Part shown: positions 1-64,000 of the stretch, in pieces
Numbering within the stretch: the first letter of the stretch is position 1
Layout of the letters: every line of letters starts with the position of its first letter
Source: Liolophura sinensis
Taxonomy: Eukaryota > Mollusca > Polyplacophora > Chitonida > Chitonidae
Reading direction: 5' to 3'
Assembly (NCBI RefSeq): GCF_032854445.1
Contig: NC_088307.1
Span: forward strand, 5,024,001-5,088,000
DNA length: 64,000 bases
Program-made: the position numbers and the translations under genes
The notes under the pieces: model-generated
What the model saw: the letters and a program-made list of their open reading frames with translations, nothing else
Told to the model about the DNA's origin: nothing
Databases searched by the model: none

Positions 1-1575
1 GGCTGGAAGCGCACACATTGGAAATGCCGGAAGACGTTGCCTGCTGGCAATGCTGCAGTGTTTTTAACAGTGTCTTGTTCACTTTTTGCGCATCTGCCAG
101 TTGTTTTTGCAGAGAATTAACCTGCCGCTGAAGAGTTTGATTGTCCATGTCCATGGGAACTGGAGAGGATCTATTGGCAGGAGTCCCCAGTGGACTAGTG
201 CTAGAACTTATAGACTCCACTTTCCCCTTTAGAGACTTAATAACAGCTTCCTTCTCCTCAAGAAGCCTTTGTAGAGACTTCACTGTTTCACCTACATGTA
301 GCTGTCCAATTCCAGAATGCAGACTTTCAGATCTTGCATCAATCGCTTGCTCTGCACCGCCAGAAACAGTCACTGCCTCCTCGACTGTAGCATTACAATC
401 AAACAGGCACGACTCACTCTGACTTCTGTATGGCGCCGTGGGCAACAGCCCAGCATTGTCCAGAAGAGCCTTGTAATACCGACAACGCCGTCCCTGGGTG
501 CGAACCGTGGCCTCCGTGGATGTCAGCTTGTTCTGAAGCCCCACAAGGTCCTGCCTGTACTGCCTTATTAAGGTATGCATCCTGTCTGGCTCGCTCAAGT
601 CCACAGAGTCAATGTCAGGCACTATAACAGTCACAGGTCTCTTGTACACGGCAGATTTTGCGGGCTGGCTTGAGTTTGTGTTGGTGTTTGTATTGCTGCT
701 ACCTTTCCCAGTCGTACGAGGTATGTTCAACACCTGTAGACGAGGAATCTGGCTCTTGCACGGTTTCACCTTTAAACATGTCTGACCCTCCACATGCTTC
801 ACCGAAGACAGGACCGAATCAGAGCAGATATTTTTACCCTTGTGCTCCAGTTCCTGTTTAGCACAAGTCAGCTCAGCCTTCAGTTCCTCTATCTCTTTCA
901 CCATCTGCTCCACAAGGTCTGGATTGAGACCAGATTGGACATTCTCTCCTTTCCCGGTCACCTGGAGTTGCTGCTTCAGTTTGTTATTGACGTTCTCGAT
1001 AGACTCTAGCGTTGTTTTCATCACCAGTAGCTCTGCTTGCAGTTCGTCCACATTCGGCAGATCGTCCAGGATTATCTGCTCGTCTGGGACGAGTCCAAAC
1101 TTGAAGCGGAATCCCCGATTCTCAGCCTCTGTCCTGTTCAGTGTCTCCTTGCACTCACAGAGTTCTCTCTTCAACTTTACGATACTATCATCCAATTTGT
1201 AACTAGAGTCTGTGTTGTTTTCCCCGGGCACGTCTCTGAAAGTTTCTGTGGCTGCCAGTTGTGTTTTCAGACTGATATTAAGCCTCTGGCCTTCTGACAG
1301 CTGCTCATGGAGGTTCTTGACCGTTTTCTTCAGGTCATCCGATGACAGCACGTCCAAGAGGCTCTCATCCAGGTGCAGACTGGATGGCTCTGCGAAAGAG
1401 TACGAGTTGACGGAGATGTCCGGTGTCACATCCCTACCAACTCCATTAGCTCTGAGCTTCTGGTTCTCCTGTAGGCAGGACTGGAGAGAGGCATTCAGTC
1501 GCTTACTCTCCTCCAGCTCTGTCCTCAGCAATTCAATCTGCTCCTTCAGGTTGATCGCATCATCACGGCTGTCAG
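1..1575 (-). CDS. CDK5RAP2: CDK5RAP2-like exon 31, large 3' exon cut by the window edge
   Basis: An acceptor (TTGTTGTTGCAG) at 1576 is followed by 1,575 nt open in one frame on the minus strand to the left edge, residues 957-1481+. It begins as coiled coil (INLKEQIELLRTELEESKRL), then a segment like human SQEELKKKVSDLIQLVKELY (LSSDDLKKTVKNLHEQLSEG). Next come a Ser/Asn/Thr-rich linker around 640-720 and another coiled coil near 420-600 (RMHTLIRQYRQDLVGLQNKL). Plus-strand ORFs here are antisense shadows. Confidence 0.9.
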
Positions 1576-4500
1576 CTGCAACAACAACAGCACAAGAAAA
1601 CAGAGCAATAAGTTTCAAAGTGGATGATTACAGGATTATTACGTCTGATGTATGCATCTTAGAATGTACATCTTAAAGTGGAACAAAGTGTTCTTTAGCT
1701 AACAGACCAGTGCAAGCTATATCCGAAAACTAATTTTTTTTTTCAAAATTTTAAGACTAAATTAGCTCAATTCAAAGGTGAAAATACAAGCGAACTATCA
1801 CTAGCACAATACATTTTAATCCAGTCTGCAACGCAAACCTCTACAAACACAAATTACGACAGTTGCAAGTGTAGTTTTCAGTTAAATACTGAATACTGAA
1901 TGTAAAACTACAAAACTACAAATAACAGCAAATACTTAAATGTTCTCACCACAAAAAAGTTTAACTAGACAGCCATTAATGCACTCATGATATATCATTT
2001 TGGCTGTAAAGGCATACCTATTAACCTTTATTATTTATATAAAGGTGACATTTCAGGATTTCCTTCACTGATAAAAGTGATATCTAACTGGCTAGAATTA
2101 GATATCACTTTTGTCCTAACACACCCCGATGTCATGACGTCAAAAAGAAACAATGATCTATCTTGACATTCCAATCCAAACTTAGCAGAATGATGTCCAC
2201 AATACAACTTCAGTTAATTTTTTAACATTTCTTGTAACCTCACACAACAATGTGCGACATCACGATATAGTCGGTGAAGGTCTAAAGCTAAAACATTGCT
2301 TAAATTTGTTCACATACACAAAATCATGACATTGTCAAAACATAAATAATAATAAGGATATTGCACAGTGAAGGTCAAATATCATAAATACTTTTCTTGT
2401 GAAAGGTGGAAATGATAACCTATTCCACCCTTTGCGTCTCGAGGGTTATCATTTTCATTCTCAAAAACTATTTATGATATTCAACCTTCACTGTGCAATA
2501 TTCTCAGTATATTCTTACTAAAACTCCAAAAAGATGTTCACACATAAAACAATGATGCTTGATAATTCCTACCTCCATACTCCTTCCAATACAGATGCAG
2601 AAGAAAGTCACAAATGTTCAGCGGTTTATGGCCACACAGACTGAACTAATGTTCCCACTATAAACCAATGATCTTTAAAGTGTTTCTTAACACAGTGTCA
2701 TTACAACTAATGAGTGCACTGAAGGGAAATACTGGTACCTGTACATATCACCCCTTTAGGACTGCAAATAGAATCAGCATGTTTTGAAGTTGGACAAATC
2801 CATACCTTACAAAGGGGTGACAGGGCACTGGGTTCAGTTCGAGCTAGTGTCAAGCATGCCAGATGAAGTGAACCAGAAATGTGCTAAAAGGTTTACACAG
2901 TTAACCAATCCAGGTAAATTTGCACACCTGAGAGACACGACAGAGGTCGTGAGGCATATCCCAGATCACACTCATTGTAAGTGTGATCAAGACCACAGAA
3001 AACAATCTAAACAGACCAAGGTGATCAATCATCAAAGACAACAGTACACAATAGGTACACCACAATGCACACTACACCTCTGACCAAGGTTACACATAGG
3101 GCACAAATAGGGTACATATCATTGGTAGCTTTTATCAAATCACACATGTGCCTTCTACCATCATTTATCATTACAAAAATTCTTTGTTAGGCATAACCCT
3201 ATCTTAGGAGACGAAAACAGGGTAGATCGAAAGTGAAAGGTTTCTCTTTTTTTTTTATACCAGTCAAAGAAAAACACAGGAATTTTAAAGGAGAAGAAAA
3301 CTTTAAAAAATGAGACTATAGGCTAATAAGACCACATTTTTTTCTGTCTGGAGGTGCCTGCTGCATAATTTTGCCATTTTTCCTTGCCATACACGTAAAG
3401 CCTAAAAACGGCAAAGCTGGCATAAATCGCTGAGTCCATCGCATTCTCCATCTTTAACACCCTGTAATTTATGAGAGTCGTTAAAACTGCCGGCTTGTTC
3501 GTGTAATCTCAGAACCTATGTCCAACATTCCGGTTTCCGAATCGTCAAGCGGAAAACAAACTATACTGTTCCCTACCTTCTGGGAAGAAGTGTTCTACCG
3601 GAAATGTACAAACTGCACTTCGACGGTTTCTGACGGCAATTCTCCTAACACATAAGGCTTCAGGTTTGGTTTATAGGCAAAATGGAGTCGCCCACAGGGG
3701 TTTGGCGCTGACTTTATCTATAATTTATCAACCTGAGGTACATATTAGCTTATGGCATGCACCTGTGAGGAAATGCATACACTTTTCAACGGTATTTGAT
3801 CGATATTTAAATTTTCTTCTCCTTTAAAGAACCTACCACTGAGAGTAATATACAGCCCAATGAAAACTCCAGTAGGGCCCAGATTAGAGTGTTCATTGGG
3901 TTATGTTTAACAAACGCATTCTCAATGATTGCCCACAGGGACATGCAAGTCAACAAATTAAATGAATGAATTAAAACTGATAGTTATATGCCACATCAGG
4001 AATACTACAGCCATATCAGGGAAACCAATCAATTAGGGCAATAAAATTTGTTAAACTACCAGCATGTAACCATCATTCCCTACATGTATTAATGACAAAA
4101 GGCTCTTACCCCCAGCACAGCTTAACAGGGCTCTCACTAGCAGGAGTATCACTTTACAGACGATTACTTACTGCAATGAGATGTATTCACCTCAGAACAA
4201 AACGTAAACCCACATAAAACTGAATACCTCAATACTGGTTTCATTACCTCCATAACTGTGTACCATTTTTCCTCGTCTTCCTGAGTCCCCCTTCCCCAGT
4301 AAACCCCCCCCCCCACTTCCTCCCCTAAACCAATCCATAGAGCCATGAACCACACATCTGACAGCAGGGGGAGAGGGTTTGAGGTGTGTTTGGGATTTGG
4401 TTGAGGATGAAGTATGCACACATGTCCTAGTTTACACTTGTTTAGAATGTATTGTTTAGTTTGGATTGATCATCATAGTTAATCCCGTCACTTTCCTGAG

Positions 4501-7500
4501 GAAGGGCACAACTTTTACTGTTCCAAAAACATATCCATCACAGTCTCCAAAACAACATGTGTACATTGTATGTTTCATTCTAGAAACAAACCCACAGCCT
4601 CACCTTCCCAAAATCCACAGCCTCACCTCCCCAAAATTCACAGCCTCACCTCCCCAAAATCCACTGTCTCACCTCCCCCAAAATCCACAATCTCACCTCC
4701 AATGAGTACACAGGTGGCCTCCCACCACCACCACCACCAAAAAAAATGGGCTGACTTAAATCAAAACACTGAACTGATCTGAAATTATTTTCTGTGTTCT
4801 TCAAAACCCCAAATATATGTTTCAAAAATTACATGTTTATGCAGAATTCTCTTCCTGATAATCAATTACACAGTGAATCAAAATATGTTCATTTCAAACA
4901 AATAAATTTAGTTTTTAAGCACTGGTGTTTAATAACTTACAACAAGTTTTTGCTTAAATAACAGCAGTCTAAGTCAATAATTGGTGTGAGAAACAGGACT
5001 GTTGGGAGTCAATCACCTACCTCTGGCAACTAAATGAAAACATTTTTATTTATTTGATTGGTGTCTTATGCCATGCTCAAGATATATTTCACTTGCACAA
5101 CAACGGCCAGCATTATGGCTTGAGGAAACCCATGACCATCTACAGGTTGCTGCAAGACGTCCCATGTATGATCGAAGAATTGACAATTTCCCATGTAATG
5201 CTTCAATATGCCTTTCTATGAACTAAGGCAGGTCAGGACTAATAATTATCAACATAAACTACACACCTCTCTCTATCTATCTCTCTCCCTCTCTCTGAAA
5301 CACTGTTGTTGGGGGACAAAATTTAGTTTTTCGACCACTGATAGCCTATGACACATACATGTGTGTAATATAGCCACAGACACAGCGTGATGATGGACGT
5401 GAACTGAACTGTAAACGATATCAGCATAATATCATGGCTTAGTCTGAATAGTTACATGAAAACCAAGCCTCAAAAAGCAAAGACAAAACTTATAATTGGT
5501 AGCAAAACTACCAAAGAGCTCGCCTGTGTGAACAGTTACATGAAAACCAAGCCTCTCAGAGCAAAGACAAAACTTAGAATTGGTAGCAAAATTATCAAAG
5601 AGCTTGCCTGTGTGAATAGTTACATGAAAACCAAGCCTCTCAGTGCAAAGGCAAAACTTAGAATTGGTAGCAAAACTATCAAAGAGCTCGCCTGTGTGAA
5701 TAGTTACATGAAAACCAAGCCTCTCACTGCAAAGACAAAACTTAGAATTGGTAGCAAAACTACCGAAGAGCTCACCTGTGTGAATAGTTACATGAAAACC
5801 AAGCCTCTCAGTGCAAAGACAAAACTTAGAATTGGTAGCAAAACTACCAAAGAGCTCGCCTGTGTGAATAATCACATGAAAACCAAGCCTCTCACTGCAA
5901 AGACAAAACTTAGAATTGGTAGCAAAGCTACCAAAGAGCTCACCTGTGTGAATAGTTACATGAAAACCAAGCCTCTCAGAACAAAGACAAAACTTAGTAT
6001 TGGTAGCAAAACTACCAAAGAGCTCACCTGTGTGAATAGTTACATGAAAACCAAGCCTCTCACTGCAAAGACAAAACTTAGAATTGGTAGCAAAACTACC
6101 AAAGAGCTCGCCTGTGTGAATAGTTACATGAGAACCAAGCCTCTCACTGCAAAGACAAAACTTAGAATTGGTAGCAAAACTACCAAAGAGCTCGCCTGTG
6201 TGAATAGTTACATGAAAACCAAGCCTCTCAGTGCAAAGACAAAACTTAGAATTGGTAGCAAAACTACCAAAGAGCTCACCTGTGTGAGACACATAAATGC
6301 AAAACTTCAGTTCAATGTATAAAGGACGGAATTGTGAATTCGGTAAATTTACAGTAATTAATATGCTCACAGAGCGTCAAGAATGGAACATCCCCCATGC
6401 ATCATTGTGCTTTATATGCATGTAAAACTTCAGGTCAATACATACAATACTTTAAGATACCAAACGTAACATTTGGTTTTACAGTGATTCTAATACACAA
6501 TACACAAGTCAGGAATTCAGTAATTTACCGTACTTAATACATGTATGTACACACCCAATCAATGATGGAATATCCCCCTCATGCTGTTGTGCTCTTGTAC
6601 ATACGAACAAGCCCTGAGTTCAATACCTGCAGTACTGTTTAGGATAACACCCTTAACATTTTGTTAAACATTGCTTTCTCTATTACTGGACACGCCCAGT
6701 ATACTCTGACGCCCAGAGTATGACATACACTATGCCTGTACTTTATACAGGTGAGCTAAAACTCTGAAGGTTTTCTTCACTGAAACTTTTGAAGTGCTGT
6801 CCTTTACATACAAGTAAAGTTTAGCATTTTTCAAGTGACACATTCCGATTGATTCATTTAGCTTGCAGAGCCATTCAACAATTTGATAAATTTTTCATCA
6901 CAAAAAAGTGTTGGCATCCAGAGTATTTTTTTCAGGCCTTCTTGTGGTTGTGAAAATGCATTTTAACATACCAAGCTTTAGATGAAATACTATGAGTACA
7001 GATGTGTGCAACAACAACTTGCTATTACTGAAGTCCATGCTGCAATAAAGTGTTCCAATCAGTGAGAGAAGTAGTCTTAAGGTGTGGGCAGTGTGGTTAA
7101 AATATCCACATTATTCTACAGCTCCGTTCTCTTCTCATCTTAAACCATCGGATGGATTAATGCACACGTATACAAAGTAGAACTGGGGGTAATCTAGCAC
7201 TTGAAACACACTTATGGTCAACTAAAGCCTTGTTTTATCCGGAGTAAAAAAAAAAAGGCAAATTTTTGACACAGGTCTTGCAAGGGCCAAAATCTGGTTG
7301 AGTGGAACATTACTTACAGCTGAGACAAAAGTGTCCAAGAAATTAGACGTTGACAGGAAGACAATTACTGAGTGACAATAAAGGATTACCTTATTCATCA
7401 CATAGCCAATCGATTCATCAGTCGCCTGAAACCCTTGGGGTGTACACAGACCCATATTAGAGCAATTCGTTCTGCATTGTCAGATGTATGAATTAGTATG

Positions 7501-10500
7501 GGTGTTTATAAGTTATGTACCTTAACCACATCAGCACGCTCACCTGTGACTGTGTGGGACTGGGCATCTTTGAGTTGTCCCTCAAGTGTGGACCTCAGCT
7601 GGTTGTTCCTCTCCACCCCTGCCTCCAGCTCTGTCCTCAGGCTCTTTACTGCGGCTAGCTCAGCATCCAGGTCACAGCTAAGGGAGTCAATGGAAACACA
7701 TTCGCTTATCTATGGTGTAACATATACTCATTGTCATACTCATTTTTGTTTAACGCTATGCTCAGAATATCTATAATTTCTATTTTTTCTAAGGGTGAAT
7801 CAAGATTTTTTCGAAACTAGATATTATGTTCCCTGCTATTAAATTTTTGATTTCAAAGCGATAACAAAAGCAAATTAATACCAATCACTCTACATAGGTG
7901 AGCAAATGTCATGTCTGCTGAAGACATTGAAGGATTAGTGGCCAGATTTAACCAATGGTCCTTATTACAAAAGCTAACACTATACTATAAGAAGTGTTTC
8001 TGAGCAAATGCCATAATTACTTTAAATTCACTAAAAACAATAGATTTACTGCCCTGGCGGGACTCCAGCCAGCCTCCTCAGCCGTATCTTCACAGGTAAC
8101 CACATGCAAGCTTTATCTGCATCTTACTCTGAGAACTGGTATTCAAACGATGTCAATTTTGACATGGATTCTAGCTAAACAGAAGCAATTATACTGCCGT
8201 ATTAAACTGAAACGGTAAAGGGGGACAATGAAGTTCCGATTTTATGACACTAACAGCACTGACCAGCTTTGAGGTTTGGATTTTTCAGGCAGGGAATTTT
8301 ATGCTTGTTCAGACCATTAGCTAAATCTGGACACCAATCCTTAAAGTTAGGGAAATTTTCCGCCTTACCAAAGACATGAATCGTACAACCAATGGAGTTG
8401 CACAAACAAAAATATAAGCCAGAAGATTACACCAATGAACAGGGACATTACTTATATATCACAGAGGTTGGCTGCTTTGTGACTTAATCAATATAGCACT
8501 AGGCTTGTGCTGTTTTGGTAGCCATCTTGACAATATTTTTAACAGGCAAACTCAGAGAATTTAAATCTCACGCTCAACAGGCAAAATTTATTCATGGAGC
8601 AAGGTAATCGTTAAATCTGATTTTAGTTGCCATAAAATGAATTCGCACGCAAAAACACTGAAGCAGTGATTGTACACAAATTAAAGTGTGACAAACATAT
8701 ACAGAAACTGAAAGAGGGACAGACGGAAATTCGAATTCTTTGCTTCTGTTGAATAATAAAATTTGGTGGTAAGAGCTTCCAATCACCTAAGAAAGCACGC
8801 GGTTGTTGCTTTCTTTAACCACAATTTCTACATAAACATTGGGAACACTGAACCCAGGATCCAAGCTTCTGGACAAGAATGACTTACCTTCTGTGGGGAT
8901 CAGAAGTGTTCAGGTTGATGTAGATTTGACGCTCATTCTGAAGGGCTTCATTAAGCCTTCGTGTTTCATTATTCTGCTCTTCAACCACCCTCTGTCAAGA
9001 GAGAAAAATCATCTGTATATGAATGCCTACGAAGTAAAACTAAATGTAACACACACAAAAATAGGTCAAGAGAAATATGGGATACATGTAGCTTACCTAA
9101 CAGTGCTTCTGAGAAAAGGACAGCATTTGCTAATAAAAAAACAAAAACCAAAAAACAGGTTTCTGTGCTTATTTTACAAGCTGATGAACAAGAAAGTGTA
9201 ACCTAGCTCTCAAAGATATTTGTCACAAGAAACTATTATGAAGTATTTTGATTTCACTGGTGTTTACCCCATATTCAAGAATATTTCATTTATATGAAGG
9301 TAGCCAGCATCTTGGTTGAAGAAAACTGAGCAGAGCCCAGATGAACAAGCCACAATAAAGTGCAACCATTAGTCATAAAGGATAAGGCTGACAAGTTAGG
9401 GTTATAAAAAAGGATGTAAAAACAATTGAAACCTAGTTCAAATTCACTGATCTTTCCCCTTCACATATATGTACATTGTACACCCCTTCACTTACCACAA
9501 GTGCAGGAAACTGCACAGGGTAGAGAGATAACCACAACATCATAGCAAGTAAGTGACTAACATCCTTAATGAACATGCTAGAAACACCAAGCACATGGCA
9601 ATCTGCGACAACAACATAATAAGTTTTATTTATTTATTTATTTGATTGGTGTTTTACGCCGTACTCAAGAATATTTCACTTATATTCTGACGGCGGCCAG
9701 CATTATGGTGGGAGAAAACCGGGCACAGCCCAAGGGAAACCCACAACCATCTGCAGGTTGCTGTCAGACTGTCCCATGTACGGCCGGAGAGGAAGCCAGC
9801 ATGAGCTGGACTTGAACTCACAGCGACCGCACTGGTGAGAGACTGCTGGGTCATTACGCTGTGCTGGCACGCTCACCAACTGAGCCATGGTGGCCCCCAA
9901 CATGATAAGTGTCCAGAACTATGTGAACAGAACCACTCACCTCTATGTGCTTATGTATTTCCCGCGTTGATGTGTGCTCACAGGGATTAGATTTCTGTTC
10001 ATTGTTCATTTTTTTCAGACGCTCAATAAGATCTACAAACAGAGCAAATCCTTAAAACCATAGCATAAGACTTAATGAACCTGTTTTGCACGGAGTAGGT
10101 TGTTTTAACTAACAGCATGATGTTTTTCAAAAAAAACCATATTGTTTTGCACAGAGCATGTCCATAAAGAGTATCTTCTTTTACAAGAAAAACATTTATG
10201 TTTATTTATTTATTTGATTGGTGTTTTACTCAAGAATATTTCACTTATACGACGGCAGAAAGCATTATGGTTATGGTGGCAGGACACTGGGAAAAGCCCG
10301 GGGGAAACCCACAACCATCCACAGGTTGCTGACAGACTTTCCCACGTACAGCTGGAGAGGAAGCCAGCATGAGCTGGACTTGAACTCCCAGCAACCGCAT
10401 TGGTGAGACACTCCCGGGTCATTACGCTGCGCCAGTGCGCTAACCAACTGAGCCACGGAGACCCCCCAAATGTTTGTAAAGGGCTTGCAGTTTTGACAAA

Positions 10501-13500
10501 GCCATTTCACAAAGTGCATGTAGCATTACACACAAATAAGTCCCTACCATGTTTCAAACAACTCATCTTTCAACAGACTTGAAGAAAGAGCTGTTTCACA
10601 CCACAGCTTGAAACCTTTTCTTCAACGACAAAATTTGACGAATGCAGTTAATTGAGATATAACTCCTGCTTACCGTCTTTGTTGTGTAGGTCATTCTGTA
10701 GGAGAGCCAGCTCCTCCTTCAGGTTTTGCAGTTCTGCCAGCCTTGCGGCCGTCTGTGATTGGTCAAGAGACTGGGAGCCCTGCATCTGACGAAACAGCTT
10801 GTCCTTCTCCTTCCCACTCTCCACGAGTGCCTGGTATAACACAGGATTTGTCGGCTTATGCAATGTACTCTCGAGACATACATGCAAGTAACACCTGAGC
10901 TTATTCACTCACCTGATATCGTTAAACACTGAGAAAAATGACCAGCTGAAACATTCCACTCAAAGCTGATGTCTTACCCTCAGGCAAAGGACACAATATC
11001 AAAAGTTTGACTTAAAGAGGTCCTTGCTGCAATTTAACATGTTTCACTTACAAACTGACGTATGTGAGTATTAAAATGTGAGGGTCGAAAGAAGGTAAGC
11101 CAAATAAAAACCAGCGCATCTTGCCTGTAACTGGACAATCCAGCGAAAGTCCTCAATTGATCACGTCCACGTAAGTACAACATATTTACCTCGATAGTTT
11201 TGTCCTTCTCCAGCAGGGCGTGTCTCATCTTGTCCAGCATATCCTGCTGCTGGTCTTCTGCCCAGGTGGCGCGGTTCTCCAGCGTCTGAAAGCATTCACA
11301 TCATTGCCTCAGCTGTTTATTTATTCATTTATCTGACTGGTGTTTAGCTCTGAACTGCACAATTTTTCACAACAGCACATATTTATAGGATGACAGTCGT
11401 GTTTTTGAACAGGGTGACCCTTCACCAGGTACCTGATTAAATCTCCTCACTTTAGGCCACGCCAGAATAAACATCAATTCTCGTGATGGAAATTGATGGA
11501 GATTGCTCCTGGATTTTCAAAATGACCTTTGAGTCAGGCAAGTATTCCGCAGCAATATGTCAACGGTTGAGACTACACGGCCAACAGACCTCACCCAAAG
11601 AAATAGTTGACCAATAAATTTTATGGCTAACATGTCTGTGCTTATGATCAGAAAGGACTCCATTCCTATTTCTGCACACATCAAATGATACAGGTGATTG
11701 ATGCATTGTTAATTTTCCACTCCAGACTGTGCTATAGCCACAAAGGGTCATTTCAAATAACAATATTTTTGCTAAAATCACTTTCTTAATGATGTCAATC
11801 AGTTGTAATACCTGTACTCTTAATATGCAAAGTGGGTCTCTCTGGAGAGGATTAAGAAAAGAGAAAGTGAGAGAGATAGAGATGACTTATCTTTTGGTAT
11901 TATCAATGTGTACAAAACATGAGAAGCACAAGGGCCAGTTTCCACCTCTACTCACCTGTAGTTCAAAGTCTTTCTTGTTCAGGTCACTTTGTAACCTGTG
12001 GAGATCTTTCGCCAGGGTGGATACCTCTTCATTGTGAGCTTCAGACATTTGCTGTAAGACATACATAATCACACATAATGAAGCACGCTTCAACAGACTA
12101 AGTGATCAAAAAAGATTTGTGAATCATACAATCATGCAGTCAGATTAGTGGATGGAAGGCCTGAGGTAAACCTAAAACCTTAGACAAGTTACTGACAAAC
12201 TTTCGCATGTGTAGGTCTTAAACAAGAAACATGAAACTGTTTCTGGTAAGAGGCACTTAACATGTGTCATTTGGCGATCAGGAGAGAAGACTGTCTTGAA
12301 TGCTGCATGTCAAATCCCTCACAAAGACAGTATTATTCAACCCAAACAATTCCCAAGCAAAAAAATAATTCACTGGCGAATCTATATCTTGACATGCACA
12401 TAGAAATAACAGCAAATAAAAGTTAATTTTAGAAGTTTTACAAAGATCAACATACCTTTATTTCATTTTCCTTGTCCTTCAGCTTTCGATGAGATTCTTT
12501 CATGGATGCTTCATAGCTCTGAGCCGCCTGATTCCGCTCCTCCATTAACTCCTGTAAAAACACCAAAGAAGAAAACCTCAATCCTAATGAAACGGGATGC
12601 CGATACAGCTCCAACAGGAACTGTCACATAACCACATCTCATTCTGTCAACAATAAGCTGACTGATCGTTTGATTCATTGCTGTGTAATGCGGCACTGAA
12701 GAATTTTACACTTTAATATATATGTATTTATTTATTTATTTGATTGGTGTTTTATGCCGTCCTCAAGAATATTTCACTTATACGACGGCGGCCAGCATTA
12801 CGGTGGGTGGAAACCCACGACCATCCGCAGGTTGCTGGGAGACCTTCCCACTTACAGCCGGAGAGGAATACTTTAATATATAATGTCAGTCAGTTTTATG
12901 GGTGGAGAAAATTGAAGTGCATTAGAGTGAACTACTGGTAAGTAACATACCAACTTTGACATGTTACTCGTGAAATTTTCGATGTGTGAAGTACAGAAAT
13001 GAACTCATGGCTGCCCACATGAGAACTGTTTACCTCTCATCACCATGGTCCTATCACCAGGTGACACAGTAAGTATGAACACAAATCTGGCAAAATGAGA
13101 AAGAAATCTTGTCCACCTATGACGCCAATGAGACAAAGAGGCAAATTTAATTAACTGGTTCACCCCATGTAGGGAAGAGTTAACAGACCAACTCACAGCC
13201 ATCAGTTTGTCTTTCTCAGCCACTCTCTGTTGTAGCTGATGTAGCTTCACATTGTCAATGTCAGGAGACATCTTGGCAGCTTCCTGCACACAGGGGAGAC
13301 AACTTAGTTACTGGTTACATCATGTCATTTATGACAAGCTCATTTTAACGAACTGGTATTATAAAAGTAGCCTGAAGTAGGTCAGCACTTTATTTGCCTT
13401 CAGATTTATTTTGGAAAAGTATAGATATGTACATTTTGTTCGTTAGAAAGAATAACTAGGTGAGAAAAAGAGAAAATGTGTATTCTTGTTACAATAACAT

Positions 13501-16500
13501 GAGTATTGGCTAAAACGAGCAGACCAGACGATTTACAGTACACAGGGTATAAATAAGTATAAGTACACCTGAATCATCAACTCTTTGATTACAAAAGTAT
13601 CCAGTCACATAGAGTTCAACCCACCTCCAAGGCCTTGTCTTTAGCAGATATGGCGTTCTGAAGACGTTTGATGATAGCATCCTTCTCCTCCAGAGAGCGT
13701 GTGTAGTTATCTTGTGTATCCTGTATACAACAGAAACATGTACAGGCCTGGCTTGACAGAGGGCTTGACAGGGCTGAATGCCAATAAACTCTAATAATAT
13801 GACGGTTGTTTGAGGGAATTTTAGCACTTTATCAACCTTTAATAGGCGACACCAATTTTATTTTGTGTTTTGATTTATCTATTTATTTATTTGATTGGTG
13901 TTTTACACCACACTTAAGAATATTTCATTCACAATGTATATGGCAGCGGCCAGCATTATGGTGGGAGGAAACCGGGCAAGGCCCAAGGGAAACCCGCAAG
14001 CATCAGCAGGTTGCTGACAGATATTATGTGTTTTCCAGGAGAGGGAAATCCAAAAATTGAATACAATAAAACTGAAAATCCACATTTTTGTTTTGTCCAA
14101 TCTTTATCTTTCTGTGATTTTTTGTTCTTCTGAACTCGCAGACAATATTCTGAATTTCTATAAACATTTGACCAATTAAAATCTAAAAATGCGATGTTAC
14201 AACTTCAAATAAAGTCACATTTATTATGGCAGAACTTACTTTCCAAACAAGAGGTGACATTTATTGCGGTAAATGTAAATACATATGTCTCACACTGATT
14301 ACCACCACAGTTACGAACAGGAAGACTGTCTTACTGTCTGTGTCTTGTTTATTTCAGTTTACGATACATCAGATGTTCCACCTCCATGTACACTTACCTC
14401 TCCCCCCTTCTGTGCTGATCTCAGCTGATTAGACAACTGCTTAATACTTTTGTCTTTCTCACGAATCTCGTTTTCCAAGGACTGCCAAGAACAACAACAA
14501 CATTGGTAAAATTCTGTTTTCAACACTGAGGACAAAATTCCTACAGTACCGATACTTTTTATTTTCTAAACGCTAAACACAAAAAGGCAGTACGATTTTT
14601 TAGGTTAGTTAGAAGCAATACAAACTTGAATGTTAATTTAGCTGCACAGCTGGAGGAACTCAAATACTTGTAACTACACATGGCAAACTTACGGCAAAAA
14701 TTTATTCTGGTATGTAAATGGGTAAAAATACTTACGTCAATGCTCTCCTCTGCATTGAGCAGCATCTGATTGGCTCGTTCTATGTCTCTATCTCTCTCAC
14801 GCAGTGTTATCTTCATGTCCCTAATTTCCTTATCTTTCTCCTCCAGGCATTTAAACTTGTCCTCAATAGCCTCCTAAAATAAACAAATAGCCACACAAGG
14901 AAGTCGAAAATATAGTATTACAAAGGCAACCCAAAAATGAAAATCTGAACTAAACCCAAACAAGTTTGTTTGAATTATATATTCACGGAGACTCACAGTC
15001 ATATGTGACAATGATCCCCACTAGAGGGTCAAAAGCTTGTTCAAACTATTACCTTCACATGGTGATGCCTTAAATTCATTACTATTAAGATTATTTGAGG
15101 AAATAACTGAATATAGTTACAATTTGGGTTGGTTTGTTTTTGACTGGTGCATTGATACCATACTGAAGAACTTAAGTCTATCAGTGGCAGAAACTGTAGG
15201 AGACCAGCGCCATGTACACGGTACCTGACAAACTACCTGCCTGAAACCCACATTCAAACCTCCAAGAGATGGATTTGAATCTGTGACCGTCTTCGAGGTT
15301 GATCAGATGCCAGCTGACTAGATCAAGGATATTTAGCTCTGTTTCAATGACTGGTAAATAAAAATATGAAGTTTCTAACCTCAATGGCCTTGTCCCTCTC
15401 TTTTAATTTCTCCTGGAACTTCTTCAGCAAGTTGTCCTTACTCTCCTGAGAATATAGAATGTATAATTCTGATGAAGATTCCAATGTCAACAGCACTGCT
15501 TCACTGGATTGCCTGGTCACAAACAACAGGCATGACGCCCTATCCAATAACAATTTCTTGACACCATGCCATTCAACAATTGCCCTGTCCCTTGGTGCTG
15601 AGAGGAATTACTAAACTGACCGCAGTGAATGGTGTAAAGGCTTTTTTCAATTCATTAAGGAACACAACGTAAATATTTAGACTGCACCATGCAGGTGTGT
15701 TCACGTAACAGGGTACAGCAACCCGCAATCATTTCAAATCATCCCAGAGAAATTTCAGGAATCTGAAGTACACTCAAGTCTCACTGCTGTCATGTTACTT
15801 ACTTATATACCCAAATTGCATTATAATGACACTTCATTTGCATTCAAAATGACAGCAGCTACCTTTCTGAGGCACAATTTACATTACATATACATTTTAT
15901 CCAGGAACCCAAGATATAATTCAGCTAAAGAATTAACAAGCAAGGGGAGACTACCTCAGTAGTGGCAGGTTTGATCAGCGTCATACAGTCCTGGAGCTGT
16001 CTATCCTTGTCCTTCAGACTCTCCGTCATCTGCTGCAGCATTCTCTCTTTGTTCTCCAGCTGACGCTGGCTGTCCCCTAACAACGCCTGCACAAACACAG
16101 CGGACAGACGTGTCACATTTTTGACATATTTAATCCTCATTTTTATCATATTTTTCGGTTTCAAAATGGTCAAATTGGTAACACGAAAATGCAATACTGC
16201 AAAGGCATACAATGTGAAGGACCCTGGAAATAATTAATATCATACTTAAAAAGTGCCAGCTTAAGAACTACACGCAGAGCAAAGTAACATTGCCTACAGG
16301 TAATTAACTGCCCTTCTGTTATATTTCAATAATACTTAATACAGTGCAACACTACGCAACTTTACCAAATTATGAAATAAAACGTATTCAGAAATAAGGC
16401 CAAAGTAAAGAGTTGGTTATATGGGTGTGTAAACTCACCTGATAGTGTTGTGTTTGTGACTCCAGTTTGTCAGTACATCGCTCTCTCTCCTTCTCCAGCT

Positions 16501-19500
16501 GATCCTGCAACACCTGGTAGTAACACAACACATATCACTTATCCATTAATATGATTTTGCAGAACAAATTTCAAATGACAACCCTTTAGAAATTTACAGC
16601 TGAAGAAAACCACCACACTAAATTTAAGATGTCTGTGAGGCAACTGGCAAACCAGAAGAGCTGGATTTGAACTAGAGATCTCAATTTTCTATGTCAAGTC
16701 ATCTATTATGTAAGACCCTATAAGACAATTTGGTCAGCGAGGGGAGTCTACATTATTCATGCAATTTAGTTGAAAGTTTGCCACTGCTCAGTCTCATTTC
16801 CTCATGATTACCTTACGACTTCAACTGGCAGACATCTTGACTTAGAACTGGTAGCAAGGCTACCAAAGAGCTTGGCTGTATAAGACAAATGAATGCAAAA
16901 CTTCAGTTCAATGCATAAAGAATTGAAATCGTGAATTTATGGTAATTAATATGCACACATCAGCATATTATGGTAATTAATATGCTCACATATGTTCGAT
17001 ACATAAAGGGCTGAATCGTCAATTTGGTAATTTACAGTAATTAATATGCTTACAGAGCATCAGTGATCGAAGATTCCCTTGCATCATTGTGCTTTACAAG
17101 CATCTAGAACTTCAGGTCAATATATACAATACTTTTTAAGATAACAACCCTAACATTTTGTTTAACAATGATTCCTATAAACAATACACCAAGTCCGGAA
17201 ATTCAGGTATTTACGGTACATAATATGCACACACCCAATCAACGATGGAATATATCTACATGTGTGCAAATCCTGAGCTCAGTACCTTTTGAGAAATCAC
17301 CACTAACACTTGGTTTAACACTGATCCTTATACACAATATACTAAGCCAGGAATTCAGTAATTTACAGTACTTAATATGCATACATCTAAAAACACTTAC
17401 GATTATTTCCTTAGTTATGTACAGGAAGAATCTGTTTCACATCAGCAAAGGGACAAACTAACCAAGGTTGGATTTGAACCCCTAACCTGACACAGAGCTG
17501 CTGTAACTTCCTCACCTGGACAGCCTCTTCACTGTGTTTCAGTCCCTGCTCAGCCTTGGTCAGCAAGTCCTTAAAACTGCTAGTCTCTCCTTCCCTCTGG
17601 GTCAGACTTCGCCTCAGGCGCTGAACAATCAGAGAAAAACCTTTCTTTAACATCACCACAAATAATAACGAAGTGGATATGGTCATATCACTACAAACCA
17701 TATGACATGTGTACCCACAGACCTTTCTTTAATGATGAAACCTCAACATCTGTCCTCATCACTGTGAACTATCTGGCCCATGCACAAAGATAAAAACACA
17801 CCTTAGATGTGTTCAGACATCTCAGACACAGGTGGTAAAATTCAGTTAAAAACTGAATACTGGGGTAAAAAATACTCAATTCTGTGTTTTTCTGGTCCAG
17901 AGTAGCTTTTCTTACTACAGCAAAAGAGGAAAGCATCCAACGTGTGCTGATAAGGATGAATCAAATTAGTTCAAACTTTCCACCAGTTTGCTTCTCTAAT
18001 GAATGGTTCTCTGTATTTCACTGGGGGGTTAAAATACAAACTGTCCAAAAATATGAGACAAAACTGCAGGTGATCTTACCTCATTTTCATGTTTGATTTC
18101 TTTCAGCTCAGCCTTCAGCTTCTCTAAGGTCAGTTCATTACCAAGGCCTACATGCTGCTTTTCTATACCCTATAGAAACACATGCCCACAAAACACGTAA
18201 TCACAAAACTCAAATCATCACACACACCAAGAAAACAAGGTAGTGTATTTCACCTGAGGTTTGGTAAGAAAAAAAAAGCACCCTCAGAAGAACATGCGAA
18301 TACATGCCAGCGCCTAAAAATGGTACTTTTGATGGCAATACTGACAGTTTTCTGGATAAGAAATTAATCAAAGTTCATAAGTTTGAGTTTCATAAAGAAA
18401 CTCATAAGTTGCCCTATTAGGTGGACAAATCAGAATCAAGCAAAATGTGACGATATGCAAAATTTTTGGTGAAATACAGTACTTCAACTCCTTGAAAAGT
18501 AAAGCTATGAATACAGAAACAATGTCAATGGCTCAGTCCACACAATAAGTTCAACGAAGTATGTCACAAAACTGAGACTTTCAAAAAGCAAGAGAAATGT
18601 AAGTCAAAAAAAAAGAAAGAAAAACAACAGACATAAGTCTGATTAAGTCACCAGTGAAAAACAGTCAGACTAATCAACAACAGGGCACATCTGAAAAACA
18701 GTCAGACTAATCAACAACAGGGCACATCTGAAAAACAGTCAGACTAATCAACAACAGGGCACATCTGAAAAACAGTCAGACTAATCAACAACAGGGCACA
18801 TCTAAGCTATACGTGTAAATCAAACACAAGGTAATGTCTTGTATTAAATGTCCACATCACAGTTTCTGTTACTAAAATACCATGCTTTTTAATGACTATC
18901 TTCACAAGCAGAAGTCAAAGACACATCAAACGTGCTAAACAAAATACAAGTATAAACTTGACAACTAAATCTGTAAGTTTGTTTTGTGTTTGGGAGGTAC
19001 CTAAGACTTTTCAGGACAAGCAATGGAGAAAGTCTGGTACCCAATGGTATTACTCCGACTCAACCTCTACAACTCTTATTACCCTTGTGGACTGCTGGTC
19101 CACATAAAGAGACAAGCCTGTATAAGTATTTACCTCAAGCCTTTCCAGATTCAGGGCATGTAACTCTTCCCTGGCCTGCTTCAATTCATCTTCTTTCTTT
19201 TCCAACTGACTGCACAAGTCAGACGCCTGAAAAAACACATCATGATTCACATTTAAGTATCACCATTATTTATTTATTTGATTGGTGTTTTACGCCGTAC
19301 ACAAGACACCACTATTAAACTCCAGGTACTGACTTTGAGCATGTAGCGCTACGTCGTCGTAACTATCATGGCGACGTAATACCTACAGCACTGGTCACCA
19401 TGGAAGTTACATGCACGTAACGTTACGAGCACTTTGTGAAAGGAGCCCCAGAGCTTTTCGCTGATCATCTGTAGCAAATCAAGAACACGCATTTTACCAA

Positions 19501-22500
19501 TCATAATCAGTGTTGTTGCAAGTGGGTCATTCGAACAAATAACAAAATGCAATGAACTGTAACGAAACACACTCATTACAAATGTCTACTGTGTATCTAC
19601 ATCATCAAGTGACAAATGGTTATACTGAGAATACAACAACGTACGAAGAATCATAAAACAATTTACTACTTGGTATTAACAACAATCAATCAATAAATCA
19701 ATCAGGCTGAGTGCTGTCTTATGCGATACTAATAACCTTGACTATGTTAAGTGGGCTAATTGTCCCTTCTCTCAAGCTGCAAACTGCTAATATCAGGGCA
19801 GAGAGAGTACCTCTTTGACTTTCTTACGCAGCTCCATGGTGATAGCCTGCACAGTTTTCTTCAGCTTTGTTCCCATCACAGTCTGAGTCTCTAGCTCCTC
19901 CTCCTTACGCTTCAGCTCGTTCTCCAGGTCCTGCCAACAACAACAACAACAACACATAATGGGCCCAGTCCTGAGTCCTGAACTTAAATTACCAGTATAA
20001 ACAGAGCCAACAGTTCAGCTTTCTCCATATGTGTCTATATGTATCTCCAACAGTTCAGCTTTCTCCATATGTGTCTATATGTATCTCCAACAGTTCAGCT
20101 TTCTCCATATGTGCCTATATGTATCTCCAACAGTTCAGCTTTCTCCATATGTGTCTATATGTATCTCCAACAGTTCAGCTTTCTCCATATGTGTCTATAT
20201 GTATCTCTGGCAAAGACCAGTCAATATTATATAACTTAGCAAGACTGGTTACCATTTTCTCTGAAGTGGTGTTTTCAAAAATGTTTGGCACCCATATGTA
20301 TTTTTAGGTTTGTGATGGCTGTCAGTAAATGCTACAAGAAGAGATACGGCAGGGAATCTCGCAAATTTCTGTGTTTCTTACAATTCCAACAAGCATCTTG
20401 ATATTATTTTGTCCAAGCCAAATCCCAAGTGCCAGAAATTTTCTCGAGCCAAGCTCTTAACCGGTGGCCGGTATGTTCTCCCATAATTCTATTGTCCGGA
20501 GCATCTGTTTTCCCTTTGTTGAAATGACTGTACAGTGTATGTATTTTAAAAACAATTTCATGGAATTCTTCATTAATTGTGAAGAATAAACTACCAAATT
20601 TAAAGCAATTTCCACAAGCCACAAACACATGGAATAACTTTTTCCTGGCTTGTAATTCTCACCTTGATGCTCTTATCCTTCTTTCTCAAGGAGTCTTCCA
20701 AATTCTAAAACAAAACAGAACAACTTCCATGAAATATACACATAAAAAAAAACACAAAATTTCCACCTGAGAATAAATTGAATATGATTGTTGTTCAAAA
20801 CACAAAATGTTGCACCCTCACCCCAAGTTGCTCCTGTGCAGTTTCCAGGTCAGCTTTTGTTTTGCCCAACTCTTTTTCCAGATCTTTGCTCTTTTCATTC
20901 TTTTCTGCTAATTCATCCTGTAACAAAACAACTACCTATATTTACATGTATCAGTCAGTCAATCAAATGATAATTTCCGTTATGTCACAATGGTTTTGTT
21001 GAAACCTGATCAATGGCTGGTCATTTTTTGGCTGAAAAAGCTCACTTTCATTTATTATATATTGTATTATAGTATTACTCAAAATTACAGCATAATCAAG
21101 AGTCATTATTAAAATTGCAAAAGTAAGTACTTCGTAAACTGAATCAGAGGTTCACGAAAATACTGAGTAGAATTTTCAATCATAAACTGTTCAAAACCAG
21201 TGTTTGTGGATAAGCACACTGGAGAGTTACACCCCCCAATGTATCCTGGGTGCATAGCACTACAGGCAACAGCTAATGTTGATATAAAGAATACATATAA
21301 AGAATATATATATATATACACCAATTTAGTGTTGAACACAAATATCCCAAAAGTACACAACATACAGGTTAGAACTACATGTACCATATATAGACTGAGA
21401 AGCAGGTGAACATATAACAGCGACTCAAGAGACAGTCCGAAATTAATACATGTATGGTGCATTTATGACAGTCATATTTCCTGTCTTCAATGGCATGAGT
21501 ATATGTCAAAATTTCATCTTACCAAAATGAAAGCTTTGATCTTCTTCAGAGTTAAATTTATACTTTTATACACTATTACATTAAACTAGTATCCCAGAAG
21601 TCACGTTGCTGCATTTAATAGGTCAGGTCCAGATGTCAAACACCTTATCCAATGAAATTGACACAGACACAGCGGTCTTTTACGAATCTGTGGCCTTCAG
21701 ATTGCAAAACATCTACCGACATCATGTGCAGGAATATACCATAATTCTTCAACCTCCTCAACCACTAATGTGGCCAATATTTTGAAACATTCTGAAACAA
21801 CTATGGAGTGTAGAAAAATAATTTGCATAGTTCTTGCAAGACTGGATCTTAATTGACACAAACATATCATTATTCGCAACATTTTCACAACTAATTGTAT
21901 GCATAAAAGTGCTTTAGTGTTTGAAGAGGTTGAAAATTTACAGTAAATTTAAGAATGTGAAAGTTTGTTCATACAACTAAACACACTCAAGAGAATTGAT
22001 AAGAAACAAAGGTAGAGGATTTCACACCCACCTATGATTATTGATAGTTCAATTAATATAATTTACATTTGACTGGTTAAAACATACAAAGCTGGCTCAG
22101 CAAATTCTGAAAGCAGAAAGCTACAAACACTGTACAAGAAAGTTAGACCCATCTCCCAGAAGCATCGTGGTTGTTGTCACACACAAACCTGTAGTCTGGA
22201 ATGATCAAGAACAGACTGGCCCAAATCTTTGTGGTTCCCCTCTAGAGCCCCAGCTAAATTCTGAATACATCAACAACATGCAAAAATAAGGTACTTGCTT
22301 CACAAGTCACACAGACATACATGCCAAACTCGTGTGGGGCTATGTGTGTCTCATATACAATTATGGGACCTGGATATCAATAGGTTCATCGTGTTTTCTT
22401 TTAGACCCATACATAACAGCAACTATGAATGTGACTCATGAATTAAAATGCAGCTCATGCTGGCTTCCTTTCCAGTCGTATATCGGAACAGCCTACGAAT

Positions 22501-25500
22501 GGTCAAGGGTTCCAGGCTCTTCCCAGTTTCCTCCCACCATAATGTTAGTAGCTGTTGTAGAAGTGAAATATATTCTAGAGTGTACAGAGTAAAACTCCGA
22601 TCAAATAAATAAATACATCAAGATTAAAATGTCAATCTGTCAATAACATACAACCTGACTTTTGCCCTGATGCTTGCAATTAAAATACATGTAGGACAAA
22701 AAAAAAATTACACACCAAAATGATAATACGCAATATGATATTCTCTATTTTCATAGTTAGATCCTTAATTTCCCAGGAATTTTTTCACGACTTAAAACAG
22801 GCTAAGTTTGTTGATACACTGGCAATAAAATGATGCTGATTTCCCCATACAACAGTGAAAGGGATGAGATTCCTTCCCAAATGTCCCTTATTCACAAGAT
22901 ATCAACTGATCGATGACTCAGTAATTTCTCGATTCAGTGGGATAAAAGATGAAGATGATATTTTTAGCCGTAGCTCATCAAACAGTTTGTTTGACAGGTA
23001 CATGTATTTGGTGAAGGGCAGCTGTTTTCTCCACTCACTTAAGATTTCCTCCACCAATAAAACACCATCACATACTGCGAGTCAAATATTTCCTAGTACT
23101 CCATTAAACACTAATCATACAAAAAAAAAATATATCAAAAAAAGATCAAAACTAATTTGGTTATCCATTACTGGTTTCAGGTGAATGCAAGATGCTTACC
23201 TCAAGCTCCTGTTGTTTCCTTTGTAGCTGAGCTTCCAGGTCTTTCATGGTATCCTTCAACTTCGCTGTGGTTTCCTCAAATGATGTGACCTCTGCCTGTA
23301 ACTGCCCAATCCTTGCCGTCTTAGCCTTCAAGGTCACCTTCATCTGGTCTACCAGCCTGACATTCAGAAGAGAGGGTCGGGACCAGGTGTAAAGTTACGT
23401 CTCCGATAACCAAATGTGATGAGCATGTTAGCCAGAAATTGACAGTTTGAGTCTTTCGCCTGGACAATTTTTGACAAATCTAGGAATGCACCTCTCTGCC
23501 TTGTTAACTTTGGTAATTTCACAGAGTGATTTCAGGAAATCGAAAGTGCAAAACGCTGGTTGACTAATACCATAAATATAATGCTTAAGCCCCCCTGAAA
23601 AGTTCCATTTTATACAAGCAAACAACATTCTTAAACTTGATCTACACATGGTCCTCTCCACAAACAAGTGAACAGTTACTGGAGACTTTATGTCTGAAAG
23701 CAGCACAGAGACAAGCCATTTACACAGACAATACTTTGTCTATCCATCTTCAGCCACCAAAAAGTCTGATATTACGACATACATAAATGATATCACAGAT
23801 CTGATGTTACTTACTTTTGGGTCTCTGCTGCCTGCTTTTCCTGTGGAGGAGAACCAAGTAACACTGTTTTAACAGGCAAATCTTTCAATGACAATTTCTA
23901 TCAAGATGTTTTCGATATTGGTACGCGTGTATTTGCTTCATGTACGTCATCAATGCGGATTTAACTAACTTAGGTCGCCTGTAGGAGACACATGAATGCA
24001 AATCTTCAACCCAACACACAAAGCACAGATGAAGTGAACTAGGTACTCAGTGATGGAACATCCCTCTTATGTCATAGTGCTTTATGTGCATATAACCCTT
24101 CATCTCAATACATGCCATATCTTTTGTGATACCACCTCTAACATTTACTGTAGCATTGATACACTAAGTTGTGAATTTTGTAATTTACCATGTTTAATAT
24201 GTATCCCCCTCATGATACTGTGTTCTACATGTGCGCTAAACAAGAGCTTAATATATGGAATACTGTTTAAGTATGACAGCTAACAAGTAATGGTGAATAG
24301 AAACCCACGGGATCTTGACAATAACAGAATGAAACTGACGCAAAACTATGTAGATCACACTACCTGTATATCTTTGCCACTGTCAGCATCTTGCCTCTGT
24401 CGTTCATACATACACAGTTCCCCCTCCATGGACTTAATGCGAGCTTCAGCCGTCTCCAGCTCCTTCTTACTCAAGTACAGCTCCTACAACAATGTTAATA
24501 TTCACATTTATTATTTATATAAAGGTGAAATGTTTTAATTTCCTTCACTGGTAAAAGTGATATTTCACTCCGTTAGATATGCCTTTTGTTAGTACATTTT
24601 GAGGGGGTCTCCGTGGCTCAGTCGGTTAGCGCGCTAGCGCAGAGCAATGACCCAGGAGTCTCTCACCAATGCGGTCGCTGTGAGTTCAAGCCCAGCTCAT
24701 GCTGGCTTCCTCACCGGCTGTACGTGGGAAGGTCTGTCCGCAACCTGCGCATGGTCGTGGGTTTCCCCCGGTTTCCTCCCACCATAATGCTGGCCAGCGT
24801 CGTGCAAGTGAAATATTCTTGAGTACGGCGTAAAACACGTTAGTCAACTTTTAATATTGCTATATCACACAACAAGACCTGAGATCATACCAGACTTGCT
24901 ATATAAGCAAGTCGGTGAAGGCCTATGGCTAAAAACATGTCAAACTTTTTCAAATACACAAAATCATGAAATCGTCTAAATATAAATAACAAACAGAATA
25001 GTGCACAGTGAAGGTTTAATACCATGAATATTGCATCTACTGTACCTGTTGTGAGGCCTGAAGCTGTCTCTCCAGCGGGGCCTGTATGCTCCTCAGGGCA
25101 GCCTGGTGTTGTTGTCGTAGCTGCGCCATCTCCTCCTGGTGAGTATGGGTTAGGTTCTGCATGGCCACTCTGTTCAACATATTAACGCTACCAAATAGTC
25201 ACATGTGCTTAAGAGATTTTCGTCTAAGGTCATGCTCAAGAGTTTTCCAACATCTTACACAGCACATGGAAGACAAGAACATGTACACATAAAGTTAAAA
25301 AAAAACCTGACAAGACAGAGGAAACAACCCTACAAATGCTGTCAGCCACTAACTGTTACCAACAGTGATAGTGTTGGCAATCTACCAATGAACACGATTG
25401 AACCTACAAATTGCATCATTCTGACTTTTCATAGATCTTTTTATTATTAACCAGTCAAAGAATTACGGAAATTTCAAAATTCCAATACATGTAAAACGTA

Positions 25501-28500
25501 TCAGCCGTCTGAGTAGCCTCTGTATATAAGATCTAATCAGTTGGCTTACTTCACAATTCTTTGACATCATACTAGGACACTGTCATGCTTGAGCTGTACT
25601 CATTATTTGACCTTAATTCCAAATACTTCTCGATGGTAGACAATATTTCAGAATAGCCCTACTTGCAATCGTCACTGTCTTCAAGACAACAGATAATACA
25701 TGGCTACACCGATTACTCATCTTCCTGGTTTGAGTTTTAGAGTGAGTGAGTGAATGCTTGAAGTTTACCGTTGTACTTAACAATTTTTCAGTGATGTGAC
25801 GACGAAGGAATCCTTAGAGTGCATGTACGTGTAACGTGCCTCCCTGTTGCAGGACGGATTTCCATCGCTCTTTTATTTAGTGCTGCGGCAAGAAAGCCGC
25901 ACCGCCCGAGCCATTATACTGATACGGGCACTATCCCCTTCATTCTGAACACCAAGTGTGGAAGTTACGACTTCCTCGTGTGACTCGACCTAGGATTGAG
26001 CCTGGATCTACCAATCCCGAAGTGGACGCTCTACCAACTGAGTTATCGGGGCCGGTAGGTTTGAGTCGTACACTTTATAAATAGGACAGTCTTACAAAGA
26101 CTTACGAAGCTTTCTTGAGGATTTCCTGTTTGTCTGACAACTCCTTCTTCACAGAATCCAGTTCAACTTTCAGCTCAATGTTCTAAATAAACACAACAGG
26201 CAATTACAAATATAACAGGTGCAAAAAGAGTTACAATAAATTTTTCAGTCCACTATTTAATTTTTAAGTAATTTTTTGTTTTAACTGAACAGCATTAAAT
26301 GAGAACAAGGCCATCATTGGTGGTAACCCGACTGAACCTCCAAAAAGATCCCTTACAGCAAAAGCTGTTTTTTTACCATACATGTACACAGGGCATTGAC
26401 TATTCAAGTCCCTTAGCCACTGAAGGCTTAGGAAGGTTTAATTCCTTCTTTTACAAAAAAAAAAAGAAAAAAAAAAGTTATTTTCAAATATAGTTTGAGT
26501 TATAATTATTACCTTTCACATTAACAAATGTCAGATACCAGCAAAGTTTTGGATCACGCTCCATTTCCCAGCTACTGAGGCTACAAGCACACGTATGCAT
26601 GTCGCCTGTTCAATTATCAAGTGTCCTTCAATCTATCAATATAGTTAAGTTATCATTAAAATGTAAATGACCATGTATTAGAGGCAGCTGTGCTTACCGT
26701 CTTGAAGACGTCGTCATCTCCAAACTTCTGCTGCATCCTCTCGTCCAGATAATATATACGCAGCTTCAGACTGAAATTCTCTTTCTTCAGCTCGCCAATT
26801 TGCTACACACGGCAGACAATTACAGGTAAATGAGGTAATCACAAGAACTGTTCAAGGATCAAAGATCCTGTGTAAGATCTAATCAGAATATTTTCACTAT
26901 TTTTATCTCACTCAAGAAATCTTTACTCGTTTGTCTTTTAGGCAAAAAATGGATTTCCATGAACCCAAGGTTGTATAAGGTACAAGGCAAGCTGATCTTT
27001 GTTGTTGTTGTATGATTTAATAGGCTAAATGGCATTCATCAATATATCTGGCTGAACAGTCATACAGCTCAGCAATCTCCTGTGCACAGTAAAAAAATTT
27101 GTACCTATGCAAGTTAGCTAATGCTCTCTAGGGCTTGGAAATGCGCAAGTAGGATAACTGTGCCAGTCACACGACGTACATGCATGGTCAAATGCAGTAT
27201 TTAACAGGGAAGAACATACCGTTTCATATTCCTTCATGGTGCGCGACCTAATGGGGGATAGCCGGCCGCTATTAGACTTGGCCACCACTGCAACAAAACA
27301 CAGAAAAATGTCAATATTATGCATGTACATTTGCTGCACATTTACATGTACTTTTAACATAAAAGTAAAGTAGATATCTACGATATTCTTTTACTGAAAA
27401 GTTCCCAGTGAAGAAAAAATTTTAGGCTGACTGATGGCACAATCTTCCACCAAAAGATTTCAGCATTATGGGTCAAATCACAAGTGTTTTCTTGTGGCTG
27501 CTTATAAATTAACTTCAAGCAGAGTGGCAACAATATTTCACCCAATGCTGCCAAAGAGGATCAGACATTCCAGCCTGACCATGTTAACGGGTTGTTTCCA
27601 GCATCATTATAATCATATCACAACAGTGTTTCTTCGCAGAGACTCAGATTCATGCTGTCATATTTAAAGTGCTGCCTCACTAAAACATGATGTTGAAAAA
27701 ACATGTGCACGCATACACCAAATCTGGATATTCCATTTTTAAACATTACTGGTTGGGGGTTTCTCCCGGGCTCTGCCCGGTTTCCTCCCACCATAATGTT
27801 GGCCAAGGTCGTGTAAGTGAAATACTCTTGAGTACGACATAAAGCACCAATCAAATAAATAAATAAAATAAATTAAAGCATCACTGCAGTATTCATTTTT
27901 TTACTAGACTGGTGATATACGCCTTACTGAAGAACATTTCACCTGCATAGGCATATATATCAAATAACAGTCAGTTGCATGTATGTAGGTACAGGAATCG
28001 GGTAGTATGAAAGCAATTCTGCCACTGCACCTTGTCATGTAGGTGACAAACCTCTTGAGTTGGTCAGGGCCTCCATGGCTCAAAGTGATAAAGCGCTGGC
28101 TCGCTCCAACCATACTGACCATCAGACCTTTGACCAATAAGGTTGTATGTTCAAATCCAGCCGTTGCCACTTGGATGCAGCCTTATGTCAAGAGGTTTGT
28201 CAGGTACCTGGCAAAGGTTGGTTTTTCACTAGAGGCACCCTGCTTTCCGACGCCCCATAAACTTGACCATTGTCATGTACAAGTGAGGAATTTGTGACTA
28301 GGGCGTTAAACACCAAAAAACGTCAGATGGCGAGAACCATATTGGTGTTGTACAACAGTAAATATGGTGACAACTGACTTGGTACGGAGCCATCAGGAAA
28401 CTCCAAGTGGGACTGAGTCAGATCATTCAGGAAGTCTGTATTCAAACTGAAACACACCAAAAACAGACAATTATTAGCTACATACACATGCACAAGAGTC

Positions 28501-31500
28501 AAAGCAATAAATATATAAAATCAGTCAACATCAGTACCTGAGACTAGTACACATACATGTAGATATTATTATTTCATGTAATTTGTCTCTATTTGATTTT
28601 TTCCTGTGCAATTGTACAAAACAGCATATTTCACTTAGGCGTCCAAACCAAGCCGTCTTGAAACTATTGAGTAATTTAAACAGTGCTATGATTTTATAAA
28701 AAAATTCACCTAGAGTCACATGTACATGCATGACAGTGGCCTGTCTTAAATGTGTGCATGACAGCTAAATGTACATGTACGTATTATGTCGGCCATAAGT
28801 CTGAGGGTCTTGCAGCAACCAGCGAATGGTCGTGGGTTCCCCCGGACTCCTCCCACCACAATGTTAGCTGACATTGTATAAGTGAAATGTTCTTGAACAC
28901 GGCATAAAACACCAATCAAATAAATAAATAAATAAACGTATTAAGTAGCAGAGTTCGAGACACAGCTTCACTTGCAGCTGAACAGAAGCTGCCTCTGATA
29001 CCGTTATGTACCTCATTACAACACAACACACACTGTCTACCAATCAGGTAGTGACCGGGCTTGTATTCATTGTTCTTTCCTTTATTACGTCATAATTATT
29101 GGTGTATGTGTGCACATAAAAAAATATATCACATACACACTCACTGCAACATCACAGAAGTCATTTGGACCATCTGTGTAGCTCATTCCTGCGTCTCCCA
29201 TTAGGGTGTTCTGAGAATAAACTCATTTGTTGATTAAAGTCCCACTGTGTCATGTGACTTGTCAAAACTGTCACGCAACTTTTGCCGATATTAATTTGGC
29301 CACCACCTGTGCACAAATGACACCCCTTCATTTAAGGAACTTTCACATTTTACTCCAGAAAATTTATTTTGTGAAACACCACTAACAGAAAAACTAAATG
29401 TGATGAAAAATACATGAAGTTGCCTAACATTTATGAGAGGTCACATGGTACAAATGGACTTCTTTTTTTTTACCTTCAGTGATAAAGAGTTAGAACTTGA
29501 AACTCCCCTACTGCATATTGAATCCACATGCAGCAGCTTTTATATGTAACATGCTAATGTGTATGACAAATGGATATATATATAAACATATTACGTATAT
29601 GTATATATACATGTGGCATGCCAACATGTCTTTTGTTTACATGGACGCAAGCATGTACATGTACAAGTATATTTATAGTTTGTAAACATGCTTAACGGCA
29701 GGTTTCCCTTCCACAATCACCACCCACAATCACTACCACCAGAAAGTCAGCACACTGCAGAGATATACACTATGTTAATAGACAGGACTCGGTCACATGA
29801 ATTTTAAAGAAATTACAGAATAATCTGAACAAGATAACAAACATATACTTCCAATATGCATTCCGCAATTCTTCAACTTTTTTTGCATGTTTGCAAGGTT
29901 TTTTTTTCCAAGTATATTCTGAAGGCCGATAAAATTATACTTATTGTGAAGCCTTGAAACTTATCAATCCAACCGATGTCATTTTGTATCTAAAATCAAA
30001 TTAAGAATGTAAATGTCTCAGTCTGTGGTCATCCTTTTTGAGGATTTACGGTAGGTTGTGCAATTTTGGTATGTTTGCATGTATTTAATTATCAAGATAA
30101 AAAGTGATCGAGGCATTTCAGATTATAATAGTGTTTGTTTCAAAAGCAGCTTACGGCCAAAGTGTTACGAGGTGCATGTGCATCATAATATGCACAAACA
30201 CACGTGTGTTTAGTCGGTATATTTCATGGCAGTGTTTGCAAACAGAACACTTTTTAGATGCTGCTGGACTGTATTAACTACATTTGCACCAATTCAGTGG
30301 AGAAGCTGCTTATCAAGTCAGCATGTACACTATGCATGCAATATCCATGAAAATTATTACAATTTCATTACAGGAATATACACTTATCAACACCTACACC
30401 ATACAGGAAGTTAGCCAGAATTGTGAAAGAGGCCGGGGTGTCCAAACATCCCTTTTTGAGGCCATTTCGTTATAGCTGGGTGTCAAGATTTTATTTTCGC
30501 CTATCTGTCCCAGGTTAAAAATGCTGAAAACTGGGTGTCCAAATAAAAGTGTCCATTTTCATCTGTCCACTGGGAAGGGTGAACAGGTAGCTGGCTAACC
30601 CTATGCTACCCATACACCTATACATTCAGTACGTGTATGTATGTATAGCCCTGAACAAGTGTGCCTGAAAAAGCTGCCAGTTTAGGGCAATGACTTGGCG
30701 GGCACTGCTGCAGACCACCTGTGACGAGCACATGTAACTGTACCTATACTGTCAGTAGTAATCCACATAGCACAGTGGTCTAACCTTAATGTACAACGTC
30801 ATCCTGATAATCACCCCGATTTCCTCCTTCCTGAGATCCAGGTTCAGGAGGTGGAAATCGGATACCAGAATGAAACAGGCTGGAGCAAAGCAGTAAATAA
30901 TACGTCACCTTGTGGTTAAACGGAGGGAAATTCTTTTTAATATAAATTTTTAAATCTATTCTAAATCTTTTCTGTCCTACATTTCATTAAGTATTAAGTA
31001 TTAAGTGACAGTCAAGAACATCCCAATTGTCCCAGGTTCATGTTCATGTCCTGGAGCATTAAAAAATAATGCACAGTATGAAGATGATGTAAAATTATCT
31101 CATTCAAATATCCTTGCACATAATTCGTACAATATGGTGGTGATATTGTTACCATCCCCATAAAGTACAAGTACTGTAATTCAACCTTTTCGCATGTTGG
31201 CAAGGTGTTTATTCAAGCATATTCTGAAGGCATTATTATGTGTAGAATTATAGAATTATACTTTTCATGTATAAGCCTCGAGACTGAGTTTGGAGACAGA
31301 ACTACATTCGAGGAAAGTTTAAAATGTGCACAAACTGCACTGAAAGTCGCTCTTTCATATGCAAAAAGGTTGAGGAATTAGGGTCCAAGTTCGTTGTCTC
31401 AAAATATCAACAAACTGCTGATGAATTAAAGCAAAAGGATGACATCTGTAGCTAGGGTGAAGTATACCTTTATGTGAACAGGTACATACATGTACATGTA

Positions 31501-34500
31501 ATAAGTAACATGTACTGTGTGTAAATATGGCAGGTTCAGGGCAGTGAAAAGGGTTATCACAGCTGATAATATCCAGATGTTCTGACTCGGTGGAACAGAA
31601 AGCTTATAAAACTATATCTGTGCTACTCCACCTTCCTCCTGTATTTATAGAGCCTTTGGTGATGTGGGTAGTCCCCAGGGTTCACACTGACCATCTGAGC
31701 CAGGGAGGAGAGGGAAAAGGGATACGGATGGGGGGAGGGGGGTGTTGCTGAGTGCCAGGAGCTGACCCCAAACACCTTAAGCTTGGTAGGAACAGTGTTT
31801 ACACCACATGTAGTCTGTTTTCACCCAAACTCAACCCCAAAAGACTTGGCCATAATCTCAACATGATGCATTTGTTGCTTTTTCAAAGGATAAATATTTT
31901 TTCTGTTTTCTTTTATTTTTTGTTTGTATCAAGATCATATTTATAACCAAGGAATGTTAAGACCCGGGCCCTGGAATCACAACGCAATCTTAGATTTAAT
32001 TCAAAATTTCAAATCTTTGTATAATGTTATTTTTTTACATAATAATGTCAACTTCTTGCTTGCTAATGTAAACTGTGGGTAAATTATTGTAAAACAAATT
32101 TCTGCTAAAATAATGAAAAGGAAGACAACAAAGTTTAATGACAGAAATTTTCTGTCTAAGATTGCTTGGTGACCCCTGGGCCAGCTGTCAATTTTGTTTT
32201 TTAGGGCTTTATTGAGACGGTCAACGAAACAGTCAGGACAGCCTAAGGCCCTTTATCCAACTTATTAACAGCATGCACCGTTACATTATACATTGGCTAA
32301 TCCACAGAAATAGACATGTAACCATGTGAAATTTACAAAAGTGGATATGTACATCTGTAAACGACAGCCCTGATAGTCATACATGTGTATGTTTATATCA
32401 TCTCTTCACTGTCACTAGGCTATCTACAGAAATGTCTCTGTCTATCTGTTTCTTGTAACTTGATATTCCAACAGCACAGCTGGAACTAGATCAGGGGTGT
32501 GGTGTAGGAGACAGGGGTGTAGATGGGGCAGTAGACCTGAGGTCCTCTTGGAGAGTGATGTGGAGTGAATAAGGGCGGGAGGGGGGGGGCATGGTGAGAT
32601 TTAGGTCTTGTCTTATCTTCCAGATGACTGTTGGGAAGCTTGCACTAAAATAGCACCTTTCATTTCTAAGTCAAAGAAGAACTAGGTATACATGCCTGTA
32701 TCAAGAGGCATCTACAGATGTATAAAATTAGGCCTGGTCTTGAATCTGGCTATGGTTTTGATCACAGCTTGTGCCCATCATTAGCATCATGTAAATCAGA
32801 AGCACAGACACAGAGGCAAGTCACTGCTGATACACCCACATGTAGTCGTACAGTTTGAGATTTTGTAGTGATACATATGTCGGCTATACCAGTAATATCA
32901 ACATAAGATGGCATCATCGCTTTCATAATGCTTTTCTGTGAGGATACTTGATTCAAAATTTCAGTTACATTTTTCTTTTCTTTAATTTTTTATAAACTTT
33001 TTTGTATTTTAAGCCCATTGTATACTTCTAGGTTATTACAATACTTCTGATATTTTGCACGCCATACACATAAAAAATATTTTCTGAGAGTACAAATATA
33101 GCAGTTTAATAAATAGGTATGTAATCTTTACCGCAAGACAATCATGGCACATCTAAAGGAGAAGAAAATTTAAATACCAATCATATACCATTGAAAAGAG
33201 TATGCTTTTCCTCACAGGTGCATGCCATAAAAAAAATTCTTAAGTTGTACCTCAAGTTGACATATTATAAACAAAGTCAGCGCCAAAATCCGCTGTGGGC
33301 AACTCCAATTTGCCTAAGAACTAGTCCTGTAGTCTTCTGAGTTAGGAGGAGAATTGCCGTCAGAAACCGCTGAAATACAGTTCGTACATTTCCACTTGAC
33401 GATTGGGAAACCGGAATGTTGGACGTAGGTGCAAAGTTTACACAAACAAGCTGGCAGTTATAATGACTCTCATTAAAGGGTGGATGCAGCGATTTATGCC
33501 AGTTTTGCCGTTTTCAGGCTTTACGTGTATGGCAAGGAAAAATTGCAAAATTATCAGCAGGCACCACCTGAGAGAAAAAAATGTCCTCTTTTCAGCCGAT
33601 AGTGTCATGTTTTTAAGTTTTCTTCTCCTTTAAATTAGTGAAAACCTACATTCATGGAATACTGTTATAGGAAACATAAATGATGAGATGGAAGTCAGTG
33701 CCAATGAAAGTGCCAACCAAAACTATCCCCCAAACTACATGTATTTGCATCTTTTTCTTAGAATTTTTCTTGCGCCATGCTTTATTAACAACACTTTATT
33801 AAATATAGTCTCCAATAAAAAGGGCTTTTGTGGCATTTGTTGTTAAGATAAAACTATAAAAAAAAATGTAATTTAAGTATTTCCATATCAGATGTTTAAT
33901 GAACAATCAAATCTCAAAAAGCCATCAGCAAATGATGGGGAAATGAGTTTGTCTTACATGTACATACAAATTTCTGAATACCCAACTTCAAATGTTCCCT
34001 TAGAAATCTGACATGTACATGTATGTGTAGTACCCCTACTATGTATGTAAAAAAAAAATATAACGTGTTATTTAATTGATGGTGCTTGCTGATTGGCTAA
34101 TGGGTGCACTATACACACAGAAGCATTGGATCATAAAATTTCTAAACAAATTTCAATGCCTAATCAAAAAGTTCAAAATCTGGATGATACCCTTCAAAAC
34201 ATGGACAAATCTATACCAAAATTGACAAGAAATAGCGTTTTCAATCTTCTAATGTGTACAAACAGGGCCATATCTATCACCATCTTAGTTCAGATAAATG
34301 TTCATACTCCCAAACCGTTGGGCACCCAAATCAATCAAGTTGTATTAAAACTAACACGTAAATTAAACCAAAATTTATGGTTTGCCAATAGTAAGTTATG
34401 TTTTCATACAAATCTCTTTCATTCACAGTCGCCACAAAATGGCTGAAATATTGCCGATGTGGCGTAAAGCCAACTTCATTCATTCATTCGTTTATTCAAA

Positions 34501-37500
34501 GTTTTATGACTCCCAGAAGGCATCAAGTTGTGAAGCATTTTACAAAATTTCTTTATGCATGGTCACAATGTCACCTTTAAAGTCTGGGAGCAGAACATTC
34601 AATTTTTTTCTAGATACGGCCCTGACTAAGCTATCAAAACTGGGTACCTGCCCTGCTACACCCAGATATGGCCTGAGGGTACATGTACACACAAATTACG
34701 GTGCATCTACATAAGTAATGATCATTGGAAGTACACCGGCTGTATTGGCTGATGTATCATAATTGGCACAGTAATGGAATACAAAGCATATGCACTGGTC
34801 ACCTGTTAAATGCTCAGGTCACGACTCATCCACAAAAGCTTGTGTAAGGTGTTTTATCTCGCCAGGACAACCTGTCAAAATTAACACCACTGCCCACTCA
34901 TGCATGGACAGAGCACATGTGAATGAATATTCAAACAACATGTTTGTGCCGTGCCTTGCCTTGCATGGGAAGACAACTAAAGGCATGTACATAATTAAAC
35001 AATCAGTAACTTGTGAGTTAACCTCATCAGTCTCAGATTGTAATACCTCTCCACCTGTATATGAGTGTTATTGTACACCACTTAAAAATTTGTACAATGT
35101 ATAGAAAATGTTTCACATAAGTGAGGGTATCTCTAAAATTAACTTGATTAGAATGAGGAACTCAGTGTCCTAATTTTTTACCATTTCGCACATAAAAGAG
35201 CAACTTTCAGTGCAATTTACGCACATTTTTAATTTGATTTCGGAGACATTCACAAGACTACATTAGTTGGACTTGCCACCTTTATGGGGGCTTCATCAAA
35301 AGTATAATTTTATCAGTCTACACAGAATAATGCCTTCAGTATATTCTTGAAAAAACACTTTGCAAACATGCGAAAAGGTTGAAGAATTACAGTACTCATG
35401 TTTTTCACCAATACAAGGGCAATTAAGCCTACATGTGTACGAGTAAGAAACCGGACAAGCACAAAGGCATCAAAACCCACCCTGTCAGGTAGAAACTAAA
35501 TGGTACACCCTGTAAATAACAGGGACCCTAGCACGCACCCCCCCCCCCCACCCCCAAGCCCTATCCTACAAGTTACAGGTACCTGGTTGTGAAAATGATA
35601 CAATAACAACACAAAGGCATCAACTGTAATCAATTTATACATAGTTTGATTCCATGTTTAAACTTCTACATTATATTCACATGTACATGTACATACACTA
35701 CACACGTCCATTCTTACCACGTACTGTTTACGTGGTAAGAATGGACGTGAAAAAATCTAAAAAAAAAATCTATAAAAACCTGCCGACCATTGCATTTGCA
35801 GTTGCAAAGTTGCAGTTCACGTTGCACAGCTTAAATCTCTGCACTGACCCATATTATGTTATACTTCACATCGCCAAAATACACATACATGCACTGTACC
35901 ATCACTTACCCTATATCAATACGACATTTTACATGCAATCATAATAAAGAGCCAAAACAAATTTAAGCACACTGGGATCACCGTATTGAAAGTTAAGTGG
36001 CAAAATAAATTATTTTCCAAAATTAAGCAGCTGAAAGTGTGTGATATCAACCAAAGACACTGCCAGATGCGCCTACAAATTCTGGCTCAAGCTAGATTTG
36101 AACTCTTAGCACTGAGATCTTATTGGCACTGCTCTAACAAAAAAGCTTAGGTTGTACCCAGCCTGGTGTCAGCAACTCGTGTACAGTAATCTCAGCCAGT
36201 CCTGCATGTTATAGAAAGAGAATACATCTGGTTTCACAATCTTGAGCCATTAAGGACAATGTACTATATGGTCCACTTCGTGATGGACCGAAGTCATCAT
36301 TTCCTAAATACATGTAATTTGATAAGCTACATATGATGATGTACACACATCTGCCCCTGTAAGTTTACCACCAAATATAAGCCATCCTATCAAAATGGTG
36401 ATAGACTGCTATATGTACTCATGCCTTGAGTGACTGCAGTTCATGGGAATAAGAACAAGTAGGTTTACACATTGTAAATGTAACACTTTATAAGAGTCTA
36501 CTTTATTATGTACACTTCAGTAAATGAAGTAGTGGCTTAAGAACAAAGCCAACCCTTAGTGTATAAAGTCAACTGTCAATGTGACAAGTGACACACGCCT
36601 ACATGGAACAGGATCCACAAAATGATGTCCAAAAAATTAGTATAAACCCAACAATATCATCCCACTGATAAGGCATACATTTATGGTTACAAGCACATAC
36701 TCACCGATTGCACCCCATCATTGTAAATTTTCCCTGGCTGTTAGGGACATGCCCTGCCCAGGGTCACTGAGAGGATGGTCTCACTGGGGGAGACATGTTC
36801 GGTACAGACCTAATAAGTTATCCAGACCTGACAGCTGTCAGGATAGGGCAGATATACCAACATGATGCCTTGCGCTAAAGTTACACAGTAACATGCGTTC
36901 TGAGAGTACCTAATAAAGGTAAGTGTACAGTCAGATCATTGTGGACAGTCATCATACATGTAACATGTACACTATCTGCCAGCAACACCTCAATCCCTGT
37001 TAAAAAAGCAGGAAGGAAATGGCCTATCACTGGCCAGGCCTGGCACAAGTCTACCGTAAACTACCCAATAACCAGAGTATAACATATAGATCATGAGCAC
37101 CGAGGACAAAACTGTACATCCATAGATATATTTTCAGTATATGTATGTATCAGACATCTAACTTTATAAAAAAATGTTATCGTGGACAAAATTTCTGAAG
37201 GGCTGATGATTTACAAAACAGCATATTTAGACAATTACATGCACTCAAGCGATGTGCACTTGGCAGTCAATGAAGGTGTCATTGCAGGCAACACAGTTCA
37301 ATAACAATGGGCACATGAAAACAGCCTGTGAATGTGCAAGTTCTCAAGGCCAAAAAAGTGTATAACTTTACTTTAATACGTTTCTGTACATTGTATGCAG
37401 GTGTTTACCAAAAATACATTGTTGTTCTGTAAATGACACTAAAGTACTCAGAAAAAAAAAGACATCAGACATGACAAACCCAACTAGTCACATTAGACAT

Positions 37501-40500
37501 GACACTGGGCCAACCAGTCATGTTTCTGTAACAAATTCTAACTACAGCCTTACTACATTTCCTTGCTCTGAGTGCTGAGCGCTTAGCGAGGAAGCAGCAA
37601 AAAACATTTTTAAATTCTTTGGTATGACCTGACACAGGTTTGATCCTGGATCTGCTGACTTTGGAAGCGGAGGCTCTGACCATAATGTCACCGAAGCAGT
37701 CAAATCGAAAATGAAACACCCTGATATGCAATTCTTCCTAAATCTATGCCTCTGAACATGACCATCAATCCAAATCAACAGGGAGGAAATAGGAGGGAAA
37801 TTATACTCCAGCAGGGAACATGGTGGCCACCATTTCCATATCCTGTTTCAACTTTAATGCTTAAATATACACAGCCCATATGTCTGAGTGTTCCAGGTTA
37901 GAGGTTCCAATGTCTGGTAAAGAAAGGTGATTCATAGTATGGTTTTTATGTAAAAAAATTAATAAAAAACAATATGATGTTTTGGAATTCTCTCACTTAT
38001 GTTGACGTTTTTATCCTTCTGTCCCCCCCCCCACCCCCACCCCCACCCCCCCCCCCCCCACCCCTCAATTTCTTTTTCTCAGTTTGTGCATATATGCATG
38101 CACTTTAAATTTATAAAACTAAAAGGAACAATAGATTTTAAAGATATACATACATCACTACATGACTGAAGATAAAACTAGGGATTTATGATATCACAAC
38201 AATGATACTTGTGTTTGTGTTTGTGTTATGTATGTGTTCTATTCTTTAAGAAGTTATCACACATGTAATATCAAATCTGTATATTCTCTCATAAACCATC
38301 TGCATGTGTGACTGGCTACAGATGAGGTAAACTGAAGATGGTGTTGACTGGGTGAAATACTGCACACCCAAGGTTGCTCTGGTACAGGTCAGAGGCTGAG
38401 CCATGTGGTTGGGGGTGAAGTATCAGATCTGGGGTCAGTGAAAGCCAACTGTGACCAGATGAGCTCAGATAGGGAGGGAGGGAGGGTGCCTGAGGCAAAG
38501 GGAGGTAATCATTCTACATGTACTTCTAGCATGTGTGTCAAATGTATTTCTTACCAACATGTGTTGGCCTGAAAAACGGATACTTATAACAATAACAAAA
38601 TACCACAAGTGCAATGGTGTTTTTACCACAGGATTATGAAATTGTTAAAGTATTTAGTTCACAAATTATGGGATAGAGAACTTTAGAAAAACAGAATAAC
38701 CCTGTTCAGTGCAAATTCAGGACAACATACCCTGTGAAACAGAACAAGCCAGTTTTAAAATACTGTAAGGCTTGAGCCATGCAGATGTCTCCAAATGTGA
38801 AAAACTGGATTCTGCGAGAATTCACAGGGATGTGTTTGTCAAAATTAGATATGAATCGCCCACATTTCAAATCCCAGCTCTATATGTACACATACATGAA
38901 TGTTTTTCTTAATATGCCCGGCCACAATTGGGCGTTACCGGATTGACTGTCTAAAAAATGGCCCTACTCTAAAGATTTTATTGCACCGTAGACAAAATTT
39001 TTTGTAGTATTCTCTCCATACTAATTTCTTTAAAACCTCTATCATTTCCAATAGTCTGAATTAAAAGTAATAAATAATTATAATTCCCTACCAACAACCC
39101 TAGTTTTTCTTATTTTGTTACGGTCGGGATAGAAACAGCCCCACCAAAGAAATTTTTTGTAGACATCACACTCAGTGAAGTTATAACGAATAGCACGTGT
39201 ATGCACATGTATGTACATAACAATGCAAACTCTTTAACATGTTGAGATGAAAAAAAAGGTTAGCGGCCCTCTAAAAATGGAAATACATGCACAATGAGAA
39301 TTAGACTTGTCATTGGACTTTCACTGAAAAATGAGGAAGATGAAATGACCATTTAGCAGTATTAATTTTGAATCCATCTCTTTGATGAAGGTTAGCGGCC
39401 CTCTAAAAATGGAAATACATGCACAATGAGAATTAGACTTGTCATTGGACTTTCACTGAAAAATGAGGAAGATGAAATGACCATTTAGCAGTATTAATTT
39501 TGAATCCATCTCTTTGATGAAGCTTTAACTTTCTCTTACAAAATGAAAAAGCTAATGATTATAGCCAGCATTACAATTTATACACCCAGGTTATTCATAT
39601 TACATGCTTTGCTCAAACCTTAACCACTCACTAAACAGGCGCTTTGAACCACAACAAGTTTATTTATTTAGAGCCCGACATATATTTGGTTGCAAGGCAA
39701 TCAAAGACCTCACCTGTATGAGACACACGAAAGCAAAACTTCACCACGATATATAAAGTCAGTGGTGAAACTTAACGCCTGCCGACATGCCAAAAGCAGG
39801 CAATAAACACAGAAAGTATGTTATAGGCTTGCATAGCCTACCTTATCGGACTACCACTATTACTCGATACTGAATCTCTCCTTTACAGATAAATTCAACT
39901 TGAAATGTCTGATGGATGTCATACGTTGCCATTTTCCCCTTCTGTTGTTGTTGTTAATCAACAAAAGTGCCTCTGCCACACAAGAGTTCAGCCAATCAAT
40001 GGGGAAGTTTTCTGTGTTCTACGTGACTCGGTTCCTTGCAGTGTGGTAACCATAATGCACACATTCAGTACTTTAAGCCCGGCACGGAAGAGTTTGTATT
40101 TTTATCCTCAAATCCACTGCTAACAAGAGCCAGCAAACAAAGATGAAGCCACTCTATAATCTGATCACAACAGACCAAAACAAGAAATAATCAATTTGTA
40201 TAATATGTCATGCTTGTGCTTAACTGTGTCATCCATTCAGCTGAAGGCATTTTAGTTGGTGAGTGAGTGCTTAGGGTTTAACTTTGTATTTAACAATTTT
40301 TCAGTCATATGATAGCAGTGAGTGCAGGCTGCCTTGAATGCAGGCACCGAAAAAAAAGTCACACCACTGAAAGTACTGAATTGTGAACTTGGTAATTTAC
40401 GGTAATTAAGGTGCACACAGAGCATCAGTGATGGAACATCCCCCTTGTGCTTTTTATGCATGTAAAACTTCACGATGGTACATGATGTACTTTTTGAGAT

Positions 40501-41618
40501 ACCACCCTCAGCATGTTGAGTAATGTTTGTGATTTTAATACACAATAAATACACTAAGTAAGGAAGTCAGTTATTTATGGTATTTACTATACACACACGA
40601 ATCAACGATGGAATATCCTCCTCGTGTTATTGTGCTCTACATGTGTTCAAACCCTGAGCTCAATAAGTGCAGCACTTTTTAAGATACCACCCCTAACATT
40701 TAGCTTAATATCGCTTTCCTTGTTATTGGACGCCGACACTCAGAGTATGACATAAGCGGGCTAAAAAGGTCCTTCTTTTTGTCAATTTGTATTATTTCCA
40801 AGGACTAATTTTAGTTAGGCCAACCCAAGAACTATATAGATGACTTTGGTTTATGCTAGGAAAGGTATAATGCGTGGGTAAATGATCCTTACAATCAACT
40901 CGACATATATTCCCTCCGTAACTCATGCAAATGTGTTGCTCTATGAGAGTTTTTCAATGCTGCAACCATTTTTGTCCATAAAGATCGGCTAACTGGAAAG
41001 AATGCAATAGTGAGCATTTTTACCTTGGCAGCAAGCGTTTGAGTAGCGGGCGTTTTGACCTGCTCCTTTCTCTCTTGTCACTAACTGCCTAAACAGAAAC
41101 TTTTAAAATCAAAACCTTTTGATTTGAACGCCATTATGAACATTGAAAATTCCCTTGTATGGCTATATCTGATAAATCACTCAAATGTCATTTTCAGTGA
41201 GTTCGTGTATGGCTTTAAACATCACTACGGCATCATTTTGATCCGTGTAAAGTAGTTCATGTGTTTGATGAACCGCTGAACCTAACGACTATGAGAAGAT
41301 AACGTTGTTGTTGTTTTATATTTCCAGTTGGAAGGAATGTGATTCCGGTGTTCTGCGTGATCCAAGTTTCGACAATAATCACGTACACCTAAAAACTGGT
41401 AAAACCAATTCCGACACGCTAGTCAAGTAATTCAGCCAGCTGAATAATGGTAAGAAGAACTGCGCTGTCAAATTTGGCAAATCGGCTCGCAGACATTGGT
41501 GATCCGATTTTTCTTCGGAGCGATGCCCAAATCCTGCCATCATTCTTATAAATAAATCGACTTACCTGTTCTCTATGTTTATTGGAAGCGTTGGATCATA
41601 CGCTTCTGATGAATCCAT
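1..41618 (-). CDS. CDK5RAP2: CDK5RAP2/myomegalin/centrosomin homolog (31 exons, 3' end outside window)
   Basis: Large scaffold of the pericentriolar material. In the family the N-terminal CM1 motif binds and activates gamma-tubulin ring complexes so that microtubules nucleate at centrosomes and Golgi. Coding exons in transcript order: 41566-41618, 28379-28446, 27220-27287, 26698-26802, 26106-26182, 25046-25169, 24364-24483, 23815-23840, 23200-23356, 22189-22260, 20822-20917, 20663-20704, 19811-19930, 19134-19226, 18080-18169, 17516-17620, 16439-16513, 15955-16086, 15380-15445, 14736-14873, 14398-14481, 13625-13720, 13197-13283, 12456-12551, 11956-12051, 11190-11285, 10674-10830, 9941-10032, 8888-8991, 7544-7677, 1-1575. 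Every junction has GT..AG and matching phase; the total is 4,444 nt (~1,481 residues). CM1 sits at residues ~51-98, followed by a stretch (KTNIELKVELDS) close to human CDK5RAP2. The remainder is almost entirely Glu/Lys/Leu/Gln-rich coiled coil. One such gene stands for both vertebrate paralogs, so the symbol means co-ortholog. The C-terminal CM2 and the stop codon lie to the left of the window. Confidence 0.9.
2024..2507. mobile_element. Dispersed repeat with internal palindromes, copy 1
   Basis: It shares its start (TTATTTATATAAAGGTGA), middle (AGTCGGTGAAGGTCTAAAGC) and 3' block (GTGCACAGTGAAGGT-like) with 24505-25040. It holds a perfect 15-bp hairpin (2073-2087 with 2098-2112) and ends in a long inverted repeat (2358-2502). 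No coding capacity; a non-autonomous DNA element is likely. Confidence 0.6.
3288..3824. mobile_element. MITE-like element, copy 1 (TIR AAGGAGAAGAAAA, TA target site)
   Basis: 537 bp bounded by AAGGAGAAGAAAA and its inverted copy TTTTCTTCTCCTT, with TA on both sides, as expected of Tc1/mariner-type insertion. The interior is homologous, in opposite orientation, to 33156-33630. No ORF; non-autonomous. Confidence 0.75.
4591..4702. repeat. 24-bp tandem repeat, about 4.5 units
   Basis: Units of the form CCACAGCCTCACCTCCCCAA plus AATC are repeated with a few substitutions. It is intronic; the plus-strand ORF through it is a by-product. Confidence 0.8.
5045..5172 (-). mobile_element. SINE family 1, 5'-truncated fragment
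   Basis: Minus-oriented tail and middle of the main SINE (TTTATTTGATTGGTGT... GGCCAGCATTATGG...). The tRNA-like head is missing. Confidence 0.7.
5445..6284 (-). repeat. 10 x 84-bp tandem array resembling degenerate C2H2 zinc fingers
   Basis: Ten nearly identical 84-bp units. Read on the minus strand each encodes 28 residues, the exact length of a C2H2 finger plus linker, with the linker HTGE, an aromatic residue, Leu-x2-His and His-x3-His in finger-like order (RLGFHVTIHTGELF). The two zinc-binding Cys of each finger are missing and one residue is lost between linker and core, so it is unlikely to bind zinc. Both strands are open simply because the unit length is a multiple of three. I read it as a minisatellite derived from a zinc-finger array, not a working gene. 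Confidence 0.6.
6285..6760. mobile_element. AT-rich flank of the 84-bp-repeat element, copy 1
   Basis: Shares blocks (GCAAAACTTCAGTTCAATG, GGTAATTTACAGTAATTAAT-like, ATGGAACATCCCC) with 16840-17400, 23960-24290, 39690-39780 and 40380-40760. The 84-bp unit is therefore part of a dispersed element, amplified only at this copy. Confidence 0.6.
7544..7677 (-). CDS. CDK5RAP2: CDK5RAP2-like exon 30
   Basis: 134 nt, phase 2 in and 1 out, residues 912-957 (LDAELAAVKSLRTELEAGVE). It resembles human NLQAELNKIFALRKQLEQD. Confidence 0.88.
8888..8991 (-). CDS. CDK5RAP2: CDK5RAP2-like exon 29
   Basis: 104 nt, phase 0 in and 2 out, residues 878-912. LNEALQNERQIYINLNTSD parallels LIQVLKKEQDIYTHLVKS in human CDK5RAP2. 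Confidence 0.85.
9625..9898 (-). mobile_element. SINE family 1, full-length copy
   Basis: From the (TTTA)n tail to a tRNA-like head with A box (TGGCTCAGTTGGTGAGCG) and B box (GAGTTCAAGTCC) on the minus strand. Flanked by a 12-bp target-site duplication, AACATAATAAGT (9613-9624) and AACATGATAAGT (9899-9910), one mismatch. Confidence 0.85.
9941..10032 (-). CDS. CDK5RAP2: CDK5RAP2-like exon 28
   Basis: 92 nt, phase 1 in and 0 out, residues 847-877 (LIERLKKMNNEQKSNPCEH). A complete SINE ends ~40 bp from its donor. Confidence 0.8.
10198..10466 (-). mobile_element. SINE family 1, full-length copy
   Basis: Minus orientation, tail at the left, tRNA-like head ending at GGAGACCCCCC. It carries A and B boxes of a Pol III promoter and lies in intron 27 near exon 27. 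Confidence 0.82.
10674..10830 (-). CDS. CDK5RAP2: CDK5RAP2-like exon 27
   Basis: 157 nt, phase 0 in and 1 out, residues 795-847 (ALVESGKEKDKLFRQM, then LKEELALLQNDLHNKD). Donor GTAAGCAG. Confidence 0.88.
11190..11285 (-). CDS. CDK5RAP2: CDK5RAP2-like exon 26 (96 nt)
   Basis: 96 nt, phase 0-0, residues 763-794 (MLDKMRHALLEKDKTIE). It resembles human LAMALVLDEKDRLIEEL. Last of the symmetric run. Confidence 0.88.
11956..12051 (-). CDS. CDK5RAP2: CDK5RAP2-like exon 25 (96 nt)
   Basis: 96 nt, phase 0-0, residues 731-762 (LAKDLHRLQSDLNKKDFELQ). Confidence 0.85.
12456..12551 (-). CDS. CDK5RAP2: CDK5RAP2-like exon 24 (96 nt)
   Basis: 96 nt, phase 0-0, residues 699-730 (SMKESHRKLKDKENEIK). Confidence 0.85.
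12723..12870 (-). mobile_element. SINE family 1, truncated
   Basis: Tail and central domain up to GCCGGAGAGGAA; head absent. Confidence 0.8.
13197..13283 (-). CDS. CDK5RAP2: CDK5RAP2-like exon 23
   Basis: 87 nt, phase 0-0, residues 670-698 (VKLHQLQQRVAEKDKLMA). Confidence 0.85.
13625..13720 (-). CDS. CDK5RAP2: CDK5RAP2-like exon 22 (96 nt)
   Basis: 96 nt, phase 0-0, residues 638-669 (SLEEKDAIIKRLQNAISAKD). Confidence 0.88.
13875..14023 (-). mobile_element. SINE family 1, truncated
   Basis: Tail and central domain (GGCCAGCATTATGGTGGGAG) ending at GGTTGCTGACAG; head absent. Confidence 0.78.
14398..14481 (-). CDS. CDK5RAP2: CDK5RAP2-like exon 21
   Basis: 84 nt, phase 0-0, residues 610-637 (LENEIREKDKSIKQLSNQL). 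Confidence 0.85.
14736..14873 (-). CDS. CDK5RAP2: CDK5RAP2-like exon 20
   Basis: 138 nt, phase 0-0, residues 564-609. Two units of the EKDKEI/RDRDIE pattern (LRERDRDIERANQMLLNAEE). Confidence 0.9.
15125..15345 (-). mobile_element. Diverged tRNA-like SINE, family 2 type
   Basis: On the minus strand a B-box-like GATTCAAATCC is followed by GTTTGTCAGGTACC, the order seen at 28058-28320. Strongly diverged. Confidence 0.4.
15380..15445 (-). CDS. CDK5RAP2: CDK5RAP2-like exon 19
   Basis: 66 nt, phase 0-0, residues 542-563 (KKFQEKLKERDKAIE). It resembles LLQKFNEKDLEVIQ of human CDK5RAP2. Confidence 0.85.
15955..16086 (-). CDS. CDK5RAP2: CDK5RAP2-like exon 18
   Basis: 132 nt, phase 0-0, residues 498-541. 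Coiled coil with the NKERMLQQMTESLKDKDRQL pattern, matching human text such as NQEQVIKHLTESTNQKD. Confidence 0.88.
16439..16513 (-). CDS. CDK5RAP2: CDK5RAP2-like exon 17
   Basis: 75 nt, phase 0-0, residues 473-497 (VLQDQLEKERERCTDKLE). Donor GTGAGTTT. Confidence 0.85.
16840..17400. mobile_element. 84-bp-repeat element, copy 2 with a single unit
   Basis: Starts with about half of one 84-bp unit (GGTAGCAAGGCTACCAAAGA) and continues with the same AT-rich flank as 6285-6760. No tandem expansion. Confidence 0.65.
17516..17620 (-). CDS. CDK5RAP2: CDK5RAP2-like exon 16
   Basis: 105 nt, phase 0-0, residues 438-472 (RLRRSLTQREGETSSFKDLL). It resembles the human segment RLRRSIKKITQELSDL. Confidence 0.85.
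18080..18169 (-). CDS. CDK5RAP2: CDK5RAP2-like exon 15
   Basis: 90 nt, phase 0-0, residues 408-437 (LTLEKLKAELKEIKHENE). Acceptor TTTCTATAG, donor GTAAGATC. Confidence 0.8.
18655..18803. repeat. 4 x 37-bp tandem repeat
   Basis: Four near-identical units (GAAAAACAGTCAGACTAATC followed by AACAACAGGGCACATCT) in intron 14. No spacers. Confidence 0.9.
19134..19226 (-). CDS. CDK5RAP2: CDK5RAP2-like exon 14
   Basis: 93 nt, phase 0-0, residues 377-407 (LCSQLEKKEDELKQAREEL). A 43-bp SINE tail fragment lies ~40 bp upstream of the acceptor. Confidence 0.85.
19811..19930 (-). CDS. CDK5RAP2: CDK5RAP2-like exon 13
   Basis: 120 nt, phase 0-0, residues 337-376. Coiled coil (DLENELKRKEEELETQTVMG). A short (CAA)n run follows the acceptor side. 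Confidence 0.85.
20007..20206. repeat. 5 x 40-bp tandem repeat
   Basis: Five units of CCAACAGTTCAGCTTTCTCC plus ATATGTGTCTATATGTATCT, differing by one base. Intronic; open in all three plus-strand frames by chance of sequence. Confidence 0.92.
20663..20704 (-). CDS. CDK5RAP2: CDK5RAP2-like exon 12 (42 nt)
   Basis: 42 nt, phase 0-0, residues 323-336 (NLEDSLRKKDKSIK): a short coiled-coil unit carrying the KDK-I signature that recurs through the following exons. Confidence 0.75.
20822..20917 (-). CDS. CDK5RAP2: CDK5RAP2-like exon 11 (96 nt)
   Basis: 96 nt, phase 0-0, residues 291-322. Lys/Glu-rich coiled coil (DELAEKNEKSKDLEKELGKT). Confidence 0.85.
22189..22260 (-). CDS. CDK5RAP2: CDK5RAP2-like exon 10
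   Basis: 72 nt, phase 0-0, residues 267-290 (NLAGALEGNHKDLGQSVLDH). It begins a run of 17 consecutive symmetric exons. The donor, GTTTGTG, is the weakest in the run. Confidence 0.7.
22445..22615 (+). mobile_element. SINE family 1, diverged and truncated
   Basis: CAGCTCATGCTGGCTTCCT through CCTCCCACCATAATG to a (AAAT)n tail. Confidence 0.65.
23200..23356 (-). CDS. CDK5RAP2: CDK5RAP2-like exon 9
   Basis: 157 nt, phase 2 in and 0 out, residues 214-266. Strong heptad coiled coil (QLQAEVTSFEETTAKLKDTM). Confidence 0.85.
23815..23840 (-). CDS. CDK5RAP2: CDK5RAP2-like exon 8, 26-nt microexon
   Basis: 26 nt (EKQAAETQ plus two bases) between CTCCACAG and GTAAGTAA. Phase 0 in and 2 out is required to join exon 7 to exon 9; skipping it would break the frame. 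Confidence 0.75.
23960..24290. mobile_element. 84-bp-repeat element, copy 3 (flank only)
   Basis: Same ordered blocks as 6285-6760 (GAGACACATGAATGCAAA, GTGATGGAACATCCC, GTGCTTTATGTGCATATAA). Lies between exons 8 and 7. Confidence 0.55.
24364..24483 (-). CDS. CDK5RAP2: CDK5RAP2-like exon 7
   Basis: 120 nt, phase 0-0, residues 166-205. Coiled coil beginning ELYLSKKELETAEARIKS; clean AG acceptor and GTAGTG donor. Confidence 0.85.
24505..25040. mobile_element. Dispersed repeat copy 2, interrupted by a SINE
   Basis: Homologous to 2024-2507 at both ends, but split by the SINE at 24602-24840. The right inverted-repeat arm is not seen. Confidence 0.6.
24602..24840 (+). mobile_element. SINE family 1, nearly full length
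   Basis: tRNA-like head (GTCTCCGTGGCTCAGTCGG), B box (GAGTTCAAGCC), central domain and GAGTACGGCGTAAAACAC; the A-rich tail is lost. Nested inside the repeat at 24505-25040. Confidence 0.85.
25046..25169 (-). CDS. CDK5RAP2: CDK5RAP2-like exon 6
   Basis: 124 nt, phase 2 in and 0 out, residues 124-165. Gln/His-rich coiled coil (HTHQEEMAQLRQQHQ). A repeat element split by a SINE lies just downstream, in intron 6. Confidence 0.85.
25740..26057 (-). mobile_element. tRNA-derived SINE, family 3
   Basis: On the minus strand it begins with a tRNA-like head (CCCCGATAACTCAGTTGG, TAGAGCG) and ends in a tail like AAAAATTGTTAAGTACAACG near 25765. A partial relative is at 40255-40345. It is distinct from family 1 in head and tail. 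Confidence 0.7.
26106..26182 (-). CDS. CDK5RAP2: CDK5RAP2-like exon 5
   Basis: 77 nt, phase 0 in and 2 out, residues 99-124. NIELKVELDSVKKELSDKQ lines up with NIELKVEVESLKRELQERE directly after CM1 in human CDK5RAP2. It starts the long coiled coil. Confidence 0.9.
26698..26802 (-). CDS. CDK5RAP2: CDK5RAP2-like exon 4, CM1 core
   Basis: 105 nt, phase 0-0, residues 64-98. It encodes the CM1 core (QIGELKKENFSLKLRIYYL then DERMQQ), almost identical to the human motif. The Phe at residue 73 matches human Phe75, which is needed for gamma-TuRC binding. This exon identifies the gene most clearly. Confidence 0.95.
27220..27287 (-). CDS. CDK5RAP2: CDK5RAP2-like exon 3, start of CM1
   Basis: 68 nt, residues 41-63. 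It carries the beginning of the CM1 gamma-TuRC-binding motif (LSPIRSRTMKEYET), corresponding to SPTRARNMKDFEN in human CDK5RAP2. The intron falls after the Thr, splitting CM1 between two exons. Confidence 0.9.
27750..27872 (+). mobile_element. SINE family 1, 3' part
   Basis: GGGTTTCTCCCGGGCTCTGC through ACCAATCAAATAAATAAATA; head missing. Confidence 0.78.
28058..28320 (+). mobile_element. tRNA-derived SINE, family 2
   Basis: A-box-like TCCATGGCTCAAAGTGATAA, B-box-like GTTCAAATCC at ~28150, then GTTTGTCAGGTACCTGG and a tail GGCGTTAAACACCAAAAAA. It abuts exon 2 of the CDK5RAP2-like gene. Confidence 0.65.
28379..28446 (-). CDS. CDK5RAP2: CDK5RAP2-like exon 2
   Basis: 68 nt, entry phase 2, exit phase 1, residues 18-41. 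It encodes an acidic segment (NTDFLNDLTQSHLEFPDG). The donor is a weaker GTCAGT but is supported by the phase match with exon 3, where the split codon gives Met. Confidence 0.75.
28812..28937 (+). mobile_element. SINE family 1, 3' part
   Basis: GTCGTGGGTTCCCCCGGACT to ACCAATCAAATAAATAAATA; head missing. Confidence 0.78.
29137..29210 (-). CDS. Candidate alternative first coding exon of the CDK5RAP2-like gene
   Basis: Inside intron 1. An AG (TTCTCAG) precedes the segment; an ATG at 29201 opens a frame of 21 codons plus two bases (starting MGDAGMSYTDGPNDF) to a GTATGTG donor. That exit phase of 2 is the one exon 2 needs. It cannot be an ordinary internal exon after exon 1, because the exon 1 frame meets a stop at once, so it would need its own upstream promoter or non-coding exon. 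A second donor (GTGAGTGT, exon end 29145) gives the wrong phase. A TIR element lies immediately upstream. Speculative. Confidence 0.25.
29232..29462. mobile_element. TIR element, ~45-bp imperfect inverted ends
   Basis: The left end (CACTGTGTCATGTGACTTGT ... CGCAACTT) is inverted at the right (AAGTTGCCTAACATTTATG ... GGTCACATGGTAC). A related copy with GGGGTGTCATTTGTGC and GTTGCCTAACATTTTTCAC lies at ~54,400-54,570. Confidence 0.5.
29866..30049. mobile_element. Small TIR element (AATTCTTCAACCTTTT family), diverged copy
   Basis: Starts AATTCTTCAACTTTTTTTGC and shares GTATATTCTGAAGGC and ATAAAATTATACTT with the copies at 31177 and 35171. The right end is degraded. Confidence 0.45.
31177..31380. 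mobile_element. Small TIR element (AATTCTTCAACCTTTT family)
   Basis: 204 bp with ends AATTCAACCTTTTCGCATG and CATATGCAAAAAGGTTGAGG. Homologous along its length to 35171-35389 in reverse orientation. Confidence 0.65.
31966..32182. mobile_element. TIR element, CCCTGG..GATCAC family, copy A
   Basis: Ends GGGCCCTGGAATCAC and GTGACCCCTGGGCC; interior shares TAAACTGTGGGTAAATTATT and TAAAACAAATT with 53820-54039. No ORF. Confidence 0.65.
33156..33630. mobile_element. MITE-like element, copy 2 (TIR AAGGAGAAGAAAA)
   Basis: 475 bp, TA on both sides, same inverted ends as 3288-3824 and homologous interior in the opposite orientation (for example TTGCCGTTTTCAGGCTTTAC). No ORF. Confidence 0.75.
35171..35389. 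mobile_element. Small TIR element (AATTCTTCAACCTTTT family), inverted copy
   Basis: Ends TAATTTTTTACCATTTCGC and GCGAAAAGGTTGAAGAATT; reverse orientation to 31177-31380. Confidence 0.65.
35703..35749. other. Perfect 21-bp hairpin with 5-nt loop
   Basis: Left arm 35703-35723 (CACGTCCATTCTTACCACG, then TA), loop CTGTT, right arm 35729-35749, an exact reverse complement. Intronic. Confidence 0.9.
37470..37700 (-). mobile_element. tRNA-like SINE, family 4
   Basis: On the minus strand a tRNA-like head (GTCAGAGCCTCCGCTTCC) and B-box-like GGATCAAACC precede CTTCCTCGCTAAGCGC and the GACATGACAC motif. Related copies at 53150-53400 and 61641-61990, and a remnant at 44690-44790. Confidence 0.55.
38023..38066. 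repeat. C-rich tract, G-quadruplex-capable on the minus strand
   Basis: About 40 nt of C runs separated by single A. On the transcribed (minus) strand this is a series of G5+ runs with one-base loops. Confidence 0.85.
39258..39521. repeat. 132-bp exact tandem duplication
   Basis: 39258-39389 and 39390-39521 read identically (starting GGTTAGCGGCCCTC). Non-coding. Confidence 0.9.
40380..40760. mobile_element. 84-bp-repeat element, copy 4 (flank only)
   Basis: Shares GGTAATTTACGGTAATTAA, GTGATGGAACATCCCCC and CAATCAACGATGGAATATCC with the other copies. No 84-bp unit is kept; a fragment at 39690-39780 has the unit end. Confidence 0.6.
41566..41618 (-). CDS. CDK5RAP2: CDK5RAP2-like exon 1 with start codon
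   Basis: The start ATG is at 41618-41616 in good Kozak context (AAG before, G after). Seventeen codons (MDSSEAYDPTLPINIEN) plus two bases precede a strong donor GTAAGT. Exit phase 2 fits exon 2 exactly, across a 13.1-kb intron. A two-codon upstream ORF (ATG AGC TGA) lies just 5' of the start. Confidence 0.7.
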
Positions 41619-43020
41619 CTTGCTTTGAAAGTGATTTCAGCTCATTGTAAACGTAATATTTGTAAACAAGGTCAAACTAATTTGAAGTTCTAAAATTCCG
41701 CCATATTATAGAGCGGTACAACCACGCATGTGCAATGGATGCAGATGCGGCGCAATGAAGCAAGAGAAGATAACTCAAGTTAAGCTATCTTGATAAAGTC
41801 ATCTCCCCTGAAAACCACAGCGGGTGAAAAAACTGCTAGGCTGCAAATGGCTTAAACATTTTAACAGATACATAGCAGATTACATAACTGTTATATTAGT
41901 CCCAGATTTTACTAAGTACGGGATATTCTTTATTGAACCATGCAGCTTAATCACCAAAAAGGTAAAATTATCGATGAAAGTTTTAATATTTATACTCTCC
42001 ATGAAATGTAAGGTGCTGGTTCAACACCGGCTTCGGGCTGCGCATTCCTCTCCCGCCACCAGTGCCTTTATGACGTCCTGCCATAAACGGTATACGGCTC
42101 TCGTGAGACTGTTAAATCTGAATTTTCCCCATTTTGCTAGCTCCATGTGATTTATTACCCGCTGCATTCTGTGAAGAAGCCGGACGATCGAAACTATGGC
42201 AGAATTTACTTTGTGGACCAAACCAGGATTTGAACTCTTCACAAACGCGGTCCAGCGATCAACCAACTGAGCTAAAGGGAAGTCTCCATTTTAATAATTC
42301 ATGTCTACCCAGACAGAATTTAATCGCGAAACCTGCACGTCTGGTCATAGCACAAGGATAATTGTTGAAGGATTTGAACTCGGATCTCCACATCAACTCT
42401 ACCAACTGAGTTCCCAAAAGGAAATTCCCAACAGCTACTGCTAGTATAAGCACCGGAAAACTATAGAGCATACCATTAAATATGAGTCAGGATCAGAATC
42501 AAATTTATTTTCCACTAAGCCATATTTACAGGTAGGCCTACACAGTTTTAAACATTGTCAGACATGAAACAACACAATAAGTTTACACACACACTCTCTT
42601 ATCCCTAAATCTCTTTACAATCTGCCATGGCTTTGAATATAAATTTAGCTATTACGTATTCTTGTTGATCACGTGTTGGTTAATTTATCCCATGCATGCA
42701 CGTGCATGTGATCTTTACGGCTTTATTCAAAACCATATAATCAATCAACAAATTGCAATGGATCAATCAATCATTCATCCTGCCCATGAACACCTTCATC
42801 CATCCATGTATTCATCAATATATCAGGCAACAATCAATCAGTCTATCAATCAGCAGGCTAGATGCCTTCATTTGCTAAATTTGGTGGTTTCATTTGCTAA
42901 ATAGGTGTGGGTCACACCAGCGTAAGTACTGATTCAGATGTTTTTTCGTCTTTCGTCTTTCGATGATGACAATAGAGCTATCACCAACAAATAAACATCC
43001 TTATTTAATATATTTAATAA
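41619..43020. other. Region 5' of the CDK5RAP2-like gene
   Basis: It should contain the promoter and 5' UTR. I see no clear TATA box or CpG island. It carries two tRNA-like heads (42226-42440) and a degenerate ATCA-rich stretch (42738-42856). Confidence 0.5.
42226..42440 (-). repeat. Two tandem tRNA-like SINE heads
   Basis: On the minus strand, GGGAACTCAGTTGGTAGAG with B box GAGTTCAAATCC, then TTTAGCTCAGTTGGTTGAT with GAGTTCAAATCC. Both have A and B boxes but neither folds into a full tRNA by eye. Confidence 0.55.
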
Positions 43021-43025
43021 GGTGT

Positions 43026-43282
43026 ATTATTTATTTCTTTATTTGATGGGTGTTTTACGCTGTACGTAAGAATATTTCACAAACACGGCGGCGGCCGTGA
43101 TTGGAGGAAATCGGGCAGACCCCGGGGGAAACCCAAAACTATCCACAGGTTGCTGCAAGCCCTTCCCATGTACGGTCAGAAAAGAAGCCAGCAAGGGCTG
43201 GACTTGAACTCACAGCGACCACATTGATGAGAGGCTCACAGGTCATTCCGCCGCGCTGACACCTAACCACCTCGGCCACGGT
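43026..43282 (-). mobile_element. SINE family 1, full-length, diverged
   Basis: Tail TTTATTTGATGGGTGTTTTA at the left; head to GGCCACGG at the right. Confidence 0.8.
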
Positions 43283-43715
43283 ATTTTTATTTTTATGTAT
43301 TTGCGCGTAAGCCTTGGACGGACCACAGATTTATTGTCTGACACCATGAATACATTTACCTGAAACGGAAATCCGGGGATGGTTGTGGTTTCCTAGCAAC
43401 ATGACTCACGCAAAATTACGTAAAAAATTTCATTGATATTGATTGCAATTTATTAGACCTCTCTGGTTTAGCCTTACTGAAAATGCCGTGTTGTTATCAC
43501 GTTTAACATACAATCACATAAAAGCAATACAAAGGGACCAGGACCCACGATCAGAATCCTGGCCTATGCAGGCCTACAACACAAAGGCAACAGCATACAG
43601 GGTAAATCCAGAGCAGTGACGACAGTGTGATAGTTGGCAATCAGCCACACGCATTATCGCTGAAAATCGACCCCACCTATCTTCCCTTGCATGCCAATAC
43701 TCCTCTTTCAGCGTT

Positions 43716-43943
43716 TTATCCTGGAGATTCATGCATGTGCTTAAAATACAGACCTTTATTGGCTTTATTTTGGGGATGAGGTAATGCATATTGCTCTATT
43801 TGTGAGAGATGTTGCTCCAAGGAATTCCTCAAAGCTTGCAAAACCGCATCTTGGGAGTTATATCCTGGGAAATCCAATGGAGATGGTGGCATTGGCATAC
43901 GTGTTTCTCTCACTTTGTTATACAAGGAAACAACATCATTCAT
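43716..43943 (-). CDS. Unassigned exon-like ORF
   Basis: About 70 residues with normal protein composition (SLYNKVRETRMPMPPSPLDF, then PGYNSQDAVLQALRNSLEQ). An AG (TTTTTTGAAGCAG) lies just upstream of its ATG and a possible donor (GTCTGT) falls in codon phase 1. The pattern looks like a real exon, but I cannot name a family. Its phase does not join to any neighbour, including exon 2 of the CDK5RAP2-like gene. It may be a stray exon, a gene fragment or chance. Confidence 0.3.
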   Translation of the reverse strand: MNDVVSLYNKVRETRMPMPPSPLDFPGYNSQDAVLQALRNSLEQHLSQIEQYALPHPQNKANKGLYFKHMHESPG

Positions 43944-44407
43944 GTTATAGTGGACTGCTTCAAAAAATGAGTAAGGGCTATCATCATGCTATCATCAGGA
44001 AGCTACTGCATTTGTCAGGTCTGGTTTGGTTTGGGCCTGTGCATCGAAACAGACATTCGTATACTAGTCGTCAACCAAAATAGACGTCCTGGGTCGATAG
44101 TCACAAGACCAATTTTCATAACGACGTTTAAAGCAAAACACCAAAGAAATGAGAAAGTATTTGAAGCGTAAAATCATGCAAAGAGAATTAAGCAGTTATC
44201 AGTTTTCAGTGTGATGATGGAAAGAAACTATAAGAATGTTCCAGAAGAATGTTCGATGAGGCCCTGTACATTTTGACAAAGGCACAAGAGGGGATCTTGT
44301 CCATTCTATAGCACTCACGCCTTTCCATCTGAATAGGTGGAAAGGAAGACGTCATACCTTTCGAGAACATGCAGTTGAATTAAAAGAAGATCTAGAACTC
44401 GCATATA

Positions 44408-44606
44408 GGGACTTCCCTTGGTCAGCGGACCAGTGCTGCGCAATGACCCAGGAGCCTCTCACCTATATGGTCGCTATAGGGGTTCAGGTCCAGCTCGTGC
44501 TACCCTCCGTCGTATAAGTGAAATAACCTAGAGTACGGCGTAAAACACCAATCAGATGAATAAATAAATAAATAAGTAAATAAATAAATAAACAAATAAA
44601 TAAAAT
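44408..44606 (+). mobile_element. SINE family 1 with internal deletion
   Basis: Degraded head (CTTGGTCAGCGGACCAG), AATGACCCAGGAGCCTCTCA, a deleted central domain, then GTACGGCGTAAAACACCAAT and a long (AAAT)n tail. Confidence 0.75.
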
Positions 44607-44926
44607 TACCTTGTAAGGCTACAACTCGCATAATAAAGTACTAGGAGATCACTTAAGCAAACACTTAAGCTGTACAAACCACATGTACTGTGTTTTCCTG
44701 TGGTAGAGCGAGTAGAGGCCGCCATAGTGTTGCCAAAGTATAATATCGAAGTCACCAGACATTACACTCAACCCTGTCACATTATACTAAGACCGTCCTA
44801 TAAGGGAAATGTTCTTCAGAGCGGCTTAAAACACCAAACAAATAAGTAAATAAATTAAGTGTGGCTGTGCGGTGTGTGCGCGGGGTGTGTGCAGGGTTTC
44901 TACCGATACTAGTTTGGTCAAACGGC

Positions 44927-45020
44927 TTGTCACAGGAGATACCTTCCGCCTTGCTATCCCCATCTTCATTTTTATCAAGCCAAACACTTCACAAATATTT
45001 TTCTGCCTTGATCCAGAGGG
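44927..45020 (-). CDS. Unassigned exon-like ORF
   Basis: Between an AG (CCGCTTAG) and a possible GTATCT donor the minus strand encodes a short basic segment (LPSGSRQKNICEVFGLIKMK). No recognisable family and no phase partner; low support. Confidence 0.15.
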
Positions 45021-45400
45021 CAGGTCTAAGCGGCCCACCCGACTCGGTTTATGAATATTAATTATGAATATTAATTAGTATCTAAGTATCCAGTAAAATA
45101 GTAGTTTCTTTAATGATGGGCAGAAAAGACGAAACGCGATGTCAAAATACTTCTCGGTGACTTTAATGTTTGTGTTTACGTTTTGCATTCTCTACAGGCT
45201 CTACATGTCTGAATTTTTTATTTGCAAACGTTCTTTGTCAACTTGAGCATAGGTAAATATGTGATTTGATGACGTTGATGGTCTGTTATGTTCCGTGGAA
45301 GACTCTCGAATGGCCGACGAATCAAAGCAGGGAACAGAGTGATGGGAAAAGTAGCGATGTATATAAATCAATATTCATTGATTGAATGAAGATGTACTAT

Positions 45401-45622
45401 CCCTGGTCCCGGGATCACGGATCCATCTAAGACTTAAGTCAAAACTTCAGTCATTAAATTAAGTATGTTCCTTTCCGTTACGTTATCTGAAATTTGTTCC
45501 ACAATAACTTGCCCAGAATTTCCGTTTTTTAAACAAAAGTTTGACCTTGTAACATAATAAAAAAACAACAATTTTAAAGTAACTTGAGTCTAAAATCTAT
45601 TCGTGATCCCGAGACCAGGGCC
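45401..45622. mobile_element. TIR element, CCCTGG..GATCAC family, copy B
   Basis: 222 bp with ends CCCTGGTCCCGGGATCAC and GTGATCCCGAGACCAGGG, inverted repeats of each other that continue inward (GACTTAAGTCAAAACTT / AAGTAACTTGAGTC). Confidence 0.75.
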
Positions 45623-45731
45623 TTAACAGAGGCTCCCAAGTGGGATCAACACTGTACGCGCCATCTCTTGTCCAGCTTATGTTGGTTTCCCCTCCGGCCG
45701 AACGTGGGATGGACTGCCAGCAACGAATCTA

Positions 45732-46480
45732 GGACAAAAGCCCCGCGGACAACAGCACCGCGGACAACAGCTCCGCGGACAAAAACCTCGGCGGACGTCG
45801 TCTTGCTTAACCCACAAAACATAGCCAGCAGTCTAACAAACTTGATGTTAAATATCTGTCGACGGGAATTCATCTAGTTTGACTTAGTTTTCCATCAAAA
45901 AATTTGTCAACAAAACGTATCCGAGTCTGTTACTGTATCCAGCTCAACAGTTTTCCTCCCTTCGTCGTTGTTTCGCCAAAATGGTTGTCTGCGATGTCTC
46001 TAATGTTATTATCGAATGCAAATATAAGTGTCGTGCAAATATAAGTGCATTCTACCACTAATTGTGTAAATAAAAATGTATATATTATTCCCCGAAATGG
46101 AGAAAAATGAACGTTCGCTGCATGTTTTTGAACATCTACACTACGGACTATCGACACCGGCACGTTTTGTTTCTTTTGTTTTCTGACGTTAAAAACCATC
46201 ACTGCTACAAGTATTTGGAATCAACCATTTTCTTTAGTGATGTTAGGCTATAGCATTTAAATTTCCAGGAACAATTAACATACTACAGCAATTATTTACC
46301 ATACTTGAAGACTTTTTGGGTTTCAGATAAGCCTGGAATGGAGATCGGGCATTCTGTATCCTGCTGAGAGATATATGGTTTTCTCAAACAAGCACACAAC
46401 TTAAGTCATTTACCATATACACTTAGCACTGATCGAGGACTTTATATCCGCTGGGGTTCTTGTCCGCCCGGGGGTTTGTC
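45732..46480. mobile_element. Possible TIR element with GCGGACAA-rich ends
   Basis: The left end has four spaced GGACAA words (GGACAAAAGCCCCGCGGAC, CGCGGACAACAGC repeats). The right end, inverted, reads GACAAACCCCCGGGCGGAC and AAGAACCCCAGCGGA. About 750 bp between; no ORF. Confidence 0.45.
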
Positions 46481-46489
46481 AGTGCCCCT

Positions 46490-46630
46490 CTAGCAACCTG
46501 CGGATGGCCGTGGGTCTCCCCCCGCGGGCTATGTCCAGTTTCCTCCCACTGGCCGCTGTCGCATGAATGAAATATTCACGAGAAGGGCATAAACCACCAA
46601 CCACACCAAACAAATAAATAAATATATAAA
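46490..46630 (+). mobile_element. SINE family 1, 3' part, diverged
   Basis: GCAACCTGCGGATGGCCGTG to an AAACAAATAAATAAAT tail; it directly follows the GCGGACAA element. Confidence 0.7.
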
Positions 46631-47269
46631 TCAATTTAAGGTTGACCTTATTATGTGTTAAGAAAATATTTTATAACGAAAGGTATTGGGTTAGCTTCCG
46701 CTGTAGAGCTGGTGAAACTTGGATACCGGAAGTTCATACTTGGATACCACATTTCAGAAGAAGTGCCTCAAAAGGCAAAACAGCATCTTGAAGAAAGTTA
46801 CGGGAGTTACAGTTGTCCCAGTCAAAGGTAAAAGGTCTATTTTATCCTCAAAAAGAATTTTTGCATATTTAATGAATTCCACTACCGTTACGCATTGGTC
46901 CTTGGTTTCTGTGCAATAATTGTCAATAATTGTTTAATCGCACGATCTAGTGTGTAAAGAAGCCGGATCGAGGTATACACTAAAGTCTTACATGTTTAAC
47001 GATTCCACTGACCACAACGCCCTCTATCGACCCTCAGATGTCCCACGAACGGAGTTATCCCCACTTCTGACGTGGGAGCCGCGGTGAGTTTCCTGGCGTT
47101 GGAGAAAGCCAGGTTTATTACAGGAGCTTTCTTGCCTGTTGACGGTGCTCTAATGTTTGCCTCTTGAAACTGAAATGCTATAACTTGATGTAACATCCAA
47201 AGTTTTAGCAGTGGTCGAGATAAGAATTTCGCATTGTAAATGTCAAAATGTCATCTAACTTTATGTTAC

Positions 47270-47445
47270 TGTTGAGTTCCTTTACTGGATGTTGACAAAT
47301 TTAACTCGGAGACTCGAATCTAATCAAATGAATGTATTCTCCACACCATGCTGACCATGTAACTACAACACATAGATACGCATACGCGCGAGTACTTCCG
47401 GTTACATAATAAACCAGATCTGATATAAGAGGTGGAAACACTACA
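47270..47445 (-). mobile_element. Ty3/gypsy 3' LTR
   Basis: On the minus strand, 176 bp starting TGTAGTGTTTCC and ending AACTCAACA (TG..CA), preceded by a purine-rich tract (ACAGAAAGGAAATGA, 47446-47460) and downstream of gypsy pol coding sequence. No primer-binding site follows it, which fits a 3' LTR. Confidence 0.6.
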
Positions 47446-47460
47446 TCATTTCCTTTCTGT

Positions 47461-48180
47461 AAAAAAAAATTGCAATCTTTGCGCTGTTCTTAACTTGCGT
47501 TCGTGTACATTATTCATTGACACCAAATTACCCGAATAAAGCAAACTGGTTTCTTCAAAGCAAAGGAAGAAATGTCATGAGACAACAGTATCACATAGAC
47601 GAGCATGTAACGTTCTGTCTTGAGAATTCCGAACATTCAAGAATATTAAGATCAAAGCTCAAAAGTACACATCACTTTAAAAATGTTTACTATAAAAGGT
47701 TGAACAGTTCAGTTCACGTGAGTCCATGATAAAGTCATTGAATCTGGAGGGCCGATTCCTCTCACAGGTTGCCCTTGTCTGTGTTATGGGCGCCTGTGGT
47801 TCGCGATGGTTCTCCACCGTGTCGTCGCGTGAGTGGGAGATTGGTTCAACCTCCTCAGACGCGAATGCCTCGTCGCATTCATCTTCGCGATATTTCCTTA
47901 CAAATGTTGAGTTCCGACAATAGCTTGTGCCGTCAGGGGCCTGTACTACAATTTGATTGCTCTTCTTTCCCTTCACCGTGAAAGGCACATTCTTGTATGT
48001 TGCTGAAAGCTTATTTTCACGACGTTGTTGGACCAAGATAGTGTCTCCAACCACGATGTCGCGTTCAGTGGCGCGGCGTTTTTGGTCTGCATTACGTTTT
48101 CCAACAGTCTTTCTCTCAGCATAACGATTGTGCACTTCGGAATCGTATCTACGATTTTGCGGCCAACAACGGTTCAGCAG
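47461..48180 (-). pseudogene. Ty3/gypsy pol C-terminal remnant (downstream of integrase)
   Basis: The ~150-residue open stretch ending at 47677 resembles the end of gypsy-type polyproteins: a basic charged region, then VGDTILVQQRRENKLS, a KGKKSNQIVVQAPDGTSY-like core and a RPSRFNDF tail. Just upstream, TDVSPAEPLLAAKS in another frame matches the usual SPAELLFGR motif, so a frameshift and stop separate the parts. Protease, RT, RNase H and most of integrase are missing. Inactive. Confidence 0.75.
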
Positions 48181-48202
48181 GACTAACGTCGGTTGTAAAA
48201 AT

Positions 48203-48531
48203 GCATGCGTTCACACCACCATGTGACCAAGCCAGTTTTAAGCCAGTTCAGGAATTTGCCCGTTCGCCCGGTCACACTTAAGCCGGTTTAAGTATATATA
48301 ATTACGACGTCATCCTGAACTCCACGTATCGGGGGCGTTTAATTCAGTTACCGTTCACACGACACACATAAACCGGCTCAAGTCCTGAAACCGGCTTAAA
48401 CCCACGTCACGAGCAGGGACAAATAAACCCGATGAAATGCCCCCGCTTTGCTTTCACACGAGCGACATCAAACTGGCTAAAAGCCACTTTCGGATTTAAA
48501 CCAGCTTAACTTTGTCCGTGTGAACGTGGTA
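48203..48531. mobile_element. TIR element with CGTTCACAC ends, at the break in the gypsy remnant
   Basis: Ends GCGTTCACACCACC and GTCCGTGTGAACG are inverted. The interior repeats AAGCCGGTTTAA / AAACCGGCTTAA. About 330 bp, no ORF. Gypsy similarity stops at its left edge. Confidence 0.6.
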
Positions 48532-48833
48532 TAAACAATCTGTGTTACAGTTGTGTGCGCTTTCAGCAAAAGTAGAATACGGAAGTTTACGGGCCTCTGC
48601 TTGAGGTAAGGCTTTCCCTCTGCCCAGCCATTCGCCTCTTCTAATCGGCCACGCCATTTCACAGCAGCTGCGTTGTGATATTAGCTTATCGTAACATCGT
48701 TTCACAGCATGAGAATTTCGTCATTATCCGGTTTCTCGTTTAAGGAGAGTTTTATGACAAATCAACATTAACAAACAAATAGCCATGTATTTCATTATTA
48801 GATGTTTGCTAAACTCCTTGTAGTTGTCATTTA

Positions 48834-48996
48834 CCGACCGTACGTAGGAAGGTCTGCCAGCAACCTGCGGGTGGTCGTGGGTTTCCCCCAAGCTCTGCCC
48901 GGTTTCCTCCCACCATAATGCTGGCCGCCGCCGTATAAATGAAATATTCCTGAGTACAGCGTAAAACACCAATCAAATAAATAAATAAATAAAATA
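48834..48996 (+). mobile_element. SINE family 1, 5'-truncated, with target-site duplication
   Basis: Flanked by perfect 13-bp copies of TAGTTGTCATTTA (48821-48833 and 48997-49009), so it inserted in this truncated form. Confidence 0.88.
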
Positions 48997-49009
48997 TAGT
49001 TGTCATTTA

Positions 49010-52000
49010 TAGAATGAAGGGCAGTTTTTCGGCAAAGGAAACTGGAGCACACGTTGGCAAATTGCTGGCGAATTTTCCCACGTTTTCCACAGATTTCCCC
49101 GCCAAATAAAATGGTTGAAGACAAGTGTTTTAGAGAAAGTTTATCCACTACCCAAACAGTCCCACGAACGCCGAAGATGGGTAAAGTGCAAAGTCCGTCC
49201 AAGGCTGGGATTGACCCCACACCTCACGGGCCAGCGGTTTGGAGTAGACAATTACCACAGGACCAGACCGCGATCCCCAACAATTTATACCCTTATAGTT
49301 CAGTATATCCATACAATTATTAGTAATTACTAAAATTTAACAGAAATCATTTATGGACCCATTTGCGCCAGGGGTATGCAGAGATTCTCTGGATTATTGC
49401 TGATTGGCGTTGAGATATATGTGGATGGGTGGGCCCAGTTTAAAGAACAAAATACCTTCAGCGAGAGTTTCTCTGTGCTTCTATGACCCGTGGTTATTAA
49501 AGTTACATATACACTGTCTAGAATACCACGTAAACTTTTCTTATGTGATTTTTTTTTTGCTGCCCACCGGCGAGATCGCTTTACACTTACGTTTCTTGTC
49601 CCAGAAGCATTGTAATCAATCGATGTGACTGCCTTACAAGACAAGGACAGAGCCTTAGTTAAGTTGATATAAATCGCATTCTGGCAAGACAAAATACAAA
49701 CAATAATAGACTGATGATGAACATAACCTTGCTTTTTCATTATTGGATTTATCTCAGATATAAAATAAAATTAGTAAAGCACGCGGGTTAGACGCTTAGA
49801 GCTATCTGATTTCTTTTTAGCACATCTGTAGTTATACAAGCAGCGTTTTATTGACAAACGATGAATAAGGGCATAAAAGCCTAAAAAAATTATAATAAAA
49901 TAATAAAAAAAAATCGGTTAACAAAAACCGAAGTAATAACTGAAACCAGTTAATTCTGTACCCTTTCGCTGACCTTAACTCTTAAGGTTGGCTATGGGCC
50001 CGTATGATGTCAATAATTAATAATAATTAGGTGACATAAATGTGATCGTAAACATCATCAATATGATACAAATGAATGAATTTCTAATCGTAGGTAATCG
50101 TAGGTAAAAAAAATTAGCAGTAATAAATGAAAAATTCATTCGTTTTTTTTTAAACAAAAATTGCAAGAAGCTGTTACGTCCTACGATGGCCAAGCACCCA
50201 GGCCCAATTTCATGCAAATAAGAAAACACTATGACAGTAATGCACTGAACTAATTTGCCATGATCGGAAAAATTAAAGCTTTGGAAAACATAACGACGAT
50301 TAGCTTTATTCAACTACCGAAGAACACAGACAATGGAAAATTCAACACATTCCACCTGCATGTACAAATTGTAACAATATTTACAAAAAAGGCAACGTGG
50401 AGAAAAAGCATAACAAAATGAAAAATAATCAACTGGATTTGAGCCCCACACTACCAGAAATCATATACAATCCGTATAGTGCTGAAAACCACCACAGCGT
50501 CTTGGAGGTGTGCATGGGGGTGACAGGAAATGTTAGGAGACTGTAAAAAAAATTTTGGTCTAAATAGTTGGAAGGAATAAGCGATGTTGTTGTCTTTAAA
50601 AAATATCCTCGGTTCAAAGCCATGGCGTGCGGCATCCTAAAGCCCGTCCCTTCCTTACGGGTATGCAAGGTCTAAACCTCAACAGAAACTGGAAACCGCG
50701 ATATTTCTTTCACGGTTGACATGGTTAAATTTGGCCTAATAAGGGTAAAATGTTTTGGGCTCATCATGACTCAAGGTACAGGTGTGGATAGACATTTTTC
50801 GTATATTTCACATGGATTTGGGTTTATATTCCTGATAGCACTAGGGGGAATGCTGAAGTAGGGTGGTATCACTTAAATATTTCTAGCAAGAAAACTACAG
50901 ATCGTAACTCAAATCCGTTGGCATTCATTGGCAACTACATGTATTGGGCTACAATTTGGTGCAAGCCTCAGATTGGTAGCTTTCGTAGTTTTCGTGTTAC
51001 AGGCCATTGAAATTACGTGACTGAAAAAAGATTTAGACCATATCTCACAAAGTTACAAACATAGGCAAAATCCGAAAGCAGATTCAGAATCAACGTTGTC
51101 AAATATATCAGAGTACATGAAAACATAATCAAACTTAGACACTTTTTATGACGTCATAAGTTTTCAATGCCAATTTCAAAGATTTTTTCAAACTTGTTCT
51201 AACTGGGATCACTCTACAAGTGTATCAAATTTCAGATCTGTTCGTTGGTTCTTGAGAAGAAGATTTTTAAAGCTTTTGATCAAAATCCAAGCGGGCCTCC
51301 ATGTTACGTCAAAAGTTAACCAAAAACAGCAAAAATATGCCTTGTATTTTGTTCCTAAAATCACCAAACTTCAACAACATCCAATAAAAACTTTTTTATA
51401 CAGCTCTTAAAGCTTTCAAAAAGACGGAAGAAAATAATAAAAATCCGAACGATTTCAACAGGTGTTCCAGCACAGAGTGCCTGGCCACCTAGAAATGATT
51501 CGAGTGAATAAGATACTTAACAAATTATCTTCCTAATAAAAGGAAATTTCCTATATATCATGCTGAAAATGAAGGATTTCATTTTCACACGAACTTAAAA
51601 TGGTATTGAGATTTTATGTGCAATTTCACTTAATCCGGACCTGGTTAAAAATGGTTTTAATAACAAGGAACAATTATAAGCATGAGCATAGGACGTTGCA
51701 GCTACATTCGGAAAGGGTTCAACCCCGGTCCTGATCACTCAGATTAAAGTAAAAGAAGCTAAAATATGAAGTAAGGTTCATCAAACATAAAAAAAGGAAA
51801 ATCATTCGAATATTTGAATAGCATAGTGGGCTTTATGAGCCATATTGACAGTATCTGGAACCTCTGATGTCACATCTCCATTTTTCCTGATATTCACCAG
51901 AAGACATAAATTTTTGGGAGCATCATTTCAGTAATACTTTATTTATAGGTAAAAAGAGTTATTTCAAAATTCAGTGTCGTGATTAGAGTTGGAAAAAATT

Positions 52001-52428
52001 CCTCAGAAGTCAGAGTTCCTAAATTCTGATATTATGGTCCATAAAGCCCACCGTAGAATACCTTTTGGATGCCTTTAAATCTCTTCACAAAAATCTAAAA
52101 AAAAAAAATAAATAAATGAAAGTACATTTATACATAATTTTAAGTGGTCTATTTAGTGATACCTATTGAATTTCAGAGGCCTTTACCTTAAACTCTCACA
52201 GGCTGAGAGGCAACACACCTCCGGCATAAATTACAGGGTGTTAAAGGTGGAAGACGCAATGGACTCTGCCATTTATGCCAGCGTTTTCTCAGACAGAAAT
52301 AACTAATCAAGTATATACTTAATATCCATATTTCTGCTCGCTCTTTCCATTGCGCTTGTGCTAGTACCTATGTCACTATGCATAATAATTAATGACGTCA
52401 CAACAATATTTAACATCACATCAACAGA
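49010..52428. other. Intergenic region and probable DAXX 3' UTR
   Basis: No convincing coding sequence; the short ORFs have repeat-like or biased composition. A tRNA-like segment lies near 49,160-49,280. A fragment of the AAGGAG MITE interior is at 52,223-52,290 (ATAAATTACAGGGTGTTAAA). The rest is AT-rich and unremarkable. Confidence 0.6.
51937..51942 (-). promoter_or_regulatory. Candidate poly(A) signal for DAXX
   Basis: AATAAA on the minus strand about 490 nt after the DAXX stop codon. Chosen by position only. Confidence 0.25.
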
Positions 52429-52661
52429 CTACATTTGGCTGTCATGATTTTCTGCATTCTTCTTTCGATTGTAGGACGCCGCGAAATTTCTCGGCAGTTG
52501 AGTGTCTTTGTCGTTTTCCCTGTCCTCATCTGACTGAGCATCGTCAACGTCCTTGTCTTCGTCTGTGGACAGTTCGATTACATCCATCATCCCGTCGTTT
52601 CCTCCTACATCCATTTCAGTCGAATTATCTCCCCTTTGGTCATCAACTGTTTCACTCAACA
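52429..52661 (-). CDS. DAXX: DAXX terminal exon with SUMO-interacting motif
   Basis: 233 nt, phase 1 in, stop TAG. Acidic tail with DVIELSTDED, a hydrophobic core flanked by Ser/Asp like the C-terminal SIM (IIVLSDSD) of human DAXX. Unlike human, about 40 more residues follow the SIM. Confidence 0.85.
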
Positions 52662-55600
52662 CTGGAAGTGAAAAAGAACAATTGTTAAATGTAATTCATA
52701 TTTCAATACTAAAGTGTCGACCAAAGAATCTTGATTTCACATTCTTAGCCCCTGTGTACTTTGTTACACGGGGGAAATCCATGCAGTTTTTGTTGTTGTT
52801 GTTGTTGTCTCTGTGGACACAATTATGAAACAGTGATAGCGTGATTAAACCTGCCGGAAAAGAATTATAATTTCAGGGAGGATATAATCTAAAAAATAAA
52901 AATCCAGATTGAACTTCTTTGTCTATAAATAGTAAGCAAATATTCTCATCCTTGTGAACACAGACGGTACTGTCTAGAAGTCATGTTGGCGGAAGGCTAC
53001 TTAACTCCAATATTGTTCATTACGCACGACACCCCAATATGTTAACCTTGAAAATCATTTTGCCCATTTACTCATAACGTTATAATATGGTGTTATTACG
53101 AAACCCTATTTGCAAAGTTTTGCTAAAGTCGCCAAATGAGAACATTTACTTCATGAATGAATGCTTGGAGTTGTGTGCATATACTGTGTCTTCTTGTGGA
53201 AGGGAGAGTCCATGCAACCAAAGTGTTGCCGCCATTGAAGCATCATGCCAGACACCAGTCCTGTTTTGCTCTAATCTCTCAGTGCAGTGCGCCAAGCGAG
53301 GCAGCATCAAATACCATTTTTAGCTGGACCCGGGTGTGATTTCGGGTCTCCGGACTTAGAACCGTTTGCTTTATGAGAATGCACTGATAAAATTTTGAGG
53401 CCTTATTTGTTGTTATTATTCTAAATATTTCTAACTAACTGCGATGTTCATTTGACAGCAAATAGCGAGATACGGTTTGAGAGACTGCGATGAACCAGTC
53501 AGACGCACGGCATCATGTTATACATCTGCTCAAATTAATACGATGCTATAATTGATATGCAATAATGTTTTACATAAACTCTATCGATCCGGTACCTTCA
53601 TAAAGTTTCGGTACACACACTTCTTCTTTCTCCTCATTGGTCGGTGAGCAGGACATCTCGCGTTTCTCTTTTCCTGACTGTTTAGCCAGTTCCTCAGACT
53701 CCTGTTCTCGCACGTATTTAAGGAACACCTATTAAAACGTCAGCATATATGTATTACTGATTGATTTAAAGGTGTTTTAGGTCATATTCAAGCACGTTTC
53801 ATTCAGCCGATCATAGTCAGGTCCTGGGATAGCGAAGCCATCTTCGACTTAAGTCAAACTTTCAAATCACTTTAAAATTGTTATTTCTTAAGTAACAATG
53901 TCAAAGTATTTCTTAACATCGTAAATTCTGGGTAAGTTATTGTAAAACAAATTCAGTTAAACAACCGGTAATGAACATAACAAGTTTAATGATTAAAATT
54001 TTGACTCAAGCTTAAGATCGCGTCGTGATTCCTTGGCCAGCTCCGTTAATTTATATTATTTGAATGTGACGAAACTTAGTTAACATGAGTTTGTTGAAGA
54101 CAGAGGGTCTTAAGCCATTGTACTAAGAGGTTACCATATTGCTACTTTTTAAGCATATATTTGATCACTTAAAATAAAACTCCAACTGAGGTACACTAAC
54201 AAGCCGTATTTCGTGTGACCAGTACCGGAGTCTCGAGTTCGAACCTTTTTATCAAGAACGTTTTAAAAGAATGTCAAAAGTGTTACTATTTTAAATTATA
54301 TTTACCATAACATGGAATCTAAAGAAAGTTTCACAAGGAGTAATTCAGAGTAGACAAACAATGGAGAAAATTGAGAAAATGAACATTTGTGAGCTTGAGG
54401 CGATCCGTAGGGAAAGGGGTGTCATTTGTGCCTCTGGAAGACAATAAGGCAGGTGATCGGTAAATTAATGTCAACATAGGTTGCCTAACATTTTTCACAA
54501 GTCACATGATACAGAAGGACTGTTTTTAACTTTGTCAACAAAAAAGTTCGAACTCGAAACTGCCCAATTTCTGTAGTGGTTTATATTGTGGGTAATTTCG
54601 AACCCACCTCATTCAGCTTCTTATCGCCCTCTAACCGATTTCTCTCCAGTTTGGCCTCTAGTTCAGGGTCTGTCAATGCTGGGTCATCATATAAGCTGAA
54701 ACATTGCCAACTCAGGTCATTTTTTTATCTATATCATTGATTAAATGAGGAAACCAGAGTACAGAGAACAAGAACCTGACAAACCCCAGTGAACATGCAA
54801 GCGTTGGATTGCCTCGCACAGTCTTATTCGTTACCAGCTGACAGGATGCACTGAGAGCAGAATTCGTTTATTTTATTGTAGCTTTACGCCGTACTCAAGA
54901 ATATTTCACGTATATAACCACCATTGTGGGTGAAAAAAGGTTTGAAGGAATCAGGATTGGTTGGTCCGGTGTCAGTATAATGTGACTGGTGGGGTGTCAT
55001 ATCTGTTGTATTTGGCATGATAGATCAGTAGAGGCTTGGCATCGCCGTGCCACAAGAGCATAGTATATGTACACACACCTAACCCCTAAAACTGTTTTAG
55101 GCAGAAATCAACGTGATTTATTTATTTATTCGATTGGTCTCTTTAAGTCGTACTCAAGAATATTTCATTTATACGATAGGTCATGGTGGCCAGAATTATG
55201 GTGGGAGGAAAGGATTGAGAAGTTATTATGAGCTGAGACGCTAACTTCACACAATCAGGCAATCGGCAGTTGAAGGTGATCAAAAAATCCTGCCGGCGTC
55301 GTTCCTTGAGAAGATATCCCACGTCCTGAAAGGTGGAGTTTGAAATATCCTTCACCCTCTCCGAACTAGAAAAGTTAAACAAAAAATAACATTTGAATAA
55401 TTCATGAAAGAAATAAGTCACACTTACCTGTATTCAGTTATATTTGTTTATTTATTTGATCGAGGTTTTACACTCCCCTGACAAATATTTATTTATTTAT
55501 TTATTTACTTATGTACTTATTTGCTTTATTGGTGTTCTATACCATATTCAAGAATAGTTGACTCGTTGCATATTTATGTATAGCTGTATATTTATTTATG

Positions 55601-55936
55601 TGATGTTGCATAACCGAGACATCGCCGTTGAATAGTAGGCAAAATCGTGTACATTGAGAAAATCGACCGTGCCGCAAAGGTATACACTGTGTATCACATT
55701 TTTTTCTTCTTGGTCTATTAAGCTGGAAGAAATCGCTTTCCTAAAGAACCTAATCACCTGACAAACCTCTTGCGGTTTGTTTGTTTGGTGTTTTACGTCG
55801 TACTCGAGAATATTTCATTTCTACGACGGCGCCCAGCATTATAGTGACAAGGAATCGGAAGCCAGGAACATTTGCAGGCTGTTGCCTTACTATATGGCCC
55901 TCCTGAGGAATCAAAAACTTAAAGTTAATATTTAAA

Positions 55937-55992
<56 letters not shown>

Positions 55993-58900
55993 GCAAACTT
56001 ACGACAAACAGAGATTTTCAGTCTTGTTAACTTTCATGATGATATCTGTGATGTCATGCAGCTCAGGAAAGATGTTTTTCTTGTTAATAAGTCGTCTGAT
56101 TTTCTTGTTTATCTCCGGGAATCTGGTACCTACAAGACGACACAAAGACCAGGTTGTAAGGCTAAAACAACAACGTACCAACGAAAGTTTTTGTAAATCT
56201 GGTACCTACAAGGCGACACAAAAAGCAGGGGAGCTAAAAAGTCTAAACCAAGGAAATGAAATGTTGATGGTCCAAAGGACGTGATTTCCTAGTGAGATCG
56301 GCCAGATGTGAAGATTCTTGGATTTATGTTTTTATTTGTTTACCGTTTCCCACCGCGTTGAAGAAGTTTTCACTCCTAAGACTGTGATATGGTCATCCTT
56401 GGAGATCTGATGAGAATGGCATGGTAATCCATTCTTCTTAGAGATCAGCATGGCTTTAAACAATAATCATATGGGTAAATCAGCTAATTTATTCCACAGA
56501 TTTTTTATGAGTTTAGGCAAATGACATCTTTGGTTGGTTGCAGTGGTGTTTTAGTAAGACAGAACCGTGTGATATATTTCCGATTTATTTATTTATTTAT
56601 TTGGTGTATTTGCCGTACTCAAGAATATTTCACTTATACGACGGCGGCCAGCATTACAGTGGGAAGAAACTGGATAAATACCGGGGGAAACGCACGACCA
56701 TCCGCAGGTTCCTAGGAGACCTTCCCACGCACAGCTGGAGAGGAAGCCAGCATGAGGTGGACTTGAACTCACAGCGACCGCATTAGTGAGAGGCGTCTGG
56801 GTCGTTACGCTGAGCTATCGCGCTAACCAACTAAGCCACGGAGGCCCCGATATATTTCCGAGTATGTTTTCTTGTTAATATATCAGCCTTGTTATGGTTT
56901 GTCGGTCTGACGTATTGGGTCTCGGCATGTTGGTCCTCGGCCGCTTGTGTTGGAAAACGACACAAAACAATTCCTGGGTGCATTAAAGATTTGCCAGCAT
57001 CATTACTTGTTTGGGAGCTCAAACTATAGTGATGATCATATCCGATATATGCAGTGCAAGACAAAAAAATAACTAAAAAGACCGTTACATACTGAAAATC
57101 TACGGAACAAAATGCATGAATACTTTAGAATGGAAGAATATATATTGTTAAAATATCGGGGATGGACATGAGTTCAAAGGCAAATGGGGTGGTAGATATA
57201 TGTACTAGGTATTCAAAGAACAAACAAATGAACAAAAATACGAGTGGATGTGAGAGTGAAAGTATACCTGCATATAAATGCTTATCTTCTGATTGGTGCA
57301 AGTACAAAAAAGTACAAAATCTCGCCTGGGCTAAAACCCTGGCGAGCACTATCAAAGTTTTCTCGCTTACCCTCAAATCTCAACCGCTTCTCGACGGGTC
57401 GACCTGTGGTTTTCCGCCTCCCCTTAAGCTCACATAACTTTTCCCAGACTTTGACGAACTTCCTCTCCAGTTTGTCCTCGCACATGTAACACGAGTTCTC
57501 ATCATCCAGCTCATCTAACGACATCTCCTGCTTTTTTAACCTTTCTATTATATTCCTCAATTCCTGTAAAACAGGCCACATTTCAGGAATTTCATATATA
57601 TCTCCAAGCGTGGACCCGAAAAGATGACCCGAATATCTGACGTGTATTACTACGAAGGACTGACATCATATTTAAGAAATAATGGACCTACAATTTACAC
57701 TGTTAATGTTATGGTATATATGAAATGCGATGACAACACAGCATTTGAGTAATTCTAGACCAGTTAGTGTAACAGATGTAAATTACAATTAAGATCACTG
57801 CATTTTTTTTCTACGTAGTTCTGCTTAAGCTTTGGTGCTAGAGGGCCTGGAATTCGCTACTATTTAAGGATTTGCCTGAACAGTTAGGATAAAAGCTTAA
57901 CTGACGTGTGACCATTTCTGACCATACTATTGTTGTATGATGTTTTCAGCTCGCATAACGACCTAATTAAATATGTGTAATCTTGCCAGCAAAAGCATCC
58001 AAAAAGAACAGTTAAAAAAACACAGAACAATTTTCTCATGCGGCTTTCGCCAACTAAACCCGCCAAGCGGGCACCGGTTGCTTAGTCTTCTCACTTCTAC
58101 CAAAGCATGGGCCTCTCACCAATGCGGTACCTGTGAGTTCAAGTCCAGCTCATGCTGGCTTCCTCTCCTACGTGGGAAGGTCTGTCAGCAACCTGCGGAT
58201 GGTCGTGGGTTTATAATACTGGCCGTCGTCATATAAGTGGAATATCGAGTACGGCGTAAAACACCAATCAAATAAATAAATAAATAAATCTATCAAAGCA
58301 AAATTGTATGTAGTTTCCACTCTGGCTGACAAAGATTTAATCCAAGTTCTGGACATCAGCACTGAGGGCAGTACTCCTACACGTCACGCATGTTGTAAGG
58401 ACATTCCAAACAGGGTTGTTTATTCCTTGTCAACTTATGTACATCCTCTGATGTACACGTGCATAGTCAGTGTCCCAAAACTGTTTGGCTCAAAGATCTC
58501 TAAGGTCAAAGGCTTTCAACACAAACTTAGGCTAGACTAGATTTTACCCGAAAACAACAGAAGTCACGAGTTGGATTCAAACCCCATTTATACCATTGCA
58601 GAGTTCAAGCGTCGATCAGCTGCAAAAACAAGGTGTTAACTGGTTTCTCCTACTTATCCAAAATGAAAAATGATGACTTACTGCCAGATAAATCTCCTGT
58701 TGTCTGATATGTTTCTCACTGACATCTGTTTTTTTATCATCCTGGTTTTCGCTGCAAGATGGTTTTATTTTCGCTTCCTTTTTAGATGCTGACCCGGGAT
58801 TAGACGAAGTATTTGCATCCTGAACACCATTCTGAACTTTGCTGCAAGAGGGTTTAATTTTCGCTTTCTGTTTAGATGTTGACCGTGGACTTGGCGAGGC

Positions 58901-61900
58901 ATTTGCACCATTAACAGTATGCTGATCTTTGCTGTAAGATGGTTTCACTTTCACTTTCTCCTTAGATGTTGAAGCTGGCTTTGACGAGGAATTTCTATAT
59001 TCCTTTTTATCATTAACAACTGAAGCAAAATTCTTTTCTTTCTGGATAAATGGTGTATTTTCTGTCGCCCTGTTAGGTGTGGAAGCCAGCTCCGAGGGAG
59101 GGTCTACACATTTAAAGATCGAGATTGGGGTAGACACCGATTCTACCTTCGCGGGCTGAAGATTTACACGTCTAGGGATCAACTTCGAAGTACTTGAACC
59201 AGCAGTAAATGGTGAAGAATGGCACTCACTGCCATCGTCCACGGTGCCCAAAGGACTGTCCGCATCTTTCTGAACAGGAAGTTGACCGTCTGTGGCATTA
59301 GCTCTTTTGGTGACTTCAGAACTTGATCCAGTCCCTGGAGTTGTGTTACGTTTTAAGACGATCCAGACCTTGTCAGACTCTGCCGCATCGCTGTCCAGTT
59401 TGGATTTTTTAGCAGGGCTGGCAGAAGGAGAACATGTGCTGTGCGTGTGGGGGGATTCACCGTTATTTTTAGAGACTAGCTCATAGTCTGGTGCATCTAC
59501 CGGTACATCCAATACTCCCTTGCCACGGTTCGCCTTTTTCTTCGATAACTCCCCTGAGTCTGAACCAGAGCTTTTTCCACGATCCCTCTTTCTACGTTTA
59601 TGTTTGACATTCATCTTATTTTTACCGTTTATCTCGGCGGAGTATTTGCCATGGGCCTTTAACTCTTGCACAAAGTCCATAATATGGACGTACACCCTCT
59701 GCTTGTCATTGCTGATAGCGGACCTCGTAGACTGGACTAGCTTTTTAAAGTCTGATGATTCTCTAAAACTTTCATCACACTTGTTGAATAGTTTTTCAGC
59801 ATATTTACAGAAATCATCTACTTCTTGGTGATCTGTTATTAAAGGCTTCAGGAAGACCAGGAACTGTAAAACAGGACAGACACGTATATATGAATCAAGG
59901 ATATATGCATGTCAAATGAAGCAAATGGTCATCGATGGGAATTGAGGACGTGCAATGCATCTTAAATATTTAGATTCTATGGTGGACTTGAAACGGTATA
60001 ATGATGTGATGGAAATTAATTTTGAACAATAAAACGCATTTTCGTGAAATGTATTGATGTAACGTTATGTGTAACTAAACAGCTAATCTAAAATTGTACT
60101 CGGGTACTCAGAATAAAATTTGATTAAGCTACTATACATTTTTTGTGAAATCTATTCTGTAACTAAACCCATAGAACGGCAAATCTAATATTGTACTCGG
60201 ATAATCAGAATAAATATTGATTGCCCTAAAATATATTTTTGTGAAATCTATTCAGCGCAAGTGGGAAGGTCTGTCTGCAGGCTGCGGATGGTCGTGGGTT
60301 TCTTCTGGGCTTTGCCCGGTTTCCTCCACCATAAGGCTGATCTCCGTCGTATAAGTGAAATATTCTTGAGTAGAGCATAAAACACAAATTAAATAAATAA
60401 ATAAAATCTATTCTGTAACTAAACCCATAAATCTATCATTGTACTCGGATACTCGGAGTAAAAACTAATTAGCCTACAATACATTTTGGTGAGATCTACT
60501 GCAATAATATTATATTTAACCAAAACCTAAAAACAAAAAAAAGCAAAAAAAAAAAAAACACTGATGATTTAATGAAAAATGCAATTCTGCAAACAGCAGA
60601 CCTTTTCAGTTGGTATTTAATGTGGTGCCCAAGAATATTTCTTATCTAATTCTGCCGAAGCCACGGTGCTAGGGGAGCGTTTATATGAACAGTTGGAGTA
60701 AAACACAAACAGGCAAATTGACAAAAGGCCGTTACGTGTAACCATTTGTCAGTTGCCCCATTGTCGTTGCTGCTCTGGTTTTACTCTCTATGCTGTACAT
60801 CAATCACACTGTCGTCGCTGCTCTGTTTTACTCTCCATGTTGTAGTCTTTATACATAATGAGGAAACCGGAACTATTGCTGGCTGAAAAAATAATAAAGC
60901 ATACGGAAAAGAAGATATTTCTCCTTCAACAGATACTTTAGGCGGGGGAGGGGTTCCTCGTCCTTTGTCCCCTCAGAAAAATATCCTTAATTTAGAATTT
61001 GTGATTTATGAAGGCCTATTTATTTGTGTTTAATGTACTCATGAATTTAAACTTAAAAAAAAAACCCGCAGTAAATCAGAACTATTCACAAAGTACTTGA
61101 CATCTCTGTTGACTCAAATATCTAACCGAACTGCTGAGAGCCTGATTTGACCACCCTTATTAATGTTTGGTGGCTTTGCCCATATACCTTATCACAAAAA
61201 AGGGGTCTGTCCGTAGGAATTTATGTATTAATAAAGTATCTCAATGGGTGTTTAAAAAGCATAACCTTTCACTTTCTGATGTTGCACCACCGCGATATCG
61301 CAGTTCAAAGTAAGCAAAATCACGCACAATGAGACCATCGACAGCACCGCCGTGATGTTAATTATATCCAATCAGGCACTAGTTATTTCTACAACCACAG
61401 GACGTGTCTGTTTCAGCTCTGCTCAGCGGAACCGTTTTTTATTTTAACCATCAATGGGTGGGATATGAATGACAGACACGGCATGGTTTTTCCGATTGGT
61501 CGAACATGACGTCTCCCATGACCTTGTAAAAAATTCCTTTCTAGAAATTGATTTGTAAAGTTACCAAGATCATCAGAAAGAAAATGCCTGTGAAAAAATT
61601 GACTGTTTATATTTGTTTTCACCTATCTTCTTAAACCCCTCAGGTTATGTATGTATGTATGTATGGTTTAACGTGGTACTGAACTTTTTTTTCCAGTCAT
61701 ATGAGGGGTTATTAGATGTGTGTACATACACCTTGTCTTCTTGTGACAGGGTGAGTCCATGCAGTCAAACTGCTGCCGCCAATGAAGTATCATGCTGAAG
61801 ACACCAGACATGACACCCTACCCAGTCAAATTATAGTGACACCGGGCATCCAGTTCTGTTTCCTTGGTCTCACCCCTCCGCGTTGTGGGCCAAGCGAGGC

Positions 61901-63108
61901 AGCAACAAGTATCATTTTTACAGTCTTTGGTACAATCCGACCCGGAATTGGCCTTGGGCCTCCCGAATTCGAGGCGAAATCAGGTTATGTTATACGTTGT
62001 CTTTCCCTTGAAAGAAATTCACATGAGAAAAAGGGTTTTCATTTTGAATTAGAGGAGGAGACCAGAGCTCAAAAGTAGGCAGCGGAATTGAAACTGATTC
62101 TTTCACAGTTACTATTGGTTTTAACGGTGAGAATATCCAAAGTAGAAGGCTAAAGGGATAGCTATAGACAGCTGTCTGCACCCTGCTACTTGCCCTTTTT
62201 TGAACACACTGTGAGAAAAAAATACTTCTATTAATATACCGATAAAAACTTGAAAGTAGGAGCGGATTGGTCAGGTTACGATCAAAGAACACATTTTAAG
62301 GACTGCAATACGAATTCAATAGCGACAAGAACAATGTTTAGTCAACATGGCCAAGGAGGGTCCCTAAGAATAAGTGATTTCAAACTCGTACAATATGATA
62401 AATACTTAGTGCACTTACTGACAGCAGAATTTCCCGTTGACTATCACCGTTCTCGCTGACTGCTGAATTTTGACCATCAACGACTGACATAAAATCCTGT
62501 TCTTTACTACATGATGGATTATCTGTACTTTCCTTATAAGACGTTGATGTCGGTTCCGGATGGACATCTGCGCATTTGACGGCTGACACCGAATCTACCT
62601 TCACGGGCTGAAGATCTACAAGTCTAAGGGCCAACGTTAAATTACTTAAATCTGCAGCTTGTGGTGAAGAATGCCCTTTACCGTCATCTGCCGCAACAAT
62701 AGCACTGTCAGCCTCTTTCCCAGCGTTATTCTCACTGATAATGCCATCATTAGGTAAATTTATCCGAACATCCGATCCATCCTTGTTGCGATTCACCTGT
62801 TCCTTTGGTATTTCACTTGAGTCTGCACCAGAGTTTCTGTCGCCATGTCTCTTCTTAGACTTACTTCTGTCGTCTCTCTCGACGGAATGTTTTACATGGG
62901 CCTGTAACTCGGATACAAGGTGCGCGATGTAACAATGTATATTCTTCTTGCCATTGCCGATAGCTAACCTCGTAGACTGGATTAGCTGTTTAAAGTCTGA
63001 TGACTTTTTATAACTCTCATCACAGCTGTGGAATATTTCTTCTAGATATTTAATGAGTTCATTATATTCCTGGCGATCTGGTATAAATGGCCTCAAGAAG
63101 ACCAGGAA
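52429..63108 (-). CDS. DAXX: DAXX ortholog, histone H3.3 chaperone (5' end not resolved)
   Basis: DAXX deposits H3.3-H4 with ATRX at heterochromatin and binds SUMOylated partners. Coding exons in transcript order: 62419-63108, 58682-59863, 57371-57563, 56003-56129, 55246-55365, 54608-54695, 53596-53728, 52429-52661 (stop TAG at 52431-52429). All phases match, giving 2,766 nt (921 residues plus stop) without the missing start. Order: DHB bundle copy B plus linker, DHB copy A plus linker, histone-binding domain (KKQEMSLDELDDENSCYMCE ... LINKK ... FQDVGYLLKERRRQDFLI ... YDDPALTDPELEAKLERNR), then an acidic tail with a SUMO-interacting motif (DVIELSTDED). Tyr and Glu in SCYMCE match human Tyr222 and Glu225, which discriminate H3.3. 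The acidic tail is much shorter than in human. The first exon may lie beyond 63,108 or outside the window. Confidence 0.9.
53150..53400 (-). mobile_element. tRNA-like SINE, family 4
   Basis: Shares TGTCTTCTTGTG, GAGTCCATGCA, TGCCGCCA and GCCAAGCGAGGCAGCA with 61641-61990. In the last DAXX intron. Confidence 0.6.
53596..53728 (-). CDS. DAXX: DAXX exon after the histone-binding domain
   Basis: 133 nt, phase 0 in and 1 out. VFLKYVREQESEELAKQ continues the last helix (human QVISKYAMLQDKSEE), then a charged region. Confidence 0.85.
53820..54039. mobile_element. TIR element, CCCTGG..GATCAC family, copy C
   Basis: Ends GGTCCTGGGAT and ATTCCTTGGCC with inner inverted words GACTTAAGTCAAACTTTCA / TTTGACTCAAGCTTAAG. 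Diverged copy of 31966 and 45401. Confidence 0.6.
54608..54695 (-). CDS. DAXX: DAXX exon, end of histone-binding domain
   Basis: 88 nt, phase 2 in and 0 out. YDDPALTDPELEAKLERNRL corresponds to VDPALSDPVLARRLRENRSL in human. Confidence 0.92.
55114..55212 (-). mobile_element. SINE family 1 fragment next to a DAXX exon
   Basis: GATTTATTTATTTATTCGAT to GGCCAGAATTATGGTGGGAG, ending 33 bp from the exon donor at 55245. Further tail fragments occur at 54868-54938, 55445-55560 and 55776-55862. Confidence 0.7.
55246..55365 (-). CDS. DAXX: DAXX exon, histone-binding domain
   Basis: 120 nt, phase 2 in and 2 out. STFQDVGYLLKERRRQDFLI corresponds to DAFRDVGIRLQERRHLDLIY; then TFNCRLPDCV for NFGCHLTDD. 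Donor is GTTAGC. Confidence 0.9.
55938..55991. repeat. (AT)n microsatellite beside a DAXX splice donor
   Basis: About 27 AT dinucleotides ending 11 bp from the exon boundary at 56003. Confidence 0.95.
56003..56129 (-). CDS. DAXX: DAXX exon, histone-binding domain
   Basis: 127 nt, phase 1 in and 2 out. GTRFPEINKKIRRLINKKN corresponds to GTRYPEVNRRIERLINKPG in human, followed by FPELHDITDIIMKVNKTE. Confidence 0.93.
56584..56848 (-). mobile_element. SINE family 1, full-length, with perfect target-site duplication
   Basis: 265 bp from a TTTATTTATTTATTTA tail to a GGAGGCCCC head, flanked by GATATATTTCCGA at 56571-56583 and 56849-56861. The best reference copy here: A box GCTTAGTTGGTTAGCG, B box GAGTTCAAGTCC. 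Confidence 0.92.
57371..57563 (-). CDS. DAXX: DAXX exon, start of histone-binding domain
   Basis: 193 nt, phase 0 in and 1 out. ELRNIIERLKKQEMSLDEL and DDENSCYMCEDKLERKFVKV align with IRRLQEKELDLSELDDPDS and YLQEARLKRKLIRL of human DAXX. The Tyr and Glu three residues apart that select H3.3 are both present. Then LCELKGRR and a GRPVEKRLRFEG segment. Confidence 0.93.
58106..58290 (+). mobile_element. SINE family 1, partial head and deleted centre
   Basis: GGGCCTCTCACCAATGCGG, GAGTTCAAGTCCAGCTCATG, then a shortened central domain and an ACCAATCAAATAAATAAATA tail. In the intron between DHB copy A and the histone-binding domain. Confidence 0.8.
58682..59863 (-). CDS. DAXX: DAXX exon, DHB copy A
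   Basis: 1,182 nt (394 codons), phase 0-0: acceptor TTTTACAG, donor GTAAGTCA. It begins with a second four-helix bundle (FLVFLKPLITDHQEVDDF ... SSDFKKLVQSTRSAI ... FVQELKAHGKYSAE), about 53% identical to copy B over 77 residues by hand count. A long basic and Ser/Thr-rich linker (KHKRRKRDRGKSSGSDSGE, nuclear-localisation-like) follows. It has three ~30-residue repeats of KxKPSCSK type near its end, and closes QQEIYLA. Confidence 0.88.
60043..60500. repeat. About 3 x 96-bp tandem repeat interrupted by a SINE
   Basis: Units share TTGTGAAATCTATTCTGTAA, CTAATCTAAAATTGTACTCG and CAGAATAAA. The third unit is split by the SINE at 60254-60403. Confidence 0.75.
60254..60403 (+). mobile_element. SINE family 1, truncated, with target-site duplication
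   Basis: Flanked by AAATCTATTC at 60244-60253 and 60404-60413; 5' truncated at GTGGGAAGGTCTG. Confidence 0.88.
61641..61990 (-). mobile_element. tRNA-like SINE, family 4, long copy
   Basis: Tail end GTTTAACGTGGTACTGAA at the left; the body is shared with 53150-53400 and 37470-37700. In the intron between the two DHB exons. Confidence 0.6.
62419..63108 (-). CDS. DAXX: DAXX exon, DHB copy B
   Basis: 690 nt, phase 0-0: acceptor TGTGTTGCAG, donor GTAAGTGC. The first ~77 residues are the N-terminal four-helix bundle (FLVFLRPFIPDRQEYNEL ... SSDFKQLIQSTRLAI ... LVSELQAHVKHSVE), corresponding to human DAXX around FLELCKMQTADHPE ... YINELCTVLKAHS, the surface that binds ATRX. A charged Ser-rich linker follows, with one NPSCSKEQ motif, ending REILLS. 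Homologous from end to end with 58682-59863. Confidence 0.85.
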
Positions 63109-63138
63109 CTGCAACACAGAAGATACATATACAAAAAT

Positions 63139-63350
63139 GAGTTCAAGTCCAGTTCATGCGGGCTTCCTCTCTGGCCGCAGGTGGGACGGTCTTCCTGCAA
63201 TCTGTGGATAGTTGTGGGTTTCCCCCGGAATCTGTCCCGGGGGAAACAGCCCGGGCCAATCCCACGACCATCCCCATGTTGCTGCAAAACCTTCCCACAT
63301 ACGACCGGAGAGGAAGCCAGCATGAACTGTGCTTGAATTCACAGCGAGTA
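63139..63350. mobile_element. Head-to-head inverted pair of SINE fragments
   Basis: 63139-63238 reads as a plus-oriented family 1 segment (GAGTTCAAGTCCAGTTCATG to GGGTTTCCCCCGG). 63239-63350 is the same segment in minus orientation (CGGGCCAATCCCACGACCA to ATGAACTGTGCTTGAATTCA). Arms of ~100 bp meet at TCCCGGGGGA. It lies ~30 bp upstream of the DHB copy B acceptor. Confidence 0.8.
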
Positions 63351-64000
63351 ACGAGAATGAGACGGAACACGAAGAACTAAAAGATTTGACCACCGAGAAC
63401 AGTGCAGTTAAATATTCAAATTGTAAAGTGGAATATTTTGGTATATACGTGTAAAGGGAGTTTATTTTTACCCAAAACTGCATTTTTGTGAAAGCTCTTG
63501 ATCTATAATATTTGTTGATACCATAACGGTGTCAGACGGTCGTTTGAGTGTCGTTGTCGGCTTATTGTGACAATCCCCAAAAGGCCCTATGTGATGTGAG
63601 GAGGAGGCTTGTCCAAGCGAGATGAGGACTGATTACGTAGTGCTCACTTTCACTGCATGCCTATTTATTTCACGTGGAAAATTTCTCTTTACATGTCGAA
63701 CCCGTTCAAATATTCGGTATACAGTGACTGCTTAAATCCACCAAAGAGTAGATACATCAGTCTCAGTAGCCTAAGTCATCTTTAAACAGAAACACGGCCA
63801 GTTAAACTTTTAAATCGACCGAATCGATACAAGGCCTGCTATGTGTTGCACGGAGTATGTTGAGTGGAACAAAATCGATGTGCTCGATTTAAAAGTTTAA
63901 ACAGCTGAATTACAGTTAAAACAGTTGGTTTACCAATGCTGGCGCCAACGTGTCGACACTTTGGTTGACTTGGGGAATCAGTGCATACCAAATATGTGGA
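63351..64000. other. Upstream of DHB copy B; first DAXX exon not found
   Basis: I looked for a minus-strand exon ending in phase 0. The only weak candidate is ATG CAG TTT TGG at ~63482-63471 before GTAAAA, too short to trust. Otherwise featureless. Confidence 0.4.

What the first reader, a model, noticed from the sequence alone, without database searches (positions are those of the whole stretch)
58682..63108. Tandem duplication of the exon encoding the DAXX N-terminal helical bundle
Two exons (62419-63108 and 58682-59863) both start FLVFL(K/R)P, both encode the DHB four-helix bundle (~53% identity over 77 residues by hand count), both end in (Q/R)EI(Y/L)L, and both are phase 0-0. Either one or both could be spliced in without breaking the frame. 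Known DAXX proteins carry one DHB. A double-DHB DAXX could bind two ATRX-type ligands, or the copies could be mutually exclusive exons with different partners. The low identity argues against an assembly duplicate.
Basis: partly seen in the sequence, partly recalled or inferred. Interest (0 to 1): 0.8.

Follow-up and report, generated by a model that had tools for sequence, protein, structure and literature searches.

The report
Twin docking exons in chiton DAXX
A mollusc gene for the histone chaperone DAXX carries two different copies of the exon for its partner-docking domain: one copy keeps the surface that grips ATRX and the other looks remade, so this DAXX may have two docking heads or switch between them.

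Summary
On the minus strand, exons 63108-62419 (A) and 59863-58682 (B) both encode a DAXX helical bundle (DHB) plus linker. They are 53% identical over the bundle, both phase 0-0, with GT-AG sites. The sequence fits one DAXX gene: a coding first exon (MSAVLLVE) lies 743-766 bases past the window's right edge, and six exons (57563-52429) follow. A-only, B-only and A+B all stay in frame (535, 699, 929 aa).

A paralogous DAXX gene about 145 kb away has one DHB exon. AlphaFold models of A and of B each match DAXX DHB structures first in the PDB, though sequence-only searches are weak. New result: at 11 ligand-groove positions B matches human DAXX 7/11, A 2/11, although both match 12/58 elsewhere. 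The ATRX gene found in this genome keeps a recognisable DAXX-binding motif. A is not decaying as an exon (omega 0.51, 95% 0.34-0.81).

Best reading: B is the ATRX-type bundle, A a diverged second bundle. Sequence alone cannot say whether both are spliced together or alternatively. "Two ATRX ligands" is not favoured. Known domain, new arrangement. The genome is probably the chiton Liolophura sinensis.

The parts
62419..63108 (-). Exon A: diverged DHB (first ~72 residues) plus linker, phase 0-0, 690 nt
   Evidence: Open frame, ttgcag|TTC acceptor and TCA|gtaagt donor; AlphaFold model pLDDT 81, ranks 1-12 of 17 Foldseek hits are DAXX DHB, best VIA Z 9.0
58682..59863 (-). Exon B: DHB with human-like ATRX groove plus longer linker, phase 0-0, 1182 nt
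   Evidence: Open frame, ttacag|TTC acceptor and GCA|gtaagt donor; AlphaFold model pLDDT 75, ranks 1-12 of 13 Foldseek hits are DAXX DHB, best VIA Z 9.1
57371..57563 (-). Shared exon 3: start of the histone-binding region (ELRNIIERLKK...)
   Evidence: 70% identical to the paralog exon
56003..56129 (-). Shared exon 4 (TRFPEINKKIRRLINKK...)
55246..55365 (-). Shared exon 5 (TFQDVGYLLKERRRQDF...); donor gttagc is unusual
54608..54695 (-). Shared exon 6, end of the histone-binding domain
   Evidence: PF20920 match at C13:5078599-5078688
53596..53728 (-). Shared exon 7
52429..52661 (-). Last coding exon with stop; contains a SIM-like stretch DVIELSTDEDKD
   Evidence: this exon was not found in the paralog; the SIM label is from recall
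63138..63341 (-). Two SINE-like fragments (label by eye) in inverted order, 76% complementary, forming a strong hairpin that ends 29 nt before exon A's acceptor; possible regulator of A inclusion
   Evidence: Inverted repeat I1; RNA fold of 63095-63350 -135.5 kcal/mol, z -9.2

Best explanation
One DAXX gene in a mollusc (very probably the chiton Liolophura sinensis) has a tandemly duplicated DHB exon. Shown from sequence: both exons are open and spliceable, sit between one upstream coding exon and one set of downstream histone-binding exons, and stay in frame alone or together. Supported by prediction: both encode the DHB fold. Shown by comparison: B keeps most of the groove residues that bind ATRX in human DAXX, and the ATRX gene found here keeps the matching helix; A has replaced most groove residues. 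Inferred: B is the ATRX-recruiting head, and A is a second head that binds another short helical ligand, or none. Most likely default splicing joins A and B into a 929-aa protein with two unlike bundles in front of one histone-binding domain, with A optionally skipped. Alternative use of A or B would switch the chaperone between ATRX-independent and ATRX-dependent forms.
For: One gene: complete in-frame model MSAVLLVE|A|B|E3-E8. Exon 1 is conserved with the paralog (79% over 87 nt); no copy of its coding part was found in the A-B intron, and the frames directly upstream of A and B hold no ATG. DAXX identity: PF20920 E 1.5e-24; PDB DAXX 4h9s E 4.3e-39. DHB fold of each copy. Groove: B 7/11 against 12/58 elsewhere (Fisher p 0.007); A 2/11 against 12/58; paralog 4/11 against 13/58, with positions from PMC5662737, PMC5636753 and PMC5636754. 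ATRX: ADD exon at C8:30865958, helicase at 30883374 and, between them on the same strand, an exon reading ENKNAKKSLLAELE against human ENRIAKKMLLEEIK (human letters recalled). A is maintained: 690 nt open, A-branch omega 0.51 (0.34-0.81), neutral chance of no stop 0.3-1.6%. Default joint inclusion: A-B intron 2555 nt, identical gtaagt donors, lengths divisible by three.
Against: No transcript evidence at all. Sequence searches with single copies do not find DAXX DHB in the PDB; a three-sequence profile reaches it only at E 0.79, below a designed helical protein at 1.8e-4; Pfam Daxx PF03344 gives B 13.9 bits, under its 27.6 cut-off, and A nothing. Foldseek E-values are all above 0.1 (0.21-3.3), two of A's twelve DAXX rows have rmsd over 10, VIA's own note says Z under about 13 can be a common arrangement for helical bundles, and the two models share a two-row alignment, so they are not independent. 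Within the DHB alone the A-branch omega (0.86, 0.38-3.29) cannot exclude relaxed constraint. The direct A-versus-B groove contrast is only suggestive (7/11 against 2/11, p 0.08). The paralog also carries the F87-to-L change, and human F87L weakens ATRX binding, so groove rules may differ in this species; the chiton ATRX motif has L where human has I1280. A 26-nt piece of the paralog's exon-1 leader matches the A-B intron near 60622 (42 of 2000 shuffles as good; coding part does not match).
Confidence: 0.6

Rival explanations
1. A and B are strictly mutually exclusive exons: every transcript carries one, giving an ATRX-binding (B) and an ATRX-blind (A) DAXX.
For: Tandem homologous exons of equal phase with similar acceptors. 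The main known mechanism, competing RNA pairings, has candidates: a SINE-like hairpin 29 nt before A's acceptor, whose distal arm (63241-63341) can also pair with copies in the A-B intron (60256-60311) and the B-E3 intron (58131-58212) (repeats I1-I3 and I5, 73-89% complementary). The mechanism list was seen in passages of PMC6071210.
Against: The short-intron mechanism does not fit (2555 nt between A and B), no U12-type site is seen by eye in these introns, and the NMD route cannot work because both lengths are multiples of three. Lengths differ (690 against 1182). Copies of the same repeat recur in these introns and elsewhere in the window, so inverted pairs may be chance.
Confidence: 0.25
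2. A is a dying exon: a duplicate that is skipped or tolerated and under no selection.
For: A has the longest branch (0.265 substitutions per nucleotide site against 0.194 for B and 0.132 for the paralog); omega in its DHB is not below 1 with confidence. At the 51 DHB codons where B and the paralog are identical, A differs at 21: 18 replacement, 3 silent.
Against: The frame is intact over 230 codons, the splice sites are intact, linker omega is 0.40 (0.23-0.70), whole-exon A-branch omega is below 1 in 99.8% of 1000 bootstraps, and neutral simulations keep the frame free of stops in only 0.3-1.6% of runs before counting frameshifts.
Confidence: 0.12
3. B (or A) belongs to a separate gene with its own start, so no protein is affected by the doubling.
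For: The upstream untranslated exon was not located; promoters cannot be judged from sequence here. The paralog's exon-1 leader has a marginal 26-nt match in the A-B intron (42 of 2000 shuffles as good, one of four comparisons).
Against: The gene's own exon 1 scores at chance in the A-B and B-E3 introns, the coding part of either exon 1 scores at chance in the A-B intron, the frames directly upstream of A and B hold no ATG, no histone-binding exon was found between A and B, and one exon 1 upstream of A matches the paralog's.
Confidence: 0.05

Closest known systems
Human DAXX DHB/4HB bound to ATRX (PDB 5GRQ, 5Y18, 5Y6O)
   Same: Same fold by prediction for A and for B; B keeps H81, E83, V84, F87, Y124, V125 and I127 equivalents; the chiton ATRX motif keeps E1268, N1269, A1272, K1273, L1276, L1277 and E1279 equivalents
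   Different: Human DAXX, in the review passages seen, has one such bundle (aa 55-144), for which partners compete; here there are two DHB exons in tandem and A's groove is changed
The paralogous DAXX gene of the same genome (C13:4938658-4948814, + strand)
   Same: Same exon order and first coding exon (MSALLLDE); its bundle is 75% identical to B's and 55-56% to A's
   Different: One DHB exon only; groove intermediate (4/11); its last exon was not found
Tandem homologous exon pairs (mutually exclusive exon clusters)
   Same: Adjacent homologous exons of equal phase, in-frame whichever is used
   Different: Unequal lengths, long spacer, no transcript evidence of exclusion

Membership tests
DAXX | Histone-binding domain | tested here: met
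   PF20920 86.1 bits, cut-off 27; PDB DAXX 4h9s E 4.3e-39
DAXX | N-terminal DHB fold, exon A | tested here: met
   By predicted fold: pLDDT 81; ranks 1-12 of 17 Foldseek hits are DAXX DHB (E 0.33-3.3); 5grq_B Z 9.0, rmsd 1.6 over 70, best unrelated Z 4.5. Single-sequence searches did not find it
DAXX | N-terminal DHB fold, exon B | tested here: met
   By predicted fold: pLDDT 75; ranks 1-12 of 13 are DAXX DHB (E 0.21-2.2); 5grq_B Z 9.1, rmsd 1.7 over 70, best unrelated Z 5.6. Single-sequence PDB search did not find it
DAXX | Pfam Daxx N-terminal model PF03344 at its cut-off | tested here: not met
   B 13.9 bits against 27.6, A no match. The model found nothing in the whole genome or in the 14 control genomes, although the paralog also has a DAXX histone-binding domain, so it seems insensitive here
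DAXX | C-terminal SUMO-interacting motif | tested here: inconclusive
   Last exon reads DVIELSTDEDKD, SIM-like by eye and recall only
DAXX | N-terminal SUMO-interacting motif | tested here: inconclusive
   Only eight residues (MSAVLLVE) precede the DHB in the model; none recognised by eye
ATRX-type DHB ligand groove | Conserved contact residues | tested here: inconclusive
   B 7/11, paralog 4/11, A 2/11; binding itself not tested
Mutually exclusive exon cluster | One and only one exon per transcript | not testable with these tools
   No RNA data available
Mutually exclusive exon cluster | Homologous adjacent exons of equal phase | tested here: met

The most novel reading that the evidence does not exclude
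A two-headed DAXX: B holds ATRX while A, with a rebuilt groove, holds a second helical partner at the same time. The partner competition proposed for single-DHB DAXX would then not apply, and the H3.3 chaperone could be bridged to two pathways; inclusion of A would be tuned by a SINE-like RNA hairpin at its acceptor.
Probability: 0.3. Interest if true: 0.75.

Novelty: new variant of a known kind. Interest (0 to 1): 0.5.

Why it matters
In human DAXX the overlapping DHB surface means that ATRX, RASSF1C, p53 and MDM2 are thought to bind one at a time (review PMC6735914, passages). A natural DAXX with one canonical and one rebuilt DHB would separate ATRX-dependent from ATRX-independent chaperone work by evolution rather than by point mutants, and gives a ready test of how DHB specificity is set. 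For a specialist it is a notable variant, not a new kind of system.

Tried and rejected
Single-sequence PDB searches with A and B: no DAXX hit; with a three-sequence profile four rows came up, three of them designed or repeat helical proteins by name, and DAXX 5y6o ranked third at E 0.79. Pfam Daxx model on the genome: nothing, and nothing in the controls. Blast of the human ATRX motif against the genome: nothing; the motif was found only by scanning the ATRX region with patterns of my own. The tighter pattern gave no hit; the looser one gave four, of which one fits by eye. It lies at the expected place in gene order, but no statistic backs it.

Assembly duplicate considered: the copy at C13:5130500-5142702 differs from the window locus by 55 substitutions, 49 one-base indels (45 in homopolymers of two or more, where 48% of bases lie) and 6 longer indels over about 10.2 kb. 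That looks like sequencing error more than evolution, so its broken A' and B' frames were not used as evidence of decay. L012 shows no megablast match over 300 bases to the window, so it is not a simple head-to-tail repeat starting at 5090003. Its left edge was not mapped. A true recent duplication is not excluded.

Age of A: by synonymous distance A is the outgroup to B and the paralog (0.96 of 1000 bootstraps over all shared codons, 0.95 linker, 0.73 DHB), implying that exon doubling preceded gene doubling and that the paralog lost A. But B and the paralog are identical at 56 of 57 nt over codons 44-62, which looks like gene conversion and would push the same way. No relic of A in the paralog's 421-nt intron (score 22, shuffles up to 28). 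Left open. Groove-specific divergence between A and B (3/11 identical against 35/61) is not significant (p 0.10).

First exon between A and B: the gene's own exon 1 scores at chance. The paralog's exon 1 gave 25, equal to the best of 200 shuffles; looked at again, this is a 26-nt leader piece near 60622 reached by 42 of 2000 shuffles, without the coding part.

No search of other molluscs was possible (no animal genome apart from G000). Papers: DAXX searches listed no title or abstract start reporting a DAXX with two DHBs; most listed papers were not opened, and subscription papers are not covered.

Species: G000 has 609,464,459 bases and the paper 609,495,693, both with 632 pieces; C13 here is 30.1 Mb while the paper's scaffold_13 is 19.5 Mb, so numbering differs or the identification is off.

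Full report
What is there. The window is C13:5024001-5088000 of a 609,464,459-base genome in 632 contigs. Eight tandem mollusc-type haemocyanin matches, the size and the contig count fit the published chiton assembly of 609.5 Mb and 632 scaffolds (PMC11068029, passages), later re-identified as Liolophura sinensis (PMC12441733, whole text). The identification is an inference; the base totals differ by 31 kb and the numbering of large scaffolds differs.

Gene model. On the minus strand the gene reads: coding exon 1 MSAVLLVE (C13:5088766-5088743, i.e. 743-766 bases past the window's base 64000, preceded by an acceptor-like tcttgtag, so a further 5' exon probably exists), A 63108-62419, B 59863-58682, E3 57563-57371, E4 56129-56003, E5 55365-55246, E6 54695-54608, E7 53728-53596, E8 52661-52429 with stop. 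A+B gives 929 aa, A-only 535, B-only 699; the lengths printed include the stop. The common part is DAXX (PF20920 1.5e-24; PDB DAXX 4.3e-39).

The paralog. A second DAXX gene on the + strand (C13:4938658-4948814; seven coding exons found, last one not) has the same exon plan with a single DHB exon, about 145 kb from B. The two DHB searches of the genome find five places: A, B, the paralog, and the A' and B' of a near-identical copy 52.7 kb away (B' as two overlapping rows). Three further weak rows (E 0.87; 0.52 and 5.7) contain stops and were dropped.

Are A and B DHBs? Sequence alone is weak. Structure prediction is clearer: with two rows of alignment and no templates, each model's best PDB matches are DAXX DHB entries, ranks 1-12 of 17 listed hits for A and 1-12 of 13 for B. 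Foldseek E-values are 0.21-3.3, probabilities 0.51-1.00; two of A's rows have rmsd over 10. VIA Z to 5grq_B is 9.0 and 9.1 at rmsd 1.6 and 1.7 over 70 residues, with the best unrelated rows at 4.5 and 5.6; the tool warns that Z under about 13 can be ordinary for helical bundles. Position before the histone-binding domain agrees. The two models share an alignment and the predictor may have seen human DAXX.

Ligand groove. From three structure papers (PMC5662737 passages; PMC5636753 and PMC5636754, first of two parts each) I took 11 contact positions. Human residue, then B/paralog/A: H81 H/L/R; E83 E/E/E; V84 V/C/Y; F87 F/L/L; L88 C/V/I; K122 R/R/N; Y124 Y/Y/H; V125 V/V/C; I127 I/I/I; N128 M/M/A; C131 V/V/V. 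Identity to human is B 7/11, paralog 4/11, A 2/11, against 12/58, 13/58 and 12/58 elsewhere in residues 70-138. B's groove is conserved above its background (p 0.007); A's is not; B against A directly is p 0.08. Other contacts named in those papers (A121, R91, the basic patch R111/R115/R119) were not scored. In human DAXX Y124A abolishes binding and F87L costs about 38-fold. The ATRX gene found here has a matching motif exon near C8:30875265 between ADD and helicase, with L at the I1280 position.

Is A alive? A's exon has stayed open through about 0.27 substitutions per site; neutral simulation keeps it free of stops in 0.3-1.6% of runs, frameshifts not counted; A-branch omega is 0.51 (0.34-0.81) over the shared codons, 0.40 (0.23-0.70) in the linker, and 0.86 (0.38-3.29) in the DHB. 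So the exon is maintained, while its bundle changes fast: 18 replacement against 3 silent A-only changes at 51 codons where B and the paralog agree. That could be adaptation or relaxed constraint in the bundle.

Splicing. Donors of A and B are identical (gtaagt), acceptors look good by eye, the A-B intron is 2555 nt, and both lengths divide by three. Of the mechanisms for mutual exclusion listed in PMC6071210 (passages), spacing, spliceosome mismatch and NMD do not fit; competing RNA pairing remains. Two inverted SINE-like fragments (76% complementary) fold into a hairpin (-135.5 kcal/mol, z -9.2) ending 29 nt before A's acceptor, and the distal arm can also pair with copies in the next two introns. 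Its effect is unknown. The default expectation is that both exons are included, with A possibly skipped.

Verdict. Observation right, one-gene reading well supported, 'two ATRX ligands' unlikely. I favour a DAXX with one ATRX-type bundle and one rebuilt bundle. It is a new arrangement of a known domain; what is missing is a transcript.

Noticed in passing
C13:5130500-5142702 (L013, L014): A near-identical copy of this locus 52.7 kb away, differing in large part by one-base homopolymer indels; likely a leftover haplotype copy (the paper reports 14X HiFi coverage).
   Followed up: partly
window 58738-59007: Three tandem 90-nt units inside exon B's linker, the others 77% and 67% identical to the reference unit, in frame; no such family listed in A.
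   Followed up: no
window 59678-59734 and L010 5733-5789 (codons 44-62 of the DHB exons): B and the paralog share 56 of 57 nt here against 84 of 108 in codons 1-36, suggesting a gene conversion tract between genes about 145 kb apart.
   Followed up: partly
G000 C8, near 30875265 (L021): Exon that appears to encode a DAXX-binding motif in the one ATRX gene found, recognisable from human to mollusc.
   Followed up: partly
G000 C8:37880506-37891931: Eight haemocyanin-domain matches in tandem, useful for placing the genome in Mollusca.
   Followed up: no
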